From Clostridiales bacterium (GTDB taxonomy: Bacteria > Bacillota > Clostridia > Lachnospirales > WQUN01), in assembly GCA_031271295.1 (NCBI GenBank), contig JAISVZ010000179.1:1-61730 (forward strand): a DNA stretch of 61,730 nt, read 5' to 3'. The translations under genes and the position numbers were made by a program. Positions 1 through 61,730 of the stretch are shown piece after piece. Numbering within the stretch: position 1 is the first letter of the stretch; each line of letters starts with the position of its first letter. The notes beneath the pieces are model-generated. The model did not search any database, had not been told where the DNA came from, and saw only the letters and a program-made list of their open reading frames with translations.

Positions 1-298
1 CCAATCTGCTGTGGAATTGATGTACACAGCAAATTCGTTGTCGCAACAATAGCTTCAACCAATTCAAAAGGTGTTACCACCTATCAAACCAAAGAGTTTA
101 AAACTTTCAATTTTGACCTTAACAATTTAAAGGCTTGGCTGGCCGAAAACAACTGTAAAGACGTATGTATGGAATCCACAGGTAAGTATTGGATTCCTGT
201 TTTTAATTATTTGGAATCTTCTTGCGATATTACTCTTGCTAATCCAGTCACTTGGAGTTATTGCGTCCATTGTAAATCGCGGCGAAAATCTCTATGAA
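1..298 (+). pseudogene. IS110-family transposase, N-terminal fragment
   Basis: The frame is open from the first base. It reads CCGIDVHSKFVVATIA, then MESTGKYWIPVFNYLE and DITLANP, which is the N-terminal DEDD (RuvC-like) half of IS110-family transposases: the first catalytic Asp lies in GIDVHS and the Glu in MESTG. After LANP the family normally continues into a KKTDKKDA-type segment. Here it runs into unrelated codons and stops at 296-298. The junction is near base 246. The start codon is upstream of the window. The serine-containing C-terminal domain is absent, so this copy cannot be active. Confidence 0.8.
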
Positions 299-370
299 AG
301 TGTCGCCGACATCTTTTCTCAAGGTATTGTGCATCCTCATCCAACTTAATTATCTTCTCTTTTTATGCGC

Positions 371-400
371 AAAAAAACGCCCTTTTTAGGGTGCTTTTTT
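371..400 (+). terminator. Rho-independent terminator
   Basis: CGCCCT pairs with AGGGTG (one G-T pair) around a short T loop, flanked by A7 and T6 runs. It could work in either direction. Confidence 0.65.
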
Positions 401-427
401 GCGTGCTCGTTTCATTTCCTTCGGTGG

Positions 428-444
428 GGGTGTGAATAGTAACC
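428..444 (+). repeat. Dispersed motif GTGTGAATAGTAACC, copy a
   Basis: Preceded by TTCGGTGGGG. The same 25-base block occurs in reverse orientation near 3569-3594, so the two copies form an inverted repeat around the accessory genes between them. Weaker copies lie near 4351, 23345, 49023 and 57930. Confidence 0.6.
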
Positions 445-731
445 AAGCACAGATGCATTCGCAACTTTATTTTTCATTCGTATTGCTTTTTTTAAATTAG
501 TGGGTTATACTTTTTTCACAATATGTAAAACTCATTATTTTTTTTAGTAGGGTTGGTCTAAATAAGTGTATTTTAGTGCGCAATACGTTGCGTTAGCTTG
601 TAAAACGGACAAGCTCTTTGCGTACTATTTTATTGAGGCGTGCGAATCAAATTTTAAACGTCGCATATCCCTTGTTAAACTCCAATACATATATAATAGG
701 TATAGTGTTACACGTAAAGGAGCTTTAAAGC

Positions 732-1010
732 ATGGGGTTAGATAATGTAAAAAAGATTCGTTTGCCAAAAGCAAGAAACTCAAAAAAAAGAGAGTACCCA
801 GAAAGGGGGAGAGTGATTATGCTCGCACAAAAAGATGACATTAGGCAAGAATGCTATAATGACGCTATTATCAGAAGCCTTTTTGCCCAAGAAGTAACGA
901 CCGAAGAATTCCATCAAGCCATGAAATTTGCAAATGATGAAATTAGCTTAAAAGATGTATTATCTGATTACCCCGACTATGAAGGTGAATTACTTTTTGA
1001 CGATGACTAA
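732..1010 (+). CDS. Small hypothetical protein, acidic C-terminus
   Basis: A 92-residue protein I do not recognise. The first 29 residues are strongly basic (VKKIRLPKARNSKKRE); the rest is acidic and ends LLFDDD. Two starts are possible. The ATG at 732 follows AAAGGAGC. An internal ATG at 819 follows GGGGGAG at a better spacing and would give 63 residues (MLAQKDDIRQECYND). The next gene starts 21 bases downstream, so the two probably form a small operon ending at the terminator at 1691. There is no signal peptide or membrane segment. Confidence 0.6.
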   Translation: MGLDNVKKIRLPKARNSKKREYPERGRVIMLAQKDDIRQECYNDAIIRSLFAQEVTTEEFHQAMKFANDEISLKDVLSDYPDYEGELLFDDD

Positions 1011-1031
1011 TAATAACGAATGAGGTGAGTT

Positions 1032-1676
1032 TTGTTGCCACCCAATGAAGATTTTGATATGTTGGAAAGCAAATTTTTAAAAAATCAAGTAGATAAGCTG
1101 AGAAACTCAGTGAAATCCAACACGTTGAAAGTTAGGCTGTCAAAAAGTAAATACGGGAAACTTCAAGATAAATATTTGTTCTTTGTAAAGTACATGAATG
1201 AACAAATGCTACATAACTCTATGTCTGGTGAGTTGGATAGGCACAAAATAGCTTCGGCTATGACTTTAGCCATTTTGGAGAGCAGAGTGTTTAATATAGC
1301 TTACAATGCCGGAATAGACGAAACTAAGACAACCGCCAGTTTTGGGGTACGCTTAATCAACGAGTTGTTGGCTTTTTGTACGAGCTTTGAAATTTTGCAA
1401 GCTCATATGCTTAAAGCTATCGCGATGGAAACAGGAATTTCCGAAGGTATTTTAAATCAATGCGGCGCGAGGGTGACTTTTCCTACGATGGTACGCGATA
1501 AGGGAAATTATGTTACTAACTTCCTGCGAGTGTTCTATCATATTTCCCAACAGCCGTTAAGCAATTTGAAGTATAGTGCTTGGTTACTGTGCTTGATATA
1601 TCACCACATCGAAGTTTACAGTAGAGAAATAATACTGTCAGACATTGCGAACGGGAAATATAAAATTACTTCATAA
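1032..1676 (+). CDS. Hypothetical protein (214 aa)
   Basis: Starts with TTG at 1032, chosen because GAGGTGA sits 5-10 bases upstream; the next codon is also TTG. The protein appears soluble and mostly helical (for example LAILESRVFNIAYNAG and FEILQAHMLKAIAMETG), with no signal peptide or transmembrane segment. I recognise no family. It follows the small acidic protein by 21 bases and is closed by a strong terminator, so the pair looks like a bicistronic accessory unit. A toxin-antitoxin or phage-origin pair is possible but nothing in the sequence shows it. Confidence 0.6.
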   Translation: MLPPNEDFDMLESKFLKNQVDKLRNSVKSNTLKVRLSKSKYGKLQDKYLFFVKYMNEQMLHNSMSGELDRHKIASAMTLAILESRVFNIAYNAGIDETKTTASFGVRLINELLAFCTSFEILQAHMLKAIAMETGISEGILNQCGARVTFPTMVRDKGNYVTNFLRVFYHISQQPLSNLKYSAWLLCLIYHHIEVYSREIILSDIANGKYKITS

Positions 1677-1690
1677 ATAAACTATTCACA

Positions 1691-1716
1691 AAGCCGCCAA
1701 ACACCGGCGGCTTTTA
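1691..1716 (+). terminator. Rho-independent terminator
   Basis: AAGCCGCC pairs with GGCGGCTT around a 7-base loop, followed by a T-rich stretch. It ends the unit 732-1676. Confidence 0.85.
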
Positions 1717-1809
1717 TATTGCGCAGAATTTTGTAAAATTTTCGCGAACCTATTGAAATGCCGGGGAAGGTTTGGTATGATTTGGGGAAAATGCTGGGAG
1801 GCGGGTTTA

Positions 1810-2340
1810 ATGAGCAAACAAAGCGAGCAAAGGCAGTTTGCCGATTATGACCGCATAACGAAGAGTGAAGCGGGCAAATTTCTTATAAATAATTACGGAG
1901 AGTTCACGCCCATTGAAGCAAGAATATCTGAAAATTTAGAAAACATACTACACCTCCAAAGCGAAATTTACCATGAAAGTGAAAATAGCGCATGGGGTAT
2001 GATGAGGGAACTAATGGTGGCGTTTAAAAATCATTTTAATCCTATCAGCCCTTTTTTCAGCGAAACTCAATTAGATATTGATTTTATTGTGGTTGAAGCG
2101 ATTTATGCCGATGAGTTGAAAAGGCTTTTGGAAGGATTTCAATATGAATGCCAAGAGGAGCGATTTAAAGACAAGGATATATTCATTTTTGTTTACAAAA
2201 GACCTTGCGATTCTTTTGGTGAAAACCATAAGGGTTTTCATTCTGTTTTTGGAGCGCGCGCACTTGGATTGGGTAGGTCGGGCATTGGGTTTGGGTATTA
2301 TACTTACACGAATATGGGTGGTAGATATTGGGTTTTGTGA
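1810..2340 (+). CDS. Hypothetical protein upstream of nuclease/HIRAN gene, possibly its broken N-terminus
   Basis: I place the start at the ATG at 1810 (MSKQSEQRQFADYDR), which has GGGAGG 8 bases upstream; the frame itself is open from 1753. The 176-residue product has no family I know. Its last 35 residues are rich in Gly and Tyr (GLGRSGIGFGYYTYTNMGG) and look unlike the rest. The TGA at 2338-2340 is followed in the same frame by HREFEFEKRFAIKGYRKDLG, which leads straight into the next gene. This entry and the next may therefore be one gene split by a nonsense codon, or a recombined remnant. Confidence 0.5.
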   Translation: MSKQSEQRQFADYDRITKSEAGKFLINNYGEFTPIEARISENLENILHLQSEIYHESENSAWGMMRELMVAFKNHFNPISPFFSETQLDIDFIVVEAIYADELKRLLEGFQYECQEERFKDKDIFIFVYKRPCDSFGENHKGFHSVFGARALGLGRSGIGFGYYTYTNMGGRYWVL

Positions 2341-2394
2341 CACCGTGAGTTTGAATTTGAAAAAAGATTCGCGATAAAAGGTTATAGGAAAGAT

Positions 2395-3069
2395 TTGGGT
2401 GAGGGGTTAAAATCCGCTTGGGAATCGAATATTATAAGAGTTTTGAATTTCTTGCATGTAAATCACAGATACGAAGGAATGATTTTTGACATAGAACCCT
2501 TTACGGTTGGTAAGCGTACTGCTTTTCAATATTACCCCGATTTATTACTTGAAGATGATTCTGTTGTTGAAATTAAAGGCTTTTGGAATTTTGAAAGCGT
2601 CGAAAAAGTAAGACGCTTTAAGCTCAAATACCCTGAAATTAAGCTTTATATCATTGATGGAGATATGTACTACACTATTTCAAAAATATTTGGAGATAAA
2701 ATTCCCGAATGGGAAGGTTCAAAAGCAAGCAAAATTACATACGATACAAAATTGGTCGGCATAACATTACCGGATAGAGTGCCGTACATAAATAAATTGA
2801 CTGTTGGAGAGCATTTATTATTAGAAAGAGACGCCAAAAATGAATATGATGTGAATGCGATTAGGGTTTTAGATAGGGAGAAGAATATGTTGGGTCATGT
2901 AGAAAAAGGCTTTGCTTCTATACTCAGTGAAAAACTTGATATAGGAATGGAGTATACCGTAACGGTAAAAGAAATTTGCCCTAAATATATTGATTTGGAT
3001 GTGAAAAGAAACAATTATGATAAGGATATCTTGTATGATTTCCTTAAATATACTTCGCCAGTAAAATAG
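2395..3069 (+). CDS. PD-(D/E)XK-like nuclease domain plus HIRAN domain protein
   Basis: A 224-residue frame. Residues about 1-95 resemble phage and homing-type nuclease-like domains that read GYRKDLG..SxWExN..R.LN, then PDLLLEDDSVVEIKG, which fits a PD-(D/E)XK core (Asp, Glu, Lys), and then LYIIDGDMYY. Residues about 118-190 match a HIRAN domain (KLVGITLPDR, ERDAKNEYDVNAIRVL, MLGHVEKGFASIL), a DNA-end-binding module known from HLTF/Rad5 and found alone in bacteria. The only start available is the TTG at 2395, which falls inside the conserved GYRKDLG motif, and its ribosome site is poor. That suggests the true N-terminus lies upstream of the in-frame TGA. Confidence 0.6.
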   Translation: MGEGLKSAWESNIIRVLNFLHVNHRYEGMIFDIEPFTVGKRTAFQYYPDLLLEDDSVVEIKGFWNFESVEKVRRFKLKYPEIKLYIIDGDMYYTISKIFGDKIPEWEGSKASKITYDTKLVGITLPDRVPYINKLTVGEHLLLERDAKNEYDVNAIRVLDREKNMLGHVEKGFASILSEKLDIGMEYTVTVKEICPKYIDLDVKRNNYDKDILYDFLKYTSPVK

Positions 3070-3083
3070 GATATAAAGACTTT

Positions 3084-3107
3084 AAACCGCCTACGGGCGG
3101 TTTTTTG
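3084..3107 (+). terminator. Rho-independent terminator
   Basis: AAACCGCC pairs with GGCGGTTT around a TACG loop, followed by a T run. It overlaps the last codons of the convergent zinc-ribbon gene. Confidence 0.85.
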
Positions 3108-3489
3108 TTGGCAAGCTCATCAATATTGCTTTTATGCTGTGTAACATAACAAAAAGAGTAGTTCCGCCTAAAATTATCCCTATAGTTAAAGTAACGCTTG
3201 AGAGTGTAAATGCAATCTTACTTAAAATAAGAAATAACACATATACAACGCTGCCTGTGAGACAAAAAATAAGGTTAAGCCAAGCAAAGATGTTTAAAAG
3301 CTTGTAAAGTTCCGTGCCTTCGGCGTTGATGCGGGATGAATTCGGTATTTCTGTTAAACCGTATACGGCTTCCCCCTTAACAGAAACGAAAAATATATCT
3401 GCGCCGCACTCTTCGCACTTAGATAATTCCTCTGCGTTTTTATGGTGGCAGTTTGGACACTCTTTGTATTTTATCATGTTTATAGCCAT
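3091..3489 (-). CDS. Zinc-ribbon protein with two membrane segments
   Basis: The start is the ATG at 3489 (MAINMIKYKEC), with AGGATG about 8 bases upstream; the open frame extends further but has no start signal there. The product has 132 residues. A zinc ribbon lies near the N-terminus (CPNCHHKN, then KCEECGADIF, four Cys). Two hydrophobic segments follow (LLNIFAWLNLIFCLTGSVVY and VTLTIGIILGGTTLFVMLH). Small proteins of this design are common in Clostridia and have no defined role. Its 3' end shares DNA with the terminator of the nuclease/HIRAN gene. Confidence 0.7.
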   Translation of the reverse strand: MAINMIKYKECPNCHHKNAEELSKCEECGADIFFVSVKGEAVYGLTEIPNSSRINAEGTELYKLLNIFAWLNLIFCLTGSVVYVLFLILSKIAFTLSSVTLTIGIILGGTTLFVMLHSIKAILMSLPTKNRP

Positions 3490-3529
3490 TGTAACGCATC
3501 CTGTTTTTGTGTTGTGAAAAGTATAAGGC

Positions 3530-3562
3530 AAAACAAACCAAAACAAACCAAAACAAACCAAA
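3530..3562 (+). repeat. Simple repeat (AACAAACCAA)n
   Basis: Three consecutive units of a 10-base sequence, upstream of the zinc-ribbon gene as read on the minus strand. Confidence 0.8.
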
Positions 3563-3568
3563 GTTCAG

Positions 3569-3594
3569 GTTACTATTCACACACCCCACCGAAG
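3569..3594 (-). repeat. Dispersed motif GTGTGAATAGTAACC, copy b
   Basis: Reverse complement of copy a at 428-444, including the TTCGGTGGGG extension, with one extra base. With copy a it brackets 3.1 kb of accessory genes. Confidence 0.65.
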
Positions 3595-3698
3595 AAGCTG
3601 TTTTAATTATTTCTGCACCTTTGAATTATAAGCTAACATTTTCATTTTCCGCAGATAGCAATTTATACTATTTCCGTTTAAAAAGCTTGAAACCGGCA

Positions 3699-3735
3699 CC
3701 CCAAAAACGCCGAAAATCACGGCGATTTTGGGGGC
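3699..3735. other. Strong hairpin of unknown role
   Basis: CCCCAAAA plus CGCCG on the left pairs with CGGCG plus TTTTGGGG on the right, around AAAATCA. No T run follows directly and no gene ends here, so it is not a clear terminator. Confidence 0.6.
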
Positions 3736-3864
3736 TTGAATTCAACTTTTTAACTTGGAATTAGTATTAGATGTACGCTGCGAAGAGCTTAACGCTGAAA
3801 ACTACCCGCACTTTTGCGCCAACTTCAGCAGGGGTAACACGGGGCTTCTGCGAAAATTAATTAT

Positions 3865-4150
3865 GCCGAAGATGCTCTGCATCATCAAAAAAATTTATAA
3901 TAGGCAGAAATACCACCTTCAAAAAAGAACAAAACGAACTGAAATACTTTTTCTTTCTTTTCGCCCAAACTAAAGAAACGCAAATTGCAGGAGCCGCAAA
4001 TCCGTTGTAATTATAGGAAAAAACAAAATGGCATTAAGGAAAATCGCAAAAAAATAGAAAATAGACTTTCGGAATTTCTATCATTCTATCATTCTATTTT
4101 CCAATTTTAGTTTTGAAAGGTATAAGCCAGCACTATAATGAGCGGGTAAT
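3865..4150 (+). repeat. 287-bp dispersed repeat, copy 1
   Basis: Nearly the same sequence as 35659-35946. It starts GCCGAAGATGCTCTGCATC, contains CGCAAATTGCAG and ends near GAGCGGGTAAT. Internally GAAAATAG pairs with CTATTTTC around an ATTCTATC direct repeat, and GATGC pairs with GCATC. There is no conserved reading frame. It could be a non-coding RNA or a non-autonomous mobile element. Confidence 0.75.
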
Positions 4151-4311
4151 TTAGGTAACGTAAAAATTCCGCGCGCATCTTTGCCGCCTGCAAAGGACAT
4201 GCTTGGATATGCTTCGGTGCAAACTATATCGCTTGCCGACATATTTGCGCCAAAGCCTCCTGTAACCCTTATAGAACAGTAAAGCAGAGCGCGGGTAAAT
4301 AAGTCGCCTTT
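4150..4311 (-). pseudogene. Possible degraded coding fragment
   Basis: On the minus strand, one frame without a plausible start reads GDLFTRALLYC, then VTGGFGANMSASDIVC and AYPSMSFAGGKDARG. The composition is unusually protein-like for intergenic DNA. It has no start or ribosome site and runs into the 287-bp repeat. I cannot assign a family. Chance is possible. Confidence 0.25.
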
Positions 4312-4350
4312 TATTTAAAGATGCAGCAATACTACTCATTTTGAGCAGGG

Positions 4351-4365
4351 GTGTGAACAGCAACC
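4351..4365 (+). repeat. Dispersed motif GTGTGAACAGCAACC, copy c
   Basis: One base differs from the GTGTGAACAGTAAC form. It sits about 40 bases upstream of the amidase promoter. Confidence 0.55.
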
Positions 4366-4402
4366 AAATTTCGAAAAGTTTTCGTAAAACTTTTAAATAA
4401 TC

Positions 4403-4432
4403 TTGTAATTATCTTGTAACATGTTATATAAT
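4403..4432 (+). promoter_or_regulatory. Promoter for lipoprotein amidase
   Basis: TTGTAA (4403-4408) and TATAAT (4427-4432) are separated by 18 bases. The leader to the ATG at 4538 is about 100 bases. Confidence 0.6.
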
Positions 4433-4537
4433 AGCGGGAGATTAACAAGTTATACGCAAATGCAGCACAAACGATACCGGCAGGCAGGACAAGCATGTTA
4501 CGCGCCGCAATACCGGCGCGGGTTTGACGGAGGACAT

Positions 4538-5707
4538 ATGAAAACTTACATAAAAATAATTTTATATATTTTTGTATCAGCGCTTTTGTGCGCGGGTTGC
4601 TCAAAAAAAGGCGAAACGCAAATAAGTTTAACACAGCCGGAAAACACTCCGGAATTTTACGAAACGGTTAAACGCGAGGCTACAAGCGTTAATATTCGCC
4701 AAACCGTAAGCGAACCTTTCGCCGAAAGGGCGGGGGAACCTTCCGCGCGGTACGGCGGCGAAAGCTCCGGTCTTATTCCGGAGGAGCTAAACGTTTCAAA
4801 AATGTACGTATCCGGCACGAAGGTAAGGTTTAGGGCGCAACCTTCCACGGGCGGGGAAATTTATTACGAGGCGGATTTGGGAGTTCCGGTTACCCTGCTC
4901 GAAATACTTGACGATACCTGGGCAAAAATTTTAATAGAGGATGAAGAGGGTTACATGGCGCTGGAATTTTTAAGCGAGGTTAACCCGAACGCGGAAGAAC
5001 CCGCGGGCGCCGCGGAAAATCCGAATATGTTTTATGGCGTAAAAACCGAAAGCCCACCTTCCGCGGACGCAAATAGGCCCAAAAAAATAGCGATAGACGC
5101 GGGGCATCAGCTTGTGGGAAACAGCGCTTTGGAACCTATAGGCCCCGGTGCCGAAGAGCAAAAGGCGAAGGTTTCTACCGGTACGCGCGGAGCTTTTACC
5201 GGAAAACCGGAGTACGAGCTTAACCTGGAGGTATCGGCTAAGTTAAAGGACGAACTGATTCGGCGCGGCTACGAGGTTTACATGATTCGGTATGCCCACG
5301 ATGTTGACATTTCCAACAGCGAGCGCGCGCTTATGGCGGAAAAATCCGGCGCGGACATATTTGTACGGATACACGCCAACGGTTCGGAAAACCAAACCGA
5401 AAACGGAATAATGACAATTTCGCCCACAAAAAACAACCCGTACATAGCGCACCTGTATAAAGAATCCCGCAATCTTTCAGATTTAATTCTTGGCGAAATG
5501 CAAAAAACCACCGGAGCGAATATAAAGGCTATATGGGAAACCGATACAATGAGCGGAATAAACTGGTCGCTTATTCCGGTTACAATAGTAGAAATGGGCT
5601 TTATGACAAACCAAAACGAGGACGAGCTGATGCAAACCGAGGAATATCAGCATAAAATAGCGCAGGGTATGGCTAACGGAATTGACGCTTATTTCGGGAA
5701 AAAATAG
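4538..5707 (+). CDS. Lipoprotein N-acetylmuramoyl-L-alanine amidase with SH3b domain
   Basis: Hydrolyses the amide bond between muramic acid and L-alanine in peptidoglycan, outside the membrane. The start is the ATG at 4538, 5 bases after GGAGG; the frame upstream has no ribosome site. The 389-residue protein opens with a lipoprotein signal (IILYIFVSALLCAGC, lipid-modified Cys about 20). An SH3b domain lies at about 85-145 (VRFRAQPSTGGEIYYEADLG). An Amidase_3 domain spans about 180-388. Expected zinc ligands are His of DAGHQ (about 187), Glu of NLEVS and His of RIHANG (about 278); the catalytic Glu is in VEMGFMTN (about 351). It stands alone with its own promoter, 30 bases from a convergent gene. 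Confidence 0.92.
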   Translation: MKTYIKIILYIFVSALLCAGCSKKGETQISLTQPENTPEFYETVKREATSVNIRQTVSEPFAERAGEPSARYGGESSGLIPEELNVSKMYVSGTKVRFRAQPSTGGEIYYEADLGVPVTLLEILDDTWAKILIEDEEGYMALEFLSEVNPNAEEPAGAAENPNMFYGVKTESPPSADANRPKKIAIDAGHQLVGNSALEPIGPGAEEQKAKVSTGTRGAFTGKPEYELNLEVSAKLKDELIRRGYEVYMIRYAHDVDISNSERALMAEKSGADIFVRIHANGSENQTENGIMTISPTKNNPYIAHLYKESRNLSDLILGEMQKTTGANIKAIWETDTMSGINWSLIPVTIVEMGFMTNQNEDELMQTEEYQHKIAQGMANGIDAYFGKK

Positions 5708-5737
5708 GTTTAGTTCCGGCTATTGCCCGGCTTCGTT

Positions 5738-7489
5738 TCATAACAGCTTGGCGAGTATTTGCGCGTAATCCTCATATATAACCGCTTCCCCCATATCGCC
5801 TGTATCCAGAATAATGTCGCCGAGCGTATCGTATGCTTTCTGATTTATGCCGTCTGTAAGTATTTCCGGCATTATGTTTTGGGTATGCGCGAATTTTGAA
5901 ATACTTCCTCCGTTTTGAACCTCCGAAAGTGCATTTAGTTCCGTTTCTGTGAGAAGTTCCTTAAATATTTCCCATTTATCATCCTGCGTATCGGGCTTGA
6001 ATAAAACCGGCTGAACCCCGGCTACGGCGGCATGGAATTCATCGCCTTTCGCCTCCGCAATGGCGCTATCCTGTGATACATCCGGCAATTCCGCCTCCGC
6101 AATGGCTCCGCCCTGTGATACATCCGGCAATTTCGCAACCGGCAATTTCGCCTGCGCATTTTCCGTCGTCAGCTTTTCCTGCGTTTCAAATGCTTCCAGC
6201 CTTATTATATCAAGTCTGTTTGTATCAACCGTTATAACCTTCCTGTTTTTAATTGCGTAAAATTCCGCCAAAGCGCGGTTAATTTCATCTTCCAAATATA
6301 TTCCGGATAATTTTAGCATTTTGATTAATTCGCCTGCGGTATTTATATCCGCGGTTAGTTTATGTTTAAATTTCGCTAAAGAGCGCAGCGCGGATTCGGT
6401 TTGTTTCATTATATACTTTACAAGCAGCCTGCCGTCCGTACAGACGCGAACGGTAAACCATTTATTTTGGCGGCAAATGTATATTTCTTTTTCGGAAATT
6501 TCCACGGTTTTATCCCGGTCTATCTTTTTTTGATAAAATAGCGCGTTTCTAAAAGGCTGCCAGCCTTCCTTGCCCGGTTCGTAAATTAACTCGTTTAGTG
6601 AAAAACCCTTTTCCAGCGTCAGTGTGTTAATTCTGTTTATTACAAAATTAAAGGCTTCTTCAATTTCTTCATGTTTTTCTTTTTCGCAGAACGCGGATTT
6701 TTTAATATCGTATTTGGAAATGCCGCAAAACTTGCCAAAGAAACCGGCTTTGCCGCATAACGCCTCGGCCGGGAAAAAAGAACTTAGGTTATTTTTGGCT
6801 ATAAAATCCGCAAACGGCGGTATATCGTAGTATATGTGAAAATCCTTTATCCATTTTAGCAGATATTTATCTATGGATTCGTTATACGGCAAAAAAGCCT
6901 TTCGAAACTCCATGAGTTTTGAAAGGGAACTTATTGGGGTTGCTTGCCCAATAATATTAAGCAGCTCGTAAATATAAACGTACGCGTAGGAGAGCGAAGT
7001 ATTTGTTATTTCCCCGCGCCGCACTTTTGTGCGCCATGTAAAATATGTTCTTAGCTGTTCGTTATTCATCAGGCCGTAATACGGGAAGTACGCCGAAAAT
7101 GAAGCAAACCCGGTGTAATCGTCCTCAAAATCCTTCATAAAAACAGCCTGCCGGTAAAACACGCGCGACATATCGTTCATAAAGGAAGGTTTGATATAGG
7201 TGTCGCGGTACGAGGCCGGGCTTTGCGCACGCAGGTTGCTTTCCCGCGCAATTTGGCGCATTTGGGAGAACACTCTTCTCTTTTCGTCAGAAACGGCATC
7301 AATAGGCTGAGGTTCAGCCGCGTTTAAAGCGGGCTTTTCGCTGCCCAGCTCAATTTGCACAAACCTTTGAAGGTTTGCGGCGGGGAAAACGGGTTTAGCG
7401 CCGTTAAAAGCACCAAAATTACCCGGCGTTTCGTTTCGGCCGGGTAATTTGTACGGTTCATAATTTTTTTGGTCGTAAGAAGTATTCAT
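5738..7489 (-). CDS. TerB_N/TerB_C domain protein
   Basis: A 583-residue cytoplasmic protein. Residues about 105-330 match TerB_N (MSRVFYRQAVFMKDFEDDY, LMNNEQLRTYFTWRTKVR, LSYAYVYIYELLN). The C-terminal 75 or so residues match TerB_C (ELLTETELNALSEV, GMGEAVIYEDYA-like end). These domains occur in large multi-gene stress and conflict loci related to tellurite resistance; the biochemical role is unknown. A Pro/Ala-rich linker before the C-terminal domain carries a direct duplication (PDVSQ.GAIAEAELPDVSQ.SAIAEA), visible at 6060-6150 as a DNA repeat. The start at 7489 lies 6 bases after the stop of a 72-residue gene, so the two form an operon. The helicase or ATPase partners seen with TerB_N elsewhere are absent. 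Confidence 0.82.
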   Translation of the reverse strand: MNTSYDQKNYEPYKLPGRNETPGNFGAFNGAKPVFPAANLQRFVQIELGSEKPALNAAEPQPIDAVSDEKRRVFSQMRQIARESNLRAQSPASYRDTYIKPSFMNDMSRVFYRQAVFMKDFEDDYTGFASFSAYFPYYGLMNNEQLRTYFTWRTKVRRGEITNTSLSYAYVYIYELLNIIGQATPISSLSKLMEFRKAFLPYNESIDKYLLKWIKDFHIYYDIPPFADFIAKNNLSSFFPAEALCGKAGFFGKFCGISKYDIKKSAFCEKEKHEEIEEAFNFVINRINTLTLEKGFSLNELIYEPGKEGWQPFRNALFYQKKIDRDKTVEISEKEIYICRQNKWFTVRVCTDGRLLVKYIMKQTESALRSLAKFKHKLTADINTAGELIKMLKLSGIYLEDEINRALAEFYAIKNRKVITVDTNRLDIIRLEAFETQEKLTTENAQAKLPVAKLPDVSQGGAIAEAELPDVSQDSAIAEAKGDEFHAAVAGVQPVLFKPDTQDDKWEIFKELLTETELNALSEVQNGGSISKFAHTQNIMPEILTDGINQKAYDTLGDIILDTGDMGEAVIYEDYAQILAKLL

Positions 7490-7495
7490 AGTATT

Positions 7496-7714
7496 TTACA
7501 AAATTGTGGTTGTAGAATACTCCACCTTAATGCTGAAATCCTTTTGGCGGGTGAGTTTAGCTTTGTTGCCGTCGCCGTCCTCCAAGGACATTTTTTCAAG
7601 CTCGTGTTCGTTAAAAAAGTTTACCACCTGAGATTCCACAAAACTCGGCCACTTTGTTTTTGGCGCGTTTTCGGCATTCACAGCCTTATCAATATCCGCT
7701 AATACATTACTCAT
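7496..7714 (-). CDS. Small hypothetical protein in operon with TerB_N gene
   Basis: A 72-residue protein with a clear ribosome site (AGGGAGGAT before the ATG at 7714). The sequence alternates charged and polar residues (MSNVLADIDKAVNAENAPK, KWPSFVESQVVNFF, SIKVEYSTTTIL), with no membrane segment. I do not know the family. It ends 6 bases before the TerB_N/TerB_C gene and so is probably co-translated with it. An adaptor or regulatory subunit for that protein is a guess from position only. Confidence 0.65.
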   Translation of the reverse strand: MSNVLADIDKAVNAENAPKTKWPSFVESQVVNFFNEHELEKMSLEDGDGNKAKLTRQKDFSIKVEYSTTTIL

Positions 7715-7816
7715 TTTTATCCTCCCTATATTCGGGCACGCTTATTTTTGCTTTACCCAACGTTTATGTAATATCGAAGGTTATTTTAACAGATGAAAAG
7801 CCCTGTGTAAACAAGC

Positions 7817-9916
7817 TTATAAACGCCTTATTCCCGCCGCCTGATACAGCCGCGTGTAGGAGTTTAGCGCGGTCTGCTTATCCGCGTTCGAGAAAACTTC
7901 GAAAGGCTCGCCGTAGAACGCTCGTTCAAATAACCCTGTAATTTCCCCAATATTCAGCGCGTATTTTTTAAGCACAGCCGCCGATAAAACGGAAACGGGC
8001 ACATTTTCTAAGTTTAATTTTTGCCGCGCGATTTTTAAAACCCCTTTGTAGAGCAAAATAATTCCGTTTTTATTTGTGCTGCGCCTTACCTTAAGCCTGA
8101 AGAGTTTCTCCCTTACAATGTAAACATAGGTGAAGTATACGCCTGAAAAAAGTACAGCAAACCCGCTTAGAACAGAAAGAATTAAAGGAGTGTTATTTCT
8201 AAGCGCCGCGATTACAACATAAAAAAGGCTTCCGTCTCCCATTTCGGAGGCCGCAACCGTAGGGTCGAACGTTACCCAGCCGAAAGGAGCTATAAAAACC
8301 TGAACAAAGGCGTGCGCGTTTTTCGCTCTTATAACGTATTGCCCTTGGTCGTTTATTTCGTAGGATGTAAAACCCTCCACATATCTCGCGTCAAGCCCGG
8401 ACATACGCGCCATTAATGTCATTGCCGTTGCGAACTTCCCGCAGGTTCCTCTTTTGCTGTTAAAAATAAAAGATTCGATATCCTCGCCGGGCACTTGCCT
8501 TTCGTACGCAAGGTCGTAAAGGAAGCCGCTTTCGGTAAAAAAGCTCTCCAAAGCTTCAGCTTTTTCAAGGTCGGAATTTTTGCCCTGTGTTATTTCCCGC
8601 GCCAAAGCCTTAATACTTTCGGATTCAAAACCTTCCGGGTAATCCACATAGCTTGCGAAATCGGTTTTGCGGTTGTACTCATCAAAGTACAAATTTGCCC
8701 ATTCGTTTAATTCGCTTTGGCTGCGATAAAAAAAGCTCTCCATCAGGTAATCGTTGCTGTTTTCGTTAAAACCGCGCGCGAGCTCCCGAAGCCTTTCGTC
8801 GCTTCTTACCGTTTCGCTGTAATACGTTATTATGTAATTTGAAACAGCCCCGGAGCCGGAGCGAACAAAAATTTCCCCCAAATTGTTTCGAATAACTCTT
8901 GTTGAAACAGGCAGGCCGTCGATGTCGATTGTTCGAAGCGGCGCCGGTACGTATGCCATTCTGATGTTTCTTGCGGGAATTACCTCCGCAACCCTTACCT
9001 GTTCCGAATTTTCAACAGCTTCGATATCCATATCGGTTTGTTCGGATATATGGCTGAAAAAACCGTCAAAGTTCATGCCCTCAGTTCTCTCTTCCCAGTT
9101 AACATAACCTGAGTTTAAATCCCCGTAATCCACAGATAGCCATTTTTCGCCGTCATACCTGCCAAAAACCTGACTTATAAAATAAATTTGTTCGTTTGCA
9201 TTTACATAAAACAATATCTGTTCAAGATTCTGAGCGCCGTCCGCGCCTCCGGAAGAGTCTGCGTAGCTAAGCAGGCTGGTTATTAGCGGAGATGTGAAGG
9301 CAATGCTCCCGTCGTCGCCAAAATCGTTTTCCTGCTGCTTAACGAAAACGCCCGCAAACGAAACCACAAGCAAACATCCGGCTATTGCCGCGATATTTTT
9401 ATTTACGCTTTTCGTAAAGGTTTTACGCGCGGACGAATCCTCCCTAAAAACCATAAGCAGAAAGAAAAACAGGATTGAAAGCGCGGTATACGGCGGCGGA
9501 ACCTGCACTAACCTTCTGTCGTTTAATAAATGGGAGGCTACTAATATAAGAAGCAGGAACGGCGGGCGGTAAACCACGCGGGTAAAATAAAAAACGCCGG
9601 AAGATGTGAAGAAACAGCAAAAAATAAAGAGCATAAAAAAATAGGCGGAATAAGGAGAATCAGGCTCCGCGGCAAAACCCCACGCCATAAATGAGATGTC
9701 GTAGGTTGTTAACGCGTGTAGCATGAAAAAAGCGATAAGCGCTATGGCCGAGGCGGATAAATAGTATTTGACCGATTTTTTATTGTTGCAATATTCGCAA
9801 AACCGGAATGTTATGTACGTAAAAAATACCGTGGGAATAATAAGAACAACCTCGTAAGAAGTATACGAGCTTAGGATAATGGTAGCTGTTACCGCGCTAA
9901 AGAGTATCGGAATCAT
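7817..9916 (-). CDS. Membrane transglutaminase-like protein (TgpA type)
   Basis: The start is the ATG at 9916, with AGGAGGG 9 bases upstream, right after the stop of the DUF58 gene; the longer open frame overlapping DUF58 has no start signal. The 699-residue protein has about five to six N-terminal membrane segments (to about 200), a long extracytoplasmic region, and a transglutaminase core at about 490-570. There Cys lies in KRGTCGKFAT, His in NAHAFVQVF and Asp in TFDPT, the papain-like triad. One more membrane segment follows (about 590-610) and then a cytoplasmic tail. This is the TgpA/DUF3488-like layout that pairs with DUF58 proteins; a MoxR ATPase usually completes the set but is not beside them here. 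The role in Clostridia is unknown, probably envelope or protein maturation. Confidence 0.85.
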   Translation of the reverse strand: MIPILFSAVTATIILSSYTSYEVVLIIPTVFFTYITFRFCEYCNNKKSVKYYLSASAIALIAFFMLHALTTYDISFMAWGFAAEPDSPYSAYFFMLFIFCCFFTSSGVFYFTRVVYRPPFLLLILVASHLLNDRRLVQVPPPYTALSILFFFLLMVFREDSSARKTFTKSVNKNIAAIAGCLLVVSFAGVFVKQQENDFGDDGSIAFTSPLITSLLSYADSSGGADGAQNLEQILFYVNANEQIYFISQVFGRYDGEKWLSVDYGDLNSGYVNWEERTEGMNFDGFFSHISEQTDMDIEAVENSEQVRVAEVIPARNIRMAYVPAPLRTIDIDGLPVSTRVIRNNLGEIFVRSGSGAVSNYIITYYSETVRSDERLRELARGFNENSNDYLMESFFYRSQSELNEWANLYFDEYNRKTDFASYVDYPEGFESESIKALAREITQGKNSDLEKAEALESFFTESGFLYDLAYERQVPGEDIESFIFNSKRGTCGKFATAMTLMARMSGLDARYVEGFTSYEINDQGQYVIRAKNAHAFVQVFIAPFGWVTFDPTVAASEMGDGSLFYVVIAALRNNTPLILSVLSGFAVLFSGVYFTYVYIVREKLFRLKVRRSTNKNGIILLYKGVLKIARQKLNLENVPVSVLSAAVLKKYALNIGEITGLFERAFYGEPFEVFSNADKQTALNSYTRLYQAAGIRRL

Positions 9917-9930
9917 AAAAAACAACCCTC

Positions 9931-11142
9931 CTATACCGCGTAAAAATCGTAAGAGGCTGTTACCGCCCACGAATTTTCGATGTAGCTGTTCGTTTCCTCC
10001 GGCCTTACAACGGCAATGTCGCATCCGCTGATTTTCGCCTCTAAAACTGAATTATAAAGCTCATCATCCGGGCAACATGTAAAAACGGTTACAATACCGC
10101 CGCATTCTGAAAGAAAGGAAGGTATGCGGCTAATTGCCCGGTTTGTGCCCGAAAATTTATAACTTGAAAACATTCTTTGCAGTTTAACAACGCCGTCCTC
10201 GTTTGAGATATCCGCGTCCTGCCAATCGTCTTGATAAAAAAAGAAAACCTTACACGCCATATGCTGATTAACTATTGAAATGAGGTTTGCCAAGACCGCC
10301 TCAATTATACGCTCTTCCAAAAGCGCGGCTCTTCTTTGAGAGATTTCCGTAATATCGCCGCGCAGACCCTTATAGTCCAACAAAATGGACATATCGCGGC
10401 TTTTTAAATATTCGCTTTCCCTAACCATGTATTTATTCATTTTGGCTAAAAGCTTCCAATTAATTCGCTTAAGAGGATCCCCAGCCACATACGGCCTATG
10501 TGTGTAGCCGGGTTGGGCGAAAAGGTTCATTTCTCCGGCCGATTCTTCTTCCCCCTCATCGTTTACGGCTTCGTTTGCGATATACGCGAGTAAATCGTTC
10601 TTACCCGGTTCGTTCAGCGCCGGGCTTACACTTATACTTTTGGAAAACAGATTTTGACCGTCCTCATATACGGCTTCAAACAGCCCGAAAAAATCGCGAA
10701 AGGTGAGAGAAATTATTCCGAGGCGGGCTTCTCCCCAAATTTCCGCTGTATAGGTTTTTTCAACAATACTTGCCTCCCCCTGCGAAACGGCAAGTTCAAT
10801 ATTGTTTTGCGAATCCGCTTTTAAATTCCAGCCGCCGTACAAACCAACGCTTAAAAACGGAACGGGGAATACGCTGCCGTTTTCTATATTAACCCTTAGC
10901 TTTACGTTTTCGCCTTTCGTTACCGCCTCTTTTGACACAGAGACAAAAACGGTGATGTTTTGTGCGCAGGTTTTTGCCGTTACATACGAAACGATTACCA
11001 CAAAAACAAAAGCCGCCATAAACGACACGCCGAATTTTCTGTTATACGAAACAAGATAAACCGCCGCGAACAAAGCGGTTAAAATGAGGTAAGTTAAGTT
11101 CTTTTTAACAAAGCGCAAACTAACGCCGTCGAATATTTTCAT
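9931..11142 (-). CDS. DUF58 domain protein
   Basis: A 403-residue protein with two N-terminal membrane segments (LTYLILTALFAAVYLVSYN and FMAAFVFVVIVSYVTAKTC). A beta-rich extracytoplasmic-like region follows, then the DUF58 signature at about 215-245 (YVAGDPLKRINWKLLAKM, then MVRESEYLKSRDMSILLDY). A von Willebrand-like fold is typical of the C-terminal half. It is the first gene of a pair with the transglutaminase gene, 14 bases apart, and is driven by a TTGACT/TACAAT promoter about 40 bases upstream. DUF58/transglutaminase pairs are widespread; the substrate is unknown. Confidence 0.85.
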   Translation of the reverse strand: MKIFDGVSLRFVKKNLTYLILTALFAAVYLVSYNRKFGVSFMAAFVFVVIVSYVTAKTCAQNITVFVSVSKEAVTKGENVKLRVNIENGSVFPVPFLSVGLYGGWNLKADSQNNIELAVSQGEASIVEKTYTAEIWGEARLGIISLTFRDFFGLFEAVYEDGQNLFSKSISVSPALNEPGKNDLLAYIANEAVNDEGEEESAGEMNLFAQPGYTHRPYVAGDPLKRINWKLLAKMNKYMVRESEYLKSRDMSILLDYKGLRGDITEISQRRAALLEERIIEAVLANLISIVNQHMACKVFFFYQDDWQDADISNEDGVVKLQRMFSSYKFSGTNRAISRIPSFLSECGGIVTVFTCCPDDELYNSVLEAKISGCDIAVVRPEETNSYIENSWAVTASYDFYAV

Positions 11143-11185
11143 TTTATAGCCGCCCTTATAAATGCCCCGTTACTACTGCGGCATA

Positions 11186-11214
11186 ATTGTATAATACTTT
11201 CCGGCAAAAGTCAA
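11186..11214 (-). promoter_or_regulatory. Promoter for DUF58-transglutaminase operon
   Basis: Read on the minus strand: TTGACT (11214-11209), a 17-base spacer, then TACAAT (11191-11186). The start codon is at 11142. Confidence 0.75.
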
Positions 11215-11257
11215 AAGGGCTTTCGGTGTTAACGTCATTTTTCCATGCTTTATAAAA

Positions 11258-11947
11258 TTATTCCTCCCATTTTATCAGGTTTGGGTTCTCGTCGTTAATT
11301 GAAAGGTACTGCGCCATCGAACCGTTTTCCCCGTTTGGGTCAAGCAGCATATAGCGGTTAAATTTTATAATTCTGTCCTCCCGTTTTGCCCAGCCAAAAT
11401 GTTTAACCCTAAATTCCGAAATCAGGTTGGGAAGCTGGAACACATTATACGGCATACGCCCGCAGTGCTGGCTTGTTTGCGCAAACTCATAGGCAAAATC
11501 GCTTTTATACCTGAGCATAAACGGCCTGTAATAATGGTGCGCGCGCCAAAGGTCGTCGTCGCGGTAATGGTCGTCATCCCAAAAATCGTATAGGCGAAAT
11601 GAAAACAGGTAACAGTCCGGCGTTTGCGTCAGCGTTTTTACCCCATAGGCAAAGCTGTTTTCAAACATTTCATCGGCATCGAGAAACAAAATCCAATCCG
11701 GGTTATTTTTTACCGTCTCATCCCACTGCTGACGCCGCAGTTCCCACTCGTTATGAAATTTCGATTCTTCGTTGCGGATTATCCTGTGCGGTATTTCGCG
11801 AAGCACGGATTCGCACAAAAGTACCGTGTTGTCGGTACTTGCGTCATCTATTATTACCGCGTCATCTATATATAACCGCGCGGATTCCAAAACTTTTTTT
11901 AAATAGCGCTGTTCCTCGTTGCGCACTGTCATTGATAGCCGAAGCAT
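11258..11947 (-). CDS. Family 2 glycosyltransferase
   Basis: The start is the ATG at 11947 (MLRLSMTVRNEEQRYL), with AGGGTGA upstream; the longer frame has no start signal. The 229-residue protein has the GT-A hallmarks: a nucleotide-binding start (MTVRNEE), DDAVIIDDASTDNT, and a DXD-type LFLDADEMF at about 95-103. It would move a sugar from a nucleotide sugar to a lipid or polysaccharide acceptor; the substrate cannot be read from sequence. It lacks membrane segments. It is a single gene, divergent from the peptidase at 12169. Its C-terminal third is rich in Tyr, Trp and Arg (RAHHYYRPFMLRYKSDFAYE). Confidence 0.82.
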   Translation of the reverse strand: MLRLSMTVRNEEQRYLKKVLESARLYIDDAVIIDDASTDNTVLLCESVLREIPHRIIRNEESKFHNEWELRRQQWDETVKNNPDWILFLDADEMFENSFAYGVKTLTQTPDCYLFSFRLYDFWDDDHYRDDDLWRAHHYYRPFMLRYKSDFAYEFAQTSQHCGRMPYNVFQLPNLISEFRVKHFGWAKREDRIIKFNRYMLLDPNGENGSMAQYLSINDENPNLIKWEE

Positions 11948-12041
11948 AAAATCACCCTGAAATATTCGGTAATATATTAGTATGTGGTTTTGCCGCAAGC
12001 CGTTCGAAGTTTGCGAAAATATTTGCAATGAACCAAAATAT

Positions 12042-12071
12042 TTGCGGATTATACGCATTTCATGCTATAAT
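12042..12071 (+). promoter_or_regulatory. Promoter for lipoprotein peptidase
   Basis: TTGCGG (12042-12047), an 18-base spacer, TATAAT (12066-12071). The start codon GTG is at 12169. Confidence 0.6.
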
Positions 12072-12168
12072 GCAATGAAATCGGCGGGATTTGCGCATCA
12101 CAAGCTAAGCGCCGCGGGGAAAACGCCGTGCGCTGTAAGGCTTGCAGCCCAAGGAGGCGCTCTTAATT

Positions 12169-13767
12169 GTGGAAAACCTAAAGCACGCAAAAACCTTAAA
12201 GCATGTAAACCGTACGTTGCACATTTTGTTGTGTTTTTTTATTATAACCTCGTGCGGTTTTATTGGCAGCGCCGATATTCCCGAAGAGGTTATCGACGTA
12301 CCTGTTATTACCAAGCCGGATACAACCGTTGAAACTGATAGCGCGGGCACAGGCGCCGCGGCTGATACCTCACCGGCGCAGGAAACAAACCAAAATACCG
12401 AGGAAGAAACCTTCCACAACACATATACCGTTACCATAGATGTTGACCCTGTCACAAGGAATATCTCCGGTATTACGAAAGTAAAATATAAAAATAAAAC
12501 AGGCGCTGAAATGAGCGCCGTATATTTTAACCTTAACCTTAACGCGTTTAGGCCCGGCGTTACGCCAAAACCTTTTTTCGTGCAGTCGCAGGATAAGGTT
12601 TTTGAAAACGGGACGGATTACGGCGGTATGGATATTATTACGGCAACCGTAAACGGAGCCGCAGCCGAATTTGAGGCGATTGATACAACCTTGAAGCTTA
12701 ATATGCCAACCGCGCTTTTGCCAAACGAGGAAACGGAAATTGTTTTGCAGTTTGAAGCGTATATCCCAAAAATAAGCCACCGCGCCGGCGCTAACGATTT
12801 TGCGATATGGTTTGGCAATTTTCTGCCAACCCTCAGCGTTTACGATGAGTTTGGCTGGCACACAACCTCCTATTACCCCGCGGGGGACCCTTTCTATACG
12901 GAAATTGCCAACTACGCGGTAACAATTAACACTCCGCCTAATTACACCGTTGCGGCAACCGGAGTGGAGGAAGTTACCGAAACTGAAACCGTAAAAACCA
13001 CCAAACTTAACGCGCGGTTAGTAAGGGATTTTGCCTTTGCCATAAGCGACAAATACATTAAAACAACGGTTACCGCCGCGTCCGGTGTGGAGGTAAATTT
13101 GTATACATATTCGCCGGATGTGGATACGGCGCGTATTTTGGATACCGCAAGCCGCAGTTTGGATTATTTCAGTTCTCTCATTTCAAATTACCCGTACCGC
13201 CAGCTCGACATTGCGGAAACGGGGATGTTTATTTCCGGCGGGATGGAGTATCCGCAATTAATTTTTATGGATTCCGGTTATTTGTATACGGACGCGTCTT
13301 TGGAAACAATAACGCATGAAACGGTTCATCAGTGGTTTTATAATATAGTGGGAAATAACCAGGTGAAAGAAGCATGGTTAGATGAAGGGCTCTGCGCAAT
13401 GGTTCAGGAAAGCTTCAAATACAGCAACGACGAAATTGAAAACCGTATGGCGCAGGAATACGAAAGGCTTAAAGCGGTTTTGCCCGATATTGAAAACAAA
13501 GGGCTTTTGTCGGATTTAAGCGTATACGGAACATGGTCTGATTACTACAATATTCAGTATAGGCGCGGCAAGCTTATGTTTTACAGTTTAAGCAAAAAAA
13601 TGGGCGGCGAGAAGTTTAACGATTTTTTGAAAACCTATTATACAAAATACGCCTACAAAATATCGGGAAGAAAAGAAGTAATTGCAACGGCGGAAGAGGT
13701 ATACGGCGAACCTTTAACGGATTTTTTTGACGGCTGGATGCAGAATTTCGAATTGCCGCCTTTGTAA
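12169..13767 (+). CDS. M1-family-like metallopeptidase, lipoprotein
   Basis: The start is the GTG at 12169, with AAGGAGG about 12 bases upstream. The 532-residue protein begins with a lipoprotein signal (ILLCFFIITSCGF, Cys about 29). Then come a Thr/Pro/Glu-rich spacer, a beta-sandwich N-domain (about 80-290) and a gluzincin catalytic domain. It carries GGMEYPQ, the zinc site HETVHQWF (HExxH) at about 388-395, and the third ligand in EAWLDEGL 19 residues later. A Tyr-rich C-terminal part (YRRGKLMFYSLSKKMGG) fits the M1 fold. It would act as an aminopeptidase on the outer face of the membrane. The M1 family also includes leukotriene hydrolase-like members. It is monocistronic or followed by the 13811 gene 43 bases on. 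Confidence 0.88.
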   Translation: MENLKHAKTLKHVNRTLHILLCFFIITSCGFIGSADIPEEVIDVPVITKPDTTVETDSAGTGAAADTSPAQETNQNTEEETFHNTYTVTIDVDPVTRNISGITKVKYKNKTGAEMSAVYFNLNLNAFRPGVTPKPFFVQSQDKVFENGTDYGGMDIITATVNGAAAEFEAIDTTLKLNMPTALLPNEETEIVLQFEAYIPKISHRAGANDFAIWFGNFLPTLSVYDEFGWHTTSYYPAGDPFYTEIANYAVTINTPPNYTVAATGVEEVTETETVKTTKLNARLVRDFAFAISDKYIKTTVTAASGVEVNLYTYSPDVDTARILDTASRSLDYFSSLISNYPYRQLDIAETGMFISGGMEYPQLIFMDSGYLYTDASLETITHETVHQWFYNIVGNNQVKEAWLDEGLCAMVQESFKYSNDEIENRMAQEYERLKAVLPDIENKGLLSDLSVYGTWSDYYNIQYRRGKLMFYSLSKKMGGEKFNDFLKTYYTKYAYKISGRKEVIATAEEVYGEPLTDFFDGWMQNFELPPL

Positions 13768-13810
13768 AACGCCGGTTTTATAATTAGAACACTTTGAAAG
13801 GATTTTTCAT

Positions 13811-14941
13811 ATGAAAATCACCCTGGTTTACGGTGCGGTTACCGGTGCGGATTACGGGCTGTTATCAGCGTTAAAATATATCCGCAAAACCTTTGAGGAA
13901 CTCGGCGAGAGTTTGAGCGACATTAACTTAATCCATGAGGATATCCCGTATTACGACGGCGAAACATCCTCCACAATGAAAAAACTCGTTTCGGTTCTTA
14001 AAAATTCGGACGGCATTATTTTTGCCTTTACAACAAACCTGTTCGCGCCTACGGCGTGTATGCAGAATTTTTTTGAATACCTTTCATATAAAACCTTTGG
14101 CGAATGCTTGCGGGATAAAAACCTGTTTGTAATAACATCTTCAAGAGCGGGCGGTGAGGCGGACGCGCTCGGCTACGCCGGCAAGCTGATTCGCAGTTTC
14201 GGCGGGAACGACGCGGTGCGCCTTGGGCTTACGCAAAACCTGCTTAAGGATTTAGACCAAAACCCGACTATAAGCGAATCAATAGAAAAATACGCGGAGG
14301 ACTATTACCGCATAATAAGGCAAAACCGAAAATTCATACTTCCTTCGGACGCGTTTTTGGTAAGCGGCAAAACCGAAACGGTATACGACGAGGATTTTGA
14401 AACGTTAATGGATTACGACAAAAAGGAAGAAATGAGCTTAGATGAGATAGAGGAAAAATATAAATTCAGCGAATTTACCGAAAAACAGGAAGAGGACATA
14501 CGCGAGATAACTCAATTTTTCGCGGGAAAATACAAAGAGGATTTAAACATTACGCCTAACAGCAACCACATAAACAACATGGGCGCGATGATAAAAACAC
14601 CGCCCCCTCCGCGCCTTAAAACCGTACGCCAAATGACACAGTCCCTGGTGCATTACTTCCAGCCGCAGTTATCCGCGGGGCTTACCGCCGTTGTACAGCT
14701 TAGCATATTCGGCGGGGAAATTTTCGACGGATACCTGACAATTGTAAATTCGGAATGCGAGTACGCCGAAGGTAACGCGGAAAACCCGGAATTAACAATT
14801 ATTTGCGACTCCAACATATGGGTTGAAATTTTAAAAGGTAAATTTAGCGCCCAAAAGGCGTTTATGATTGGGCAGCTTAAAGTTAGGGGAAACTTTGTTC
14901 TGCTTACAAAATTCGACCAAATCTTCAAACCGCAGACATAG
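13811..14941 (+). CDS. Flavodoxin-like FMN reductase fused to SCP2-type lipid-binding domain
   Basis: A 376-residue protein with a good site (GAAAGGATTTTTCAT then ATG). Residues 1-175 have a flavodoxin-like/NADPH-dependent FMN reductase fold (MKITLVYGAVTGADYGLL, SDGIIFAFTTNLFAPTACMQ, LFVITSSRAGGEADALGY). Residues about 275-375 resemble an SCP2 sterol-carrier domain (GLTAVVQLSIFGGEIFDGYL, PELTIICDSNIWVEILKGK, AFMIGQLKVRGN). A charged helical linker separates them. Such fusions are seen in Clostridia and suggest redox chemistry on a hydrophobic ligand, which is inference. The 3' end contains the terminator. Confidence 0.75.
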   Translation: MKITLVYGAVTGADYGLLSALKYIRKTFEELGESLSDINLIHEDIPYYDGETSSTMKKLVSVLKNSDGIIFAFTTNLFAPTACMQNFFEYLSYKTFGECLRDKNLFVITSSRAGGEADALGYAGKLIRSFGGNDAVRLGLTQNLLKDLDQNPTISESIEKYAEDYYRIIRQNRKFILPSDAFLVSGKTETVYDEDFETLMDYDKKEEMSLDEIEEKYKFSEFTEKQEEDIREITQFFAGKYKEDLNITPNSNHINNMGAMIKTPPPPRLKTVRQMTQSLVHYFQPQLSAGLTAVVQLSIFGGEIFDGYLTIVNSECEYAEGNAENPELTIICDSNIWVEILKGKFSAQKAFMIGQLKVRGNFVLLTKFDQIFKPQT

Positions 14942-14957
14942 GGCTGCGGTTTTTATT
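14927..14957. terminator. Bidirectional terminator between convergent genes
   Basis: AAACCGCAG (14927-14935) pairs with CTGCGGTTT (14944-14952), followed by T5. The left arm lies in the last codons of the FMN reductase/SCP2 gene. Confidence 0.8.
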
Positions 14958-16342
14958 TATGTGTGCCTAATTACTTCAAACCTTTCTATGGAAAAATCCT
15001 CGTCGGGTTTAATTCCCGCTTTTTGTTTGGATATTTCTATCTGCTTTTCTACCGTATCAACACCGTCCAAGTTTGGAAGCAGCAAACCCTTCTTGAACTT
15101 ATTGCGCACAACTATTCCGTATTTTTTTACGTCGAGCTTATCCAATGAATACACCGGTTCAAGCTTTTTTAAAACGTCCACACTGTAGGATAAAAACGGC
15201 AGTTCGTCCTCGGTTACGGGTAAAAACCTGCTGTCGCCAACGGCGGAGGATATTGCGTTTGAGAGTATTTCATAGGCGATATTTTCCCTAAGCGGGGAAA
15301 TTGTACCCACACAGCCGCGCAGGTTGTTCATTTTTTTAATGGAAACAAAAACGCCGGCCGTAGAATTCAGCATTTCCTCGGGTAAACCTTCCGGAAGTTC
15401 CGGCACCCGTTCGTTTCGTATATACCCTTCAACGGCGTATCTCGCGAATGAAACGTAGCTGTCCTCGGTTGTTATTTTATCCGCTAGTAAATCAATTTGA
15501 GTTTTTAATATTTTCGCGTAAAAATCACGCTGCGAATCCTCTCCCGTTACCTCAAAAGACGCCACAGCGTACCCCACGCCAAAAGGCCCTTCGTAGGAAA
15601 CAAGCTCTTGCTTTACGCTTTTTTTATTCAAAGCGCCGGCCATAACAAAAAAACCTTTAAGCCCGCATTCTGCGGCGGCCTCGGCAAAATCCTCCGATAA
15701 ATTAATCAGCTTGTCAAACGCGGCGGTTTTGAAAATTTCCGTTATCTGCGAATCAAACATAGGCCCTTCCATTGAAAAGCCGTAAGGCCCGTCTTGGGTT
15801 AGCTTGTGCGACAAATCCCCGCTTGCGATAAATACGGTTTTTTTCCCTGTTTTATCCGAAACGGATGAAATCATCTCGCCAAGTTTATAGTGGCTTAAAT
15901 AATCCTGCCCGGAAATTGAGATTCTTACCGCCTTAAAATCAAAATCGAACTTACGTAAAAAAAACAGCGGCACCATAACGCCGTGGTCAAGCGCGGCAAT
16001 TTTTTCCCCCAGTGTTCCGGCGCTTATGCCGGTTTTTTCCGCCTCATGGCATAACGCGTCCACAAATTCGGCATCATATTCCACTTCAAGCTCAACATTT
16101 CCCGCGCGGTAAGACGCAAAATTCCCCTGTGCGGTGCACGACGGCGAAATGTGGAAATAATCCACATACATCATTGAATGCGGCGTAACAAAAACAATTG
16201 TATCCGGCTTTTTTGCCGCAATTTCTCCGGCTATACGCTCATAGGCGCGTACTGTTTCGGAAATTTCCTTTTCCTGCCCGCGCCCCACTTCCGGAATTAT
16301 AAGCGGCGGGTGCGGCAATACATAACAGGCTTCAATGGACAT
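14957..16342 (-). CDS. AmmeMemoRadiSam proteins B and A fused: LigB-like plus AMMECR1
   Basis: The start is the ATG at 16342 (MSIEACYVLPHPPLI), after GGAGGGGAG. The 461-residue protein has two parts. Residues 1-270 are a class III extradiol dioxygenase (LigB)-like domain, with the metal-site style PHPPLI near the start and ASGDLSHKL at about 195. Residues about 290-455 are AMMECR1 (ARYAVEGYIRNERVPELP, FVSIKKMNNLRGCVGTI, DELPFLSYSVDVL). The two are usually encoded with a radical SAM enzyme as the AmmeMemoRadiSam set; none is adjacent here. The chemistry is unknown. A consensus promoter lies about 60-90 bases upstream. Confidence 0.88.
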   Translation of the reverse strand: MSIEACYVLPHPPLIIPEVGRGQEKEISETVRAYERIAGEIAAKKPDTIVFVTPHSMMYVDYFHISPSCTAQGNFASYRAGNVELEVEYDAEFVDALCHEAEKTGISAGTLGEKIAALDHGVMVPLFFLRKFDFDFKAVRISISGQDYLSHYKLGEMISSVSDKTGKKTVFIASGDLSHKLTQDGPYGFSMEGPMFDSQITEIFKTAAFDKLINLSEDFAEAAAECGLKGFFVMAGALNKKSVKQELVSYEGPFGVGYAVASFEVTGEDSQRDFYAKILKTQIDLLADKITTEDSYVSFARYAVEGYIRNERVPELPEGLPEEMLNSTAGVFVSIKKMNNLRGCVGTISPLRENIAYEILSNAISSAVGDSRFLPVTEDELPFLSYSVDVLKKLEPVYSLDKLDVKKYGIVVRNKFKKGLLLPNLDGVDTVEKQIEISKQKAGIKPDEDFSIERFEVIRHT

Positions 16343-16403
16343 AAGCTCCCCTCCATGATAATATTTCTCAATCCCTGCCATTATATAGTATCCATAATAT
16401 AGT

Positions 16404-16432
16404 ATAATACTATACAAATATTTGTTTTGCAA
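16404..16432 (-). promoter_or_regulatory. Promoter for LigB/AMMECR1 gene
   Basis: Minus strand: TTGCAA (16432-16427), 17-base spacer, TATTAT (16409-16404). Confidence 0.65.
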
Positions 16433-16440
16433 TAACTATT

Positions 16441-17235
16441 TTATTTAACAAGTGTTCTTTCGTTAAATACTATCGACGCGCCGTTCTCACTGTAAATACG
16501 CGGCTTTAACTGCTCAAGAACATAATTGTAAACCTGCGAGTTTTCCATAGTTGCGTTTTGGGCTGCGTTTATATACTTTAGCATATCGGTTTTTGGCTTA
16601 GCCTCGTCCGAATGCCCTATGAAAAACGTGTTAAAATCGTACTTATAGGTACGCTTTAGCATTTTAATATATTCCCCAAGCGTTAAGGATTCCTCAAGAA
16701 ACATCCAGCAATGGTCGTTCGCCGAATCCGAATCGAGTAAAACCTTCTTTTCTTTAATTAAAACCCCGATAGAACCCGCCGTATGCGCAGGCATTTCAAT
16801 AATCTCCACCGTTAAAGAACCCAAGTCAAGCTTTTGCGATGTGTCTAACGCCTTAACGCTGCCCGCGCCCGCTTTGGCAAATTCATCAGCGTCGAAGCTT
16901 TCGGGGAATACGAAATTCTCCTCCTCGAAGGATTTTATAATACCCTTTCGAAACGGCGGCGAGGTATGTAATTTGCAAAGCTTGAAATCCTTTTCGTGCA
17001 AAAATACTTCGTTAAACTGGTAAGCGCCGTTAGCGTGGTCAGCATGAGCGTGCCCCAAAATAACCGTAACGGGTTTATCGGTTATTTTTTTAATAACGGC
17101 GGGTAAATCCACCATTCCGTTACCCGTATCAAACAAAACCGCGCGTTTTTCCCCTACTATAAGGTAGCAAAAAACATTGGTTAAATCCTTAATGCTGTAG
17201 AGATAGGGATAAATTTTTCTTACTTTACCGTTCAA
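16441..17235 (-). CDS. Metallo-beta-lactamase-fold hydrolase
   Basis: A 264-residue cytoplasmic enzyme starting with TTG at 17235. That start is supported by AAAGGAGGCGG 7 bases upstream and by overlap with the end of the histidine kinase gene (stop at 17225), which implies translational coupling. The MBL motif is GHAHADHANG (HxHxDH) at about 61-70, with the next ligands His in MPAHTAGSIG and Asp in LLDSDSAND and a late His in FIGHSDE. The substrate is not evident; the set includes thioesterases, lactonases and phosphodiesterases. Coupling to a sensor kinase suggests a linked signal or a shared stimulus, which is inference. Confidence 0.85.
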   Translation of the reverse strand: MNGKVRKIYPYLYSIKDLTNVFCYLIVGEKRAVLFDTGNGMVDLPAVIKKITDKPVTVILGHAHADHANGAYQFNEVFLHEKDFKLCKLHTSPPFRKGIIKSFEEENFVFPESFDADEFAKAGAGSVKALDTSQKLDLGSLTVEIIEMPAHTAGSIGVLIKEKKVLLDSDSANDHCWMFLEESLTLGEYIKMLKRTYKYDFNTFFIGHSDEAKPKTDMLKYINAAQNATMENSQVYNYVLEQLKPRIYSENGASIVFNERTLVK

Positions 17236-20152
17236 AATTACCGCCTCCTTTGGTATTGTTATCGGCTAAAAACTCCGTAAGCGTATTAAAAAGTTTATCA
17301 GTATCTATGGGTTTTGCCAGATGCGAATTCATGCCGGCATCTTTTGCCGCCTCAATATCTTCCTTATAAGCGTTTGCGGTCATAGCCACAATGGGAATTT
17401 TTTCGGCATCGGCGCGTTTAAGGTTTCGTATTGCCTTTGTTGCCTCGTAGCCGTCCATAACCGGCATTTGTATATCCATCAAAATAAGGTGGAAATATCC
17501 CTCCGGCGATTTTTCAAAAATTGAAACGGCTTCCTCTCCGTTTACAGCTTCGGTTGTTTCAATTTCGCAAGGAGATAACAGCTCGGTCATAAGGAAGCGG
17601 TTAACTTCAACATCCTCCGCCAAAAGCAGCCTTTTGCCGGGGAAACTTGCGGCGCAAACGCCCTCCGGCGGTTCGTATTCCGGCATTTTACCCTTTTGCA
17701 TAGTAACCGTAAAATGAAACTTCGTACCCTTACCCGGTTCGCTTTCCGCTTTTATTTCGCCGCCCAACATTTTTATATAGGTTTGGCTTATGGAAAGCCC
17801 AAGCCCGGTACCGCCGTAGAGCTGCGCGATTTTCGCGTTTGCCTGCTCAAACGGTACGAACAGGTTTTTCATTTGCTCCTGTGTCATGCCTATTCCGGTA
17901 TCCGTAACGGAAAACGTAATGGTAACGTCGGTTTCGGATTCGCGCGTTGTTTCGCCCCTAAGCGTAATTTCCCCGCCTTTGCCGGTAAATTTTACGGCGT
18001 TACTTAAAAGGTTTATCAAAACCTGGTTAAGGCGCAGTTTATCCCCTATTACTATAAGGTCTTTCAGGTTATTGGCATCGGAAATAAAGCGGATTTCCTT
18101 TTCGTCGCATCTGTTTGTTATCATGCCCACAACTTCCATAAACGCGTCCATTTCCCTAAACGGTTCGTTTATAAGCGTAAGCTTGCCGGATTCTATTTTC
18201 GACATATCAAGAACATCGTTTAATATACCCATCAAATGCTTCGATGAGGCAATAATTTGCTCGATGTAAGAACTTGCTTTTTCGGTGTTCGTTATTGAGT
18301 TTTTCGCAAGCAGCGACATACCTATAACGGCGTTTAGCGGCGTTCTTATTTCGTGGCTCATACGCGCCAAAAATGCGCCCTTCGCTTCCGACGCTATTTT
18401 TGCCTCTTCGGTTTGCCTGGCAAGTTCACGGCTTAAATTGTTGGTTCGGTTATACATTGTGAAAAAAATCAAAGTTGCGGCTAAAAGCACGAAAATAACC
18501 ATTATTAAAAACAGCGCCTGCTGGCTGGCAAATTTGAGGGAATAGTCAAAAGTCCGGCTTTCCCATTTGGACGCAATTTCCGCCGTATCTATATATTCCT
18601 GCGCTTTATCTATAACAGAGGCAAGAATAGCCTCGTTTTTGTTATAGCCAAAGAGCGAGTCCCCGGGCCAGTTAAAATCCACGTTTATTTTGTAACCGGG
18701 TTTTTCCCGGTAATTAAGCTGAGTTAATAAAATATGCCCGGATGCCATAAGAAGGTCTATTTCGCCGCGCTCCAAAGCGTCCAAAGCGGTGTTATGCGTT
18801 TCGTAGCTTATGGAATCGGTATCGTCCGGGAACCAATCGTAATACATATCTTCGTATCCGGTTTGGGCTATAGTGCCAACCCGCGTCCTATTTACCTGAA
18901 AAATTTTCAAATCCGGAAAACTTTCCTTTGAAATAAGCGCGTAATTTGACGAAGCATACGCCTCGTTAGACCACAGAAACTGCCCCGCGCGCGCATCCGA
19001 ATACAGTAGCTGCGACACAACTGAAATTTCGCCGGAACGAAGTTTTTCCATAATTTCCGCCCATGTTGTATCCTCTGTGGTTTTAATGCTGAATTCCACG
19101 TCCAAAAGCCCGGCGATTTCCCACAAAACATCCTTTGCAATGCCCTGAAAATCCCCCTCGTTCCTGTTGAAAAAACTTATTGGGTAATTGTCCTGTTCAA
19201 GAGCTAAATTTATTTTTTTTCCGGTGGTTTTTAAATGATTTATGTACTGATCCTCCTCGGCTGTTAAGGAACTTTGGAGCTTGAACTTTGCGTATTCATA
19301 ATCAGTTTGTTCGTACATTTCGTAGAGCGTGTCTATCCCGCCCGCTAAAAGATACTTATCCACAACGGATATAATTGGCGCAAGCTCCGCTCGTGCGGTA
19401 GACATGGATACGGGGTTATATATAAGAGAGAACATCTCGTGCGATTTTATGCCTTTGTAAGGCGAAAAATCAGGGTCGCCGACAGTTTCGGCAATTATTG
19501 CGTCAACCTCGCCGTTATAAAGCATGTTAACCAAATCCTCCGTGCTTGAACCCGGCACAGCCTCAAACGATATTTGATAGGAAGATTTAATTTCGTCCGC
19601 GGTTATTGTTCCCGCGAATGTGCCAATCCTCAGCCCTTCCAAATCCGCCTCCCGCGTTATCTCGCGCCTGCTGTCTAAATGATGAATGCTGATTGAACGC
19701 TCCGCAATGGTGCGCGACATGCAGTAGATTTCCCGGCGTTCGTCCGTGGAAGTAAGATCCCCCAAAAAATCCAACTTTTGCGCGTCAAAATCCCGCATAA
19801 TTTCTGACCATGTTGTGTAGTATACGGGCGTAAACTGAGTTTCAAAAATAGATGAGAGATGCTCGCAGAAAGAATAGACAAACCCTCGAAAACTGCCGTC
19901 TGAAAGCATATACGCCTCGCTTTGAAGCGTGTGGCCGTAGGTAAAGGAGCCGCACGTTTGCTTTAAAGCCTCTACGGCGCTAATTTCTTCCTCGGTTATT
20001 CCGGGAATGTCTTTGTAAGTAGTTATATTAATTCGTTGAGATATATGCTCAGGCGCCGCGCCCGCAGCAGAATTAGATGCGCCCGTATTTAGCGCCAAAA
20101 CCGGGGCAAAAAGTAAACAAATAACAATGGCACACGCAAAAAATCGCTTCAT
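17225..20152 (-). CDS. Hybrid histidine kinase with two SBP_bac_3-like sensor domains
   Basis: A 975-residue membrane sensor. It has a signal peptide (MKRFFACAIVICLLFAPVLA) and two extracytoplasmic solute-binding-like domains (about 60-290 and 300-540; the second holds NLALEQDNYPISFFNR). One membrane segment follows (about 545-570, LFLIMVIFVLLAATLIFF). Then come HisKA (MSHEIRTPLNAVIGM, His about 600), HATPase_c (GDKLRLNQVLINLLSNAVKF, DTGIGM, GTGLGLSI) and a receiver (about 840-960; LLLAEDVEVN, LILMDIQMPVMDGYEA, phospho-Asp in LMDIQ). The design is like BvgS/EvgS, where the bound ligand gates the kinase. No separate response regulator lies nearby. A TTGACG/TATAAT promoter precedes it and it is coupled to the MBL hydrolase. 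Confidence 0.92.
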   Translation of the reverse strand: MKRFFACAIVICLLFAPVLALNTGASNSAAGAAPEHISQRINITTYKDIPGITEEEISAVEALKQTCGSFTYGHTLQSEAYMLSDGSFRGFVYSFCEHLSSIFETQFTPVYYTTWSEIMRDFDAQKLDFLGDLTSTDERREIYCMSRTIAERSISIHHLDSRREITREADLEGLRIGTFAGTITADEIKSSYQISFEAVPGSSTEDLVNMLYNGEVDAIIAETVGDPDFSPYKGIKSHEMFSLIYNPVSMSTARAELAPIISVVDKYLLAGGIDTLYEMYEQTDYEYAKFKLQSSLTAEEDQYINHLKTTGKKINLALEQDNYPISFFNRNEGDFQGIAKDVLWEIAGLLDVEFSIKTTEDTTWAEIMEKLRSGEISVVSQLLYSDARAGQFLWSNEAYASSNYALISKESFPDLKIFQVNRTRVGTIAQTGYEDMYYDWFPDDTDSISYETHNTALDALERGEIDLLMASGHILLTQLNYREKPGYKINVDFNWPGDSLFGYNKNEAILASVIDKAQEYIDTAEIASKWESRTFDYSLKFASQQALFLIMVIFVLLAATLIFFTMYNRTNNLSRELARQTEEAKIASEAKGAFLARMSHEIRTPLNAVIGMSLLAKNSITNTEKASSYIEQIIASSKHLMGILNDVLDMSKIESGKLTLINEPFREMDAFMEVVGMITNRCDEKEIRFISDANNLKDLIVIGDKLRLNQVLINLLSNAVKFTGKGGEITLRGETTRESETDVTITFSVTDTGIGMTQEQMKNLFVPFEQANAKIAQLYGGTGLGLSISQTYIKMLGGEIKAESEPGKGTKFHFTVTMQKGKMPEYEPPEGVCAASFPGKRLLLAEDVEVNRFLMTELLSPCEIETTEAVNGEEAVSIFEKSPEGYFHLILMDIQMPVMDGYEATKAIRNLKRADAEKIPIVAMTANAYKEDIEAAKDAGMNSHLAKPIDTDKLFNTLTEFLADNNTKGGGNFER

Positions 20153-20196
20153 GGCAATCTTCCTAACTGAAGTCTCGGCATCGGTAAGTTCAATTA

Positions 20197-20225
20197 ATTA
20201 TAGCTTCACGGCGAAATTGCGTCAA
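20197..20225 (-). promoter_or_regulatory. Promoter for SBP-histidine kinase operon
   Basis: Minus strand: TTGACG (20225-20220), 17-base spacer, TATAAT (20202-20197). The -35 box abuts the stop codon of the FAD oxidoreductase gene. Confidence 0.8.
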
Positions 20226-21878
20226 TTAGATTATGGAGAGAATTGCCTCGGCGCATTTAATTCCGTCCGCCGCAGACGATACTATGCCTCCCGCGTGCCC
20301 GCACCCTTCGCCGCACGGATAAACGCCCAATATATTCGAACACAGATTATCGCCGCGTAAAACCGAAACTGGAGACGAACTCCTTGTTTCTATACCGGTA
20401 AGAACGGCGTCGTTTTGCGCAAAACCGCGAAGCTTTTCATCCATTTTAAGAATTGCCTCGCCAATATTATCCAGGAATTTTTCATTAAAAAAATCATACA
20501 TATTTACCGGCGTAACCCCCGGTTTGAAGCTTGGCGTAACACCCCCGAAGGATTCGGTTTTAACTTTATTTAAAAAATCCCCAAATTTTTGTGCGGGCGC
20601 AAAATAATTTCCGCCTCCCGCTTTAAACGCCGCTTTTTCAAATTCGCGCTGAAAAGCTATTCCCGACAATGGGGAATTGCCGCCAAAATCATCAGGCGTA
20701 ACAGAAATTAAAACCGCCGAATTAGAATTTTCGGCGCTGCGTAAATAGCGGCTCATACCGTTTACCGCTAAATATCCCGCCTCCGAAACAGAGGGAACCA
20801 CAAACCCGCCGGGACACATGCAAAAGGTATACGCTCCCCTGCCGTTTGAAAGTTTTACCGCAAGCTTATAATCCGCAGCGGGAAGCTGTTTATGGAACCG
20901 TCCGTACTGAAGCTGGTTTATAAATTCGCGCTTGTGTTCAAAACGCATTCCCACGGAAAAGCTTTTTGGCTTCATAGAAATTCCCGTATCATGAAGCATT
21001 TGCAAAGTGTCGCGCGCGCTGTGGCCTATTGCCAAAACAACGGCATCCGTTTCAAGAAAATATTCACTGTTGGCGTTTTTTACCCAAACTCCTGAAACGG
21101 CGGTTTGTTTGCTTGGCAGCACAACGGTTTCAATTCTATCCAGCCTATTAAAAAAGCGAACCTCTCCGCCTGACCTTTCAATTTCCCCGCGCATATTTTT
21201 AACCGTTTTCGCGAGGTAATCCGTTCCGATATGAGGCTTCGACTCGTATAAAATTTCCGGCGGCGCTCCAAATGCAGCAAATGTTTGTAAAATGTACGGG
21301 ATTCTTTTATCGTTTGTTGCGCAGGTAAGCTTGCCGTCGGAAAAAGTGCCCGCGCCGCCTTCGCCGAAAAGGACATTGGAATTTTCGTTAAACAAACCCG
21401 CCGAAAGGAAATTTGAAATATCTTTTAGCCGCGTATCGGCATCCGCTCCGCGTTCTAAAACTATTGGGGCGCAGCCGGCCTTCGAAAGTTCCAGTGCGCA
21501 AAAAAGCCCGGCAGGGCCGCTGCCTGCAATTACAGGGCGGTGTTTTAGCGCGGGTTTTGCCTTCGCCGACGCCTCAAATGCGCTTACGCAGCCATTTTCT
21601 GCGGGTTTTGTTTTACCCGCCGCAAACGGACTGTTGAAATTATCCTGCGCTATCCTGGTAACGTTCGGCAGTTTAATATACCTATCTTCGTTAGCTGTAT
21701 TTAGCGAAACGCTGTAAACATAGCGAATATCGCGCTTATCCCGCGCGTCTATAGATTTTTTTCTGATATGAAAATTTTTGAAATTTTTAATGTCCGCCTT
21801 AAGCAGTTTGGATATTTTTATTTTGATATCCTCTTCTGTGTGCTCAATTTTCATTTTTATGTTGGATACTATTATCAT
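20226..21878 (-). CDS. FAD-dependent oxidoreductase (COG2509-like)
   Basis: The start is the ATG at 21878 (MIIVSNIKMKIEHTEED), with GAGGGG upstream. The 550-residue flavoprotein has a short alpha/beta N-terminal domain (to about 110), then the dinucleotide-binding motif AGSGPAGLFCALELSKAG with acidic strand end VLERG, and later AVVLAIGHSARDT. The end reads GVYPCGEGCGHAGGIVSSAADG, the FAD-binding ATG-like motif of this family. A Cys-rich spot (FCMCPGGFVV) is typical. These proteins are annotated as uncharacterised FAD-utilising dehydrogenases; the electron donor and substrate are not known. Confidence 0.88.
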   Translation of the reverse strand: MIIVSNIKMKIEHTEEDIKIKISKLLKADIKNFKNFHIRKKSIDARDKRDIRYVYSVSLNTANEDRYIKLPNVTRIAQDNFNSPFAAGKTKPAENGCVSAFEASAKAKPALKHRPVIAGSGPAGLFCALELSKAGCAPIVLERGADADTRLKDISNFLSAGLFNENSNVLFGEGGAGTFSDGKLTCATNDKRIPYILQTFAAFGAPPEILYESKPHIGTDYLAKTVKNMRGEIERSGGEVRFFNRLDRIETVVLPSKQTAVSGVWVKNANSEYFLETDAVVLAIGHSARDTLQMLHDTGISMKPKSFSVGMRFEHKREFINQLQYGRFHKQLPAADYKLAVKLSNGRGAYTFCMCPGGFVVPSVSEAGYLAVNGMSRYLRSAENSNSAVLISVTPDDFGGNSPLSGIAFQREFEKAAFKAGGGNYFAPAQKFGDFLNKVKTESFGGVTPSFKPGVTPVNMYDFFNEKFLDNIGEAILKMDEKLRGFAQNDAVLTGIETRSSSPVSVLRGDNLCSNILGVYPCGEGCGHAGGIVSSAADGIKCAEAILSII

Positions 21879-21900
21879 AAATAAACCCCTCGCAAAAACC

Positions 21901-21928
21901 TTGACATTACAATTAATAAACTTATAAT
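21901..21928 (+). promoter_or_regulatory. Promoter for pfp
   Basis: TTGACA (21901-21906), 16-base spacer, TATAAT (21923-21928): a full consensus pair. The leader to the TTG start at 22074 is about 140 bases. Confidence 0.8.
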
Positions 21929-22073
21929 ACAAATGTTGAAGTAATTTGCAGTTTACCACAGCGGAATTTTCGCTTCAAGGCATAAAAGAAAAATAAGTTA
22001 TGCAAGTTGTTTTTCGTTAATTGCCAAGCCAAGCGGACGCGCATATCAAAAATTTATTCTGGAGGGATTTGTT

Positions 22074-23285
22074 TTGGGCAAGAATTTTTTATACGGTCAG
22101 TCAGGAGGGCCAACTTCTGTAATAAACGCGAGTTTCTACGGAACAATTAAAAAAGCTTACGAAATCGGCAGCGGCAAAGTGTACGGAATGATAAACGGTA
22201 TCGAGGGCTTTTTAAAAGGCAAGGAAATGGACATGCAGGATTTTTATAAAAGCGGCGAGTATGAGCTTTTAAAAAACACTCCGGCATCGTATTTGGGTAC
22301 GTGCAGGTTTAAACTGCCCAACGATATTAACGACCCTGTGTTTGAGGAAATTTTCAAAAGGTTTGAAAAACTCGATATCGGGTATGTGTTTTATAACGGC
22401 GGGAACGATTCAATGGATACAACCGATAAACTGAGCCGTTACGCGGCAAAAATCGGTTCCGATATTAAAGTTATTGGTATTCCCAAAACTATAGATAACG
22501 ACCTGATTCTTACAGACCATACCCCCGGCTTCGGTTCGGCGGCTAAATTCGTTGCATCCACAATACGCGAGGTTGTGCTTGATACCAGGGTATACGATAA
22601 AAGCGCGGTAACCGTGGTTGAAATAATGGGCAGGCACGCGGGCTGGCTTGCTGCTTCGGCGGTTTTGGCGCGTAAATACAGCGAGGATAACCCAAGCCTT
22701 ATATATGTGCCGGAGGTTGTTTTCAGCTATGAAAAATTCGAATCGGACATCGCCAAAAAGCTTGAGAAAAGTAAAGCGGTTGTAGTTGCGCTTTCCGAAG
22801 GCGTGGCATTTGCCGACGGCAGGCTTATATGCGAGGACGAAACCACACAGGTGGACAGCTTCGGGCATAAGAGCTTAAGCGGTAGCGGCCAAATTCTGTG
22901 CGACTTTATAAACAAAAGGTTTAACATTAAACCAAGGCAAATAGAGTTTAGCTTAATTCAGCGCGCCGCAGCGAAAAACGCGTCCTTAACCGATGTTAAC
23001 GAAGCAATTTTAGCGGGCGAATGCGCGGTAGAAGCCGCCGTGAAGGGCGAAACCGCAAAGATGGTAGCGTTTAAAAGAGTTTCCGATTCGCCGTACAAAA
23101 TGGAATGTACGCTGGTACCGGCGGCGGATGTGTGCAATTACGAGAAAAATATTCCGCTGGAATGGATAGACGCCACGAATTCGGACATAAAAGACGAGTA
23201 TATTAAATACGCAACACCGCTCATTGAGGGCGAGCCGGAACTTAAATATGAAAATGGTTTGCCGGTGTTTGCCTACAGAAAATAA
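22074..23285 (+). CDS. pfp: PPi-dependent 6-phosphofructokinase
   Basis: Phosphorylates fructose 6-phosphate reversibly, using pyrophosphate. It starts with TTG at 22074, 7 bases after GGAGGG. The 403-residue protein has the glycine-rich start (YGQSGGPTSVINAS). In place of the ATP-type GGDGS it has NGGNDSMDT; Asp or similar at this point is the PPi-type mark. Further motifs are GIPKTIDNDL (catalytic), MGRHAGWLAA (substrate site) and LSEGVAFADG. It is about 80 residues longer than ATP-PFKs, as is usual for this clade. It has its own promoter and terminator, and no glycolytic neighbours. Confidence 0.9.
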   Translation: MGKNFLYGQSGGPTSVINASFYGTIKKAYEIGSGKVYGMINGIEGFLKGKEMDMQDFYKSGEYELLKNTPASYLGTCRFKLPNDINDPVFEEIFKRFEKLDIGYVFYNGGNDSMDTTDKLSRYAAKIGSDIKVIGIPKTIDNDLILTDHTPGFGSAAKFVASTIREVVLDTRVYDKSAVTVVEIMGRHAGWLAASAVLARKYSEDNPSLIYVPEVVFSYEKFESDIAKKLEKSKAVVVALSEGVAFADGRLICEDETTQVDSFGHKSLSGSGQILCDFINKRFNIKPRQIEFSLIQRAAAKNASLTDVNEAILAGECAVEAAVKGETAKMVAFKRVSDSPYKMECTLVPAADVCNYEKNIPLEWIDATNSDIKDEYIKYATPLIEGEPELKYENGLPVFAYRK

Positions 23286-23297
23286 ATTTGTTTGTTT

Positions 23298-23337
23298 AAA
23301 CCCCCTTTCGGATTTATGTATCCGAAAAGGGGGTTTT
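23298..23337 (+). terminator. Rho-independent terminator after pfp
   Basis: AAACCCCCTTTCGGAT pairs with ATCCGAAAAGGGGGTTT around a short loop, followed by T5. Confidence 0.9.
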
Positions 23338-23364
23338 TAGTTAGCGTGAGAAGTAACCGAAAAG

Positions 23365-23393
23365 TTGCCTATGCGAGAAAAATCTGCTATAAT
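23365..23393 (+). promoter_or_regulatory. Promoter for telA
   Basis: TTGCCT (23365-23370), 17-base spacer, TATAAT (23388-23393). A weak copy of the GTGTGAACAGTAAC motif (CGTGAGAAGTAACC) lies just upstream at 23345-23358. Confidence 0.75.
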
Positions 23394-23448
23394 GCGCTAA
23401 AAATTAATTGCGGGTAAACGCAAAATATTACCGGAAAGGAAAATTGCC

Positions 23449-24597
23449 ATGGGAGATATAACCCTCACGTTCGCAGAGGATAGCACCGCCGAAAACACCG
23501 CCGCCGCTAAAGGAGGAACCTCCTTAAACCTGAGCACCGGGCAGATGGAGAATAATTCGCTTACGCTTTCAAGCCTTAACGAAGCGGAGCAGCAGTCCGT
23601 AAAGGATTTTGTTAAGCAAATTAATATTGAGGACAGTAACGCCGTTGTAGCCTACGGGTCGTCCGCGCAAAAAAAGATTGCGGATTTTTCCGATACGGTT
23701 CTTAAAAACGTTAGGTCAAGGGATCTTGGCGAGGCCGGGCAGCTTTTATCCGGCTTGGTTGTGGAAATTCAAAATTTCGATTCCATAGGCGAGGAAAAGA
23801 AGGGTATATTCGCTCTTATGGCAAACGCTAAAAAAACTGTGGATAAAATGGTTGCATCTTATTCAAAGGTAGAGGTTAACGTTGAAAAAATTACCGAATC
23901 TCTTGAACACCACAGGCGTCAGCTTTTAAAGGATATTGCCATTTACGATTCTATGTTCGAAAACAACTACAACTATTTTAAAGAACTTAATATGTACATA
24001 ATTGCGGGAAAAGAAAAACTCCGCGAGGTTGAAGAGGTTACAATTCCGCAGCTTAGGGCAAAAGCGGAAAGCTCTAACGACGAGATTGACGCGCAAAAGC
24101 TTAACGACGTTTTAAACGCGCAAAACCGTTTCGAGAAAAAAATCCACGACCTGCTTTTAAGCCGCACAATATCGCTTCAAATGGCGCCTCAAATCAGGCT
24201 TGTGCAAAACAACAACTCCCAGCTTGTGGACAAAATTCAATCCACAATAGTTAATTCCATACCGCTGTGGAAAAACCAAATAGTTATTGCCCTTGGGCTT
24301 GCTCACTCCAAACAGGCGCTTGAAACTCAAAAGCAGGTTACGAGCATGACCAACGAACTGCTTAAGAAAAACAGCGAAATGCTAAAAGCCGGGTCTATCG
24401 AAATTGCGAGGGAATCGGAAAAGGGTATTGTGGAAATTGAAACCGTTCAAAAAACAAATAAGGATTTAATTGAAACAATTAAAACCGTTTTGGAAATTCA
24501 GCAAAAGGGAAGCGAAGCGCGGCACGCGGCGGAAATTGAGCTTGGCAAAATTGAGGATGAGTTAAAGCAGGCGCTGATTGAAACAAAGCGTAAGTAA
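23449..24597 (+). CDS. telA: TelA/XpaC-like toxic-anion resistance protein
   Basis: A 382-residue, mostly alpha-helical and highly charged protein matching the TelA family. Motifs include VVAYGSSAQKKIADFSD, GEEKKGIFALMANAKKTVDK and IYDSMFENNYNYFKELNMYI, then LDKIQSTIVNSIPLWKNQIV-like text and a long coiled-coil end (ALETQKQVTSMTNELLKKN). The family was named for tellurite resistance; its molecular role is unknown, and it often travels with TerB or TerD-type proteins. Here a TerB_N/TerB_C gene lies 16 kb away on the other strand. The N-terminal 50 residues are low complexity. GGAAAGGAAAATTGCC precedes the ATG. Confidence 0.88.
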   Translation: MGDITLTFAEDSTAENTAAAKGGTSLNLSTGQMENNSLTLSSLNEAEQQSVKDFVKQINIEDSNAVVAYGSSAQKKIADFSDTVLKNVRSRDLGEAGQLLSGLVVEIQNFDSIGEEKKGIFALMANAKKTVDKMVASYSKVEVNVEKITESLEHHRRQLLKDIAIYDSMFENNYNYFKELNMYIIAGKEKLREVEEVTIPQLRAKAESSNDEIDAQKLNDVLNAQNRFEKKIHDLLLSRTISLQMAPQIRLVQNNNSQLVDKIQSTIVNSIPLWKNQIVIALGLAHSKQALETQKQVTSMTNELLKKNSEMLKAGSIEIARESEKGIVEIETVQKTNKDLIETIKTVLEIQQKGSEARHAAEIELGKIEDELKQALIETKRK

Positions 24598-24681
24598 ATA
24601 GCAAAGCTTTGCGTTTGAAAGCGCCGGTAAAGAGCAAAAATCCGCGTTCGAAAAGGCCGGTATAAACATGAAAGTGAAACT

Positions 24682-25635
24682 ATGAACTTAAAAAACGAAA
24701 TTGAAAAATTCGCTGAGTTAAACGGCTGTATCGCCGGAATTTGCCGGGCTGATAAGTTTGACGGCGGCGTTTTTGAAATGCTGCAAAACACCGTTACGCC
24801 GTTTGTAAAATACAGTGCCGAGCAAAGAACAAACCCAAAGCTTGCAATGGAAAACGCTGAAAGTATAATAGTTGCGGGGCTAAGTTACAACAAAAAAGTA
24901 CCTTCATACGCAGGCGAATTTTCCGCCGAAGCTCTGCCCGGCAGCGTTTTGCGCGGAAAATTCTCGCTTTCGGCTTGCGGGGCGGATTATCACATTACCG
25001 TTAAAGCGTTGCTGCTTAACTTGGCGCGGCATTTGTCCCGGTTTACAACTTTCGATTATAAAATTTTTGTGGATACCGGCCCCCTTATAGAACGCGAAAT
25101 TTTATACCGCTGCGGGCTTTGTTGGCGCGGCAAAAATTTCAGCGCTGTCTCAAACGATATAGGTTCAATGTTTAACTGCGGCTATATGCTAACAAACCTT
25201 AAATTCGGTTTTCCCGAAACAGCGCAAAACCCGCAAACCTCCGAAATTAATTCGCGCTGCGGAAACTGCCGTCTTTGCGTTAAAGCCTGCCCAACCGGCG
25301 CTTTAACCGAAAACAGTTTTAACTATGAAAAGTGCGTTTCTTACCTTACGCAAAAAAAAGGCTCCCTTACTGAAAAAGAGGAGTCTCTTTTGGGTGTTAA
25401 TCTTTACGGGTGCGATATATGCCAGCTTGTGTGCCCGTATAACAAGGGGAAGGAAACCGGCGAAGTAACAGATGCGGACGAAATTTATCCGCGTCTCAGG
25501 GATATTTTGGCGCTTACCAAAAAGGAATTTACCGAAAAATATTCGCAGTCCGTTTTTTATTATAAGGGTCTGGGCATTTTGAAGCGAAACGCCGAAATTG
25601 CGTTAAGGAATTTAAATAAGAGCGAAACACCGTAA
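24682..25635 (+). CDS. queG: Epoxyqueuosine reductase
   Basis: Reduces epoxyqueuosine to queuosine in tRNA, using cobalamin and iron-sulfur clusters. The 317-residue protein has two ferredoxin-type clusters: CGNCRLCVKACPTGA at about 196-210, then later Cys residues (KCVSYL, and CDICQLVCPYN at about 250-260). An upstream catalytic region (NYLSDYR-like VAGLSYNKK, VDTGPLIEREI with the family's Asp and Glu) completes it. It is shorter than E. coli QueG (379) at the C-terminus, as in many Clostridia, which lack the HEAT-like tail. The ATG overlaps the TGA of a tiny upstream frame (ATGA). The 80-base gap after telA contains an imperfect 33-base duplication. The start site is weak and may depend on coupling. 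Confidence 0.88.
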   Translation: MNLKNEIEKFAELNGCIAGICRADKFDGGVFEMLQNTVTPFVKYSAEQRTNPKLAMENAESIIVAGLSYNKKVPSYAGEFSAEALPGSVLRGKFSLSACGADYHITVKALLLNLARHLSRFTTFDYKIFVDTGPLIEREILYRCGLCWRGKNFSAVSNDIGSMFNCGYMLTNLKFGFPETAQNPQTSEINSRCGNCRLCVKACPTGALTENSFNYEKCVSYLTQKKGSLTEKEESLLGVNLYGCDICQLVCPYNKGKETGEVTDADEIYPRLRDILALTKKEFTEKYSQSVFYYKGLGILKRNAEIALRNLNKSETP

Positions 25636-25666
25636 TTTTCGCCTGCGGCATAACCAAGGAGGTTTT

Positions 25667-26206
25667 ATGGGATATTGGAACACGCGGGGGCTTAGAGGCT
25701 CCACGCTTGAGGAAATGGTTAACCTGACAAATGAGGCGTACAGGGAAAAACAGCTTGCGCTTATTCAAAAAATACCCACGCCTATTACACCGGTGGAACT
25801 TAACGCGAAAAAGCGAACAATCAGCCTCGCTTATTTTGAGCAAAAAAGCACCGTGGATTATATTGGCTGCGTGCAAGGTATACCCGTATGTTTCGACGCT
25901 AAGGAAACGTCGCGTAAAAGCCTTCCGCTCCAAAACATACACCACCATCAGATTCGGTTTATGCAGGATTTTCATAATCAGAAGGGCTTGGCCTTTTTTT
26001 TGGTGTATTTTAAAACCGCCGGGGAGTATTTTTACCTGCCTTTTGAAACGTTCAAGGATTACTGGAATAAATCCCAAAAAGGCGAACGAAAATCCGTACC
26101 TTATGAAGCCTTTGACAAAAAGCTTCAAATAAGGAGTAAGGGTAAATTTTTTTTGCACTATTTAGAGGCAATGGATACGTACCTGCAAAACCTTAAAAAA
26201 GATTAA
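25667..26206 (+). CDS. recU: Holliday junction resolvase RecU
   Basis: Cuts four-way junctions during recombination and chromosome segregation in Firmicutes. The 179-residue protein has the expected order: GYWNTRGLRGSTLEE (N-terminal stalk), STVDYIG (catalytic Asp), CFDAKETS (Asp/Glu and Lys of the active site) and HQIRFMQDFHNQKGLAFFLV. CAAGGAGGTTTT precedes the ATG. It follows queG by 31 bases and is probably co-transcribed with it. Its stop codon TAA lies in a TTAA that also supplies the stop codon of the convergent SLH gene. In many Firmicutes recU sits beside a penicillin-binding protein gene; here it does not. Confidence 0.93.
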   Translation: MGYWNTRGLRGSTLEEMVNLTNEAYREKQLALIQKIPTPITPVELNAKKRTISLAYFEQKSTVDYIGCVQGIPVCFDAKETSRKSLPLQNIHHHQIRFMQDFHNQKGLAFFLVYFKTAGEYFYLPFETFKDYWNKSQKGERKSVPYEAFDKKLQIRSKGKFFLHYLEAMDTYLQNLKKD

Positions 26207-27384
26207 AACGTTCCGTTTACCGAAGAAAACAGCACAGCCAAATCCTCGTTCGTAACCGGCCTAAACCAATCGTAACCTAAATTGCCGAAAAGCCCGAGGG
26301 TTTTAATTTTCCGCGCGTAGGGCAGAGCCCACTGCGGAAGATCGGTAAAAGTATCGCCCTCGGCATCCTCGTTAACGGCGGTTTTAGAATCCGGCTGCGC
26401 GTTTGTATCCGTTTTTGCGTTTGTATCCGCTAAGTTCTGCGTATCCGCCGCGTCCGGGTACAATTTGGAAAGCATTATTCCAAGCTGCAATAAATTAACG
26501 GTATCGTCCGGCATAAAGTATCCGTTTTCATAGCCGCTTACAAGGTTATTGGAGGCGGCTGTTTTTATTTGCTCGCTGTAGGGTGTGGAGCTAAATACGT
26601 CCGCAAATGTTTTAAATGTGCCCTTCGGCGTTAAATCGAATGCCTGCACAAAAAACGCGCACGCTTCCGCTCTTGTTATAGCGCCTTTTCCCGTATCGGA
26701 ATTAAAATAAATATAGTTTAAGGTGCGTACTATATTGGGGTTGTTGCGCATACGGTAACCGTCGGCGTATATTTTGTACACGCCCGGAGTGTTAAGCGGA
26801 ATTTCCGCGTGCCCCTTATTGTTTGTCTGCACTATTTTGCGCGTTTTGCCCGGCTCGGTTATGTTTACCTTAACGCCCGAAAGGAACTGCGTTGTTTCGC
26901 CGGATACCCACTCGCCGTTATCCTCGTACCAAATTACCGCCTTTGAGGCGGCGCCGAACACCAAGTTTAAACCCGACTTCGTATAGCTGAAATCCGTCAT
27001 AATTTTAGTGTCCGATATATGACCGTAGTAAATAATTACGTCGTCGCCGCGAACAATTTCCTCGTTTAAAATACTGGGCGATTGCACAACTTTTCCGCCG
27101 CGCAGTATATACCCCTGCCAGCAATCGTAAACCGTAAAAACGTTATTTTCAACGTCGCCAACGCTGCGTATTTCGCTGCCGTCCGCGTTTAAAATTACGC
27201 TGAGGTTATTTGCGGAACACAGTTTTAAAAGAGCCTCACGCACCGAAGATGCCTCAACCATTCCCCTGACAATTGTTTTATTATAACTTTCTATCGAAAT
27301 TCTTACGGGAGAGGCATAAACCGATAAAGCCGTTACAATTGAAAACGAGCTGAATATCAACAAAAATATTATAAACTTTTTCAT
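26203..27384 (-). CDS. Secreted SLH-domain protein with DUF4430-like domain
   Basis: A 393-residue exported protein. The signal peptide is MKKFIIFLLIFSSFSIVTALSVYA (written here with spaces in mind: MKKFIIFLLIF then SIVTALSVYA). A transcobalamin/DUF4430-like domain lies at about 30-120 (SVREALLKLCSANN, CWQGYILRGGKV, VRGDDVIIYY). A middle beta domain covers about 150-220. Two SLH-like repeats follow (ITRAEACAFFVQAFDL, FADVFSSTPYSEQIKTAAS, GYENGYFMPDDTVNLLQLG, and FTDLPQWALPYARKIKTLG), with an Asp/Thr-rich insert. SLH repeats would hold it to secondary wall polymer. AGGAGG precedes the ATG. It is divergent from the BofC-like gene. Confidence 0.85.
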   Translation of the reverse strand: MKKFIIFLLIFSSFSIVTALSVYASPVRISIESYNKTIVRGMVEASSVREALLKLCSANNLSVILNADGSEIRSVGDVENNVFTVYDCWQGYILRGGKVVQSPSILNEEIVRGDDVIIYYGHISDTKIMTDFSYTKSGLNLVFGAASKAVIWYEDNGEWVSGETTQFLSGVKVNITEPGKTRKIVQTNNKGHAEIPLNTPGVYKIYADGYRMRNNPNIVRTLNYIYFNSDTGKGAITRAEACAFFVQAFDLTPKGTFKTFADVFSSTPYSEQIKTAASNNLVSGYENGYFMPDDTVNLLQLGIMLSKLYPDAADTQNLADTNAKTDTNAQPDSKTAVNEDAEGDTFTDLPQWALPYARKIKTLGLFGNLGYDWFRPVTNEDLAVLFSSVNGTF

Positions 27385-27819
27385 AAAGCAAAACCTCCTG
27401 TTAGAAAAAACGACGCAGTATTTTATTTGAAAACAAACGGGACAATCTCAATGTATTGTAGCAAAAATTTACATATGGCGCAAATTAATTATACAAAAGC
27501 GTTTTGTGAGCTTAGCAACTTAAAACCTTCACTTATTATTTGCCGAAGTGAGGGAAAAATACCAAAAAACGCAGTTATCCACAGTTCACCTGTTGATAAC
27601 TGCGTTTTTCTGTGGATAACTATGTTGATAAACCCCAAAAGCTCTGTGCACAATTTTTTTCCGAACCGGATTTTCTTTTAAACAAGCCTTTAAAATTTTA
27701 CGAAATTTTTAAACAACCCGTAAAAAGTTATCAACACAGACATTATGTATACAAACATAGGCTCATGTCAAGAATTAATTCGAAATGTATGTTTTACAGA
27801 ACCCTTAGGAGGTGACACA
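27385..27819. other. Divergent intergenic region with DnaA-box-like cluster and hairpin
   Basis: A gene-free stretch between the SLH and BofC-like genes. TTATCCACA occurs at 27575-27583, and its complement at 27611-27619. TTATCAACA-type sites lie at 27591-27599 and 27623-27631 (complement strand) and at 27728-27736. A near match, TTGTGCACA, lies near 27645-27653 on the minus strand. The hairpin AAAAACGCAGTTATC / GATAACTGCGTTTTT lies at 27564-27609. Confidence 0.65.
27564..27609. terminator. Symmetric hairpin with A/T flanks, contains two DnaA-box-like sites
   Basis: A 15-bp stem (AAAAACGCAGTTATC with GATAACTGCGTTTTT) and a 15-base loop. By shape it is a bidirectional terminator, yet both neighbouring genes point away from it, so it ends no annotated transcript. 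Confidence 0.5.
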
Positions 27820-28422
27820 GTGAAGAAATTTTTAAAGAAATTCCTATACGTAACGCTGCTTTTTGCGCTTGCGGGCGCGGCGGCATTTATAAGCTACAGT
27901 TATTTTGGCGGAAAAACCGAAACAGGGCCGCGAAACATCGGCAGTTTTGTGCAAAACTTTCCGGAAAACGCGGCAATAACAACCCAGCCGTATGTAAACG
28001 AGCAGCCCGAAGAGGATATTGCCGAGCTACGGATAAAGGCAACAACAAAAGTAATTTATGAATATATTTACCCGGATAACATTCCGGTACAAAGCGAGGA
28101 AAAGTTTACACAGCTTCTAATCGGCCTTAACCGCGAAGAATTAACGGAAATTTATTACGGCTGGGACATAGCGGAATTTACGGAGGAAAACGTTATTTTG
28201 CGCAAAAAAATTGAAGAGGGCAGCGAAAGATATATTATAGGGGAAAAGGACGGCTTTGTGGCGGTTTTTTACGATACGGCGCAAAAACGCGGCAATGTAA
28301 AGGAAATTACCAAAGCATCGGTATCCTCATTTTCACCGGATGAGCAAATAAGGCTAAGTGAGGGGATTTATGTTACCGGGCGCAATAACTTAGCACGGAT
28401 ACTTGAGGATTACGGAAGTTAA
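27820..28422 (+). CDS. Membrane-anchored protein with BofC C-terminal-like domain
   Basis: The start is the GTG at 27820, with TTAGGAGGTGA 6 bases upstream; the frame before it lacks a site. The 200-residue protein has one N-terminal membrane anchor (FLYVTLLFALAGAAAFISYS) and an extracytoplasmic part. The C-terminal 65 residues resemble the BofC C-terminal domain (YIIGEKDGFVAVFYD, VKEITKASVSSFSPDEQIRL, SEGIYVTG, LARILEDYGS). In Bacillus, BofC restrains the SpoIVB protease during sporulation. Many Clostridia have such a domain in otherwise divergent proteins, so the same role is only possible. It is followed by an unusual array and a terminator. Confidence 0.72.
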   Translation: MKKFLKKFLYVTLLFALAGAAAFISYSYFGGKTETGPRNIGSFVQNFPENAAITTQPYVNEQPEEDIAELRIKATTKVIYEYIYPDNIPVQSEEKFTQLLIGLNREELTEIYYGWDIAEFTEENVILRKKIEEGSERYIIGEKDGFVAVFYDTAQKRGNVKEITKASVSSFSPDEQIRLSEGIYVTGRNNLARILEDYGS

Positions 28423-28424
28423 AA

Positions 28425-28510
28425 CCCCGAAAAAAAAAGGAACTCCGAAAAAAAGGAACCCCGAAAAAAAAGGAATTCCGAAAAAAAGGAACTCGAAAAA
28501 AAAGGAACCC
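28425..28510 (+). repeat. Tandem array of terminator-arm-like units
   Basis: Five imperfect units of about 16-18 bases, each with the form CCGAAAAAAAGGAAC, directly before the terminator hairpin whose left arm has the same sequence. Confidence 0.75.
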
Positions 28511-28534
28511 CCTGGCGGAGGTTCTTTTTTTTTT
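28501..28534. terminator. Terminator shared by BofC-like and abrB genes
   Basis: AAAGGAACC plus CC pairs with GG plus GGTTCTTT, loop TGGC region, followed by T10. It lies between two convergent genes. Confidence 0.85.
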
Positions 28535-28559
28535 GATATGTTAATTCCGAAAACAAATT

Positions 28560-28832
28560 CTACTGCTCGTTTTTTACAAGTGAATAGCCGGCCATTTCAG
28601 CCATCTTGGTAATAGAGGTAACAGAAACTTTTTTACCTTTATACTCGATCAAATTGTCCATCTCGCCGGTAAAAATGTCTGCGGGCTCGTACTTTTTCAA
28701 AACTATACGCTCATTATCCGTGAAAATTTCAAGCGCGTCTTTTTCGTTAATTCCTAAAACTTTACGCAGTTCAATTGGAATAACGATTCTTCCCAACTCA
28801 TCAACACGTCTGACAATTCCTGTTGATTTCAT
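28560..28832 (-). CDS. abrB: AbrB/SpoVT-type transition-state regulator
   Basis: A 90-residue DNA-binding protein. The start is the ATG at 28832 (MKSTGIVRRVDELGRIVIPI), 6 bases after AAGGAGG. The N-terminal swapped-hairpin beta-barrel matches AbrB/Abh/SpoVT closely (RRVDELGRIVIPIELRKVLGI, DALEIFTDNERIVLKKYEP). The C-terminal 35 residues (VTSITKMAEMAGYSL) are the shorter multimerisation part. It would control post-exponential genes. A consensus promoter (TTGACT/TAAAAT) precedes it. Confidence 0.9.
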   Translation of the reverse strand: MKSTGIVRRVDELGRIVIPIELRKVLGINEKDALEIFTDNERIVLKKYEPADIFTGEMDNLIEYKGKKVSVTSITKMAEMAGYSLVKNEQ

Positions 28833-28906
28833 ACTTAACCTCCTTTTTTTTGTGACATATACACGAAAAACATACATTAAATTACATTAATTTAGTACGT
28901 TTAAAC

Positions 28907-28935
28907 ATTTTAGCATCTCTTACATAATTAGTCAA
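28907..28935 (-). promoter_or_regulatory. Promoter for abrB
   Basis: Minus strand: TTGACT (28935-28930), 17-base spacer, TAAAAT (28912-28907). Confidence 0.75.
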
Positions 28936-29085
28936 TACATTTCGCAAAAACAATTTTTTGCCTCTTTTCTCTCACAAAAGGATATTATACAGAAAATTTC
29001 GATAAAATTTTACTTTTCGCGTGTCAATATATTTGTTCTTTAAAAATTCCAAACGCATAAATATATAAAGAAATCTGCAAATTTC

Positions 29086-29105
29086 TTGGCTTGGCTTGGC
29101 TTGGC
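29086..29105 (+). repeat. Pentamer repeat (TTGGC)4
   Basis: Four exact units upstream of spmA. A related array lies at 42242-42270. Confidence 0.85.
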
Positions 29106-29163
29106 GTTAGCTTACTGTTGAAATATGTGAAAATTATTAACTTATAACTTGCGGGATGATTAA

Positions 29164-29745
29164 ATGTTAAACTATATTTGGGGAATTATGATTTTGCTTG
29201 CGGTAGTTGTTGCCTCCTTTACCGGAAAAATGCCGGATATCACAAATTCCGCGCTTGAATCCGCGCAGGACGCGGTGGCGTTATGCGTAAAAATGACGGG
29301 TATCGTTGCTATGTGGACAGGGCTTATGAAGATTGCCGAAAAGGCGGGTTTGGTTGAGGCGCTTTCTAAAAAACTATCCCCCGTAATGAAATTTCTCTTT
29401 CCGGATTTACACAGCGGCAGCAAAGCCGCAAAACATATTTCCACAAATTTTATAGCAAATATTCTCGGCATTGGCTGGGCGGCAACTCCCGCCGGGCTAA
29501 AGGCAATGGAGGAGCTGCAAAAAACCAACCCCGACAAAACTACGGCAAGCAGAAATATGTGTATGTTTTTAATTATAAATATGTCAAGCCTGCAAATTGT
29601 CTCGGTAAACATTGTAGCTTACCGCGCCCAGTATAATTCGGTAAACCCGTCCGAAATTATAGGCCCCGGGCTTGTAACAACGCTTGTTTCCACACTTACC
29701 GCCGTTATAGCGGCAAAAATATTTGAGAAGGTGCGTTTTAAGTGA
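29164..29745 (+). CDS. spmA: Spore maturation protein A
   Basis: A 193-residue membrane protein of the nucleoside-recognition (Gate) family. It opens MLNYIWGIMILLAVVVASFTG, has VALCVKMTGIVAMWTGLMKIAE, and carries the conserved FIANILGIGWAATPAGLKAME and SRNMCMFLIINMSSLQ. With SpmB it is needed in Bacillus for core dehydration of the spore. The ribosome site (GGGATG) is weak. The stop TGA overlaps the GTG start of spmB. Confidence 0.93.
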   Translation: MLNYIWGIMILLAVVVASFTGKMPDITNSALESAQDAVALCVKMTGIVAMWTGLMKIAEKAGLVEALSKKLSPVMKFLFPDLHSGSKAAKHISTNFIANILGIGWAATPAGLKAMEELQKTNPDKTTASRNMCMFLIINMSSLQIVSVNIVAYRAQYNSVNPSEIIGPGLVTTLVSTLTAVIAAKIFEKVRFK

Positions 29746-30272
29746 AATTTATGCTTTTAATTTCCGAGCTTATTATTCCGCTTAGTTTTGTGGGTATAAT
29801 CGGCTACGGGTACATAAAAAAGGTAAACGTTTATGAGGAATTCATAGAAGGAGCCAAGGATGGCTTTAAAACGGTTATCGGAATAATGCCTACTTTAATT
29901 GGGCTTATGGTTGGTGTGGGAATGCTTCGCGCCTCCGGCTTTTTAGACCTTTTGGCAAATTTTTTATCTCCCCTTACGGATTTAATAAGCTTCCCGAAGG
30001 AGGCGGTGGCGCTTACCCTTATGCGTTTGGTATCGTCATCCGCCTCAACGGGGCTTTTAATTGATATTTTTAAAACTTACGGCCCCGACTCGTTTATCGG
30101 GCGGTTTGTTTCAATAATGATGAGCTGTACCGAAACCATTTTGTATACTATGAGCGTGTATTTTATGAGCGTAAAAATCACAAAAACCAAATATACGCTG
30201 GCCGGTGCGCTTATCAGCAATTTTGCCGGAATTATTGCCGCGCTTTGGATTACGCGCGCTTTGTTCGGGTAA
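29742..30272 (+). CDS. spmB: Spore maturation protein B
   Basis: A 176-residue partner of SpmA, starting with GTG in a GTGA overlap with its stop. It has several membrane segments and the Gate-family pattern (FIEGAKDGFKTVIGIMPTLIG, FPKEAVALTLMRLVSSSAST, MMSCTETILYTMSVYF). Co-translation with spmA is expected. No dacB-type carboxypeptidase gene is beside the pair, unlike Bacillus. Confidence 0.93.
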   Translation: MKFMLLISELIIPLSFVGIIGYGYIKKVNVYEEFIEGAKDGFKTVIGIMPTLIGLMVGVGMLRASGFLDLLANFLSPLTDLISFPKEAVALTLMRLVSSSASTGLLIDIFKTYGPDSFIGRFVSIMMSCTETILYTMSVYFMSVKITKTKYTLAGALISNFAGIIAALWITRALFG

Positions 30273-30290
30273 AAGCAATTTGCCCGGATA

Positions 30291-31634
30291 TTATCCGTTT
30301 ATTTTTTTGTGCGCGTTATCAAGCACAATTTTTACATAGTCCTTATTTGCGGCTTGCGTTCCGTTTAAAACGTTAAGCCAATAATTTTTATCCGTAAGAA
30401 TGCCGTCGGCTATCGCGTTATCCACTGTTATTTCCTCCGGTGTTTTTACGTCTGCCGGGTTAATTGTTCCCATCTCATTCACCACCTTAATTAATGTGTC
30501 CGCGTAATTGGCGTTGCCGGGGCACCAGCTCTTTGAAAGCGTTTCCACTGTTTTTCCCGTTCCGTACAGCGAAGCGAAGTGGCGCGGGTCTGTGGTATTC
30601 GCTCTTGGGTACCCCGCAGCGCCGCCGTAGAGCGCAATATGGTCTAAATGCGCGTTAACGCCGTCTGTCCAGTTGGCAAATTTCTGGCTGTCGTTTTTGT
30701 CCGTATCGCTGCCTCCGTTTGCGGTTTTCATTCCGCAAGGGTTACAAAAACTCTCGTCCAAAAGCCCGCCGAATTTCCCGTAACTTGTTTCAAACGCGGA
30801 TTGCGCGTAAGCAATCTGCGGGTTAACTGCGCCGTGTGCGCCCGCGTTTTCCCAATAAATTTGGGCAAGGCTGACAAATGTATCCGTAGAGCCTTTGCCT
30901 TTTGCCCACGCCTGAGCCGCGGAAAGGGTTGCCGCAGCGGAGCTTAAAACCGGAGTGTCAAGCCCGGGAGTTTTTGCGGCTGCGGCGGGCGCGTTTGGGG
31001 ATGCGCCCGCCGGCGGCGCGGTTGTTGCAGCAGGCGCGGTTGGCGCTGCGCTCGTGCTTGCCGCCGTTTGGCTCAGAGCTTTTGCAACATCCGCCCTAAA
31101 GGTATCCATACTTTTCCCGAATTTGGGGAACCAGTGCATAACGTCGCTGTGGTTGGTTGCAAGCCCAAGCGTATACCCCTCACTATGGCATATAAGGGAG
31201 GGTTTTTCCGGCTTAATGTTGTACTGCTTGCATAAATAGGCGCAAAGCTGAACAGCTTCGTTGTACACGGACATGAAGTAATTTTTGTCCGTTAAGGCGT
31301 CCTCGCATATTTCAAACCCTATGTGCGTATCGTTCGCTTTGCCGCCGCAGTGCCAGCCGCGCATATTCCAAGGAAGGGTTTGATACGTTGCAATCGATCC
31401 GTCTTTAAGCTTGCCTATAAAACCGTGAACGCATACCTGCCGCCCGTCAGGCTTGGGCTGGTTCCAGTAATTGCCTGCGGTATTTACGCCAAGCAAACCG
31501 TCGTCCGGCCCCACGTAACGTTTAAGCGAAGGGTTATTGGCACCTGTGGAATGTACCATAATTCCCGCAGGTGTTATTATTTTGCCGGTTACATAGCAAT
31601 CATTTTTTGTGAGTAAAAGCTTGTGCAGATTCAT
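30291..31634 (-). CDS. Two-domain endolysin: amidase_2 plus glucosaminidase-like domain
   Basis: The start is the ATG at 31634 (MNLHKLLLTKNDCY), 5 bases after GGAGG. The 447-residue protein has an N-terminal Amidase_2/PGRP domain (about 15-185), with zinc-site residues in GIMVHSTGANN, WHCGGKANDTHIGFEIC and NHSDVMHW. A Pro/Ala-rich linker (about 195-250) follows. Then comes a glucosaminidase-like domain (about 265-400; NPQIAYAQSAFETSYGKFGG, GMKTANGG, YGTGKTVETLSKSWCPG) and a short helical tail (ITVDNAIADGILTDKNYW). It has no signal peptide, which fits a phage endolysin released by a holin. No other phage gene lies nearby, so it may be a prophage relic or a recruited lysin. It could also be released by cell lysis at the end of sporulation. 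Confidence 0.85.
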   Translation of the reverse strand: MNLHKLLLTKNDCYVTGKIITPAGIMVHSTGANNPSLKRYVGPDDGLLGVNTAGNYWNQPKPDGRQVCVHGFIGKLKDGSIATYQTLPWNMRGWHCGGKANDTHIGFEICEDALTDKNYFMSVYNEAVQLCAYLCKQYNIKPEKPSLICHSEGYTLGLATNHSDVMHWFPKFGKSMDTFRADVAKALSQTAASTSAAPTAPAATTAPPAGASPNAPAAAAKTPGLDTPVLSSAAATLSAAQAWAKGKGSTDTFVSLAQIYWENAGAHGAVNPQIAYAQSAFETSYGKFGGLLDESFCNPCGMKTANGGSDTDKNDSQKFANWTDGVNAHLDHIALYGGAAGYPRANTTDPRHFASLYGTGKTVETLSKSWCPGNANYADTLIKVVNEMGTINPADVKTPEEITVDNAIADGILTDKNYWLNVLNGTQAANKDYVKIVLDNAHKKING

Positions 31635-31947
31635 AATATCCTCCATTCTGTTTTGTTGATGGTTGTACAACCTCATTACCATTACTATGAAAATGTTCTG
31701 TAAAATGTGAAAATTCCTACAAATTTATTATCGAAATTTGCGGGAGTATTCTTAATGTTCATTTAAAACATAGATTTAAGGAAAATAACGTTCACAAAAC
31801 ACAACAATAATAAACAATAATAAACAAGATAAGCCAACTATTTAACTTGAGTATAGAAAATAACTTCTTTATTATATAGTTAATAGATTTAATTGATAAT
31901 AATTTTCAACAAAACTTCAAAACCACTTTGCAAAGGGGAGGATACGG
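31635..31947. other. Gene-free AT-rich region before the prepilin cluster
   Basis: Holds the prepilin-cluster promoter at 31847-31875 and a short AATAATAAAC direct repeat near 31803-31826. I see nothing else. Confidence 0.5.
31847..31875 (+). promoter_or_regulatory. Promoter for prepilin cluster
   Basis: TTGAGT (31847-31852), 17-base spacer, TATTAT (31870-31875). The leader is about 65 bases. Confidence 0.65.
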
Positions 31948-34191
31948 ATGAAAAAGAAAACTGTTTTAAAACGACTCAGAAATAACAAAGGTGTGGCGTT
32001 GGCAGCGGTAATAATGGTTTTGTTGGTAGTTTCGGTTTTTAGCATTATGGTTATCTACGTCTCTTCGAGCGATGTTAGGCTTAACATGATTGATGAGCGT
32101 AATTCCGAAAACTACTATATTGCGTGGTCTGCCGCAAATGTTGTAGCCGATGAACTTAAAAAAGCCGCGGAGGAAAACAAAGACAAGTTTAACGAGCTGT
32201 TATCTACAAATGCGGATAACAAATTTCTTCCGAAAACAAACGAGACTTTTATCCACAACGTAGAATTTGCTTTGTACTCAACGAAATATAACGCACAAGT
32301 TGCCATTAAAAAAACTAAGCAAAAAACAAGCGGCAATATTGTAGAGAATTATTTTTACATTGTAGGGAATTACAACGATGCAAAAGCTTATATAAGTATG
32401 CGCATTGATGTTGAAAAAGCGCCGCCTAAAGCAAGCGCCGGCAGCGGTTTTGTGGTTCAAAACGGCGGTTGGTATAATGACGTTTACGGCGACGGGCTTG
32501 GTTCGCACATTACAAAAGGCGAATCTAATTACACCTCAAAGCCGAGTCAGAAAAATGGCGTCACAGTGGTAGGAGCGGTACACGCCGATGGCGCTTTGTA
32601 TAATTCAAGCGATGTAACCTTCACCTGGCCAACGGATGATAATCAAATTCCATACACAAATGACGCAGGTCATACTATTTACTTAAAGCTTCCGGAAAAT
32701 TACCGCGAACCTGCCTTTAACGTACAACCGAGCGCAATTTTAAACGACAGCGATTTCGGACAGGTTTTAAACGCAATAAGATACTGGAATAGGGAAGGCT
32801 ACACAAGTGAAAAAATAATGATGCTGCTGACAGAGGATAATACCTCCGCACGGTATTTTACAAGCGATGAATGCAAGGCGGCGGGCATAAACGAAATGGG
32901 TTTTGATAACGGCTCGCCAATAGTATCGCTATTGCAAAATCATCCAAAAATTGTAGAGGATATTATTAACGAAGAAAAAGACAGGGAAGCGGCAAGCAAA
33001 AAAGGCATGTCACTTGAGCAGTACAGAGCCGCTTCTATGCAAGAGGATATTGAAATTTCCAATAAAACAGGTTTGACGGATGAAGAAAAGGCTAATTTTC
33101 ACAGAGATTATCCGGTAAGTTTGGGCATCCCCCGTTTGGATGTGGAAATTCCGAAAAACTCCAGCAGGTTAAATTCGGTGTCGCCGGGTGATTATAAAGC
33201 TACCGAAACTTATACTTTCGACAGGAAAGACGCAAACGGCATAACAGAAACCGTTAAAGGGATTACGGTTTATGTAAATTTATTGAGGCACTCAACTACC
33301 TTAACCCATGATTGCAAAACTTCAAACTGCTCTGTTGTACACCCGTGCGAAAACTATTATAACCCGAACAGTTATGGGCAATGGTCATATACAAGGGATG
33401 TTGAACACTTTGAGAAAATAGTGCAAACCATATTAGACGATCCCGACCCTAAAGCTGATAAGGATATAAAGGATTATGACGAGGTAACGATAGTATTTAC
33501 AGGCGAATATGTGTATAACGCGGCGGACAACAAATGGTATTCGTTTAACGGAAAAACATATAACTGGGGAGGCGCGGATTATTTTGCAACAAATACATCG
33601 GAGAACCCCAAGGCGGTGGATATAGCTTTTCAAATTAAGCAGGAAGGAACGGTTACAGTACCTTCCGGTAAGAACTTAATTCTTGCCTTCGACCAAGTTG
33701 GAGGGGATTTTAGATGGGAGGGTACAAACGGAAGCTTATATAAAAACGCGGATACCAACCCGAACGATTTTGCGTCGGTTAGTTTTGTAATTAACCAAAT
33801 AAAAGACTCCGCGCCGGAAGGCGAGGGTGCTTATAAGAGCGCGCCGGTTGTGGAGGATTACATGAACTCTATAAGCAAAGCTTCGAACGCGCGTTTTAAT
33901 TTCAGAATGTTCTCGGAAAATGGCAAAACAAATATTAACTGCCCAATTCATATTTTTGCTCCGGACGGCAGCGTTATAAGCCCGGGCGATAAAACGATGA
34001 CCAGTGTTTTTTACGGTTCCATTTATGCCAATCACGTTGGAATAAACAATTTAACTTTAAGTTATGTTCCTTCCGAAAAAAATCAGTTAGTTAACGAAAG
34101 CGGTACCGAAAACAAGCCGTTCAAGGCAAAAGAGATTAAAATGAACTGGGTGAGAGGGGGCGAATACAATGTTGATTTTGAAGATGAATAA
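31948..34191 (+). CDS. Large PilX-type prepilin-like protein
   Basis: A 747-residue protein. The N-terminus has a short basic lead (MKKKTVLKRLRNNKG) and a hydrophobic helix (VALAAVIMVLLVVSVFSIMVI) of the PilX_N / type IV pilin-like kind, with cleavage expected after NNKG. The rest is a very large extracytoplasmic region rich in Asn, Asp and Tyr, with about five Cys (TLTHDCKTSNCSVVHPCENYY could coordinate metal or form disulfides). GGGGAGG precedes the ATG. It overlaps the next prepilin gene by 23 bases. Pilin-like minor proteins are rarely this long; an adhesin carried at a pilus tip is a reasonable inference, not shown. Confidence 0.75.
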   Translation: MKKKTVLKRLRNNKGVALAAVIMVLLVVSVFSIMVIYVSSSDVRLNMIDERNSENYYIAWSAANVVADELKKAAEENKDKFNELLSTNADNKFLPKTNETFIHNVEFALYSTKYNAQVAIKKTKQKTSGNIVENYFYIVGNYNDAKAYISMRIDVEKAPPKASAGSGFVVQNGGWYNDVYGDGLGSHITKGESNYTSKPSQKNGVTVVGAVHADGALYNSSDVTFTWPTDDNQIPYTNDAGHTIYLKLPENYREPAFNVQPSAILNDSDFGQVLNAIRYWNREGYTSEKIMMLLTEDNTSARYFTSDECKAAGINEMGFDNGSPIVSLLQNHPKIVEDIINEEKDREAASKKGMSLEQYRAASMQEDIEISNKTGLTDEEKANFHRDYPVSLGIPRLDVEIPKNSSRLNSVSPGDYKATETYTFDRKDANGITETVKGITVYVNLLRHSTTLTHDCKTSNCSVVHPCENYYNPNSYGQWSYTRDVEHFEKIVQTILDDPDPKADKDIKDYDEVTIVFTGEYVYNAADNKWYSFNGKTYNWGGADYFATNTSENPKAVDIAFQIKQEGTVTVPSGKNLILAFDQVGGDFRWEGTNGSLYKNADTNPNDFASVSFVINQIKDSAPEGEGAYKSAPVVEDYMNSISKASNARFNFRMFSENGKTNINCPIHIFAPDGSVISPGDKTMTSVFYGSIYANHVGINNLTLSYVPSEKNQLVNESGTENKPFKAKEIKMNWVRGGEYNVDFEDE

Positions 34192-34624
34192 ACTAAGTAA
34201 CAACAAAGGCATGACATTGACGGAAATTGTTGTGGCATTTGTTTTGTTTATGATTATTGTTACCTTTTTCGCGTACTTTTTTGTAACTTCAATGAGGTGG
34301 ACGGCTAAATCAAATAAGGATACAACAACTGTGGCTGTTGCAAGGCTATTTACTGATACCGCAATGGTTTCGGAGGTAGACGATTATGGGACATTTGGCA
34401 AGAATTTAATTATAACAAATAGCGATTTTAAGGCTACGGATCGTATGGTTGAAACAAAAATTATATGGCGCAAGGACGAAAACGTGTATACCCCAACCAA
34501 GCGTACGCTTCAAAACACAACCGTATGGGCTGGTATGGACAGCAATCAGGAAATACTTCCGAATGACGGCGGAGGGTACACTAAAGGACGAGGTGTTGCA
34601 TTCAGGGTATTTTTAATACCGTAA
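34169..34624 (+). CDS. Type IV prepilin-like protein (151 aa)
   Basis: The start at 34169 is favoured because GAGAGGGGG lies about 9 bases upstream; a second ATG at 34184 has no site. The leader MNKLSNNKG, then MTLTEIVVAFVLFMIIVTFF, is a classic prepilin peptidase site (Gly before Met, Glu at +5). The mature part has about 130 residues with no known domain. It overlaps the PilX-like gene by 23 bases and is 20 bases from the next prepilin. Confidence 0.85.
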   Translation: MLILKMNKLSNNKGMTLTEIVVAFVLFMIIVTFFAYFFVTSMRWTAKSNKDTTTVAVARLFTDTAMVSEVDDYGTFGKNLIITNSDFKATDRMVETKIIWRKDENVYTPTKRTLQNTTVWAGMDSNQEILPNDGGGYTKGRGVAFRVFLIP

Positions 34625-34644
34625 ACTAAGGAAGGAGTGAACGC

Positions 34645-35379
34645 ATGAATATTAAAAAGCTTTTCGCCGCAAAAAAGGGTTTTACGTTGGTTGAAATGGT
34701 TATTGTATTAGTGGTTTTTGGAATGCTTATTGCCGGGGCGTTCAGCTTTTTTCTCTTCGCCATAAAATCTACCCAGGATATTTCCGAAACGTCGCACGCG
34801 CAAAGCGAACTTCGCAATATGCTTTTATATATTCAAAGTGAGGCAAGAACCGCGAAAAAAGTCATGATTACTGATGGATTACCATCGCTTCAGAAGTTTG
34901 AGGATAACTGGGAATTAGGAACGCTTATTTTTTATGAAAGAAACACGGGAGGTAAAAAAACTCTTTCCGTTCTAAAGTATGATACGCCCAGTGGCGGTTC
35001 ACCTACACTGAAGCTTACAGCGGTAAAAGAGTTTGATTATATTGATAATTTTGAAGTGTTATTTACAACGAGCGCTCTTGCAAACACGGAAGATTTAGAC
35101 ACTGACTCGGATTCCGATTCTGATTCTGACACGGATACGGATTCTGATGCCGACAAGGAAATGCAAGGAGATTATGTAATGACGGTTATACTTAACGTAG
35201 AGAGTAACGGACACATTATGGACACTGTTTTAAGAGATTCGTTTTATTTAAGCAATTTGAAGGCAAATTCCGAAAAGCTCAAATGCGAAGATATATATGG
35301 CAACGAAATAGAAGAAGGGAAATTTTTGATATTAACCCCAGCCGTAATATTTGAAGATATGTCGTCTGAGTCTGAGTAA
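34645..35379 (+). CDS. Type IV prepilin-like protein (PilW/PulJ type)
   Basis: 244 residues. The leader MNIKKLFAAKKG, then FTLVEMVIVLVVFGMLIAGAF, is a textbook N-methylated prepilin signal (Gly/Phe cut, Glu +5). The middle part resembles PilW/PulJ minor pilins (SHAQSELRNMLLYIQSEARTA). An Asp/Ser/Thr repeat (DTDSDSDSDSDTDTDSDAD) at about 153-171 forms a flexible acidic loop. GGAAGGAGTGAACGC precedes the ATG. It is the last gene of the cluster; no pilus ATPase, PilC or peptidase gene is in the window. Confidence 0.85.
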   Translation: MNIKKLFAAKKGFTLVEMVIVLVVFGMLIAGAFSFFLFAIKSTQDISETSHAQSELRNMLLYIQSEARTAKKVMITDGLPSLQKFEDNWELGTLIFYERNTGGKKTLSVLKYDTPSGGSPTLKLTAVKEFDYIDNFEVLFTTSALANTEDLDTDSDSDSDSDTDTDSDADKEMQGDYVMTVILNVESNGHIMDTVLRDSFYLSNLKANSEKLKCEDIYGNEIEEGKFLILTPAVIFEDMSSESE

Positions 35380-35477
35380 CGGCGCACGTACCGGTTCACA
35401 AACAAATAAAGCAAAGTTCTGTGCCGGGGGAGGAAATGACGTTCCATCTCCCGGCAGGAGTTTCATCCTGCGCCGTT
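35378..35477 (+). ncRNA. Candidate structured RNA element after prepilin genes
   Basis: AACGGCGCA (35378-35386) pairs perfectly with TGCGCCGTT (35469-35477). Inside, TGCCGGG (35422-35428) pairs with CCCGGCA (35450-35456). A third stem, GCAGGA (35454-35459) with TCCTGC (35466-35471), competes with both. No T run follows closely. I cannot match it to a known riboswitch class. Confidence 0.35.
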
Positions 35478-35524
35478 GTTATGCGCTCCTTGATTTAAAT
35501 TGCAAACGCGATTATTTATCTATT

Positions 35525-35585
35525 CTAACCTGCATGCCGCGCGGATGCGGCACGAATCGACATAAAACCAATTCGGTTTTCACTA
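35525..35585 (-). repeat. 60-bp dispersed repeat, copy B
   Basis: Its reverse complement matches 48961-49020: GAATTGG, then GTGCCG, GCGCGGCATG and AGGTTAG in the same order and spacing. An inner TGCCGC/GCGGCA hairpin is kept although the loop differs. Confidence 0.75.
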
Positions 35586-35658
35586 ATGCCTTGTCTATAT
35601 GTTGCGCGTTAATCCCGTTTTTCATCCTTTACGAACGTTTTCGGCGAATAATAATGAA

Positions 35659-35946
35659 GCCGAAGATGCTCTGCATCATCAAAAAATATTATAATAGGCA
35701 GAAATACCACTTGCGAAAAAGAACAAAACGAACTTAAGTGCTTTTTCGTTTTTTTCGCCCAATCCGAAGAAACGCAAATTGCAGAAGCCGCAAATCCGTC
35801 GTAATTAAAGGAAAAAACAAAATGACATTAAGGTGAATCGCAAAAAAAATAGAAAATAGACTTTCGGAATTTCTATCATTCTATCATTCTATTTTCCATA
35901 TTTTAGCTTTGGAAGGTATAAGTCAGCAATATAAAGAGCGGGCAAT
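35659..35946 (+). repeat. 287-bp dispersed repeat, copy 2
   Basis: Matches 3865-4150 along its whole length with scattered substitutions. The most conserved block is AATAGAAAATAGACTTTCGG followed by the ATTCTATC direct repeat. Flanking sequence differs between copies. Confidence 0.75.
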
Positions 35947-35986
35947 ATTTACGCCAAAGCATTACTCCCACACACCACTTTCTCTC

Positions 35987-36015
35987 TTGACTTCTCCTTG
36001 CCGTAAATATAATAT
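35987..36015 (+). promoter_or_regulatory. Promoter for DUF4321-maf unit
   Basis: TTGACT (35987-35992), 17-base spacer, TAATAT (36010-36015); a TATAAT with a 15-base spacer overlaps it. Confidence 0.65.
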
Positions 36016-36117
36016 AAGCACAACGGCCACTGCTTATTTCTGCGGCAAAATAGCGTCGGCACCGCCTGGGGGGGAAGCCGCCGCGCTGCCGCTCCTTATC
36101 CTAAGGGGGGAACGTTT

Positions 36118-36378
36118 ATGTTTTCAAAGAGTGACAAAAGCAAATGGATATTTTTTTTATTTGTATTGGCGGGCGTAGTTTTCGGCGGGTTTATAGGCAA
36201 CACTTTGGGTGATACGCCTTATTTTAGCTGGCTTAATTACGGAAGCTCTTTTGGCTTGCCTCAGCCGTTTGTTCTGGATTTGCAAATAATTACGCTTACA
36301 TTCGGTTTTACCGTAAAATTTACGATAGCCGGAATACTTGGCATTGTGCTTGCTGTTTTAATTTACAGAAAAATTTAA
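36118..36378 (+). CDS. DUF4321 small membrane protein
   Basis: 86 residues with two membrane segments (WIFFLFVLAGVVFGGFIGN and FTVKFTIAGILGIVLAVLIY) joined by a loop (FSWLNYGSSFGLPQPFVLDL), which is the DUF4321 pattern. AAGGGGGGAA precedes the ATG. In Clostridia this gene often lies just before maf, as here. The function is unknown. Confidence 0.8.
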   Translation: MFSKSDKSKWIFFLFVLAGVVFGGFIGNTLGDTPYFSWLNYGSSFGLPQPFVLDLQIITLTFGFTVKFTIAGILGIVLAVLIYRKI

Positions 36379-36436
36379 AATTAAAGCCAAAAGCTGCGGA
36401 CGGCCGCAGGAAACCTTAATTTGAAAGGATTCGTCA

Positions 36437-37162
36437 ATGAAAAAAACAGCGCTTACAGATGCGCCGCATAAAAGCACCGCGCCCGAAAATATAAAACCCT
36501 CGTACGAAAATACAAAGCCCGGAAAAATAATTTTAGCTTCCGAATCCCCAAGGCGGCGCGAAATTTTAGAAAAGGCCGGTGTAGAGTTCGAAGTTATGCC
36601 GAGTTATATCGACGAAACCTTCCCGGATGGCTTAAAACCGAGCGAAGCGGTTATTTTTGTTGCGCAAAAAAAAGCCGAATTCGTTTTGAAAGCTTTAAGT
36701 GAAGCTTCAAACTCGGATAACTGCCTTATTATAGCCGCCGATACAATTGTTGTACTTGAGGAAAAAGTTATAGGCAAGCCTGCGGATGAAACCGATGCCT
36801 TTAACATACTAAAGAGTATTCAAGGGCGTTCGCACAGTGTGTTTACCGGCGTCAGCTTAATTAATACGAAGCAGGACGGCGCTTCGGAAAACATTTTATC
36901 GGGGAAAGCAGAATCGCTGCGCCGCAAAATTACGCAAAAGAGCTTTGCGGTTAAAACAGGCGTAACGCTTAAACCCATGACGGATACCGATATTGCAAAA
37001 TACATTAAAACCGGAGAACCTATGGATAAGGCGGGCGCGTACGCGGTGCAAGGGCGCGGTTGCGTTTTTGTGGAGCGTATTAACGGGGATTTTTATAACG
37101 TAATGGGGCTTCCGGTATCGCGGCTTTATTCGGAAATTAAGGAAATGGGAATTGCAATTTGA
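36437..37162 (+). CDS. maf: Maf-type nucleotide pyrophosphatase
   Basis: Hydrolyses non-canonical or dTTP/UTP-type nucleoside triphosphates to monophosphates; linked to septum formation control. The 241-residue protein has the Maf motifs: LASESPRRREILEKAG (about 32-47), AADTIVV with the catalytic Asp, GKP and QGRGCVFVERI. An extra 27 residues (KTALTDAPHKSTAPENIKPS) precede the usual start; they look disordered. GAAAGGATTCGTC precedes the ATG. Confidence 0.92.
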   Translation: MKKTALTDAPHKSTAPENIKPSYENTKPGKIILASESPRRREILEKAGVEFEVMPSYIDETFPDGLKPSEAVIFVAQKKAEFVLKALSEASNSDNCLIIAADTIVVLEEKVIGKPADETDAFNILKSIQGRSHSVFTGVSLINTKQDGASENILSGKAESLRRKITQKSFAVKTGVTLKPMTDTDIAKYIKTGEPMDKAGAYAVQGRGCVFVERINGDFYNVMGLPVSRLYSEIKEMGIAI

Positions 37163-37272
37163 AGTTTTCGGCTTTGAAAGAAATGAGATTAACAATTTAA
37201 AATTTTGCGCTTTTTGAATGAAGTGTTAAAATTTGCAAATAATAGATGCGTACATAGAGGGGATATTTATTA

Positions 37273-38115
37273 ATGAGGGAAATTCCTTCCGATAAAATAA
37301 CGGAATTGGTGGAAAAGCTTTGCATAGACGCGAACATAAACCTGCGCGGCGATATTGCCCGCTCTTTTGAAGGCGCTTATAACAGGGAAAAAACCGATAC
37401 CGCGAAAAGTATCATCGGTCAGCTTATAGAAAACGCGAAAATTGCGCGGGAAGAAAAAATCCCGGTTTGTCAGGATACCGGAATGGCGGTAATTTTTGCG
37501 GAAATTGGACAGGATGTTCATATAACCGGCGGGGATTTAGCTGCCGCCATAAATGAGGGCGTAAGGCGCGGGTACCGAAACGGGTATTTGCGAAAATCAG
37601 TAGTTGCCGACCCTATAGAGAGAATAAACACGGCGGATAATACGCCGGCTGTTATTTATTTCAGCATCGTTCCCGGAAACGAGGTAAAAATTACCGCCGC
37701 GCCAAAGGGTTTCGGAAGCGAAAATAAAAGCGCGGTAAAAATGCTTATTCCATCCGACGGCATAGAGGGCGTTAAAAAGTTTGTAACGGATACCGTGCGT
37801 TTGGCGGGTTCGGATGCTTGCCCGCCGTTAATTGTGGGCGTGGGTGTGGGCGGCACGATGGATTACGCCGCGCTTTTGGCAAAACAAGCCTTAAAACGTG
37901 AAATTGAAAGCCGAAACGAAAATCCGTTTTGGGCGGAAACAGAACTTGAATTATTGCGGGATATAAACTCACTTAATATAGGCCCGGCGGGTTTTGGCGG
38001 GGAAACAACGGCTCTTAAGGTAAATATAGAAACGTACCCAACGCATATTGCGGCTCTTCCGGTTGCGGTTAATATTGGCTGCCATGCAACGCGGCACTCA
38101 CAGGGGGTTTTATAA
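37273..38115 (+). CDS. Fumarate hydratase, alpha subunit (class I, Fe-S)
   Basis: With the next gene it forms the oxygen-sensitive [4Fe-4S] enzyme that interconverts fumarate and malate. 280 residues, typical for the alpha subunit. Cluster Cys are expected in PVCQDTGMAV, SDACPPLIVGVGVGG and NIGCHATRH. GAGGGGATATTTATT precedes the ATG. It overlaps the beta subunit gene (TAATG). The tartrate dehydratase TtdA is similar; the location with citrate-cycle genes favours fumarase. Confidence 0.9.
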   Translation: MREIPSDKITELVEKLCIDANINLRGDIARSFEGAYNREKTDTAKSIIGQLIENAKIAREEKIPVCQDTGMAVIFAEIGQDVHITGGDLAAAINEGVRRGYRNGYLRKSVVADPIERINTADNTPAVIYFSIVPGNEVKITAAPKGFGSENKSAVKMLIPSDGIEGVKKFVTDTVRLAGSDACPPLIVGVGVGGTMDYAALLAKQALKREIESRNENPFWAETELELLRDINSLNIGPAGFGGETTALKVNIETYPTHIAALPVAVNIGCHATRHSQGVL

Positions 38116-38651
38116 TGTCGGCAGGGAAAATTATTACCGCTGCGTTTAGCGATGAAACTATCAGGGAACTTAAAGCCGGTGATTCCGTATTTATTAACGG
38201 CACAATTTACACCGGGCGCGACGCCGCTCACAAAAGAATGTTTGAAGCATGTTTGAATAATGAAAAGCCGCCGTTCGAATTCAGCGGTTCGGCAATTTAT
38301 TACGCCGGTCCTTCTCCCGCGCCGCCGGGGCGTGTTATAGGCTCTATTGGGCCAACTACAAGTTCGCGTATGGATAAGTATTCGCCGCTTCTAATTTCCC
38401 GTTCGCTCAAGGTAATGATAGGCAAGGGGAAACGAGGGCCGGAAGTTATAGAGGCAATAAAAAAGTACGGCGGGCTGTACCTTTCGGCAACGGGCGGCGC
38501 GGCGGCGCTGCTTTCGCGGTGCGTTAAAGCCGCGAAAATAATAGCCTATGAGGATTTGGGCACGGAAGCTGTAAGAGAGCTTCAAGTGTTTATGTTTCCG
38601 GCTATTGTTGCAATTGATGCAAATGGTAATGTATTCCCGTCTTTTTGCTGA
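38115..38651 (+). CDS. Fumarate hydratase, beta subunit
   Basis: 178 residues matching the C-terminal fumarase/TtdB domain: LKAGDSVFINGTIYTGRDAAHKR, IYYAGPSPAPPG, GSIGPTTSSRMDKYSP, MIGKGKRG and YLSATGGAAALLSRCVK. It starts inside the stop codon of the alpha subunit, so the two are translationally coupled. Confidence 0.92.
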   Translation: MSAGKIITAAFSDETIRELKAGDSVFINGTIYTGRDAAHKRMFEACLNNEKPPFEFSGSAIYYAGPSPAPPGRVIGSIGPTTSSRMDKYSPLLISRSLKVMIGKGKRGPEVIEAIKKYGGLYLSATGGAAALLSRCVKAAKIIAYEDLGTEAVRELQVFMFPAIVAIDANGNVFPSFC

Positions 38652-38669
38652 AATTTTTCTATTTACCGA

Positions 38670-38698
38670 TTGCATATTCCGTCAATATGAACTATACT
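38670..38698 (+). promoter_or_regulatory. Promoter for dCache histidine kinase
   Basis: TTGCAT (38670-38675), 17-base spacer, TATACT (38693-38698). Confidence 0.75.
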
Positions 38699-38741
38699 GT
38701 AATTGGTTCCACGCAGTAATAAAAGAGGTGTGCGCGTTAAT

Positions 38742-41700
38742 ATGAAAATAATCAATATTTTCAAGTCAACCAAACAGCAAATGTTAGTCGTTGCGTCTTT
38801 CGCCGTAATGACTGTTGTTTGCTGTTTATACGTTAACGCAATTGTTAAAGAGCAAAGCCGCGCCAACAACGAAAGTTCTATTTATGTTGCGGAGCTTGAA
38901 ATTCAAAACTGGCTTTCAAACGCGGAAACCGCCCTTAACGACATTATTATTTTGGCGGAGGAAGCATACGCGGCGGAAGGTTCGGCGGCTAACGTTGAAC
39001 AGGCGCTTACCCAATGGGATATAAAAACAGAAAGTAACACCGATACCATCAAAACCATAACGGCTGTATACGGCGCAATTGGCGGCGAGTACGTAGACGG
39101 CGACCTTTGGGACCCTGATACGGAGTACGATTTTTATTCAAGGCCGTGGTATGCGGGCGCGAAAAGCGAAAGAGGACATGTTAGTTATACCGATATTTAC
39201 ACCAGCTATTTCAGCGAGCGCCCGGTTATATCCATCTCAAAAGAGTTTTATGCCGCAGACGGACAGGCTATAGGCGTTTTAGCCGTTGATTTGGACATCG
39301 ACTATATTCTTGAATATGTAAATACGCTTAACATTTCCTCCAACGGCTACGGTTTGCTTTTAAACAGGGATTTGGAAGTTTTGGCGCACCACAACTCTGA
39401 AATGTTGGGAAGGAGCTTTTTCGAGTTTACCGGTTCTGACAGGGTTTACAGTGAACTTCAATCCAAAGGTTACGTTACCGAAAACCGTATTATAAACTAC
39501 CGCGGTCAGCAGTGTGTTGTGTATATGCGCCGTCTTTTTAACGAGTGGTGCCTTGCGATAATTACGCCGCGCGGCAGTTATTTTCGAAATGTTTATACAA
39601 TAACAGTTTTAATGTCGGCTTTGGCTGTGGGCCTTTCCGTGATTCTATGCTATGTTTTAACGCGTTTGGCAAAACAGAGGGACCGCTCGGAGTTGGAAAG
39701 CCTTTCAAAAACCACGTTCCTTGCGCGTATAAGCCATGAAATACGAACGCCGATGAATACCATTGCGGGTATGAACGAACTTATTCTAAGGAAGGATATC
39801 GCCCCCGACGTATACGAAAACGCGATAAACATCAAACACGCAAGCGACAGCCTGCTTTCCATAATTAACGACCTGCTCGATTATTCCAAGCTGGAATCCG
39901 GAAACCTTGATATTGCCGGCAGCAGCTATCTTTTCGCGTCCCTAATCAACGATGTAATAAGCATTATAAGAATGCGCCTTACGGATAAGCCCGTTCACTT
40001 TATCGCCAATGTGGATTCATCCATTCCTTACGAACTTATTGGCGACGAAGCGCGGCTTAGGCAAGTTTTGCTGAATTTGCTCTCTAACGCGGTAAAATAC
40101 ACAAGCAAAGGCTGTATTTCAATTACGGCTTGCGCGGAAGTTGACGAGGCAAAGGGAGAATGCAATTTAATATTCGAAATTTCGGACAGCGGCATAGGCA
40201 TTAAGGAAGAATACCAGGGAAAAATTTTCGGCAACTACGTTAACCCGGATATTGATTCATCTGTGGTAATTCACGGCGCGGGTTTGGGGCTTGCAATAAC
40301 AAAAAGCCTGTGCGACGCTATGGGCGGCAGCGTTTCGGTTTACAGCAAATACGGCGAGGGCAGCACCTTTACCGTTACAATACCGCAAAAGGTTAGTAAT
40401 TTTCAGGCTTTTGCCCAAATCTCAGAGCCCGAAAATAAGGACACCTTGGTTTACGAGCCTATTTCCGTTTACGCCAACTCCGTTGTGTGCTCTATAGACA
40501 ATTTGGGAATAAGCGCAACTTTGGCAACCGACGAATCCATGTTTTACAATGAGTTAAGGCAAAACAAATACAAATACGTTTTTGTTTCATATAAAGTGTT
40601 CGAAATAGCAAAGGATATTTTAATGCGCCTTATGCTTGACGCAACGCTTGTCGTACTTACGGATTATAAAGAAACCGTTGTTATACCTGATGCTAAGGTT
40701 ATAGCAATGCCCGCGCACACGCTTTCAATTGCGGACGTATTTAACGACAAATCGCAGTCCTACGCGTATAACCGCGCCAAGGAGGTAACATACGTAAGCT
40801 TTATTGCTCCAAGCGCGCGCATACTTATTGTGGACGATATTAAAACTAACCTTCAGGTTGCCGAGGGGCTTCTTTCCCCGTATAAAATGATTGTTGAAAC
40901 AGCTATGAGCGGGGCGCAGGCAATTGAAATGTGCAGGGAAAACAATTACGACATCGTATTTATGGACCACATGATGCCGGAGATGGACGGAATTGAGGCA
41001 ACACACCGCATACGCGCGCTTGACGACGGCAGCGGTTCTCATAAACAAATTCCCATTATCGCCCTTACCGCAAACGCAATGGCGGGAATGAAGGAAAAAT
41101 TTATTCAAAACGGTATGGACGATTTTATACCCAAACCTATTGAAGTTTCCAAGCTTAACGCTATTTTGGAAACATGGATTCCGCGCGGCATGAGGCGCGA
41201 ATACGTTGCGGACGAGGCAGACGAGGCGGCGGCCGGGGCGGAAAAAGAAATTATTATTTCGGGGCTTGATACCAAAAAAGGTATGGTTATGACCGGCGGC
41301 TCTTGGAAAAATTACATTAAAACCCTAACCATTTATTATTATGACGCCAAACAAAGGATAGAGCAAATTGGTAAAATGTTAGAGGAAGGGAACGTAACGG
41401 CGTATACAACCGCTGTTCACGCTCTTAAAAGCGCATCCGGTTCCATAGGAGCGTCAAATGTTTCGCAAATGGCGGCGGCGCTTGAGGACGCGGCAAAATC
41501 CGGCAACATGCTCTACGTTGGGGAGCATAACGAGGAGTTTGTGCGCCTGCTTAAAACCCTTACCGATTCCCTTGAAAAGGTTGTGCTCGGCGAAGAGCAG
41601 GAGCGAAACGCAGCGGAGGAAAACAACATTCCGTTCCTGTACGACGCGTTATGCAACCTAAGAAAAGCCCTCGACGAAATGGACATGGGCGAAATAGACG

Positions 41701-41843
41701 ATAACATGGCAAAGCTTGATTCAAAGGATTGGGAAAAAGAAATAAGCGCGATGATAGAAAATATTTCACAAAACGTTCTGCTTTTTGAATACGACAGCGC
41801 TAAAGATATTATCAATGAAATTATAGATAAATATATTGAGTGA
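38742..41843 (+). CDS. Multi-domain hybrid histidine kinase: dCache, HisKA, HATPase, receiver, HPt
   Basis: The start is the ATG at 38742, after AGAGGTG. The 1033-residue protein has a membrane segment (about 10-32), an extracytoplasmic dCache sensor (about 33-280; DLWDPDTEYDFYSRPWYAGA is typical) and a second membrane segment (about 288-310). HisKA follows (ISHEIRTPMNTIAGM, His about 330), then HATPase (GDEARLRQVLLNLLSNAVKY, GLGLAI). A degenerate receiver-like part (about 585-690) lacks the phospho-Asp pocket. A full receiver (about 693-815; IVDDIKTN, FMDHMMPEMDG) and an HPt domain (AVHALKSASGSIGAS, His about 893) complete it. A full internal phosphorelay thus ends in HPt, so an unlinked regulator must receive the phosphate. 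A 124-residue partner follows 9 bases later. Confidence 0.92.
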   Translation: MKIINIFKSTKQQMLVVASFAVMTVVCCLYVNAIVKEQSRANNESSIYVAELEIQNWLSNAETALNDIIILAEEAYAAEGSAANVEQALTQWDIKTESNTDTIKTITAVYGAIGGEYVDGDLWDPDTEYDFYSRPWYAGAKSERGHVSYTDIYTSYFSERPVISISKEFYAADGQAIGVLAVDLDIDYILEYVNTLNISSNGYGLLLNRDLEVLAHHNSEMLGRSFFEFTGSDRVYSELQSKGYVTENRIINYRGQQCVVYMRRLFNEWCLAIITPRGSYFRNVYTITVLMSALAVGLSVILCYVLTRLAKQRDRSELESLSKTTFLARISHEIRTPMNTIAGMNELILRKDIAPDVYENAINIKHASDSLLSIINDLLDYSKLESGNLDIAGSSYLFASLINDVISIIRMRLTDKPVHFIANVDSSIPYELIGDEARLRQVLLNLLSNAVKYTSKGCISITACAEVDEAKGECNLIFEISDSGIGIKEEYQGKIFGNYVNPDIDSSVVIHGAGLGLAITKSLCDAMGGSVSVYSKYGEGSTFTVTIPQKVSNFQAFAQISEPENKDTLVYEPISVYANSVVCSIDNLGISATLATDESMFYNELRQNKYKYVFVSYKVFEIAKDILMRLMLDATLVVLTDYKETVVIPDAKVIAMPAHTLSIADVFNDKSQSYAYNRAKEVTYVSFIAPSARILIVDDIKTNLQVAEGLLSPYKMIVETAMSGAQAIEMCRENNYDIVFMDHMMPEMDGIEATHRIRALDDGSGSHKQIPIIALTANAMAGMKEKFIQNGMDDFIPKPIEVSKLNAILETWIPRGMRREYVADEADEAAAGAEKEIIISGLDTKKGMVMTGGSWKNYIKTLTIYYYDAKQRIEQIGKMLEEGNVTAYTTAVHALKSASGSIGASNVSQMAAALEDAAKSGNMLYVGEHNEEFVRLLKTLTDSLEKVVLGEEQERNAAEENNIPFLYDALCNLRKALDEMDMGEIDDNMAKLDSKDWEKEISAMIENISQNVLLFEYDSAKDIINEIIDKYIE

Positions 41844-41852
41844 GGTATTTAA

Positions 41853-42227
41853 ATGGATACGAAACGTATTGAGTCATTTACTCTGAATAAGCGCAAATTT
41901 GTTTATTTCGATTTCAGCAGGATAATGTCGAACGACGATATGCTTGAAATGACAACATCGGCTAAGGCTTACATGCAAAAAACAGATCCCGAATCCGCCG
42001 TGTACGCTATAATAAACGTGGATTCCGCTATCGCGGATTCCAAAACAAAGGCCATCCTTACGGACTGGCTTGAGTTTAATTCGAAGTACGTGCTTCACGC
42101 GGCGATAATTAATTTGGACGGTACAAGAAAAATTATGTACAATTCCATATTAAAATCGCTTGGGTTAAAAAATATAAAATATTTCCCCACGCGGCAGCTT
42201 GCGGTGGATTATTTGTCCGAAGCATAG
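41853..42227 (+). CDS. Small protein coupled to histidine kinase, STAS/SpoIIAA-like by shape
   Basis: 124 residues, 9 bases after the kinase gene; TGAGGTATTTAA precedes the ATG. The pattern of strands and helices (FTLNKRKFVYFDFSRIM, AVYAIINVDSAIADSKTKA, VLHAAIINLDGTRKIMY, YFPTRQLAVDYLSEA) recalls SpoIIAA-like or STAS folds, but no diagnostic motif is present. Position suggests it works with the phosphorelay, perhaps as an output adaptor; this is inference. Confidence 0.6.
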   Translation: MDTKRIESFTLNKRKFVYFDFSRIMSNDDMLEMTTSAKAYMQKTDPESAVYAIINVDSAIADSKTKAILTDWLEFNSKYVLHAAIINLDGTRKIMYNSILKSLGLKNIKYFPTRQLAVDYLSEA

Positions 42228-42241
42228 GGGAGCGTTAATTT

Positions 42242-42270
42242 TGGCTTGGCTTGGCTTGTCTTGGCTTGGC
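42242..42270 (+). repeat. Pentamer repeat (TTGGC)n
   Basis: TTGGC units with one TTGTC variant, between the kinase partner and the P-loop gene. The same pentamer lies before spmA at 29086-29105. Confidence 0.85.
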
Positions 42271-42303
42271 AAGTAAGCAAAAAAAATTTAGGAGGAGATT
42301 CCA

Positions 42304-42717
42304 ATGATACGTTTTATTGCAGGTTTAAAAGGCGTTGGAAAAACGAAAAGACTTATTAAAATGGTAAACGATTCCGTCAAAACCACAGACGGGCACATTG
42401 TTTTTATTGATGACGACAGGCGTCACATTTACGACCTTCATTACGAGATAAGGTTTGTTGAAACGGGCAGTTTCCCTCTTTCAAACTACAGGGAATTTGT
42501 AGGTTTTGTTTGCGGCATACTCTCTCAGGATTCCGATATTAAAGAGATTTATGTTGATGGGCTTACAAATATTATTAAGTTTTTAGACAGCGAGAGTTTA
42601 ATTAAATTAGTAAAGAAGTTAGAGCAGCTTTCTCAGGAAAATTGCGTGGATTTTATCGTAAGCATTAATTACGACACGAATTCACTGCCGCAAGAGGTTA
42701 CGGCTCTGGTAATATAG
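42304..42717 (+). CDS. Small P-loop ATPase-like protein
   Basis: 137 residues with a Walker A motif at the N-terminus (GLKGVGKTKRL) and a Walker B-like strand (IKEIYVDGL) at about 80-88. No further domain is visible. TTTAGGAGGAGATTCC precedes the ATG. Proteins of this size with one P-loop are common in Clostridia and have no assigned role; some are labelled as twitching motility proteins without support. It has its own terminator. Confidence 0.75.
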   Translation: MIRFIAGLKGVGKTKRLIKMVNDSVKTTDGHIVFIDDDRRHIYDLHYEIRFVETGSFPLSNYREFVGFVCGILSQDSDIKEIYVDGLTNIIKFLDSESLIKLVKKLEQLSQENCVDFIVSINYDTNSLPQEVTALVI

Positions 42718-42735
42718 GCTTAAAATATTAGGTGC

Positions 42736-42775
42736 GCGGAAGGTCTTACCTTGTAAGGCTTTCCGCTTTTTTCAT
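42736..42775 (+). terminator. Rho-independent terminator
   Basis: GCGGAAGG plus CTTAC pairs with GTAAG plus CTTTCCGC, followed by T6. Confidence 0.9.
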
Positions 42776-42795
42776 TTCTTAAAACCTTACAAATA

Positions 42796-42824
42796 CTTGA
42801 CTAAATACAGGTTCAAGTATAGAA
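42796..42824 (+). promoter_or_regulatory. Promoter for citrate synthase operon
   Basis: TTGACT (42796-42801), 17-base spacer, TAGAAT (42819-42824). The start codon is 39 bases further. Confidence 0.75.
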
Positions 42825-42862
42825 TTACATTTATTTTAGCATTTACGAATCGAGCTGATTAA

Positions 42863-44239
42863 ATGTTTTCGTTCAACAGCCGCACCAATTTATTGGAGCG
42901 AAGCGAGTTAAATTATCCCTTGCAGGATGTCACCGAACCCAACCTTTACAGGAATATCTACAGCTATGAAGAAATCCCCAAAATTGCGTTTAACCACCGA
43001 ATAGTTCCTATAGACATGCCGGACGAAATTTGGATTACCGATACAACGTTCCGCGACGGTCAGCAATCGCGCGAGCCTTATAAATCGGAGCAGATTGTGC
43101 ATTTATACAAGCTTCTTAACAAGCTTTCCGGGCCGCAGGGCGTTATAAGGCAAAGCGAGTTTTTTTTGTATACGAAAAAAGATTTAGACGCGGCGGTTAA
43201 ATGCCTGGAACTTGGGTACGAATTTCCGGAGGTAACAACGTGGATTCGCGCCTCGAAGAAGGATTTTGAAATGGTAAAATCCATTGGCATAAAAGAAACG
43301 GGTATTCTTGTTAGCTGTTCGGATTACCATATTTTCTATAAGCTTAACATGTCGCGAAGGCAAGCGGTAGACCATTACATTGCTATAGTTCGCCAGTGCA
43401 TAGAAAGCGGAGTAAAACCGCGCTGCCATTTAGAGGATATAACAAGGGCGGATTTTTACGGCTTTGTTGTTCCTTTCGCGAACGAACTTATGAAACTTGC
43501 GTTAGAGACGGGCGTGCCGGTTAAAATACGCGCGTGCGATACTATGGGCTACGGCGTAACCTTCCCCGGCAGCGTTTTGCCGCGCAGCGTGCAGGGAATA
43601 ATTCACGGTTTGTATCACCACGCCCATGTTCCGCACGAAATGCTTGAATGGCACGGGCATAACGATTTTTACCGCGCGGTTATTAACGCGTCCTACGCTT
43701 GGCTTTACGGGGCAAGCGGCGTTAACTGCTCCCTTTTGGGAATAGGCGAACGCACGGGCAACACGCCGCTTGAGGCTATGGTTGTGGAATACGCGCAGCT
43801 TAGAGGAACGCTAAACGGGATGGATACCACCGTAATTTCCGAAATTGCGGATTATTTCAGGAAGGAATTAAAATACGATATCCCCCCCATGACGCCGTTT
43901 GTAGGAGAAAACTTTAACGTAACCAGAGCCGGCATACACGCGGACGGAATTCTCAAAAACGAGGAAATATACAATATTTTCGATACGGACAAACTGCTTA
44001 AACGCCCGGTTAAAATTTCGGTATCAAATACGTCGGGGCTTGCGGGAGTTGCGCACTGGATGAATTCGTTTTACTCCCTTTCGGGGGATAGCGCACTGGA
44101 TAAAAAGCACCCGGCGGTTGAAAAGGTTAAAAGCTGGGTTGACGAGCAGTACGACGGAGGGCGCGTTACCGTTATATCGGACTACGAACTGGCGAAGGTA
44201 TCCGAACGGATTATGAAAGAAGAGGGATTAATTGCTTAA
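42863..44239 (+). CDS. Probable Re-type citrate synthase (DRE-TIM metallolyase)
   Basis: A 458-residue Claisen-condensing enzyme of the homocitrate/isopropylmalate synthase superfamily. The signature is TDTTFRDGQQSREPY (Arg, Asp for the metal), with EWHGHNDFYRAV supplying metal-binding His. GIGERTGNTPLEAM and NVTRAGIHADGILKNEEIY also fit. Length and wording resemble the Clostridium kluyveri-type Re-citrate synthase rather than LeuA, and the LeuA regulatory domain is missing. The next gene is isocitrate dehydrogenase, which supports citrate as product. Homocitrate or citramalate synthase cannot be excluded from sequence. The ribosome site is weak. Confidence 0.75.
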   Translation: MFSFNSRTNLLERSELNYPLQDVTEPNLYRNIYSYEEIPKIAFNHRIVPIDMPDEIWITDTTFRDGQQSREPYKSEQIVHLYKLLNKLSGPQGVIRQSEFFLYTKKDLDAAVKCLELGYEFPEVTTWIRASKKDFEMVKSIGIKETGILVSCSDYHIFYKLNMSRRQAVDHYIAIVRQCIESGVKPRCHLEDITRADFYGFVVPFANELMKLALETGVPVKIRACDTMGYGVTFPGSVLPRSVQGIIHGLYHHAHVPHEMLEWHGHNDFYRAVINASYAWLYGASGVNCSLLGIGERTGNTPLEAMVVEYAQLRGTLNGMDTTVISEIADYFRKELKYDIPPMTPFVGENFNVTRAGIHADGILKNEEIYNIFDTDKLLKRPVKISVSNTSGLAGVAHWMNSFYSLSGDSALDKKHPAVEKVKSWVDEQYDGGRVTVISDYELAKVSERIMKEEGLIA

Positions 44240-44298
44240 GCGTTAATTGCGGAAATTGCGTTAAATTATAACTACATAATAAGGAAAGGATAATTTAT

Positions 44299-45462
44299 AT
44301 GTCTGAGTTAAACGCCGCGAAGGAAAAATTCGCAAAAATAATTGAAAGCCAGCTATTAAGAATAGAGCGCATGAAACAGCAAAAGGATTTTTTGGATTTT
44401 AAGGCTTTGCCCAAAATAATTATAGGCGTGGTTGGCGGGGACGGAATAGGCCCGGCGATAACATCACAGGCGCAGCGCGTTTTGGAATTTCTTTTGAAGG
44501 ACGAAATTCAGCGCGGCAGGGCGGAATTTCGCGTAATACAGGGGCTGACGATTGAAAACCGCGTAAAGGCAAACAAAGCTATTCCGGACGATGTACTTAC
44601 CGAGCTTAAAGAGTGCCACGTAATACTTAAAGGCCCCACAACCACACCGCGCAAGGGCGACAGGTGGCCGAACGTTGAAAGCGCAAACGTGGCAATGCGC
44701 AAAGAGCTTGACCTCTTCGCGAACGTTCGCCCGGTAAGCGTTCCGGAAAAGGGCATAGACTGGACATTTTTCAGGGAAAACACAGAAGGCTCCTACGTGG
44801 TTGGCAGCAGCGGTTTTGACGTAAACGAGGATTTGGCGGTGGATTTTACAATTACCACAACCGAGGGATGCGAGCGGATAGCGCGAGCCGCGTTCGAATT
44901 TGCCAAAAATTCCGGCAAAACAAGAGTTACCGCCGTAACAAAGGCGAACGTAATTAAAACCACCGACGGCAAGTTTTTAAATATCTGTTCGCAAATAGCC
45001 AAGGAATATCCTGAAATTCAGTTTGACGACTGGTATATAGACATTATGACCGCGAAACTTGTGGACGAAAAGCGACGCAGTGATTTTCAGGTTTTTGTTC
45101 TTCCAAACCTCTACGGCGATATTTTAACCGACGAAGCGGCGGAATTTCAGGGCGGAGTTGGACCCGCGGGCAGCGCAAATTTGGGAAAACGCTATTCAAT
45201 GTTTGAGGCAATCCACGGCAGCGCGCCAAGAATGGTGGACGAGGGCAGGGATAAATTCGCGGACCCTTGCAGTATAATACGCGCGGGCGCGATGCTTCTT
45301 AACCATATCGGCTATACGGCCGAGGCGCAAAAGCTTTACAAGGCGCTTGATATTTGCACCGTTACCGAGAAAAAGCTTGTTATAACCGGCAGGGATACCG
45401 GAGCCACATCCGCCGAATTTGCGGATTATATTATGGAAACACTTAAACGCATTACAGAATAA
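44299..45462 (+). CDS. Isocitrate/isopropylmalate-type dehydrogenase, probably NAD-isocitrate dehydrogenase
   Basis: 387 residues of the beta-decarboxylating dehydrogenase family: GVVGGDGIGPAITSQA, KGPTTTPRKG, RPVSVPEK, TFFRENTEGSYV, LPNLYGDILTDEAAEFQGGV and FEAIHGSAPRMVDEG. The RENTEG phrase suits isocitrate dehydrogenase, as does the position 59 bases after the probable citrate synthase. A 45-residue N-terminal helix (FAKIIESQLLRIERMKQQ) is extra compared with LeuB. Aconitase, the enzyme between them, is not in this window. AAGGAAAGGATAATTT precedes the ATG. Confidence 0.82.
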   Translation: MSELNAAKEKFAKIIESQLLRIERMKQQKDFLDFKALPKIIIGVVGGDGIGPAITSQAQRVLEFLLKDEIQRGRAEFRVIQGLTIENRVKANKAIPDDVLTELKECHVILKGPTTTPRKGDRWPNVESANVAMRKELDLFANVRPVSVPEKGIDWTFFRENTEGSYVVGSSGFDVNEDLAVDFTITTTEGCERIARAAFEFAKNSGKTRVTAVTKANVIKTTDGKFLNICSQIAKEYPEIQFDDWYIDIMTAKLVDEKRRSDFQVFVLPNLYGDILTDEAAEFQGGVGPAGSANLGKRYSMFEAIHGSAPRMVDEGRDKFADPCSIIRAGAMLLNHIGYTAEAQKLYKALDICTVTEKKLVITGRDTGATSAEFADYIMETLKRITE

Positions 45463-45547
45463 AACGCAAAAAAACGCTAAGGCAAAATAATATCCGGCGC
45501 AGGGGTAAGCAATTGCCGAAAACAGCGTGTATAAAAGGTGGGTTTGT

Positions 45548-47593
45548 ATGGAGAGGTTTGCGGGCGGTGTTATCCGCCACAGAAAGGCTGTAATTGTAAT
45601 GTTCCTGGCGGCGGCTGTAATTTGCGCCGTACTGGCTTTGGCGGTTTCGGTTAATTTTAACATTGTGGATTATTTGCCTTCGGAAACTCAATCCACCAAA
45701 GCCATAAATATTATGACGGAAGAATTTACTCAGCCACTGCCGAACGCAAGTGTGGAAATTAGAGGCGTTTCCATTCAAGAAGCGGTGGATTATAAGCGAA
45801 AGCTAATGAGTTTGGAACATGTTAAGGAAGTTATATGGTTGGACGACACCCTTGATATTACAAAACCTCTTGAAATGGAGGATCCGGAGGCGGTAGAGGC
45901 TTTTTATAAAGACGGGAACGCTCTGTTTTCGGTGGTAATAACCAAGGATTACGAAAAAGAGGGCGTTTCGGAAATTCGTACCCTTGTTGGGTACGCGGGA
46001 ACCGTATCCGGCGAGGCCGCGGATATGGAGTTTATTCAAAGGGCTACAAGCTCCGAGGTTTTAAACGCCTTTATAATTCTTATGCCGCTTATTATTTTAA
46101 TTTTAATCGTCTCCACAACTTCGTGGATTGAACCGCTTCTGTTTTTGGCGGCTATCGGAATGTCGGTTATTATTAATATGGGCACAAACGCTTTTGCGCC
46201 GAATGTCAGCTTTTTAACAAATTCGGTAACGCCGATATTGCAGCTTGCCGTTTCGCTGGATTACGCCATTTTTCTTCTGCACTCGTTCGGCGCGCGCAGA
46301 AAAGGCGGCGTAACGGTGGAAGAGGCAATGCTCGGCGCAATAAAGGAAAGCTTTTCAACCGTTGCGGCAAGCGCGTCCACAACGCTTTTCGGGTTTATGG
46401 CGCTGCTTTTTATGGCATTTAAAATAGGCCCGGATTTGGGGCTTAGTTTGGGCAAAGGAATTGTGTTCAGCTTCGTTTCGGTTATGGTGTTTTTACCCGC
46501 GCTTACGGTAATTGTGTATAAGCTTATTGATAAAACCCGGCACCGCGAGTTCATGCCCGCGTTTTCAAACGTTAACAATGTTCTCAGAAGGCTTGCGATT
46601 CCCGCAGTTGTAATTGTGGTTGTAATTATTGTGCCTTGCTTTTTGGGGCAGTCGCGCACGGATTTTCTCTACGGCTACCAGTCTGCGGCGGCAAGCCTTA
46701 AAGAGGGAGAGGAGAATTCGCAGCAAAGCTCGTTCGAAAACTCCACGGTTATGGTGCTGCTTGTTCCGCGCGGCGATGTTATAAAGGAAGAAAATTTATC
46801 AAACGATATTCTTAGCCTGCCGCATGTAACATCGGTAGTATCATACGCGAGTGCGGTTGGCAGCGCAATTCCTTCGGAATTTTTGGATACTTCGGTTACG
46901 GAGCAGTTTTATTCCGAAAACTACGCGCGTATTCTCGTTTATACGGATACTCCCACCGAGGGCGCCGAAGCGTTTGCGGCGGTAGAGGCAATAAATTCCG
47001 CGGCGGCGGGCTATTATCCTACAGGTGTGTACTCCGCCGGTTCGTCGGCAAACCTCTACGATATGAAAACCGTTGTGCAAAACGATAACCGCATAACAAA
47101 CCTTATTGCGATTGTTTCAATATTGGCGGTGCTTCTTATAACGTTTAAATCCATCAGCCTGCCGGTGTTTTTAATTTTAACCATAGAAACCGCCATTTGG
47201 GTTAACCTTTCAATTCCGTATTTTACGGGGCTTTCAATAAACTATATCGGTTATTTGGTGCTAAATACTGTTCAGCTTGGCGCAACGGTGGATTACGCCA
47301 TACTGCTTACCGTAACCTATATGCGAAACCGGCAAAGTATGCAAAAGAAGGAAGCAATACACGCGGCGCTTGGAACGAGCTTCCGCTCAATTTTAGTTTC
47401 CGGGGCAACTCTTTCAACGGCGGGCTTTACCTTGGCGGGAACATCGTCTAACCCGCTTATTGCGGATATAGGGCTTTTGCTTGGGCGCGGAACGTTGCTG
47501 TCTATGGTTATGGTTGTGGTGTTCCTTCCCGCAATGCTCACTATTTTTGATAAGTTTATCGGCAAAACAACTTATAAGTCGAATTTTATTTAG
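45548..47593 (+). CDS. MMPL/RND-family membrane transporter
   Basis: The start is the ATG at 45548 (MERFAGGVIRHRKAVIV), after AAGGTGGG. The 681-residue protein has the two-fold RND layout: a first helix, an extracytoplasmic loop, then a five-helix block (VLNAFIILMPLIILILIVS, VTPILQLAVSLDYAIFLLH). This layout is repeated in the second half (NLIAIVSILAVLLITFKSI, LGATVDYAILLTVTYMRNR). The LDYAIFLLH and VDYAILL phrases are the MMPL signature. Substrates of such pumps are lipids, siderophores or drugs; this one is unknown. A heptad-repeat secreted protein, often its neighbour, comes next but across a 1.5-kb repeat island. Confidence 0.9.
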   Translation: MERFAGGVIRHRKAVIVMFLAAAVICAVLALAVSVNFNIVDYLPSETQSTKAINIMTEEFTQPLPNASVEIRGVSIQEAVDYKRKLMSLEHVKEVIWLDDTLDITKPLEMEDPEAVEAFYKDGNALFSVVITKDYEKEGVSEIRTLVGYAGTVSGEAADMEFIQRATSSEVLNAFIILMPLIILILIVSTTSWIEPLLFLAAIGMSVIINMGTNAFAPNVSFLTNSVTPILQLAVSLDYAIFLLHSFGARRKGGVTVEEAMLGAIKESFSTVAASASTTLFGFMALLFMAFKIGPDLGLSLGKGIVFSFVSVMVFLPALTVIVYKLIDKTRHREFMPAFSNVNNVLRRLAIPAVVIVVVIIVPCFLGQSRTDFLYGYQSAAASLKEGEENSQQSSFENSTVMVLLVPRGDVIKEENLSNDILSLPHVTSVVSYASAVGSAIPSEFLDTSVTEQFYSENYARILVYTDTPTEGAEAFAAVEAINSAAAGYYPTGVYSAGSSANLYDMKTVVQNDNRITNLIAIVSILAVLLITFKSISLPVFLILTIETAIWVNLSIPYFTGLSINYIGYLVLNTVQLGATVDYAILLTVTYMRNRQSMQKKEAIHAALGTSFRSILVSGATLSTAGFTLAGTSSNPLIADIGLLLGRGTLLSMVMVVVFLPAMLTIFDKFIGKTTYKSNFI

Positions 47594-47595
47594 GA

Positions 47596-47763
47596 GCGCT
47601 TTCGTAGCTGTCCGGCAGGGGTTGTAGAGGGCTTCGGCGCAAAAATTGCCCGCGCTTTCGTAGCTGTTCGGCAGGGGTTGCAGAGGGCTTCGGCGCAAAA
47701 ATTGCCCGCGCTTTCGTAGCTGTTCGGCAGGGGTTGTAGAGGGCTTCGGCGCAAATTATATCG
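47596..47763 (+). repeat. 56-bp tandem repeat, 3 copies
   Basis: Units start at 47596, 47652 and 47708, each GCGCTTTCGTAGCTGTTCGG through CTTCGGCGCAAA. The last unit runs into foldback element 1. The reverse complement of 48860-48900 carries one degenerate unit. Confidence 0.9.
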
Positions 47764-47982
47764 CACAGCAATGTGCCACCTGACGCTTCAGAACATTTTT
47801 GAGCGCACCAAGTTAAAATAAAGGGTCTATTTTTGCGGTTGCGCTCAAAAATATTCTTCTCGCTGCTCTGGTGAACCAATTTTCGCCAACAAGTTGTTCG
47901 CAGAGATTAAGTTTTGCGACGGCGAAAATCGTTTCCCCGCCGCGTGGCACAATCATGCTGTGCAATATAATTTACGCCGAAG
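47744..47982 (+). mobile_element. 239-bp MITE-like foldback element, copy 1
   Basis: Bounded by about 36-bp imperfect terminal inverted repeats (CTTCGGCG, AAATTATAT, GCACAGCA, GTGCCAC in order at each end). A nested inverted repeat, TTTTTGAGCGCA with TGCGCTCAAAAA, lies inside. It codes for nothing. Copy 2 at 48621-48859 is its reverse complement with few changes and exactly the same length. Confidence 0.75.
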
Positions 47983-48156
47983 CCATCAGCATGTTCTTTG
48001 CAGGCGGCAGGGTTTGTGCGGAATTTGAACGTTGCCGATTAATCGTATGAGCGGAAATTGCGGGCGGTGCATCCAGAAATTCCAAGAGCGTCACTTTGCA
48101 TTTCTCGACGTGCCTTAGTATAATTTGGCGGTACAATTAATCCGGCGGCGCAAATG

Positions 48157-48396
48157 TGCCGTACGAGGCAAGCGCATTGCGGCGCAAATATGCCTTACGT
48201 AGCAAACGCATTGCGACATAAATATGCCTTACGCAGCAAACGCATTGCGACATAAATATGCCTTACGTAGCAAACGCATTGCGGCGCAATTATGCCTTAC
48301 GTAGCAAACGCATTGCGGCGCAAGTATGCCTTACGCAGCAAACGCATTGCGGCGCAATTATGCCTTACACGCAGCAAAAGCATAGCGGCGCAAATA
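48157..48396 (+). repeat. 34-bp tandem repeat, 7 copies
   Basis: Units begin at 48157, 48191, 48225, 48259, 48293, 48327 and 48361, all exactly 34 bases apart. Consensus TGCCTTACGTAGCAAACGCA, then TTGCGGCGCAATTA. The first and last units are the most diverged. There are no spacers, so it is not a CRISPR array. Confidence 0.93.
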
Positions 48397-48494
48397 AGTT
48401 TGCAAATAATGACGCAATCGCAAATTTTCGCTGCTTCAACTTGCGATTGCGCGGGGCTTTTGGCACACACCTGTTGCCTGAAAAGAACACACCG

Positions 48495-48615
48495 GGCTTT
48501 GCGCACAACCATGTTTCCTGCGAAGAGCACGCTGTCCTTTGCGCACAACCATGTTTCCTGCGAAGAGCACGCTGTCCTTTGCGCACAACCATGTTTCCTG
48601 CGAAGAACATGCCGG
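48495..48615 (+). repeat. 40-bp tandem repeat, 3 copies
   Basis: GCGCACAACCATGTTTCCTG occurs at 48501, 48541 and 48581, with GCGAAGAGCACGCTGTCC between. The unit's CCTGCGAAGAACATGCC end is the inner flank of foldback element 2. Confidence 0.9.
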
Positions 48616-48620
48616 CGGGG

Positions 48621-48859
48621 CTTCGGCGTGAGTTATATTGCACAGCATGATTGTGCCACGCGGCGGGGAAACGATTTTCGTCGCCGCAAAACTTAATCTC
48701 TGCGAACAACTTGTTGGCGAAAATTGGTTCACCAGAGCAGCGAGAAGAATATTTTTGAGCGCACCCGCAAAAATAAACCCCTTAACTAACTTTGGTGCGC
48801 TCAAAAATGTTCTGAAGCGTCAGGTGGCACATTGCTGTGCGATATAATTTGCGCCGAAG
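48621..48859 (-). mobile_element. 239-bp MITE-like foldback element, copy 2 (inverted)
   Basis: Reverse complement of copy 1, with the same terminal inverted repeats and nested hairpin. The two copies differ mainly in the loop of the nested hairpin (ACCCCTTAACTAAC region). Confidence 0.75.
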
Positions 48860-48960
48860 CCCCTCTATACCCCCCCTTGCCGGACAGCCTGCAAAAGTGC
48901 GGGTAAAGAAAGCGCCGCATTATTATTCTGATGCATTGCGATGCATTTATTTCTTTAGAT

Positions 48961-49020
48961 AGTGTGAAGCTGAATTGGCTTCATGCCGATTTGTGCCGAG
49001 TCTGCGCGGCATGTAGGTTA
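48961..49020 (+). repeat. 60-bp dispersed repeat, copy A
   Basis: Matches the reverse complement of 35525-35585. It is followed at once by the GTGTGAACAGTAAC motif. Confidence 0.75.
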
Positions 49021-49022
49021 GT

Positions 49023-49036
49023 GTGTGAACAGTAAC
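49023..49036 (+). repeat. Dispersed motif GTGTGAACAGTAAC, copy e
   Basis: Directly joined to the end of the 60-bp repeat, about 105 bases before the next start codon. Confidence 0.6.
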
Positions 49037-49141
49037 TTTTGTTGTTTATGAAAGCCGGCTAAAACCGTTTCAGTTTTCATGAATATAACGTACCTAAATA
49101 TTATACAATGCCTTAGTAACTAAATGGCAAGGGAGGTAAAT

Positions 49142-50668
49142 ATGAAAAATTCAGAAAGATTCATCGCAAAAAAATTATTTGCGCCAAAAACTTTTGCGGC
49201 AGCTTTAATTTTATTGTCGCTTTTATTTAACGCTCTGCCGGTTGGCGCGGAAGGGCCTGATACAAACGCCGCAAATCCAAACACAAATTCCGCGAAACAA
49301 AGCGCAAACCCCGCGCCGCCAAACACAAACGCTGAAATTGCGGAAAAGGACGAGGTTGTTTACGCACGCCTTTCGGGAAACGGATCTGCGCAAAATGTGT
49401 ATGTGGTTAACCACTTTACGCTTTCGCAAACGGGCAAATTTACGGATTACGGGGATTATTCCAAAGCTGTTAATTTAACGGACTTGCAGAGCGTAGGTTT
49501 AAGCGGCGGCGAAGTTTCCGTTCAAACCGCAAGCGATAATTTTTATTATCAGGGGTACTTAAACAATACAAATTTACCTTGGATTTATAACATTAGCTAC
49601 AAAATTGACGGCGCGGAATATTCCGCCGAGGATGTTGCGGGCAAAACCGGCAAACTTGAAATAAACCTTACTTCCGAAAAAAACGCCGGTATCGCGGGCG
49701 ATGTTTTTTATAACAATTACATGCAGCAAATTTCGGTAACGCTTAACACCGAAAAGTGCAAAAATATAACAGCCGATGGCGCAACGCTTGCAGGAGCCGG
49801 AAAAAACCGGATGCTTGCTTTTACGGTGCTTCCCAAAACCAACGCGGCAATTACCGTAACCGCCGATGTAACGGATTTTGAAATGGCGGGAATAGATATA
49901 ACCGTTATGCCGTTTTCAATGACAATCGAAATGCCGGATACAGGCGAAATGCTCGGCGAATTTGATAAGCTTACAGACGGCATAGACGAACTTAACAGCG
50001 GCGTTATTGAGCTTCAAAACGGCGCAAACGAAATTGCAAACGGAGCGGAGCAGCTTAAAACCGGTTCGGGGGAATTTAACGACGGCTTAAACCGGCTTAA
50101 CGCAAACTCAACCCAGCTAACGGCATCTTCCGCGCAAATACGCGACGCGCTTACGCAAATATCGCAGGCAAGCGCCATGCTTGCGCCGCTTGCTCAGGCA
50201 GACCCTCAAATGGGCGCGGTTATAACCGGAATAACCGAAGGCTTGGCGGAGCTATCCGGAAATTATTCGGCTTTTCACAGCGGGCTTTCTCAGTATACGG
50301 GCGGAGTTTCGGGGCTGGCTTCCGGTTACGGCGAAATAGATACCGGCATAACCTCGCTTGCGGACGGCTTAACCGAATTTAACGAGGGTATCGGCACTTT
50401 GGCGGAGGGAACCGGGCAGCTTGCGGAGGAAACCAAAGGCATACCGGAGCAAATTGAAACCGAAATAGACAGTTTAATGAGCGATTATACCGGCGGGGAA
50501 TTTGAAATAACGTCCTTTACCTCGCCGCAGAATAAAGGTGTAAAATTCGTGCAGTTTGTTTTTAAAACGGCGAATATTGAAAAACCGGAGATAAATGCTT
50601 CAAACGAAGCTGAACAGGTGCAGCCGGGTTTTTGGGATAGGCTTAAAAACCTGTTTACGCAGGGTTGA
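49142..50668 (+). CDS. Secreted heptad-repeat protein (YhgE/Pip-like), MMPL partner
   Basis: The start is the ATG at 49142, 5 bases after GGGAGGTAA. The 508-residue protein has a signal peptide (FAAALILLSLLFNALPVGA), then a beta-rich N-terminal domain to about 280. A region of Leu-x-x-Gly heptads follows (about 280-440: LTDGIDELNSGVIELQNGA, NEIANGAEQLKTGSGEF, LADGLTEFNEGIGTLAEGT). This is the pattern of YhgE/Pip-type envelope proteins that accompany MMPL pumps. No C-terminal membrane helices are present, so it is shorter than YhgE. The Asn/Pro-rich stretch after the signal is probably disordered. Confidence 0.78.
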   Translation: MKNSERFIAKKLFAPKTFAAALILLSLLFNALPVGAEGPDTNAANPNTNSAKQSANPAPPNTNAEIAEKDEVVYARLSGNGSAQNVYVVNHFTLSQTGKFTDYGDYSKAVNLTDLQSVGLSGGEVSVQTASDNFYYQGYLNNTNLPWIYNISYKIDGAEYSAEDVAGKTGKLEINLTSEKNAGIAGDVFYNNYMQQISVTLNTEKCKNITADGATLAGAGKNRMLAFTVLPKTNAAITVTADVTDFEMAGIDITVMPFSMTIEMPDTGEMLGEFDKLTDGIDELNSGVIELQNGANEIANGAEQLKTGSGEFNDGLNRLNANSTQLTASSAQIRDALTQISQASAMLAPLAQADPQMGAVITGITEGLAELSGNYSAFHSGLSQYTGGVSGLASGYGEIDTGITSLADGLTEFNEGIGTLAEGTGQLAEETKGIPEQIETEIDSLMSDYTGGEFEITSFTSPQNKGVKFVQFVFKTANIEKPEINASNEAEQVQPGFWDRLKNLFTQG

Positions 50669-50750
50669 AACAGAACGCTCGGCTCTATGTATAAGCCGCA
50701 AGTCCGGCAATAATTAATTTTGCGTAACCGCAAAGAAAGGAATGTTTTAA

Positions 50751-52016
50751 ATGAGAATTGAAACAAAATGTCTGCATTCGGGCTACAGCCCGAAAAACAC
50801 CGAACCGAGGGTTGTGCCTATAGTACAAAGCACAACATACGTGTTCGATTCCACGGAGGCAATAGGAGAAGTATTCGACGACCCTACCAAAGCTCTTATA
50901 TATTCTCGTTTCGCAAACCCGACGGTTATGGCTGTTGAGGCAAAAATAGCCGACCTTGAGGGAGGCGCGGCGGCAATGTGTACGTCCTCCGGGCAGGCGG
51001 CGTCGCTCTTATCGCTCCTTAATATTTTGAAAAACGGCGACAGTTTTATAAGCACAACGCACATTTACGGCGGCACGGTAAATTTATTCGCCTTTACCCT
51101 CAAAAAAATGGGTATCGAATGCATTTTCGTAAGCCCGGACGCGTCAGAGGACGAAATTATCGCCGCGTTTAAGCCGCGCACCAAGGCTGTATTTGGCGAA
51201 ACGCTCGCTAACCCCCAGTTAACGGTTTTGGATATTGAGAAGTTCGCGAAAGCCGCGCACAAAAAAGGCGTGCCGCTTATAATAGATAACACCTTTGCAA
51301 CGCCTGTTTTGTGCCGCCCAATTGAACACGGCGCGGATATCGTAATCCATTCAACTTCCAAATATATGGACGGGCACGCGCTTCAGGTTGGCGGCGTAAT
51401 TGTGGATTCCGGCACGTTCGACTGGACAAACGGAAACTTCCCGGATTTTACCGAACCGGACGAATCCTACCACGGCACGGTATATACCAAAACTTACGGG
51501 AAACTCGCCTATATTTTAAAGGCAAGAATGCAGCTTATGCGCGATTTCGGCACGTATCCCTCGGCGCATTCCGCGTTTTTGCTTAACTTGGGGCTTGAAA
51601 CTCTTTCGCTTAGAATGAAGCAATACTGCGAAAACGGAAAAGCGGTTGCGGAATTTTTTGCCGCAAGCGATAAAATAGAATCCGTAACCTATCCAGGCCT
51701 TAAAACAGACCGCAACCACGCTATGGCGCAAAAATACCTTTCCGGCGCGGGCGGCATAATAACAATTAATATTAAAGGCGGCAAGGCTAACGCCGTAAAA
51801 TTTATGGACAGCTTAAAGTTGGCGTCGAACGAGGTTCACGTATGCGATATAAGAACATGCGTTTTGCACCCGGCAAGCGCCACACACCGTCAGCTTACCT
51901 CCGAACAGCTTAAAGCGGCGGGCATTAGCGATTCGCAAATAAGGTTTTCGGTAGGGCTTGAAAATGTTGAGGATATTTTAGACGATATTAAGCAGGCTCT
52001 GGATAAGATACAGTAA
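50751..52016 (+). CDS. metY: O-acetylhomoserine sulfhydrylase / methionine gamma-lyase family PLP enzyme
   Basis: 421 residues of the Cys/Met-metabolism PLP class. It opens TKCLHSGYSP, has YSRFANPTVMAVEAKIADLEGG, GQAASLLSLLNILKNGD, the phosphate-site region and the PLP lysine in IHSTSKYMDGH (about 203). The internal insertion before KLAYILKARMQLMRDFG and the HPASATHRQLTSEQ end match O-acetylhomoserine aminocarboxypropyltransferase (MetY) best. It would form homocysteine from O-acetylhomoserine and sulfide. Methionine gamma-lyase is the main alternative. GAAAGGAATGTTTTAA precedes the ATG. Confidence 0.85.
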   Translation: MRIETKCLHSGYSPKNTEPRVVPIVQSTTYVFDSTEAIGEVFDDPTKALIYSRFANPTVMAVEAKIADLEGGAAAMCTSSGQAASLLSLLNILKNGDSFISTTHIYGGTVNLFAFTLKKMGIECIFVSPDASEDEIIAAFKPRTKAVFGETLANPQLTVLDIEKFAKAAHKKGVPLIIDNTFATPVLCRPIEHGADIVIHSTSKYMDGHALQVGGVIVDSGTFDWTNGNFPDFTEPDESYHGTVYTKTYGKLAYILKARMQLMRDFGTYPSAHSAFLLNLGLETLSLRMKQYCENGKAVAEFFAASDKIESVTYPGLKTDRNHAMAQKYLSGAGGIITINIKGGKANAVKFMDSLKLASNEVHVCDIRTCVLHPASATHRQLTSEQLKAAGISDSQIRFSVGLENVEDILDDIKQALDKIQ

Positions 52017-52051
52017 AAAGTTTAGCAATCGGCAAAGTTGGGGAATAAAAA

Positions 52052-52954
52052 ATGAGCGAAATTTCCACTTACAAACACCCTGCCCAAAAAGGCACGCCGT
52101 ATACGAAAATGCTTCCCAAAGGAAGCGCCCTTGTTTTGGAGGGCGGCGGCGTGCGCGGGTTCTACAGCGCGGGCGTATTTGAGGCGTTTATGGACGAGGG
52201 GTTAATGTTTCCCTATATCATAGGCGTTTCGGCGGGTACCGCAAACGCCCTTACATATTTGGCAGGGCAAAAAAAACGCAACCGTTTTATTGTGGAAAAC
52301 TACATTGGCGACAGCCGTTATATCAGTTACCGCAACTTTTTAAAGCACGGTTCGTTCTTCGGTTACGATTTTATTTTTAAAACCATCCCGGACGAATACG
52401 TATTTTGGGACAGGGAGCTTGCGGCGCAAAACGAGGCGCGGTTTTTAACCGGCGTTACAAACTGCGAAACAGGCAAAGCTATGTGGTACGAAAAACAGGA
52501 CGTTTTAAACGATATTTCGGTTACAATTGCGTCGTGCTCCGTGCCGTTCGCCGCCAAAATTGTAAACTACAAAGGGTTAAAGCTTATGGACGGCGGCATT
52601 GCCAGCCCAATTCCCATAGATAAATCCGCCAAGGACGGCAACACCTTTCATGTAATCGTACTTACAAGGAACAAGGGTTATATAAAAGAGCCGGCAAAAG
52701 CCAAGCGGCTTATAAATATGGTTTACGGCAAATATCCCGCGTTTGCGCAGGCTCTTTTAAACCGGCACGAAATTTACACCGCCCAGCTTAAAATGTGCGA
52801 AGAACTTGAAGCGGAAGGCAAGGCGGTAATAATCCGCCCAATAATTCCGCTAAGTGTTAGCAGGAATTGTAACGACGCGGGCAAGTTGCTTACTCTCTAC
52901 GACGAGGGGCACAACGAGGGCTTGGAAGCTATAAAAAAAATATCAATGATTTGA
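52052..52954 (+). CDS. Patatin-like phospholipase
   Basis: 300-residue lipid acyl hydrolase. The oxyanion loop is EGGGVRGFYSAGV (about 30-42), the nucleophile elbow GVSAGT (Ser about 68) and the catalytic Asp in LMDGGIASPIPI (about 190). This is the RssA/YjjU-like bacterial patatin type. It has no signal peptide. It follows metY by 35 bases and precedes the HD-GYP gene by 36, so these genes are probably co-transcribed. Confidence 0.9.
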   Translation: MSEISTYKHPAQKGTPYTKMLPKGSALVLEGGGVRGFYSAGVFEAFMDEGLMFPYIIGVSAGTANALTYLAGQKKRNRFIVENYIGDSRYISYRNFLKHGSFFGYDFIFKTIPDEYVFWDRELAAQNEARFLTGVTNCETGKAMWYEKQDVLNDISVTIASCSVPFAAKIVNYKGLKLMDGGIASPIPIDKSAKDGNTFHVIVLTRNKGYIKEPAKAKRLINMVYGKYPAFAQALLNRHEIYTAQLKMCEELEAEGKAVIIRPIIPLSVSRNCNDAGKLLTLYDEGHNEGLEAIKKISMI

Positions 52955-52990
52955 GAAAAAAATTAAGCAGAAAGAGATGAGCGTTATCCA

Positions 52991-54154
52991 ATGAACATAA
53001 ACCGGCACGCACTTATTTTCGCGCTGTCCTACGCACTTGATATCGCGGGGAAAAACAATCTTTCACACTCAAAATCCACCGCCTATCTTTCGGTTGAAAT
53101 AGGCAGAAACCTTGGCATGAACGAGGACGAAATCCTTTCCTTGTATTATGCCGCCCTTCTTCACGATATCGGCATCAGCAACGAATACGTAATGTTCGAG
53201 CACTGCAAAATTGGCTGTGAGATGCTGAAAAAACTGCCGCTTAACCCCGAAATTGCCCGGCATGTTTTGTATCATCACGAACTGCTAAACGGAAGCGGGC
53301 CCCTTTCGCTAAAGGGCAATTCAATTCCAAAAGCAGCGCAAATAATCTGCCTTTCCAGCTATTTTGACGACTTGTTCGGCAATAAATCCGAAGCGTTTAA
53401 CCGAGGCGTGCACGTTGAAGCGCAAACCTGGTTACAATCGTTTCAATCCCTTATAAGCGAAGATATTATAACCGCCTTTGAAGAACTGATGAAGCGCGAA
53501 TCCTTTCTGTTAGACTATTTCAACAGAGAGATTAAATACGCGCTTTCGGCAAATTTGTGTATAGAAGACAGCGTAAGTTACGGTTACGATGAAGTTTTGC
53601 TTTTCGCAAATTGTTTCGCGGATATTATTGACCGCCGAAGCCCGTTTACATATACCCATTCGCACGGTATTGCGAACCTTGCCCGTAAGGCGGCGGTTTT
53701 TTTGGGGTACGATATTCATAAGCAAAATGAAATGTATATAGCCGGGCTTTTGCACGATATAGGCAAGCTTTCGGTACCGACGGACATTTTACATAAGGAC
53801 GGCAAGCTTACGCCGGAGGAACGTTTCGAAATAAACAAGCACACGTATTATACCAGAAAAGTTCTTGAGCAGATTCCGGGTTTTGAATTTATTACGTCTT
53901 ATGCCGCCAATCATCACGAAAGGGTGGATGGCAAGGGTTATCCGCACCGTATAAGCGGTGAAAAGTTATCCGAACTTGAAAGGGTTATGGCAATATGCGA
54001 CGTGTTTCAGGCTCTAACCGAAGAGCGCCCGTACAGGTCGCCTATGCCGGAGGAAAGGGTTTGGGCAATTATTGGCGATATGGCGCGTAACGGGCATTTG
54101 GACGGCGCTTTGGCCGAAAAATTAAAAAGCGCTGATTTTATTATAAAACAATAG
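52991..54154 (+). CDS. Tandem HD / HD-GYP domain protein
   Basis: 387 residues with two HD modules. The first (about 20-120) has LLHDIGISNEY and VLYHHELLNGSG. The second (about 215-380) is HD-GYP-like: LLHDIGKLSVPTDILHKDGKLT, NKHTYYT, and ANHHERVDGKGYPHRISGE, with GKGYP in the place of the GYP signature. HD-GYP enzymes hydrolyse cyclic di-GMP; the extra HD is probably regulatory. No GGDEF or EAL gene is in the window. It directly precedes a xylanase gene. Confidence 0.88.
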   Translation: MNINRHALIFALSYALDIAGKNNLSHSKSTAYLSVEIGRNLGMNEDEILSLYYAALLHDIGISNEYVMFEHCKIGCEMLKKLPLNPEIARHVLYHHELLNGSGPLSLKGNSIPKAAQIICLSSYFDDLFGNKSEAFNRGVHVEAQTWLQSFQSLISEDIITAFEELMKRESFLLDYFNREIKYALSANLCIEDSVSYGYDEVLLFANCFADIIDRRSPFTYTHSHGIANLARKAAVFLGYDIHKQNEMYIAGLLHDIGKLSVPTDILHKDGKLTPEERFEINKHTYYTRKVLEQIPGFEFITSYAANHHERVDGKGYPHRISGEKLSELERVMAICDVFQALTEERPYRSPMPEERVWAIIGDMARNGHLDGALAEKLKSADFIIKQ

Positions 54155-54165
54155 GGAGGCAAGTT

Positions 54166-55362
54166 ATGAACAGCAATAATTATTCTCACAGGCAAAAAAC
54201 GGCAAGAATCCGCATCACCGGCAAAACCGGAGCGCCGGTTAAAGAGAGCGAGGTTACGGTTAAGCAAACCAAGCACGAATTTTTATTCGGCTGCGCGGAA
54301 TTTTCGTTAATTCCATATGTTAACGGCGAATTTACCGGCGAAAAGCTTGCGCAAGCGGAAAAGATAGCAAATAGCGCACTTAATTTATTCAATTTTGTAA
54401 CCCTTCCTTTTTATTGGGGCGGTTTTGAAAAAGAAAAAGGCAAACCCGATACCGCGCGGTTGCTTAAAACGGCAAAATGGCTGAAGGATAAGGGCGCTAT
54501 GGTTAAGGGGCATCCGCTGTGCTGGCACACGTCAACCGCGCCGTGGCTTCTTGATATGACAAACGAAGAAATTTTAAAAGCACAGCTTAACCGCATAAAC
54601 CGCGACGTATCGGATTTTGCGGGCACAATTGACATGTGGGACGCGATAAACGAAGTTGTAATTATGCCTATTTTCAATAAGTACGACAACGGTATTACGA
54701 GAATATGCAAAGAACACGGGCGTATTAAACTTGTTAAAAAGGTTTTCGAGGCGGCGGCAAAGGCAAACCCGAACGCCATGTTTTTAATTAACGATTTCGA
54801 CACGTCCGAATCCTACGATATTTTGCTTGAAGGGCTTATCGAATCCGGAACGGATATCAAGGTTATTGGAATACAATCGCACATGCACCAGGGATATTGG
54901 GGGAAGGAAAAAACCGCAGAGGTGTTAGAGAGGTTTTCGCGCTTTAACCTGCCCATTCATTTTACGGAAATAAACATGGTTTCCGGGGATATTATGCCCA
55001 AACACATTGATGATTTGAACGATTTTAAGGTAAGCGAATGGCCTTCAACACCCGAAGGCGAGCTTCGGCAGGCGGTGGAGCTTTCTGAGTTTTACAAACA
55101 GCTATTTGAGCATAAGCTTGTAGAGGCGATTACATACTGGAGCTTTACCGACGGCGGCTGGCTTAACGCGCCCGCAGGGTTTTTAACAAAGGAAGGCAGG
55201 GAGAAGCCGGTTTACGCTTCAATTTATAACCTTGTTAAAAACGAGTGGTTTACAAACCAAAAGGTTGTTACCGACAGCGAAGGTTTTGCGCAAATTACAG
55301 GTTTTAAGGGAGAATACAAGGCGGAATTTGACGGCGGCGAAACAGAATTTACATTGAAGTAA
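54166..55362 (+). CDS. GH10 endo-1,4-beta-xylanase, apparently cytoplasmic
   Basis: 398-residue family 10 glycoside hydrolase. It has KGHPLCWHTSTAPWLL, the acid/base Glu in DMWDAINEVV (about 162), the nucleophile Glu in IHFTEINMVSG (about 268), and late residues TYWSFTDGGWLNAPAG. The N-terminal 35 residues form a small beta part (ARIRITGKTGAPVKESEVTV). There is no signal peptide: the start MNSNNYSHRQKTARIR follows GGGAGGCAAGTT with no other option. It may act on imported xylo-oligosaccharides. It is 12 bases after the HD-GYP gene. Confidence 0.9.
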   Translation: MNSNNYSHRQKTARIRITGKTGAPVKESEVTVKQTKHEFLFGCAEFSLIPYVNGEFTGEKLAQAEKIANSALNLFNFVTLPFYWGGFEKEKGKPDTARLLKTAKWLKDKGAMVKGHPLCWHTSTAPWLLDMTNEEILKAQLNRINRDVSDFAGTIDMWDAINEVVIMPIFNKYDNGITRICKEHGRIKLVKKVFEAAAKANPNAMFLINDFDTSESYDILLEGLIESGTDIKVIGIQSHMHQGYWGKEKTAEVLERFSRFNLPIHFTEINMVSGDIMPKHIDDLNDFKVSEWPSTPEGELRQAVELSEFYKQLFEHKLVEAITYWSFTDGGWLNAPAGFLTKEGREKPVYASIYNLVKNEWFTNQKVVTDSEGFAQITGFKGEYKAEFDGGETEFTLK

Positions 55363-55376
55363 GAATGTGTTACAAT
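55348..55376 (+). promoter_or_regulatory. Promoter for riboswitch-ribU
   Basis: TTTACA (55348-55353), 17-base spacer, TACAAT (55371-55376). It overlaps the 3' end of the xylanase gene. Confidence 0.6.
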
Positions 55377-55414
55377 TGGGGGAGTACGGCATAAGCCGTT
55401 TACATTTGAATACT

Positions 55415-55567
55415 GGTCTTCAGGGCAGGGTGAAATTCCCGACCGGCGGTACAGTCCGCGAGTAACGGCCTTCGTTTTACGGTTGTTGCAGAATTGGTGT
55501 AATTCCAATACCGACAGTGCATAATTGCGTGGTTTCGCAATTATTAAAGTCTGGATGAAAGAGGGCG
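55415..55567 (+). promoter_or_regulatory. FMN riboswitch (RFN element)
   Basis: The RFN core is clear: CTTCAGGGCAGGGTGAAATT, then CCCGACCGGCGGTACAGTCC, GCGAG, a variable stem, GAATTGGTGTAATTCCAATA, CCGACAGT, and the closing CTGGATGAAAGAGGGCG. It senses FMN and controls the riboflavin transporter gene downstream. A terminator hairpin follows, so control is probably by transcription termination. Confidence 0.96.
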
Positions 55568-55573
55568 TGTGAG

Positions 55574-55617
55574 TGTCACACTTTGAAGGCTTTTTTCAAG
55601 TGTGACATTTTATTTTT
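55574..55617 (+). terminator. Riboswitch-controlled terminator
   Basis: TGTCACACTTTGAA pairs with TTCAAGTGTGACA, followed by a T-rich run. It lies between the RFN element and the ribU ribosome site. Confidence 0.88.
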
Positions 55618-55631
55618 CAGGAGGTATTTTT

Positions 55632-56192
55632 ATGGATGGTAAAGGTTTTAACCAAGCTTCGCGCAAAACTACTTACGGGATAGTTATTGTTGCGCTTATG
55701 ACGGCGCTTGCCGTTATACTCTCGTTCATTCCGGGGTTTCCAATTATCCCTGCGGTATCGTTTATCAAGTACGAATATTCGGATATTCCAATTATTATTG
55801 CCGCGCTTGCCTTGGGCGCTCCAAAAGGCGTGCTCGTGGCGCTTTTAAGTGTGGGAGTTAGTTTATTGCTTGGGCAGGAGGGCGGAGGCCCTTGGGGCGC
55901 TTTGCAGCACTTTATAGCAATCGGCGCAAACGCTTTTGCCGCCGGGTTAATTTACCGGTTTAGGAAAACAAAAAAGGGAGCTGTTTTGGCGCTTTCAAGC
56001 GGAATAATTTTAAGAACGCTCTTGATGATACCGGCGAATATTTTAATTATCCCGCTCTATACTCCGGCAAGCGCCGAAATGGTAAAAGGTTTGCTTTTGC
56101 CGGGGGTTATTCCGGTTAACTTTTTAAAAGGGTTAATCAGCGCGGTTGTAACGTTTTTAGTTTACAAACGGGTTTCGAGATATTTACGCTGA
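55632..56192 (+). CDS. ribU: Riboflavin transporter RibU (ECF S component)
   Basis: The start is the ATG at 55632 (MDGKGFNQASRK), with AGGAGG upstream; the riboswitch terminator occupies the frame further up. The 186-residue membrane protein has about six helices and the RibU pattern (GIVIVALMTALAVILSFIP, SFIKYEYSDIPIIIAALALG, GGGPWGALQHFIAIGANAF). It binds riboflavin and needs the shared ECF module (EcfA, EcfA', EcfT), which is not in the window. Confidence 0.95.
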   Translation: MDGKGFNQASRKTTYGIVIVALMTALAVILSFIPGFPIIPAVSFIKYEYSDIPIIIAALALGAPKGVLVALLSVGVSLLLGQEGGGPWGALQHFIAIGANAFAAGLIYRFRKTKKGAVLALSSGIILRTLLMIPANILIIPLYTPASAEMVKGLLLPGVIPVNFLKGLISAVVTFLVYKRVSRYLR

Positions 56193-56783
56193 GCTAATTT
56201 CCCATAAATACAAGCTTGCAACCGAACAGTAAGGGGAATACCTCTTTACGTATTTTTCAAACAGTTTCCGGTCAATCTGCTTGTGATTATAAAGCATACA
56301 AAGAGCCCGCTGTATGCCCAAATCGCCGAAGCTTATAACGTTGGGGCGCTGCATGCAAAAAATCAGCAGCATTTCGGCTGTCCAAACGCCAATGCCTTTA
56401 AGCGCGCAAAGCCTTTTAATAACTTCCGCGTCCGGCAGGTGCCAAAGCGCGTTTACGTCGAATTCTCCCGCGCAAACCTTAGCGGCAAAATCTTTTATAT
56501 AATCGGCTTTTCGATAAGATATCCCGCAGGACTGAATCTGTTGCCGTGAAGCCGCGTTTATACTTTCGGCGCTAATATCGCGTATCATACCCGTAAGCCT
56601 TGCCCAAACGGTTTTGTGCGCCGCGGACGATATTTGCTGACCGGCGATGTTGCGAACCACGGACGTGAACAAATCGGCGTCTACCTCACGCTCTATATGC
56701 CCTATCGTGTCAATTGCTTCGCCGAGGCGCTTGTCCTTGCGTTTTAAATATTCGGTTTCGGCAGTGCCGTAAGAAAAGTACAT
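56184..56783 (-). CDS. DNA-3-methyladenine glycosylase II-like (HhH-GPD)
   Basis: 199-residue base-excision repair enzyme. It has a helix-hairpin-helix (LCALKGIGVWTAEMLLIF, about 130-147) and the catalytic Asp in VISFGDLGIQRAL (about 156). SVVRNIAGQQISSAAHKTVW is the usual AlkA-family N-terminal helix. It lacks the AlkA N-terminal beta domain, as in many short bacterial forms, and the Cys cluster of endonuclease III. Its stop overlaps the end of ribU by 9 bases. Confidence 0.9.
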   Translation of the reverse strand: MYFSYGTAETEYLKRKDKRLGEAIDTIGHIEREVDADLFTSVVRNIAGQQISSAAHKTVWARLTGMIRDISAESINAASRQQIQSCGISYRKADYIKDFAAKVCAGEFDVNALWHLPDAEVIKRLCALKGIGVWTAEMLLIFCMQRPNVISFGDLGIQRALCMLYNHKQIDRKLFEKYVKRYSPYCSVASLYLWEISSA

Positions 56784-56905
56784 GGTTATCCCCTTCGCGG
56801 TTTTATGATCGGCAGTTTGGCGGTTGTATTAGCGTTCTTTCAGCTCTTTTAGTTCTCACATATAATTAGGTTATATTTTCATTGATGTTCAGTACCACGG
56901 ATTTT

Positions 56906-57799
56906 TTAATTTGCGTTAATTATATTTTTGAGGGGTGATTCGCGAAAATATTTGTACAGCTCAACAAATCTGATATACTCTGCTTTTTCGTCATAATCGG
57001 CTTTATTGCGCTTAATAAAACTCTTGATAAAAGGGTCGTCTTTATAGAAAACCAAGTTAAGACCCGTTCCGAAGTTTACGCCTTTGTATGTAATAATCCT
57101 TGTATAAATGTACATACCTTCGTTGCCGTGTTCATCGCTTAAGCCTACATCCGTAAGCTTGTATTCGGTTCCGCTTAGAACGTCTTTTATATAGGCATAC
57201 CCTTCATTGACGTCCTTGTCCACAATGTCAAATAAACCCAATTTGGAATTAAGCATACTTTTCAAAAACTCAACTTTTTCTGTTTTTCTGTATTTTCGCT
57301 TGGTTATATATTCCTCTGTAATGCAATTCATATTGGGGGCAGGTTTATATACCATCATATCGAAAAAAGCCTGTGTTTCTCGGTACGAAGCAAAATCAAA
57401 ACTAAGACTATGCAGAGAGAAGATGTGATCCTTGCCGCCGTTATCGGCAGAAGAGCCATGCCCATAATTAGGATCGATTTTTTGCTCAAACATACCGATT
57501 TCATAGTATTTAACCATGCTATTAAGAATTTCCTGATGTATTTTTCTAATTGCCATATACTCTTTTATATGCGGCTTATTTTTCATTGAGCTTTTCCGGA
57601 ATTCGGTGTACAATTTCCACATCGTCTCCACCATTTCCCGATTTTCTTCTTCGTCGTCATATTCTTCATCATCCTCTTCTTCGTTAGGAAAGTAACTCGG
57701 CAAATACTCAAATTTCAAAATTTCATCTTTACTCAAACAGCACTTTTTGTATTTTTTGCCGCTGCCGCACGGACACGGGTCGTTTCGCCCAACCTTCAT
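56906..57799 (-). CDS. SEC-C motif protein
   Basis: 297 residues with a SEC-C zinc motif at the very start ([18 protein letters not shown]), as in the SecA C-terminus. A strongly acidic stretch ([16 protein letters not shown]) and a long helical and beta region of unknown fold follow. SEC-C modules bind zinc and often SecB or ribosome partners; the role here is unknown. It is a single gene on the minus strand with GATGTGGAGATATGAAGG-type spacing before the ATG. Confidence 0.82.
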
Positions 57800-57929
57800 A
57801 TCTCCACATCCTTAGATTATTTTCAAAACTTAAACCCTGCGCTTTGATTGTAAGCACCTCAATTTTAACTCATAAAAGCGGTTACCGCAATTATTCTGTA
57901 AACAAATTTTTTGGACGTTTACTTTTATA

Positions 57930-57945
57930 GTTACTGTTCACACCC
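57930..57945 (-). repeat. Dispersed motif GTGTGAACAGTAAC, copy f
   Basis: Reverse complement of copy e with a GG extension (GTTACTGTTCACACCC on the + strand). It lies 19 bases from a strong hairpin. Confidence 0.6.
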
Positions 57946-57963
57946 TTGCGAAAAACGAATAAT

Positions 57964-58002
57964 ATAGCGACGCCTTTAAATAATAAGGCGTCGCTATTCT
58001 TT
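57964..58002. terminator. Orphan perfect hairpin with short T run
   Basis: ATAGCGACGCCTT pairs perfectly with AAGGCGTCGCTAT around TAAATAAT, followed by TCTTTT. It lies upstream of the promoter at 58112 and between two divergent genes, so it ends no known transcript. Confidence 0.6.
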
Positions 58003-58111
58003 TCAGGAATGATGACATTTGTATAATAAAATTTATTGGTTGGTAGATTTTTGCGCAAGTTCGTATAACTCTATGTAAATTATAAATATAGCTCTCGGAT
58101 TTAAACTTATA

Positions 58112-58140
58112 TTGACATAGCGGCGGAACAAGGCTATAAT
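58112..58140 (+). promoter_or_regulatory. Consensus promoter for secreted paralogue cluster
   Basis: TTGACA (58112-58117), 17-base spacer, TATAAT (58135-58140): a perfect sigma-A type pair, about 105 bases before the first start codon. Confidence 0.9.
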
Positions 58141-58246
58141 TGCCATATGATAATAAAAATACCAAGAAATCATAAGAAATATGTATATTTTGCCGTTCTC
58201 CGCAAATCTTCCAAAAAAATATAGAAACATGTATGGAGGAATGGAA

Positions 58247-59395
58247 ATGAAAAAGATTTCACTTAGTTTTTTTGTATTTTTCTTTTTAGTTTTTTCTGCG
58301 AGCACACTTTGCGCCGCGCAGGAGAATGTAATACCGCACGAAATACTTTCAGCAAATTTGTATTGTAATGACTACCAAATTAACTTGTCAAAATTTCCGC
58401 TTATGGACGCATACGTGGAACCAGAAAGACCGGAAGAAACATTTATCAGTGTAAAATTACTTGCAATAAATGAAATATTACTTTTGTATTCCGACTATGA
58501 TAGGTATCCTTGTGAATTCTTTACAAAGGAATACTTGTATCAATCAAATGAGTGGATGAGCCGTGCGGAATTTGAGGCTAACATGAAATATCAATATAGA
58601 ACTCATGAAAAGAGCGATCTCTATTTCGATAAGAGAGTACGTTCGTTATACTATTCAAACAATCCGCGTTTAAGCGGACATCCCCTTACGTTATCTTGCG
58701 GAGAGGATTATTATGTTGAAAGAGCATCTTTCAACATTGTGGCAAGGGGATACGAAAAAGTTCTGGATAGAGCAATTAAAAAGGGTGACGTTTCGGAATA
58801 CGAACCTGGTTTTTCCTTTATCCCGGTAATATATCCGGATGTAAACCCAGATTATTCACCCCGTGAAAAAACTGTGGTGTACGACCTCGCAGAAAGAGTT
58901 CGGGGACGAATAAAAAAAGATAACGTACTCTTAAATACTGAGAATACACCAAAATATGAGGATGGGTTCAAATTCTTCTATTATTACGAAAATGGCAAAG
59001 ATTTAGATTTGAAAAACAGCAGTTATTACCTCCCGCTGCATTATACTTCCGAAGCCCTCGGTTATGCGGTAATAAATGATGCCGAAAAAAAGAACTATTT
59101 CATTTACTCAGAAGATTACTTAGAAGAAAACCTCAATTGGAAATCCATAGAGAAAATGCAAGGTATATTTGCCGCGCTTGGTAAACTTACCGGAAACAAT
59201 GTTACTCTTCGATATGATGAAAATGATAAGAGCTTATACTTTGAAAACGAAGCGGAAACGGTGGGTGTTCCGGCGGCGGCATTTAGTGAAAAAGCCTTTG
59301 TAAGATTAACCGATGCAATGAGCGCGTACAAAAAAATAGCAAATACTGATAATGGTTCAAATAATGCGCTTAATGGCATTCTTAGTTCAATGTAA
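58247..59395 (+). CDS. Secreted paralogue 1 of unknown family
   Basis: The start is the ATG at 58247 (MKKISLSFFVFFF), 7 bases after GGAGG. The 382-residue protein has a signal peptide (FFLVFSASTLCAAQ). The mature part starts with SANLYCNDYQINLSKFPL, has EWMSRAEFEANM in the middle, and ends with a domain reading YYLPLHYTSEALGYAVI, NWKSIEKMQGIFAALGKLTG and LYFENEAETVG. The repeated 'short strand, PL, helix with LG' pattern resembles copper-amine-oxidase N-terminal-like stalk domains, but this is weak. Two further copies follow. No transmembrane anchor is present. Confidence 0.75.
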   Translation: MKKISLSFFVFFFLVFSASTLCAAQENVIPHEILSANLYCNDYQINLSKFPLMDAYVEPERPEETFISVKLLAINEILLLYSDYDRYPCEFFTKEYLYQSNEWMSRAEFEANMKYQYRTHEKSDLYFDKRVRSLYYSNNPRLSGHPLTLSCGEDYYVERASFNIVARGYEKVLDRAIKKGDVSEYEPGFSFIPVIYPDVNPDYSPREKTVVYDLAERVRGRIKKDNVLLNTENTPKYEDGFKFFYYYENGKDLDLKNSSYYLPLHYTSEALGYAVINDAEKKNYFIYSEDYLEENLNWKSIEKMQGIFAALGKLTGNNVTLRYDENDKSLYFENEAETVGVPAAAFSEKAFVRLTDAMSAYKKIANTDNGSNNALNGILSSM

Positions 59396-59400
59396 TTAAA

Positions 59401-59434
59401 GACCGGAAACGTAAATATAGTTTCCGGTCTTTTT
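59401..59434 (+). terminator. Terminator between paralogues 1 and 2
   Basis: GACCGGAAAC pairs with GTTTCCGGTC around GTAAATATA, followed by T5. It lies only 29 bases before the next start codon. Confidence 0.9.
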
Positions 59435-59462
59435 ACCATCAAATTTAAGGAGAATGATAGAA

Positions 59463-60614
59463 ATGAAAAAGATTACAATCAATATTTTTGTAACGTTAAT
59501 TTTAATACTTTTTATAAATTTCCCGTGTGTTGCAGCGCTTAACGATCCATTCACATATAATAAACTTTCGGCAAATTTGTACTGCAACGATTACCAAATT
59601 GATTTGTCAAAATTTCCGCTGATAGATATTTGCGATGAAGTTACTATACGCAATGTTACATATGTAAGTTCAGATTTTACGGATATTTTTGAGGTATTAA
59701 GACTATACAGCGGATATAATTTTGGTAATCCGGAGTTTTACACAAAAGACTATTTAGAGCAATCAAGAGAATGGATGAGCCGCGCCGAATTGGAGGCAAA
59801 TATGCTTTATAGGTACGGAGTGCGTGAAACCGGAACTATTTACAATGATAAAAAAAATCGCTCTTTATACTTCGATATGGATAGAAAACTAAGTGGTTTT
59901 ATCAAAACCGTTACTTGCGGCGAAAACTACTATATTAATGTTAGGTCGTTTTATGTTAGTACTCATGGGTACGATGAAATTCTGGAAAGAGTTATTGAAA
60001 AATCCGCAATCAATGAGTACGATCCGGGGTTTTCGGTTGCGCCTGTTATCTATCCGGAAGTAAACGAGAATTATTCATTTCATGATAATAAAGGGGAGTA
60101 TGATATGGAAAAAAGCCACAGGCAGCGAATAATTCACGATGGTGTATCTTTACTTCCTGATAGCGTATCGCGCTTATTGCCCGAAGAAAATTATTGGGTA
60201 TATGAATATGGCGATATTAACGATTGGAGAAATATCGAAAAAAGTAGTTATTATACCCCTTTGAAGCTAACTTATGAAGCTATTGGCTGCGCGGTAATAA
60301 GCGATGACGAAAAACAAAATTACTTCATTTATTCGCAGGATTACTTAGAAGAAAGCCCTAATTGGAAATCCATAGAGAAAATGCAAGGTATATTTGCTGC
60401 ACTCGGCAAGCTTACCGGCAAAACTGTTACTCTACGTTATGACGAAAACGAAAAGTGTTTATACTTTGAAAACGAGGCGGAATCTGTTGGTATTACGGCG
60501 GCGGCGTTTGACGAAAACGCTTATGTAAGAGTAAGTGATGCAACGGAAGCTTACAAGAAACTTGCGAATACGAATATCACAAGCCCGAATACCGCAATTA
60601 CTGGTAGCTTTTAA
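59463..60614 (+). CDS. Secreted paralogue 2 of unknown family
   Basis: The start is the ATG at 59463 (MKKITINIFVTLILILF), with AAGGAG upstream. The 383-residue protein is clearly homologous to its neighbours along the whole length (SANLYCNDYQIDLSKFPL, EWMSRAELEANM, NWKSIEKMQGIFAALGKLTG). The signal peptide differs in sequence but not in type. No promoter is visible between the upstream terminator and this gene, so expression may depend on read-through. Confidence 0.78.
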   Translation: MKKITINIFVTLILILFINFPCVAALNDPFTYNKLSANLYCNDYQIDLSKFPLIDICDEVTIRNVTYVSSDFTDIFEVLRLYSGYNFGNPEFYTKDYLEQSREWMSRAELEANMLYRYGVRETGTIYNDKKNRSLYFDMDRKLSGFIKTVTCGENYYINVRSFYVSTHGYDEILERVIEKSAINEYDPGFSVAPVIYPEVNENYSFHDNKGEYDMEKSHRQRIIHDGVSLLPDSVSRLLPEENYWVYEYGDINDWRNIEKSSYYTPLKLTYEAIGCAVISDDEKQNYFIYSQDYLEESPNWKSIEKMQGIFAALGKLTGKTVTLRYDENEKCLYFENEAESVGITAAAFDENAYVRVSDATEAYKKLANTNITSPNTAITGSF

Positions 60615-60626
60615 TTCTTGCAACTA

Positions 60627-60664
60627 AAGACCGGAAAGCCCACATAGATTTTTCGGTCTTTTTA
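60627..60664 (+). terminator. Terminator between paralogues 2 and 3
   Basis: AAGACCGGAAA with TTTTCGGTCTT, one imperfection, followed by TTTAT. It is the same hairpin as after paralogue 1, diverged. Confidence 0.8.
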
Positions 60665-60688
60665 TCATTTAAGAAGGGATAAATTGCA

Positions 60689-61639
60689 ATGAAAAAGATG
60701 ACATTTAAAATTTTTTTATCGTTACTATTAATTTTGTTAATTACATCGCCGTGTATCGCATCAGAACCCGAATTTTCGTATAATCAGCTAACCGCAAATT
60801 TGTATTGCAACGACTTTCAGGTTGACTTGTCCAACTATCCGCTCATTGATATTTGCGATGACATTACAAAACAGGAGGTTACTTACGTAAGCAAAACGCT
60901 GTTGGAGATTTATGAAATATTGAATTTATACATTAGAACAAGTTCAGATCATACCAAATTTTACACAGGAGATTATTTAGAACAATCAGATGAGTGGATG
61001 AGCCGTGCTGAATTTGAAGCTAACATGTATTATAGATTTAAAACACGTGAGACAAGCGGACTTTATTATGACGAAAAAATCCGACTCTTATTTTATTCGG
61101 GTGGTTCTATAAACGCATACATCTACACAGTTTCTTGTGGTAATAATTATTATTTTGATATACAGGATTTTTATGTAGACGTGTACAACTATAGGGAAAT
61201 TTTAGACAGAGTAATTGAAAAGGATGTGATTAATGAATATGAACCGGGTACTTCGTTTGAACCTGTAATTTATCCTAATGAAACTGAAGATTTTTTCTAT
61301 CATGATGATGACATTGTGTATGAGTTAAGGACACACAGAAGAATGGAGTTGGAAAAAAATGATGTTCTTTTACATCCGGATAGTTCATTCCTTATGCAAA
61401 AATATAAGATATACGAACGCTTTAATGCGAATGACGAACATAATTATGACTTTGCATCCTATTATATCCCATTGCAGTTAACCTACGAAGCCCTCGGCTT
61501 CGCGGTAATAAGCGATGCCGAAAAACAAAACTATTTCATTTACTCAGAGGATTACTTAATAGAAAGCCCCAACTGGAAATCCATAGAGAAAACGCAAAAC
61601 ATATTTGCCGCACTAGTGTTATGTACCGTTGAAATTTAG
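60689..61639 (+). pseudogene. Secreted paralogue 3, C-terminus cut off
   Basis: 316 residues, homologous to paralogues 1 and 2 from the signal peptide (MKKMTFKIFLSLLLILLITS) to NWKSIEKTQNIFAAL. At base 61614 or so the alignment stops. The paralogues continue GKLTG and about 65 further residues; this copy has VLCTVEI and a stop. The sudden loss of similarity points to an insertion rather than drift. The truncated protein lacks the last third of the C-terminal domain and may not fold. Confidence 0.75.
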
Positions 61640-61730
61640 ATTATTAATTATGTATTTGCAGATTATCGTCTGCGACAATTGTCGGATAAAGAGACATTAA
61701 TCTTACCCTTGCATCTTTGGTTTGGAACTG
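61614..61730 (+). mobile_element. Possible left end of an insertion sequence
   Basis: From about 61614 to the end of the window the DNA is unrelated to the paralogues and has no gene. It begins after ACT and contains GATTATCGTCTGCGACAATT. The window starts inside an IS110-type transposase, so the end may be the non-coding left end of a similar element; this is inference only. Confidence 0.35.

Follow-up and report, generated by a model that had tools for sequence, protein, structure and literature searches.

The Foldback elements of eukaryotes (FB/Galileo) combine very long inverted repeats, expandable tandem repeats and a variable middle, and are associated with P or Mutator-type transposases. 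Among bacterial repeats, REP, BIME and REPIN elements are mirrored palindromes located between genes. The general view is that bacteria eliminate long palindromes (SbcCD); despite this, dozens of kilobase-long nested palindromes persist in the genome described here. These composite units resemble Foldback elements in their long inverted repeats with internal tandem repeats, but the likeness is anatomical only: the composites are bacterial, are flanked by an 8-bp duplication and have ends that point to IS66, not to transposases of the P or Mutator type. They share mirrored intergenic palindromes with REP/BIME/REPIN, but are much larger and carry target duplications and DDE-type ends.

Bacterial IS-derived MITEs such as MITEPsy1 (PMC3189936) and MITECca01 (PMC9769881) are, like the composites, non-coding, high-copy, mostly intergenic and lineage-specific, with terminal inverted repeats, a target duplication and a transposase made elsewhere. 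Whereas MITEPsy1 is 100 bp long (PMC3189936), the composites consist of ~1–1.7 kb of nested mirror shells and tandem repeats and, unlike for IS-derived MITEs, their exact parent was not found in the host. They have no internal transposase, possess terminal inverted repeats with a target duplication (6 of 13 units) and occur in many copies; complete two-arm units, at ~0.9–1.7 kb, exceed the usual MITE size (< ~600 bp), and are therefore termed MITE-like rather than typical MITEs. The ISBst12-like IS66 element ISDge4 (PMC12898284) shares with the composites the GTnACTnnTCA end pattern and 8-bp target duplications, but in the composites the transposase is absent and foldback DNA replaces the genes. 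The composites show two features of an IS66-mobilised element, IS66-type ends and an 8-bp duplication. The known kind to which the composites belong is the MITE-like non-autonomous element, and they are unusual in their size, nested mirror architecture and IS66-type ends. Through them, MITE-like DNA present in high copy is linked to the IS66 family by common ends and 8-bp duplications.

Anatomy of the arms and the composite unit

The window, i.e. the whole 61,730-nt stretch of DNA that was analysed, is the entire contig C72 of a 3.69-Mb genome in 220 contigs; the assembly is of the metagenome type. An earlier note had described two opposed 239-bp foldback elements 638 bp apart, each with ~36-bp terminal inverted repeats and a nested repeat. 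Both coordinates and spacing are reproduced. The arms span 244 nt (Table 1), are 95% complementary and are separated by 634 nt; trimmed to 239 bp they occupy 47744–47982 and 48621–48859, with a spacing of 638 nt. The terminal inverted repeats extend over 32 nt at 91%, reaching ~40 with bulges, and the nested repeats of each arm correspond to two internal hairpins. The arm folds as a three-way junction composed of an outer stem, formed by the terminal repeats, and the two hairpins, with an energy of −63.6 kcal/mol versus −33.5 ± 3.7 for shuffles (z −8.1).

Each unit has a variable core enclosed by inverted-repeat shells that are nested within one another. In the 48 copy-bearing stretches of the genome that were inspected, the arms are always convergent (mirror-image). 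Fourteen convergent pairs lie on single contigs, ten with both arms full-length and four with a partial second arm, and their cores measure 252–923 bp. Where an arm stands alone, it lies either at a contig end, oriented as one half of a broken pair would be, or in a shortened unit; lengths of 349–623 bp are seen only in reduced derivatives. Outside the arms, the units have in common the mirror modules ACCCGCACTTT, GGCTGTCCGGCAAGGGG and TTGTAGAGG. The outermost ends, where not truncated, are either T1 (GTTACTNTTCACAC, 14 bp) or T2 (GGNGTGCAGCTAAAAATTATTGG). In six units tested, in silico folding pairs 75–81% of the bases, at much lower energies than shuffled sequence gives; for the whole window composite the fold energy is −503.5, versus approximately −260 for shuffles. 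Because every occurrence of the element is as a mirror-image arm within a larger composite, the mobile unit is the composite.

The window copy lacks its left terminus, being cut 3 bp past the stop of an upstream MMPL gene, and its tandem arrays of 56, 34 and 40 bp are expanded. Its ORFs have no Pfam match, so there is no transposase gene inside. This copy is probably a fixed, immobile relic that has lost its left end. The earlier note's statement that the window holds no transposase with such ends is accurate; a truncated IS110-type transposase at 4–240 is unrelated. This fragment (DEDD) lies at the contig start and is immediately followed by a solitary T1 terminus, the two together taking up window 1–443.

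Table 1. Features of the composite unit and other T1 sites in the window
Feature	Position	Strand
Left outer shell of 56-bp copies (GCGCTTTCGTAGCTGTYCGGCAGGGGTTGTAGAGGGCTTCGGCGCAAA...), three in tandem, which run into the beginning of the left arm	47596..47755	+
Left arm, ~239-bp three-way-junction foldback element	47741..47984	+
Core with an inner inverted repeat (GCATGTTCTTTGCAGGCGGCAGGG / mirror) plus tandem arrays	47985..48618	+
Core tandem arrays	34 bp at 48145-48396; 40 bp at 48497-48606	
Right arm, inverted version of the left arm, 95% identical	48619..48862	-
Right outer shell (ACCCGCACTTTTGCAGGCTGTCCGGCAAGGGG... mirror and further shell modules)	48863..49020	-
Right terminus T1 (GTTACTGTTCACACAC), IS66-type end of the composite	49021..49036	-
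Second, degenerate T1-ended unit, 796 bp, without full-length 239-bp arms	3569..4364	.
Solitary T1 terminus adjoining a truncated IS110-type remnant	428..443	-
Solitary T1 terminus accompanied by a short remnant of shell	57930..57945	+

Other repeats accompany these units. A ~107-bp inverted-repeat element (ATACTATTTCCG ... GGAATTAGTAT) at 3659–3770 is a nested insertion in the shell of the degenerate unit. A second dispersed repeat (AAAATAGAAAATAGACTTTCGGAATTTCTATCATTCTATC) is found at window positions 3846–4108 and 35640–35903 and also forms the core of several composites, on contigs C14, C117 and C186. The module TAACCTRCATGCCGCGCRGA..CGGCAC.AATCG, common to 35530–35600 and 48960–49036, is a further dispersed repeat.

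Copy number and variation among arms

The earlier note would have given up its reading had there been no other copies in this or related genomes and no matching transposase; the host genome contains dozens of further copies. There are 58 matches to the 244-bp element, and 40 full-length places were scored. The terminal repeat pattern has 70 forward and 68 reverse matches, compared with 0 in a reversed control, indicating about 70 elements in the genome. No match to the 244-bp element came up among 60 relatives, of which 36 belong to the same family, and neither GTDB species genomes nor viral contigs contain the exact terminal repeat. The family is therefore, as far as tested, confined to this lineage, where it has spread to dozens of sites in one bacterium. 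Contigs often end within these repeats, and the family accounts for many of the breaks between contigs of this assembly. Each of the 17 units examined lies between genes, except for one spurious overlapping ORF. The orientations of the neighbouring genes are mixed (6 divergent, 9 tandem and 1 convergent).

The copies form a natural series in which the growth of palindromes, the exchange of arms and the decay of loops can be followed. Across 47 aligned arms, paired columns are near-invariant, with a mean minority frequency of 0.006; the corresponding values for the two apical loops are 0.15 and 0.21, ~25–33 times those of the stems. The consensus folder favours conserved columns, which accounts for part of this contrast, but the apical loops also stand out in a single-sequence fold. 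Compensatory changes are almost absent (1 of 61 pairs, where invariant stems cannot show any), so selection on structure is not proven. The arms of a pair are mutual best matches in only 2 of 10 cases. This rules out general gene conversion as a source of homogenisation within units and indicates that arms have been exchanged between units, since the arms of one unit are usually not closest relatives.

Cutting of hairpin tips offers an alternative account of the loop variation. It forms part of a more speculative reading, to which we give limited credence, in which the units are a bacterial counterpart of Foldback: kilobase nested palindromes mobilised by IS66, whose arms repeatedly extrude as hairpins or cruciforms, whose stems are kept by structure and whose loop tips are cut and remade. 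If this were true, the stems would be kept by selection or template correction, and the genome would constitute a natural record of hairpin-tip processing.

The same contrast between stems and loops, together with the intergenic placement, would suit a unit that is kept as a structured RNA or as a DNA structure with a host function (a terminator, or a nucleoid or supercoiling site), its mobility being secondary or past. We consider this unlikely. The units have no Rfam match, the single compensatory change lends the idea little, although invariant stems could reveal none, the flanking gene orientations follow no one arrangement, and the target duplications described below show mobility.

Target duplications and the mobile unit

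The 8 bp to the left and right of the unit were compared for 13 end-pairs. The flanks agree at 7 or more of the 8 positions in 6 of the 13 units. None of the 156 mismatched flank pairs does so, and the observed agreement is reached in 0 of 20000 permutations; the remaining 7 end-pairs have no visible duplication. Perfect 8-bp duplications flank L047 (AGTAGAAC/AGTAGAAC, T1 ends, both arms inside), L084 (ATCGCCGC/ATCGCCGC, T2 ends) and L043 (GTTCATAG/GTTCATAG, T1 ends). Three further units agree at 7 of 8, the T1-ended L084b and L087 among them. The T2 boundary was set 2 bp outward, guided by the duplication itself, and the T1 cases (L043, L047, L084b and L087) are therefore the unbiased ones. 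T2-ended composites occur genome-wide, e.g. L084:3195–4636 and L057:929–2156, and this end type also leaves 8-bp target duplications. In L047 and two L084 units both arms lie within the duplicated site, which indicates that the composite moved as one piece. The composite is real and has been mobile in the past.

These results bear directly on what the pair is. The description of it as a MITE-like foldback stands as to kind, but not as two independent MITEs, since every copy examined sits within a composite. Target duplications do exist; they flank the composite, outside both arms, rather than the elements that the earlier note had singled out. Similarly, the pair that was expected to form a large cruciform is real, but is a single mobile unit with other ends, outside the interval spanned by the arms. 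It is improbable that two 239-bp MITEs inserted independently, side by side and in opposite orientation. Each arm does have its own ~36-bp terminal inverted repeats, but arms were seen only within composites, the copies are flanked by shells that face outward, the orientation is invariably convergent, and no duplication or empty site is seen at the arm borders. We regard it as probable that the pair represents the two arms of one non-autonomous, composite nested foldback DNA transposon with IS66-type mobilisation. The computations that bear on this assignment show the copy number, the obligatory pairing of arms in mirror image, the lack of copies in relatives, 8-bp duplications at the level of the composite, placement between genes, and T1-like ends on two elements elsewhere that carry an IS66 transposase.

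High-copy intergenic palindromes in mirrored pairs would also fit a REPIN/BIME-like system with a RAYT (Y1 HUH) transposase as its mover, but this is very improbable: the units are 20–50 times the length of a REP, and the 8-bp target duplications, like the linear inverted termini, are characteristic of the DDE type. An assembly artefact, i.e. a chimeric inverted duplication, might be suspected in a metagenome-type assembly whose contigs often end inside repeats, but is scarcely credible given 14 pairs with different cores within contigs of up to 121 kb, arms that are 2–10% divergent, differing flanks and duplicated target sites.

T1 ends and IS66 transposases

The composite transposon is most likely moved by an IS66-family transposase provided in trans. 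This enzyme would bind the outermost 14 bp (GTTACTNTTCACAC) and move the mirror-symmetric unit in one piece, leaving 8-bp target duplications. Shells, arms and cores would have no independent movement, and these internal parts would diversify inside the unit through tandem duplications, deletions and recombination between copies. From the end sequences we infer both which type of IS66 transposase would act in the host and its action on these units; an IS66 element serving T1-ended units would have GTTACTRTTCACA ends.

Elements with T1 ends and perfect 8-bp duplications occur outside the host. L139 is a 236-bp element (AAGGAAAA) in the Symbiobacteriaceae MAG Lab288P3bin58; Lab288 appears as a sample name in studies of higher-termite guts. 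The T1 sequence is also present in a genome of the same family as the host. Insect guts are a putative habitat of the family. L153 (1247 bp, CCGACTTA) lies on a viral-collection contig and has no transposase. L145 (2272 bp, TAAATGGA), also on a viral-collection contig, encodes an IS66 transposase (PF03050, 1.2e-13; NF033517, 1.1e-31) and a small companion ORF, and its ends match T1 at 14/14 and 13/14 positions. In a genome of the same order, the 3010-bp contig L165 is bounded exactly by the 15-bp ends GTTACTATTCACAGT / ACTGTGAATAGTAAC, which match T1 at 12/14. It carries an IS66 transposase, only ~24% identical to that of L145, and a companion ORF that is 50% identical to its L145 counterpart. 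The companion ORF of L145:695–2966 and L165:1–3010 is conserved, ~100 aa long (YQxDKRSGITYAYE) and without a Pfam family. L165 contains an extra 215-aa ORF, possibly a passenger gene.

ISDge4, an ISBst12-group IS66 element that transposed, has the ends GTGACTACTCAGCA / GTAACTGCTCAGCA and an 8-bp repeat (PMC12898284); these ends match T1 at 8–9 of 14 positions. In the host, the one IS66 element found intact (L162) has the ends GTAACTATTCAGTAG, related but not identical to T1 (9/14), and no visible duplication. The search for a transposase with matching ends, as envisaged in the earlier note, thus located T1-like ends on IS66 elements elsewhere, but no transposase with exact T1 ends in the host genome (93.8% complete, repeats collapsed). 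Literature searches for the end sequence found nothing. No transposase was found for the T2 ends.

Other candidates were rejected. The genome contains no IS256 (PF00872) or ISL3 (PF01610) transposase, and an IS6-like element on contig C142 ends in GGTAGTGTAAAC rather than T1. An IS5 transposase adjoining T1 on contig C145 was judged to be a later insertion into a unit, and single T1-like matches in L138, L140 and L141 have no second end. Elsewhere in the window, an FMN riboswitch (Rfam RF00050, 92 bits) is located at 55412–55570, and three tandem paralogous genes of ~1.2 kb each occupy 58181–61639.
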